This document shows, piece after piece, positions 1 through 10,593 of a stretch of 10,593 nt of DNA. The stretch lies in contig JAEORY010000099.1 in NCBI GenBank assembly GCA_016840645.1, positions 1-10,593 on the forward strand, written 5' to 3'. Made by a program: the position numbers and the translations under genes. The first letter of the stretch is position 1. Each line of letters starts with the position of its first letter. The notes below the pieces were generated by a model. The model ran no database searches. It saw only the letters and a list, made by a program, of their open reading frames with translations, and had not been told where the DNA came from. Source of the stretch: Candidatus Borrarchaeota archaeon. GTDB taxonomy: Archaea > Asgardarchaeota > Sifarchaeia > Borrarchaeales > Borrarchaeaceae.

Positions 1-548
1 GTCTTAATGGTGAGGTTGAGCAAAGTCTTTGCACTGACATCCGTAACAACTTCAACCCGAACGATGCCGTCCCTTTCAAGGATACCGAAAACAGGCACTT
101 TCCCGGCAGCGCCTCTGCCTCTGTTGCCTTTTCTTCTACCCCCGAAGTATGCCTCATCCAGTTCGATCTCTCCTGTAAGCAGATGATTGCTGTCGGTGTT
201 GTTCGCTACAATAGCCATCCTCATTACATTGACTGCTTTAAGGACAGTAGGATAGCTGAGGTCAACCTGTTGGCAGATTTTCCTGGCAGAGAGCTCCAAT
301 TCAAAGAACTTAATAATCCAAAGCCAATCTCGGCAACTAATCCGGACTTTATTAATCCATCGTCCGGTGAAATCATGAAAGGTGTATTTACACCGTTTAC
401 ATCTAAACCTTTTGCCTGCGATTCTGTAGATTTCGTAGCTACGACATCTCCTGCAGAAACGACGGTAGTTTTTCCAACATAGATTTGTAAAGAACCTTCG
501 AGCTATATTTTCAGTTCTGATAAGATTTTCAAAGGATTTTAGGTCCAT
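1..548 (-). CDS. IS1595-family (ISXO2-like) transposase, N-terminal 182 residues, C-terminus outside window
   Basis: Reading the minus strand from the ATG at 548 gives 182 codons without a stop, running off the left edge. The protein opens with a short helical region, then a zinc ribbon with CxxC pairs at residues 32/35 (FCRRC) and 50/53 (CKRC), a helix-turn-helix-like stretch (SARKICQQVDLSYPTVLKA), and the start of the DDE catalytic domain. The motif IELDEAYFGGRRKGNRGRG, first acidic residue D121, is the hallmark of the IS1595/ISXO2 group. Known family members are roughly 300 residues, so more than a third is missing because of the window edge. An in-frame TAA at 558-560 makes 548 the first possible ATG; no clear Shine-Dalgarno site precedes it. 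The frame is intact over the visible part, so the element may be functional. Confidence 0.9.
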   Translation of the reverse strand, partial: MDLKSFENLIRTENIARRFFTNLCWKNYRRFCRRCRSYEIYRIAGKRFRCKRCKYTFHDFTGRWINKVRISCRDWLWIIKFFELELSARKICQQVDLSYPTVLKAVNVMRMAIVANNTDSNHLLTGEIELDEAYFGGRRKGNRGRGAAGKVPVFGILERDGIVRVEVVTDVSAKTLLNLTIK

Positions 549-679
549 GACACCATATTAATCTGGTGCCAAATGTTTTACAATTACCGAAAATTATTAT
601 CTATCTACCAAAAAAGGAAATCTCCTGTTAAGAAAAAACTGAACTTATAGAAATAATCTTAACAAAGGAGGTTTCAAAT

Positions 680-846
680 AGGTGTAATAAATCGTATAAG
701 AGCATAGGAATTTCGTCAAATAAAGAGTTCAGAGTCTCACAGGAGCATTTGATCGCAGGAATTGACTTGCCAAGGAAAAGCACAACGCATTCTTTTGCAC
801 CACCACAGAAAGACACTTCTGGAGTGTCTGGTCTTTAAGAATACTA
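680..846 (+). pseudogene. IS110-family transposase remnant, N-terminal part, frameshifted
   Basis: Three reading frames must be joined to recover the start of an IS110-type DEDD transposase. Frame A (743-778) reads EHLIAGID, carrying the first catalytic aspartate context. Frame B (769-798) reads AKEKHNAFF, and frame C (813-844) reads TLLECLVFKNT. These correspond in order to the conserved family pattern around 'GIDIAKEKHNAFF...KTLLRRLVFENT'. A good ribosome site (AAAGGAGG, 664-671) precedes it, but the nearby GTG is followed at once by TAA. The fragment stops where the IS630 element inserted and resumes at 2090. It is certainly inactive. The family call rests on motif recognition, not an alignment. 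Confidence 0.75.
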
Positions 847-847
847 T

Positions 848-870
848 ATTATCGTTCCATAAATAATATT
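848..870 (+). repeat. Left terminal inverted repeat of the IS630 element
   Basis: The sequence begins ATTATCGTTCC and is identical over 23 bases to the reverse complement of 2066-2088. It lies just beyond the stop codon of the transposase. Confidence 0.9.
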
Positions 871-874
871 ACAT

Positions 875-2005
875 CTAAGCAACGGCAGCCTCATCCATTT
901 TATAATGCCATCTAAATACAACAGGCTCTTGATTGAATTCGGCAATCCCTTGGTATATGCGCTCCACAAGCTCCTGTTTTGAGCTAACTCGAATACGGCG
1001 TAACACGGATCGAGATAACTTACTGAAAAAAACTTCTATCAGATTAAGCCATGAACCATGCTTTGGGGTAAAGACAAAATCAAAACGACTCGGCTTATCC
1101 TTCAGACACTTCTGAGTCTCTTTGGATATGTGAGCGGAATGATTGTCAAGAATCAATCTGATTTTCCAATGCTGAGGATAAGTTGCATCAAGCTTTGATA
1201 AAAATTCAATAAATTCCCGACTCCTATGCCGATCTTTGACCAGAGGAATGATATCGCCTGTATGTAAATCAATACCGGCAAGCAGAGAAACGGTGCCAAG
1301 TCTTTTATATTCGTTGTCTCGGGTGATAGCGGGATGCTTATTAGGTATGGGTAATAAATCTGCCACGATGTTTTTAATAGCCTGTATGCCGGGCTTTTCA
1401 TCATAGGAGATGGTGGTACAATTGCGCTCAGGCGATGATGTCTGTTTGTTGAGGAGTTCGACTTCTTTGTACACATAAAGTACATCGGCCATTTTCATTT
1501 CAAAGTCCTGGTTGCGTCGTTCCTGGTAATACCTGATCTTATGGGGTTTAATGTTTCCTTTGGATAGAATCGCGTTGAGTCTGCTTTTGCCCAGTTTCAA
1601 TAGACCTGGATAGCCTTCTTTTTCGCAATGCGCTCTTACATGTCTGATAAGGGCGGAATAGGTCCAGGTTTCTGATGCGTACCCCAGGTCGTTTGGTTTC
1701 TGGCAGGCAAGGGATAACACCCACATCTTTGCATCGTCAGGTATCCGTGCCGGCCGGCCGGGCCGAGGCAGGTCTTTCAGCGCCTGCAAAGGGCCGAAGC
1801 TAATAGCTCTGTCTAGTGTGCGTTCCACGGCAGGGCGATTGGATTTTATTTCACGTGCGATTTCGGTGACTTTTTTTCCGGATTCATACATGAGAAGCAC
1901 TGTAGCGCGATTCACTCTGCCTGCCGGTTCTGTTCGGCTCCGGCTTATTTGATTTAATTTTTCGCGTATTTCCATGGTAAAGTTCAAAGGTGGTCGTTTT
2001 TTCAT
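875..2005 (-). CDS. IS630-family transposase, intact, 376 residues
   Basis: This DDE transposase carries out cut-and-paste movement of the surrounding element. The N-terminal third is a homeodomain-like helix-turn-helix region (about residues 30-100, with RVNRATVLLMYESGKKVTEI and the arginine-rich linker RPGRPARIPDD). The catalytic domain shows the first aspartate D202 in ISYDEKPGIQA, the second D287 in LILDNHSAH, and the glutamate E324 in HGSWLNLIEVFFSKLSR; the last two are 36 residues apart, normal for the family. The ATG at 2005 is preceded by AGGGAGG (2014-2020 on the minus strand), which fixes the start. The stop lies only four bases inside the left inverted repeat, so the gene fills the element. 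No frameshift or missing catalytic residue is seen. Confidence 0.95.
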   Translation of the reverse strand: MKKRPPLNFTMEIREKLNQISRSRTEPAGRVNRATVLLMYESGKKVTEIAREIKSNRPAVERTLDRAISFGPLQALKDLPRPGRPARIPDDAKMWVLSLACQKPNDLGYASETWTYSALIRHVRAHCEKEGYPGLLKLGKSRLNAILSKGNIKPHKIRYYQERRNQDFEMKMADVLYVYKEVELLNKQTSSPERNCTTISYDEKPGIQAIKNIVADLLPIPNKHPAITRDNEYKRLGTVSLLAGIDLHTGDIIPLVKDRHRSREFIEFLSKLDATYPQHWKIRLILDNHSAHISKETQKCLKDKPSRFDFVFTPKHGSWLNLIEVFFSKLSRSVLRRIRVSSKQELVERIYQGIAEFNQEPVVFRWHYKMDEAAVA

Positions 2006-2065
2006 GATTTCTGCCTCCCTCGTAAATTTTTACTTGGGAAGATAACATCAAATCAATCATATTGC

Positions 2066-2088
2066 AATATTATTTATGGAACGATAAT
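2066..2088 (-). repeat. Right terminal inverted repeat of the IS630 element
   Basis: Its reverse complement matches 848-870 over all 23 bases. It lies upstream of the transposase, which reads leftwards, and is followed after one base by the duplicated TA at 2090-2091. Confidence 0.9.
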
Positions 2089-2089
2089 C

Positions 2090-2362
2090 TAGAGTGGGCT
2101 TGAGAAGCTATTCACACATATTGAAGTGGTGAAATCGAAGTATGCTCTTGAAAAGCTAATATTTGGTTTTGAACCAACAGCTAACTCTCATAAGCCATTG
2201 GGAGAGTATCTGGTGCACTGTGATCGTAGTGTTGTGTTAGTCAGTGGCAAATCGGTAAAGAATAACCGCGAGCTTTTGGATGGTCACTGGGACAAACATG
2301 ACACGAAAGATTCATACAACGCAGCTGACCTAATCTCCCAGGGAAAATTCATGTACTATTAA
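2090..2362 (+). pseudogene. IS110-family transposase remnant, continuation after the IS630 insertion
   Basis: From about 2095 the frame reads SGLEKLFTHIEVVKSKYALEK and continues through FGFEPTANSHKPLGEYL and VSGKSVKNNRELLDGHWDKH to AADLISQGKFMYY, then TAA at 2360-2362. These are typical consecutive motifs of the N-terminal DEDD domain of IS110-family transposases. They pick up where the fragment ending at 846 stops; a short frame change is needed at the junction. The family usually runs to 300-400 residues, so the central and C-terminal parts are missing or shuffled. Just after the stop another frame reads LLILAWTLMKKQEFFNPGYL (2364-2423), which looks like a transposase C-terminus and could be what is left after an internal deletion; that last point is a guess. 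Confidence 0.8.
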
Positions 2363-2406
2363 GCTTTTAATCCTTGCATGGACTTTGATGAAGAAGCAGG
2401 AATTCT

Positions 2407-2721
2407 TTAATCCTGGTTATCTGAACAAAGCGGATCCTTTTGAGCAGCCAACTGGAAAAGCTGCTCCTGAAGCTTTAGAGTGTCTGCCAAGTCCTTTTTT
2501 ACATTTAGAAATATCTTATTGAATTTGTCAAATTTCAATAAAAAGCCAATTTTCCCTCTACCAACATATTAGTCCGGTTCGATTTCGCCGATATTGAACG
2601 GCTCCTATCCCAGCAACGATAAAATTTTTAGCACAATGCTCTGCTTTAGAGCAGCTTCCTTAAGTAAGCCTATCCGATTATCGGATTGGATCTTTTTGAG
2701 AAATTCGATTCAGTCCTTCAT
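2407..2721 (-). pseudogene. Decayed restriction-type nuclease N-terminal fragment (HsdR-N-like)
   Basis: A single minus-strand frame, preceded by GGAG eight bases before the ATG at 2721, gives 105 codons interrupted by TGA (2710-2712), TAG (2605-2607) and TAA (2569-2571), and ends at TAA 2407-2409. Read through the stops, it resembles the N-terminal domain of type I restriction R-subunit-like proteins: IEFLKKIQSDNRIGLLKEAA, KQSIVLKILSLLG-x-EPFNI, then VGRGKIGFLLKFDKFNKIF and LNVKKDLADTLKLQEQLF. In the family, the PD-(D/E)XK site lies at 'GGKVDFAL' and 'IEVKK'; here the aspartate is Gly and the glutamate is Asn, so the site is gone as well. The frame is never shifted, only stopped. The last 20 or so codons may belong to neighbouring transposon debris. 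Family assignment is from memory of motifs. Confidence 0.6.
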
Positions 2722-2855
2722 TGTTATCTCCATCTATTAAATTTTCTTATACAATCATTTTCACCACTGTCTTAAACATTCGGCCGAAGCCTTTCATTTA
2801 ATACTTCCCTAAAGATTATTGCTAAACAAAAGTCAAACAGAGACTTGATCCTTTT

Positions 2856-3005
2856 TCATAGTTCTCCAATTTTCTTGAAGATGAACTGACGATACTCTGC
2901 TCCTTCTCGATATTCATCAATAAGAGGAGTTATGTCTTTCTTGGCGAACTTTCGTAATGCGTCACTCAAGGTTTTTTGTTCATCCGTGAAGGAAAGATCA
3001 ATCAT
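2856..3005 (-). pseudogene. Acyl-CoA dehydrogenase, N-terminal 49 residues only
   Basis: The ATG at 3005 opens a frame reading MIDLSFTDEQKTLSDALRKF, then AKKDITPLIDEYREG and FKKIGEL before TGA. This is the standard start of the acyl-CoA dehydrogenase N-terminal helical domain (family length about 380 residues), which continues in functional enzymes with 'GELGF/Y..' and the rest of the fold. Nothing matching the remaining 330 residues follows, so the gene is truncated. It begins 11 bases after the stop of the crotonase gene on the same strand, so the two once formed a fatty or aromatic acyl-CoA degradation operon. The deleted part is replaced by the decayed restriction fragment and insertion-sequence debris. 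Confidence 0.75.
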
Positions 3006-3016
3006 GATTCTTTTTT

Positions 3017-3805
3017 CTATTTGCCTTGAAATACAGGTTCCCTTCTTTCCTTAAATGCCTTGACTCCTTCCCTAGCGTCAGCAGATTGAATACATAACGT
3101 CTGTGCGTAACATTCAAAGTCAAGTTCTGTTTTCAGATCTTTGTCCAGACTCCCTGTCAGGGCCTTTTTCGTCATTTTTATGGCAAGAGTTGGACCGTTT
3201 AGTATCTTGTTCACTAAACGACTAACCTCATCATCAAGACCTTCCGGAGGCACAACCCTGGTGAGCATACCCATACGATATGCATCAGGGGCTCCAATAA
3301 CCTCCCCAAGCATGAGCATTTCCGTGGCCCTTGTAAGACCAACCAGCCTCGGAAGCAGGTAGGCTGCCCCCGCATCCGCACCCGTAAGCCCGACTCGAAC
3401 GAAGAGAAATCCAAATTTGGCAGCTTCGACTGCTATTTTGAAATCACATGCAATAGCTAATATTGCACCACCACCATAGGCATCTCCATTTATCCTTGCA
3501 ATAACAGGAATATCCATCGTCCGTATCTTTTCGATACAATCAAGATACACCTTTACTACCCTATGGGCTTCGACGGCATCACTATTAACCCGTAAAATCT
3601 CATCCATATCCCCACCGGCGCAAAACGAATTTCCTTCTCCAGTCAGAATTAACACCTTAAGTTTTTCATTCTGACATACAACCCTGAGGGCATCTCTTAT
3701 ATCCACTCCCATCTGGGTGGACATGGCGTTGAGAACATCAGGGCGATTCAAGATAATCGTTGCTCTTGCTCCATCTAAAGCCAGTTTTATGGTTTCGTAT
3801 TCCAT
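3017..3805 (-). CDS. Enoyl-CoA hydratase/isomerase (crotonase) family protein, 262 residues
   Basis: The full-length protein has normal crotonase architecture: RATIILNRPDVLNAMS near residue 13, the first oxyanion-hole motif FCAGGDM at 61-67, and the second, GDAYGGGAILAIACDF, at 107-122. The C-terminal region has VIGAPDAYRMGMLTRVV and the final EGVKAFKERREPVF. Typical family members act on CoA thioesters in the cytoplasm. Both glutamates used by classical hydratases (rat E144 and E164) are absent: the aligned positions are I115 and F135. An aspartate, D144 in GLTGADAGAAYLLPRLVGL, may serve instead, as in isomerase-like subgroups, so the exact reaction cannot be named. AGGAGG at 3810-3815 fixes the start at 3805. 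It leads an operon whose next gene, an acyl-CoA dehydrogenase, is truncated; an IS30 remnant sits directly upstream. Confidence 0.92.
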   Translation of the reverse strand: MEYETIKLALDGARATIILNRPDVLNAMSTQMGVDIRDALRVVCQNEKLKVLILTGEGNSFCAGGDMDEILRVNSDAVEAHRVVKVYLDCIEKIRTMDIPVIARINGDAYGGGAILAIACDFKIAVEAAKFGFLFVRVGLTGADAGAAYLLPRLVGLTRATEMLMLGEVIGAPDAYRMGMLTRVVPPEGLDDEVSRLVNKILNGPTLAIKMTKKALTGSLDKDLKTELDFECYAQTLCIQSADAREGVKAFKERREPVFQGK

Positions 3806-3863
3806 ATTGCCTCCTTTATTTTCAGAGCCTGGGAGATGTTTATTTTAATTTAGATTGCGTTCT

Positions 3864-4554
3864 TCAGCTTTTATCCAAACTAAACTTTTCTCGTGCTTCA
3901 TCAGGCGCAGCAACCAGATCAGCCTGTTTCTTTTTAAGCTTTCTACTAAGGGTTAATTTAATCTTCCTCTCAATGAGGCTGAGCGATGCTCCTTTGTGCC
4001 GTTTCCCAATGATGGTGTCGATCTCCCAATCACCGATCCGTTTTCTGTTATCCACGATGGCTGGTCGTTCATCGATACTTTCATGGCCCTTTATCTGACC
4101 GTATTGATCACATGACCCGTAGCGTTTCCTATGTTTTTTATGAGCGTGTCTCAAGTGGCGATATAAAGTACCCCTTCTGACTTTATCGGCAAGCACATGG
4201 TGGTAGACAGTCTTATGCCTAATTCGAAGGTTATGTGTTATTGTTAAGACACCACAAACCTGCTCCGCGCTAAAATCCTGACAGAGAAGTCCTTCTAGGA
4301 GGCTAATAACTTCAGGGATGAGTTTGACATATTTTTTGGCTTTTTGGCCTCGTACCACAGGTATGAAATGAGCATGCTTCGCGCGGTAGCCTTTTTTCTT
4401 GGTTCCATTTCATTTCCCTACTTACTGTGGATTTGTGAATCCCTATTTCAGAGACAATGTCTGTTTTTGAAAAATTTGCTTTCATACATGCGTATAGGTG
4501 GTATCGTTCCTCTTGAGCTACCTGTGTGTATTGACCCGTAAGTGCTTCTTTCAC
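3864..4554 (-). pseudogene. IS30-family transposase remnant, frameshifted and 3'-truncated
   Basis: The gene opens with GTG at 4554 (4552-4554) and reads the IS30 helix-turn-helix region, YTQVAQEERYHLYACMKANF then EIGIHKSTVSREMK. At a run of six adenines (4392-4397, minus strand) the frame changes: the original frame goes out of register while another reads GYRAKHAHFIPVVRGQKAKK. That second frame continues through DFSAEQVCGVL, HKTVYHHVLADK and ERPAIVDNRKRIGDWEIDTI, the first catalytic aspartate context. Similarity stops at KKKQADLVAA, about 3906. The rest of the DDE domain, with the second aspartate and glutamate (about 100 residues), is missing, so it is inactive. The final codons PDEAREKFSLDKS (3864-3905) look like unrelated host sequence. 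A likely outer terminus on the 5' side lies near 4612-4642. Confidence 0.85.
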
Positions 4555-4642
4555 TTGGTGGTTTGAGGATGCGTGTTACATCGCAGTTAACTCGCATCCT
4601 TAACCGCTTTGTCGTGTTGGACTTATGAGTTGAATTTAGATT

Positions 4643-5470
4643 TTATTCGATTTTAAGTGCGTGAAATACAGATATATTTATACATTAAAAGTAATTTAAA
4701 GTCACTTCAAACAAATATATACTTAAAATCGTCAGATCAGTTGATCTGATTATAAACGCTAAACGTAAAGTCAATTTCCGCTCCGTTAATCCGGCTTTTT
4801 AACCCTAAACAAAATGCCCATCGGCGTTAAGAATCCAGACTCTGGGTTTGTTGTTGACCATTGCGGTTAATACTTTGTTATATGAAATCCCAGCATATAA
4901 AACTATGATACCTGAAATCTATACGTAATTCCACTAATATCAGAAATGTCGTGGTATTCAAATCGTAATCCAACAGCCTATTCGGTTTTCTTACTGCCCA
5001 ATCCCAAGGAGGATCAAGAGTGTGCAATAGTAGATGAAATCTGAAAAATCCTCTGATTCAATGTTTCTGCTATGGTTGTTGAGAAATCGAAAGCCAAAAA
5101 CTTATGTACTTGTGTTTATAAGATCGATACAAGTTTAGTACAAACAGAGAATTGACTATGCCACGAAGTCATAACCTATTGATCAAGTTAGCCAAGCGAA
5201 ATATAAAGATTCTTTAGATCCTCAACTGCTTCTTTCTAACATTTCCCCTGAGTGAATGAATCTCGATAAAATCGGGAAGGGAACTTTTGCTACTTCTTTA
5301 AAATGTAAAATGATTTTAGGTGCATAGCCATAACCGAATCTTAAAAATCTGCACCTTTTGGGCCAATAAACCCTCTAAAAATTTGGCTTTGTCTTGTTGA
5401 TTTAAGACATTACCGCCAAACGAATTTCACAAAAGGCCTTCAACCACACTATCATGTAGGCACTGTGTAC
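4643..5470. other. Gene-poor stretch, no supported gene
   Basis: No open frame here has a recognisable protein. Stops are frequent in all frames on both strands. One minus-strand run of about 44 codons (5222-5353), with FGYGYAPKIILHFKEV and ILSRFIHSGEMLERSS, has the look of coding sequence but no family I can name; it may be a decayed gene. On the plus strand, short coding-like runs such as SNRNPTAYSVFLLPNPKEDQ occur between stops. A palindrome is listed separately. Together this suggests degraded coding DNA rather than a regulatory region. Confidence 0.5.
4732..4749. repeat. Perfect 8-bp palindromic arms around a 2-bp centre
   Basis: TCAGATCA-GT-TGATCTGA is an exact inverted repeat about 90 bases beyond the probable IS30 terminus. 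Its form would suit a dimeric repressor operator, but no promoter or regulator gene is adjacent, so it could be chance. Confidence 0.35.
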
Positions 5471-5499
5471 TTGACACACAACGATGCTTTTCTTATATT
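5471..5499 (+). promoter_or_regulatory. Sigma70-like promoter, TTGACA-N17-TATATT
   Basis: A consensus -35 (TTGACA, 5471-5476) is separated by 17 bases from TATATT (5494-5499). It points to the acyl-CoA synthetase gene starting at 5641 or 5713, leaving a leader of 130-210 bases. The match is close enough to take seriously in AT-rich DNA. Confidence 0.5.
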
Positions 5500-5584
5500 T
5501 TTCCATAATAAGGGCTGTCTTACCAATCAATCATGCAGATAAATATCTCTCAAGTAATCTACTCTGGGATCAAGGGACTTTGTG

Positions 5585-5614
5585 GTTGACACACCTTCGC
5601 CTGTTATCTATGCT
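5585..5614 (+). promoter_or_regulatory. Second sigma70-like promoter, TTGACA-N18-TATGCT
   Basis: TTGACA at 5585-5590 and TATGCT at 5609-5614 are 18 bases apart, with a predicted start near 5621. Both this and the upstream promoter begin TTGACACAC, so they may be tandem promoters of one gene. Transcription from here would give the ATG at 5641 a leader of about 20 bases. Confidence 0.4.
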
Positions 5615-5640
5615 TCTTCCCTAATACTTTCTTGGCATAG

Positions 5641-7137
5641 ATGGTGAAAGCTAGTTCGCGCAATGTTTTCGTATTCATTTGTCAAGAAGACTTAAACGAA
5701 TGGATACACCATATGACAACTCATAGTACTCCAAAATCTCATTTCCGAAATGATCTACGTAATTTTTTTGACGCTCGGAGCATCGCCATTATTGGAACAT
5801 TTAAGGAGGGATGGTTTGGTGGGTCTATAATGATTACATCATTGATGAATGCCGGCTATAAGGGGAAAATCTTCCCTATTAATCCGTCTTATAAGGAGGC
5901 TCATGGCCTGAGCGTTTACTCCAGCGTGAGCAATGTAAAAGACAGTATTGACCTAGCGATCATCATGATAAACGCTAAGAGTGTGCCCCGAGCTGTACAT
6001 GAATGTGCAGAAAAGGGTGTGAAAGCGATTATCGTAGTAGCGGATGGCTTTGCAGAGAGAGATCAAGGGGGACTTCTGCTTCAACGCGAGATAGTGGATA
6101 TTGCGGAACGTACTGGTATTCGTATTATCGGTCCAAATACCGCGGGGATCGTGAATACCGCCAATGGCTTGAACATGTGTCCGTATGATGCCGGGTATTA
6201 TAAACTCAGAAAAGGATCAGTAGCTATTTGTGCTCAAACCGGTGTAACGAACCCTCAGGCATTTCCTTATCATGATCTTCAGTTCGGGGTGAGTAAGATC
6301 TGCGATTTCGGAAATAAATGTGATGTGGATGAATGTGATCTTCTGGAATACTTGGAGGAGGATTCTTCGACGAGTGTTATTAGCATGTATCTGGAAAGCA
6401 TCACTAATGGACGAAGATTCTTGGAAGTTGTCAGCAGAGTTGCTCTAAGGAAGCCTGTTTTACTATTGAAAGCGGGAAAAACCCAGGAGGGTGCTCGTGC
6501 ATCGGCCTCCCATACCGGCTCCCTTGCCGTCGATGATCATATCTTTGAAGCGGCATGTAATCAGGCAGGAGCTCTGAGGCTTGAGAGATTCAATGATCTC
6601 TTTGAGATACCGAAGATATTTGCCTATCAGCCATTACCCCAGGGCAACAGGATAGGTATTGTCACGTTTACTGGTGGTTTAGGAGTACTGTCAATAGACG
6701 AGAGTGCGAAATATGGATTGGTTGTCAGCAGGCTGAGCAAACGAACAAGGGATTTTCTTAACGATATTTTTCCAAACTTGGGGGAGATTCCGATAGATAT
6801 AGGGCCACCGTCTGTGACCATAAAGGATTTTCTCTCTCATTACCCTAAGATTATCAACGCGGTCATTGCCGACGAAAATGTGGATGGCCTGTTCAATATC
6901 CTATGGGTTGATCATGTTGGAAGATATGTTGAAGTGCATGAAACGGTGTATAGACAAATTAGGGGTAAGCACCAAAAGCCTATATTAACATGGCTCTATA
7001 GTCCAAATCAATATATGATTGCGGAAATGAAACAGCGAATGGAGGAATTGAAATATCCAGTATTTAGCGACCTGGAGACCTCAATAAGGGCGCTCGGCAT
7101 GGCTTTAAGATTTAGAAACCTCACACAAAGAAACTAG
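5641..7137 (+). CDS. Acyl-CoA synthetase (ADP-forming) alpha subunit-like protein
   Basis: The protein matches the alpha half of ADP-forming acetyl/acyl-CoA synthetases, which convert an acyl-CoA, ADP and phosphate to the acid, CoA and ATP. Residues 41-84 form the CoA-binding Rossmann start (FFDARSIAIIGTFKEGWFGG, then GKIFPINPSY). DGFAE (135-139) and IGPNTAG (163-169) follow. GNKCDVDECDLLEYLEED (224-241) and RASASHTGSLA around H291, the phospho-histidine position, mark the ligase domains. It ends at ETSIRALGMALRFR, where the alpha part normally ends; the ATP-grasp beta domain (about 230 residues) is absent and no beta gene is in the window. Family homology begins around residue 35, so M25 (5713) is a plausible alternative start. 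Neither start has a convincing ribosome site. The substrate is unknown; fatty or aromatic acyl-CoA is suggested by the nearby crotonase. Frame intact. Confidence 0.85.
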   Translation: MVKASSRNVFVFICQEDLNEWIHHMTTHSTPKSHFRNDLRNFFDARSIAIIGTFKEGWFGGSIMITSLMNAGYKGKIFPINPSYKEAHGLSVYSSVSNVKDSIDLAIIMINAKSVPRAVHECAEKGVKAIIVVADGFAERDQGGLLLQREIVDIAERTGIRIIGPNTAGIVNTANGLNMCPYDAGYYKLRKGSVAICAQTGVTNPQAFPYHDLQFGVSKICDFGNKCDVDECDLLEYLEEDSSTSVISMYLESITNGRRFLEVVSRVALRKPVLLLKAGKTQEGARASASHTGSLAVDDHIFEAACNQAGALRLERFNDLFEIPKIFAYQPLPQGNRIGIVTFTGGLGVLSIDESAKYGLVVSRLSKRTRDFLNDIFPNLGEIPIDIGPPSVTIKDFLSHYPKIINAVIADENVDGLFNILWVDHVGRYVEVHETVYRQIRGKHQKPILTWLYSPNQYMIAEMKQRMEELKYPVFSDLETSIRALGMALRFRNLTQRN

Positions 7138-8170
7138 ATATTTCTCAATGTGGCTTAAGGCTATTGTTAATCGTAATTTGCGCTGGTGACTTTATCACAC
7201 ATGGTCTGCTCGACAAGTCGCCTCCACGTGTAAGCATACCATATCACAAGATACATTTGTGCATATTAAAATGGTTGAAAATAGGGACATCCTCAAATAA
7301 TTCAATAAAATTATCCCATGAGGTGATAGTTGTTCTCTTCTGCTATAATTTCACCTCTCTGAACTGAAGAGCTTATTACAGAAGAGCTTATTACGAGAAG
7401 TCGGAATTCCTGTAAGGGGTAGGATTGCAATTTTTTCCCAATTCAACCTCTCTAGGTCCAGTTCTTCATCTTTTCAAAATGTTGCACCATCTACTCACAT
7501 CTCAGAAGGAGAGAAAATAAGGCTAGGCTATCGAGAGTAGAATTACTTTCTTTGCAGTGTGTCTCAGTTCTTATATAGCCTCTAATCATCTGTAAAAAAT
7601 AACAAGGCCGGTCTTTCAGCAACTCTAAGCCTTACAAGCAAGGGATTTCAAAGGTATTTAAAATAAATCCTCTCCATTCTTTAAAGTAGGAGAAACTAAA
7701 TATTGCAGTTTGTGCCTTCATTAAAAAACTCATGCTAAATTTTCCATATAGTGAAATCTTATAAATTTAAACATTGCATATAGTAAGTTGAAATTTCAAC
7801 ATTGAATTGAATCTCGTAAGCAGAAAAACTCAATAGAAAAAACGTATTTCAAGGTGAAATAGATTGTTGGGAAGCAATGATCGATATCCAATGTTTGTAC
7901 CGGAACTAGATGAATGACTATCAGCAATAGCCCTTTCAAAATTGTGATGCTTTTCCAATTTGGTCGATGGATGATTTTAGTTACAGGTTACACGAAATCA
8001 TAGTCGGCCACCACATCTTGTGATTTGCAGAATTGGGCCTAGGTGTTAGGTTACTGTTATAATAGAAAGTCGTGCCTTGTCTGAAGGGCTTACAAATGAT
8101 GTTAGTAATCTGTAACGGTATCAAACAAGTATCTGGGCAGGCATATCATTATGAAAGTACCGTTTTTCGG
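7138..8170. other. Gene-free kilobase, AT-rich
   Basis: No frame on either strand shows a recognisable protein or a start with a ribosome site. It holds a 15-bp tandem duplication (7366-7395) and a weak inverted pair GAGGTGA/TCACCTC (7320-7326 and 7351-7357). The longest plus-strand run (7164-7367, TTG start) has no family resemblance. I see no RNA gene or strong terminator. Confidence 0.5.
7366..7395 (+). repeat. Two tandem copies of a 15-bp unit
   Basis: GAAGAGCTTATTACA (7366-7380) is followed directly by the same unit with a final G (7381-7395). It looks like a recent slippage duplication; no function is evident. Confidence 0.8.
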
Positions 8171-8563
8171 TTAATAATATGACTTTGATTCATGATCCCT
8201 AATCCTCCTCTCTAACGTATCATAAATCTCCCTATCAATAATCTTTTCCCAATCTCTACGAAAATCCGTGGGGTAAATTTCTATTACATCATACATATTT
8301 TGTTTATAGGCTCTCCGTTTATAATTGTTGAGCTTTGCTTTTTTGGGGTTTTCATTCATTCCTAAATATTCAATTAGTATATGATAATCATCCAGAAAAA
8401 AATCAGGATAAAAAATCTTGGTCTTCCCTTGATATACAACTGCCACTGGCCTTTCGTAGGTGAAATTAATTTTCCTATTGTGCAGATAATTACCGATTTT
8501 TCTCTCACCCATTGATTTGTAATGATTCAACAGTTTGTTCTGGAAAATCATGATAGGAGCCAC
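8171..8563 (-). CDS. Small PD-(D/E)XK-like nuclease domain protein, 130 residues
   Basis: I recognise a fold pattern, not a named family. The order is an N-terminal helix with SMGERKIGNYL (E20), a strand region KINFTYERPVAV, then FYPDFFLDDYHILIEYLGM with D54 and E65, and basic helices NNYKRRAYKQ followed by YDVIEIYPTDFRRDWEKII. This E-PD-ExL arrangement resembles small restriction-endonuclease-like domains found alone or attached to helicases and mobile-element proteins. The third catalytic lysine of the ExK signature is not in place (EYL), so activity is uncertain. The start is unclear: GTG at 8563 or ATG at 8551, neither with a ribosome site; a stop lies five codons above the GTG. It may be an N-terminally shortened or solitary domain. 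No methylase or partner gene is nearby, and the neighbouring regulator is divergent. Confidence 0.6.
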   Translation of the reverse strand: MAPIMIFQNKLLNHYKSMGERKIGNYLHNRKINFTYERPVAVVYQGKTKIFYPDFFLDDYHILIEYLGMNENPKKAKLNNYKRRAYKQNMYDVIEIYPTDFRRDWEKIIDREIYDTLERRIRDHESKSYY

Positions 8564-8762
8564 AATGTCCCAATGCTATTTAAATCTTGTGGTTCCAATA
8601 GATCCCCTTCTGGATGCAAATAGAGTGGATAAGAAAAATCAGTCTCTTCCTTGTTTTCTCTCTGAATATTCTTACAAAACAACTCTTATCAATAATGATT
8701 CTTTCTTAGTTTGAGATTGCGAGCAAGAGACATCTTCAGAAATGAGATAGGGGAATAATATC

Positions 8763-8792
8763 TTGATGAAAGTTTTATAAATTCTCTAAAAT
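8763..8792 (+). promoter_or_regulatory. Possible promoter for the winged-helix gene, TTGATG-N18-TAAAAT
   Basis: TTGATG (8763-8768) and TAAAAT (8787-8792) are 18 bases apart, with a predicted start close to the ATG at 8803, which has no ribosome site. Transcription might therefore be nearly leaderless. The DNA is AT-rich, so a chance match is possible. Confidence 0.3.
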
Positions 8793-8821
8793 TATATTCC
8801 AAATGAATATCAAATCTATCG

Positions 8822-9328
8822 TTGGCTGGATGGCTCAGTCGAAAATTACCCAAATTTTACTTTCATTCTCTTCTCCACACTCCAAGGCAAGTAGAAAAAG
8901 CCCTTGGAATAAAAAAGATTAAGATGAAGCCCTTTGTAGAAAAGAAACTTATTGAAATTCTCAATCCAGAAGCCAGGAAAGGCCATCTTTATAGAATAAC
9001 TGATACAGCAAAAAGCCAGCTTAATGTATCTGTTTTTAATAAAAAAGGTGGAAGAAATTTTAAATTGATAGGGTGGATTGTATCAAGTCCTCGACAAAGG
9101 GTGGTTATTTTAAAAGTACTGGATGGTCTAAAAAGGACCTCTGAAAACATACGAGAAAGAGCGTCAAGATACAATCCTCACTTATCGAGAATAAGCACAA
9201 AGGGAATATTAAAAGAGATCATCAAGAGAAATTTGGTTCAGAGTAAGATGATTGACGTGAAAAGATATTATTGGATTAGTGAAAAAGGGAGGGTGGTGAG
9301 GGAAAAGTTGGAGTTTAATATAGAATGA
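8822..9328 (+). CDS. Tandem winged helix-turn-helix DNA-binding protein, 5' end frameshifted
   Basis: The open frame gives 168 residues from a TTG, but the first 18 or so look wrong. In the other frame an ATG at 8803 reads MNIKSIVGWMAQSKITQILL, and a one-base correction near 8875 joins it to TPRQVEKALGIKKIK. The repaired protein is two copies of one domain. Copy one runs from IVGWMAQSKITQILLSF to GHLYRITDTAKSQLN; copy two from LIGWIVSSPRQRVVILKVL to KRYYWISEKGRVVREKL. Each has helices, a recognition helix and a wing strand ending in 'YxIT/SxxxK/G', as in ArsR/MarR-like and many archaeal regulators. It is probably a transcriptional regulator or mobile-element control protein. As written it lacks most of the first domain's leading helices, so it may be a fresh pseudogene, or the frameshift may be a sequencing error. 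Its neighbours are the divergent nuclease and the tRNA-half boundary. Confidence 0.7.
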   Translation: MAGWLSRKLPKFYFHSLLHTPRQVEKALGIKKIKMKPFVEKKLIEILNPEARKGHLYRITDTAKSQLNVSVFNKKGGRNFKLIGWIVSSPRQRVVILKVLDGLKRTSENIRERASRYNPHLSRISTKGILKEIIKRNLVQSKMIDVKRYYWISEKGRVVREKLEFNIE

Positions 9329-9340
9329 GACATGCCGAGA

Positions 9341-9381
9341 TCTACTCTTTTTTGTCTACCAAATGTCTACCTTTTTCTACC
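9341..9381 (+). repeat. Phased short direct repeats, TCTACC-like
   Basis: TCTACC occurs at 9355, 9366 and 9376, with TCTACT at 9341, so the three full copies are spaced 11 and 10 bases, about one helical turn. The cluster lies between the winged-helix gene and the tRNA half. It could be a binding site for that protein or an integrase/excisionase arm site; this is inference. Confidence 0.5.
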
Positions 9382-9508
9382 GACAGCATGCTAAGTATTT
9401 GATATTATTCACATCATGCACAGCATCCACAAGGGGATTTTGAAAATAGGTGGCCAGGAAATACGTTTTAATTTCAACAATTTATAGATTTATTTTTATG
9501 TGATTATG

Positions 9509-9555
9509 TCTGAATGGGGTTCAGGGGGTCGCGAGTTCAAATCTCGCCGTCCCGA
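9509..9555 (+). tRNA. 3' half of a tRNA-Pro (GGG), probable integration (att) site
   Basis: The 47 bases fold as tRNA positions 27-73: anticodon stem TCTGA/TCAGG (one T-G pair) with a seven-base loop ATGGGGT, giving T33, anticodon GGG and G37; a five-base variable loop GGGTC; T-stem GCGAG/CTCGC with loop TTCAAAT; acceptor 3' strand CGTCCCG; and discriminator A. No CCA follows (TCA instead). The 5' half, whose acceptor strand should be CGGGACG, is absent upstream and elsewhere in the window, and there is no D-arm. A 3' tRNA fragment of this kind is the usual far-end footprint of an element integrated in a tRNA gene. Since the fragment reads rightwards, the element should lie to its left and the complete tRNA beyond the left edge. 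Confidence 0.75.
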
Positions 9556-9681
9556 TCAGTAAATATCAAAACCCCTCCCCTCATTACTGCCTTTTTAAAA
9601 TCTTCTATTTACTTTTTATCTTTGCAGTATGTTAAATATTTAGCCTGAAGGAGGTTTTAAAAACGAAAAGATATAAAAAAT

Positions 9682-10311
9682 CTATGGCTTTTCTACCATG
9701 AGATACCTATCTTTTGGGAGCCGAGAAAAAATCACAGCACCTGCACACGGTGCAACAAGCTTTTTAGGTAATGTATTGCCAATTACTTGGAAGAGTTCTA
9801 AACAACAGGAACATAAGTTTGCACTTCTGTCAATCGAATAGGGAATTTTTTGGCCATTTGACTCGATATAAAATTGGGGTTTGATAAAATTGGCGTGACA
9901 TGCCGTATGAGTGAGAAAAAGAGAATCCCAGTCCTCCTCAGATCCGAGTTTCCTTGCCCACCTTATCCAAATTCTTTTTTCAAGGTCTGTAATAATATAC
10001 CACTCTCGAGGAACGAGAGGCTTAAATTGTTCGTCCTTTACCATGTTCTTTTTTTCTTCTTTTGTCATTGTTCTTGGTAGAATAAAATCTGATCGTGTAA
10101 TCACAGCTTCTTTAAATCGTTTATAGCCATCTAATTCAAATGAGCTAATTATGAGATATTTTCCATTTTTCTCTGAGTTTCTATACCAGCTCCCCTGTCT
10201 GTGGCATGTGCTGTCCCACACCTCTGGAGGGACGCTAATTATCTTACTGATCTCATCAAGGCCAACGCAAACGACTGCCTTCCCTGGTTTAAGCTTTATA
10301 TTCTGGCGCAT
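9682..10311 (-). CDS. Conserved-looking hypothetical protein with C-terminal cysteine cluster, 209 residues
   Basis: I do not recognise a named family. The protein is soluble, with no signal peptide or membrane segment. It has five cysteine sites: C15, C36, C138 (THTACHANF), a cluster C167/C169/C170 (ANLCSCCLELFQ) and C189 (VAPCAGAVIF). The spacing could bind metal or a cofactor, or take part in redox. The middle contains REWYIITDLEKRIWIRWARK. The open frame continues above the ATG for about 26 codons (KPQKKYIKHVYWLWREQEEE) to an AAAGGAG site, so the true start may be a non-ATG codon near 10389. It lies 79 bases (from 10389) or 157 bases (from 10311) after the HdrA-like gene on the same strand, suggesting co-transcription and a role beside that electron-transfer protein. 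Confidence 0.75.
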   Translation of the reverse strand: MRQNIKLKPGKAVVCVGLDEISKIISVPPEVWDSTCHRQGSWYRNSEKNGKYLIISSFELDGYKRFKEAVITRSDFILPRTMTKEEKKNMVKDEQFKPLVPREWYIITDLEKRIWIRWARKLGSEEDWDSLFLTHTACHANFIKPQFYIESNGQKIPYSIDRSANLCSCCLELFQVIGNTLPKKLVAPCAGAVIFSRLPKDRYLMVEKP

Positions 10312-10397
10312 GAGGTCTACTCTTAGTTCTTCTTCTTGTTCCCTCCATAACCAGTATACATGTTTGATATATTTCTTTTGTGGCTTAATCGTTAATT

Positions 10398-10404
10398 CTC
10401 CTTT
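10398..10404 (-). promoter_or_regulatory. Strong ribosome binding site without a canonical start codon
   Basis: AAAGGAG on the minus strand is followed by AATTAACG and then ATT AAG in frame with the downstream hypothetical gene. No ATG, GTG or TTG occurs in that frame until the ATG at 10311. Either a rare ATT start (10387-10389) is used or the original start codon was lost by mutation. Confidence 0.5.
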
Positions 10405-10468
10405 TTAATTTTTACACAACGGTTTATCGAGTCTATTGATTTTATAGATTTAGCTACTTTAACTTTCT

Positions 10469-10593
10469 TTATTCACTCACTTGATCAATCATAGTCATAA
10501 TCTGACCCTCATCAAATCCGTTCAGGTGTATGGCGCCTGATCTGCAAGAAGCGACACAGAGACCGCATCCCTTGCAAAGTACAGGATTTATCT
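10469..10593 (-). CDS. HdrA-like protein, C-terminal ferredoxin end (partial)
   Basis: Only the last 41 codons are inside the window; the rest lies beyond the right edge. The visible part carries a 4Fe-4S motif, CKGCGLCVASCRSGAI (CxxCxxCxxxC), followed by FDEGQIMTMIDQVSE and the stop. This ending, with a ferredoxin cluster then 'F..xQI..MI', is typical of heterodisulfide reductase subunit A and related flavoproteins that handle electron transfer or bifurcation in anaerobes. A stand-alone ferredoxin-type subunit cannot be excluded. It is probably transcribed together with the hypothetical gene that follows leftwards. Confidence 0.7.
   Translation of the reverse strand, partial: INPVLCKGCGLCVASCRSGAIHLNGFDEGQIMTMIDQVSE

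Follow-up and report, generated by a model that had tools for sequence, protein, structure and literature searches.

The window, by which we mean the whole stretch of 10,593 nucleotides analysed here, carries transposase genes and their remnants together with metabolic genes over most of its length, followed near the right end by the 3′ half of a tRNA gene and by a conserved protein-coding gene (Table 1).

Table 1. Coordinates of the features in the window, in order from left to right.
Feature	Position	Strand	Basis
IS1595-type transposase, cut by the window start	3-548	-	PF12762, PF12760
Insertion sequence bounded by 30-nt inverted repeats, DDE transposase ORF at 875-2005	844-2092	-	PF13358, E 5.7e-24
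IS110-type transposase fragment	2126-2362	+	PF01548, E 1.1e-6
Enoyl-CoA hydratase/isomerase ORF, uninterrupted	3017-3805	-	PF00378, E 1.3e-56
Broken transposase remnant in two overlapping frames	3864-4554	-	4312-4554 matches HTH_38 below cut-off
CoA-binding/succinyl-CoA ligase-like ORF (acyl-CoA synthetase type), 498 aa	5641-7137	+	PF13607, PF13380
Small endonuclease-like protein, foreign side	8171-8563	-	PHROGs Holliday-junction resolvase/endonuclease, E 4e-6 to 2e-4
Winged-helix-like regulator ORF, decayed, last gene of the foreign side	8822-9328	+	5′ part out of frame relative to homologues
Tandem of TGTCTACC, TGTCTACC and TTTCTACC, about 130-160 bp left of the junction	9353-9381	+	arm-site idea unsupported
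Junction of foreign DNA (left) and ancestral locus (right)	9509-9510	.	break in match to L001 and L026
Orphan 3′ half of tRNA-Pro(GGG), canonical nt 28-73; proposed distal attachment site	9510-9555	+	46/46 identity to relatives
TCA in place of CCA	9556-9558	+	CCA encoded in 13/13 intact genes of the order search
Ancestral spacer separating tRNA-Pro from the gene downstream	9559-9681	.	104/119 to L001, 79/120 to L026
Gene for conserved 209-aa protein, right neighbour of tRNA-Pro in L001 and L026	9682-10311	-	490 homologues, 33 genome loci
Probable next gene of the ancestral locus, a conserved sequence upstream of the 209-aa gene that is truncated by the window end	10484-10593	-	84-85% nt identity to L002 and L003

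In regard to the left part, the insertion sequence at 844-2092, which we take to be IS630-like, is bounded by arms at 844-873 and 2063-2092 that are 93% complementary. It appears to be whole and directly adjoins the IS110-type transposase fragment, into which it was perhaps inserted. The broken transposase further to the right is presumably IS30-like, and its frame at 3864-4358 had no match among Pfam families. The sequence-only reading had described insertion-sequence debris and broken genes on the left, giving way sharply to apparently intact genes on the right; this holds roughly, but the enoyl-CoA hydratase, the acyl-CoA synthetase-like and one transposase ORF on the left appear uninterrupted. 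A copy of the acyl-CoA synthetase-like ORF, 76% identical, is present in G005, a genome from the order of the relatives described below. In a PHROGs scan of four ORFs, the endonuclease-like one alone gave matches at E<0.001, and the one of its 47 homologues that bears an organism name comes from a Thermodesulfobacteriota MAG. Likewise, one of the 48 homologues of the winged-helix-like protein carries an organism name, that of a Pacearchaeota MAG, and the protein is found on three contigs, the longest of 10,810 bases. Its family was found in none of 85 genomes of the relatives' order and none of 395 genomes of the phylum, sets that held no positive control, so that these absences weigh little. 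In searches of viral contigs, 59 pattern-matching stretches yielded no confirmed relative of the winged-helix-like protein, likewise without positive control, and 35 yielded none of the 209-aa protein. Furthermore, none of the 250 stop-to-stop frames of at least 25 aa in the window resembled any of four tyrosine recombinases at E<=0.1. Apart from the tRNA half, 7139-9509 was not clearly matched by the att regions of G014 or G011, the best remaining hit having E 0.37, and DNA similar to 7000-9600 was absent from plasmid records and matched phage records at the fragment only.

The fragment itself is the 3′ half of tRNA-Pro(GGG), as had been read from its letters: in a BLAST comparison of 9500-9560 with 33 fetched relatives, 9510-9555 was identical over 46/46 nt to the intact gene in each of L001, L002 and L026, an identity that refers to genes of relatives and not to the host's own copy. 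The tract comprises the anticodon loop (GGG at 9516-9518), the variable loop, the T arm and the 3′ acceptor strand, and reaches the end of the tRNA gene with the discriminator A (A73) at 9555. It occurs once in the window and in none of 200 shuffled sequences. ARAGORN called no tRNA gene anywhere in the window, hence no complete gene spanning this locus, and the 28-nt 5′ half of the L001 gene was not found there with up to three mismatches, as the sequence-only reading had stated of the 5′ half. That reading had also begun the fragment at 9509. The half is real, but the homologous tract starts one base later, at nt 28, as the relatives have C27 and the window has T at 9509; this T can still form a wobble pair with G43, which is why it had been taken into the fold. 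The folding of the fragment is modest (-18.1 kcal/mol, z -1.82, with 13 of 200 shuffles folding equally well or better), and the evidence for a tRNA half therefore lies in identity of sequence and not in the fold. The only dyad kept in the window half is that of the natural stem, CTGAA/TTCAG. Near-zero divergence of the half apart from its CCA suggests a fairly recent event.

What lies to the right of the fragment is an old neighbourhood of this tRNA gene. An alignment of 16 sequences of the 209-aa family (A1) was used to scan genome contigs and gave 33 loci, of which L001 is the closest by protein identity (87%). The family has 490 homologues, and the organism names among the best 120 are Deltaproteobacteria, Desulfatiglandales or Thermodesulfobacteriota; it had no Pfam match at E<=0.1. 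Its members are strongly conserved, with invariant cysteines and SANLCSCC in 16/16 aligned sequences. Intact tRNA-Pro(GGG) lies within about 140 nt of the 209-aa gene in two of the 33 loci, L001 and L026. In a third, L002, it is 3.5 kb away, beyond a long ORF that is presumably a Lon protease, and in the remaining 30 none was called within the stretches examined. This Lon-like ORF (L002:1030-4640, in G002) sets that locus apart from L001 and L026, and the intergenic spot thus varies in content among relatives. Upstream of the 209-aa gene, nucleotide identity between 10484-10593 and L002 and L003 likewise falls upstream of their own 209-aa genes. On the other side of tRNA-Pro, L001, L026 and L002 carry a cyclase-type ORF (PF00211 for L001) and past it a further ORF that we take to be synthase-like; BLAST found no match in the window to either.

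In the three-way alignment of the window with L001 and L026, the window agrees with L001 at 8/30 positions over 9480-9509, 46/46 over 9510-9555, 104/119 over 9559-9681 and 552/620 over 9682-10301, and with L026 at 8/30, 46/46, 79/120 and 348/444 over the corresponding stretches. Homology to L001 is unbroken from 9510 rightward and breaks sharply to the left, and therefore the right side represents the old locus, to which the sequence before 9510 is foreign. The fragment accordingly does mark a junction, as had been proposed, and from these comparisons 1-9509 appears to have replaced the ancestral side at tRNA position 27/28.

The same site was followed in the relatives' order. With up to three mismatches, the 46-mer was found in 13 of 85 genomes, with 14 matches in all, and ARAGORN called an intact tRNA-Pro(GGG) at 13 of them; the exception is L047 in G014. 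This genome, a single contig of 5,085,533 bases, has an intact gene matched at 239,357 and, downstream of it on the same strand and 1.29 Mb away, an orphan half at 1,525,930. An integrase ORF (PF00589, E 3.9e-31) ends 14 nt after the intact gene. L040 matches the flank upstream of the intact gene, and the flank downstream of the orphan half resembles both L036 and L040, so the outer flanks of the pair resemble the two sides of a single locus in G002 and G013; beyond the pair, one end has a cyclase-type ORF and the other end a Lon-like ORF, an arrangement that G002 shows at its single locus. Furthermore, a perfect 11-bp inverted repeat around 7 bp, CCCCCTGAACC / GGTTCAGGGGG, spans the start of the orphan half, and an inverted repeat of this size and spacing has the shape expected of an integrase core site. 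Past the integrase comes an RNA-methyltransferase ORF, and to the left of the orphan half lies an L-PSP family ORF. The spacing of 1.29 Mb could mean that att sites bound a very large segment, but a rearrangement that moved two borders apart is more likely; together with these two ORFs, the gap points to a later rearrangement, which is a warning for the reading of the window as well.

Integrase sequence at tRNA-Pro was also seen in G035, where the C-terminus of an integrase adjoins the gene (PF00589, E 5.8e-19), and in G011, where a 43-residue remnant lies beside it. It is thus present in at least three of the 13 genomes, a count made with the G014 integrase as the sole tblastn query and on contigs some of which end near the tRNA gene. 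Two other matches were not counted as element integrases, one in L003, which we take to be a XerC-type ORF, and one in L002 that covered only residues 1-30 of the query. In G014 we also observed a dispersed repeat of about 280 nt (L048:4556-4835), which matches dozens of places in G014, G002, G013 and G009, and another of about 92 nt (L048:3500-3591) with copies in G014, G002 and G013; both are perhaps small non-coding mobile repeats.

Phages and prophage-like contigs present a similar picture. A distant BLAST search of 7000-9600 against phage records matched the fragment in two circular phages, with 86.5% and 88.1% identity, whose annotated integrase genes lie 82 and 44 bp from the half. An exact 40-nt pattern gave no stretch in IMG/VR, and a looser pattern gave 16 stretches on 15 contigs, with an intact tRNA-Pro called by ARAGORN in 6 and the half alone in 10. 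Three of the 15 records hold two copies on one strand, the orphan lying downstream of the intact gene at distances of 68.9, 10.7 and 13.9 kb; two of these, G465 and G468, agree in their one-mismatch half and in the distance to the integrase and could represent a single element, which would leave perhaps two independent pairs. Integrase matches were found in 11 of the 15 records, over the cut-off in 10, and in G465 and G468 the match is about 1 kb from the orphan half. The first nucleotide shared with an intact gene fell at 26-33 in all 12 comparison sites (the two circular phages, nine of the ten IMG/VR orphans and G014) and falls at 28 in the window, where the sites are a selected set, nine found with a pattern starting at T33 and that of G014 with a pattern starting at nt 28, so that values of at most 33 are forced for the IMG/VR sites and of about 28 at most for G014, the clustering in the stem not being forced. 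The reference intact genes were taken from other contigs or genomes (L103, L104, L034 and L037) and not from the host of each element, so that an individual boundary may be shifted by one or two bases; L113 was omitted from this measurement, there being no intact gene with its stem to serve as reference.

The tandem at 9353-9381 was also considered as a set of integrase arm sites, a reading that found no support in the order search, the IMG/VR controls or the shuffles. Its exact pattern occurred in none of the 85 genomes of the relatives' order, and one of 29 IMG/VR stretches with the longer tandem form had an integrase-like frame within 1.5 kb, compared with 113 of 5800 control positions, in a test whose narrow motif would overlook many integrases. 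The single 8-mer with one mismatch has nine matches in the window, a number reached by 13 of 200 shuffles, which is no clear enrichment. As a separate observation, a nearly identical block recurs in 11 of the 29 IMG/VR loci (L057, L059, L060, L064-L066, L071, L072, L075, L080 and L082), in which ATTTGTCTACC units are flanked by TCCTACAAATGG and CATTTGTAGGAC arms; it may be the operator or origin of some phage group.

Taken together, 9510-9555 is very probably the displaced 3′ end of the host tRNA-Pro(GGG), lying at the far border of a site-specifically integrated element. It is supported by the orphan half itself, by a right flank that is ancestral and a left one that is foreign, and by the sharp break at nt 27/28, as well as by the matching architecture in one relative, in phages and in prophage-like contigs. 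With a shared tract running from the anticodon stem-loop to the 3′ end of the tRNA and a first shared nucleotide at 28, the attachment site would belong to class A, the anticodon-centred one. According to the mechanism that we propose, a tyrosine integrase would have recombined the chromosomal gene, within its anticodon stem-loop, with a site on the element that bore a 3′ half of tRNA-Pro(GGG) of its own. At the left border, which lies beyond the window, the copy of the element would have restored a complete tRNA gene, and the original nt 28-73 of the host would have been pushed to the right border at 9510-9555. All of 1-9509 would then be element, rather than the result of later insertions or rearrangement. 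The two further proposals of the sequence-only reading, an element to the left of the fragment and a crossover in the anticodon arm, are supported, the first by the geometry, with foreign DNA on the left and ancestral DNA on the right, and the second by a break position that fits the crossover sites in phages and prophage-like contigs. The partner which that reading had led one to expect, intact tRNA-Pro(GGG) adjoined by a tyrosine integrase gene, is found in one relative, G014. Against a border of this kind speak the 9.5 kb to the left in which no integrase was recognised, a left side made of insertion-sequence debris and metabolic genes instead of a tidy element, the failure of 7139-9509 outside the half to match clearly the att regions, plasmids and phages compared, and the 30 of 33 loci with the 209-aa gene and no tRNA-Pro within the stretches examined.

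Alternatively, a chromosomal rearrangement or a deletion driven by insertion sequences could have broken tRNA-Pro(GGG) and joined its half to unrelated DNA, or the element could long since have been separated from its border. The wealth of insertion-sequence remnants on the left would fit such events, as would the 76% identical copy of a left-side gene in the relatives' order and the 1.29 Mb between intact gene and orphan half in G014, according to which borders seem to become separated. However, breakage at random is not expected to fall on nt 27/28, near the spot common to all 12 att-type sites, and no insertion-sequence end was recognised at 9509/9510, the nearest recognised remnant ending at 4554; we therefore regard this explanation as unlikely. 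A rather improbable idea sees in the left flank an element family not yet described, belonging to sulfate-reducer-like bacteria; its border genes, for the winged-helix regulator and the small endonuclease, are otherwise found in metagenome contigs, and the one occurrence of the former in the Pacearchaeota MAG would hint at archaeal-bacterial exchange at tRNA-Pro.

The contig could also be a chimera of metagenome assembly, formed at a tRNA sequence common to two organisms or to a host and a free element. In favour of this, the record probably stems from a metagenome, a 100% match to the 209-aa protein is encoded on a jgi contig of 7,444 bases, and the family of the last left-hand gene was not found in the 85 genomes of the order and the 395 of the phylum. 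Yet a join at the common half would still need an orphan half, that is, an att site, on the left molecule, and both the CoA-ligase ORF on the left, with its 76% identical copy in the relatives' order, and the nuclease, with its homologue in a Thermodesulfobacteriota MAG, speak against a chimera, which is very unlikely. Finally, there is next to no chance that the 46 nt belong to a tmRNA or another functional RNA instead of a tRNA-gene remnant: a partial tmRNA is the best Rfam match to the stretch, but its 16.9 bits, far below the 47-bit cut-off, rule out that identity, and the alignment with L001 contradicts it through the 46/46 match to tRNA-Pro(GGG) with the same downstream gene.

The border of an integrated element thus favoured here places one probable mobile-element boundary to the base in a little-studied bacterial group, and points to tRNA-Pro(GGG) as an insertion site of the anticodon class in the relatives' order. 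Such boundaries help to delimit elements in metagenome contigs, and no general view is altered by this one.

Among known systems, the closest frame is that of Islander, whose signature is a whole tDNA at one border and a displaced 3′ fragment at the other, with tDNA, fragment and integrase required in one replicon; a table there counts 2083 of 3919 islands as anticodon-centred and 3760 with 3′ fragments (PMC4383910). In the window the displaced tDNA end fragment is present and the other half is missing at the same place, whereas an intact cognate tDNA in the same orientation with the fragment downstream is seen in G014 and in 3 of the 15 IMG/VR records. Islander admits distances of 2 to 200 kb from tDNA to fragment, a limit that the 1.29 Mb of G014 would exceed. 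In contrast to islands defined by tDNA, fragment and integrase together, the element in the window is known from its fragment alone. The target gene and isoacceptor are the same as those of Sinorhizobium phage phiLM21 and prophage phiSM11-017, and for phiLM21 a 64-bp attP is described that contains identity to the 45-bp 3′ end of tRNA-Pro(GGG) (PMC12429752), compared with 46 here. Unlike phiLM21, an alphaproteobacterial phage with a known tyrosine integrase, the window offers one border with no integrase seen, and its host is read as desulfobacterial. Likewise, Achromobacter phage CF418P1 (OQ817832) and Bacteriophage sp. ctLpZ231 (MW202444), the two circular phages above, which come from other sources and have no other match to 7000-9600, carry a tRNA-Pro(GGG) 3′ half as presumed attP. 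In archaea, a study of 20 Thermococcaceae genomes, concerned also with annotation errors, calls tRNA gene fragments from integration pervasive and notes that partial and full genes may reveal rearrangements (PMC9897764); the likeness to our case lies in partial tRNA genes as a by-product of integration. The site in the window is a further instance of this well-known integration scar, in a new place.
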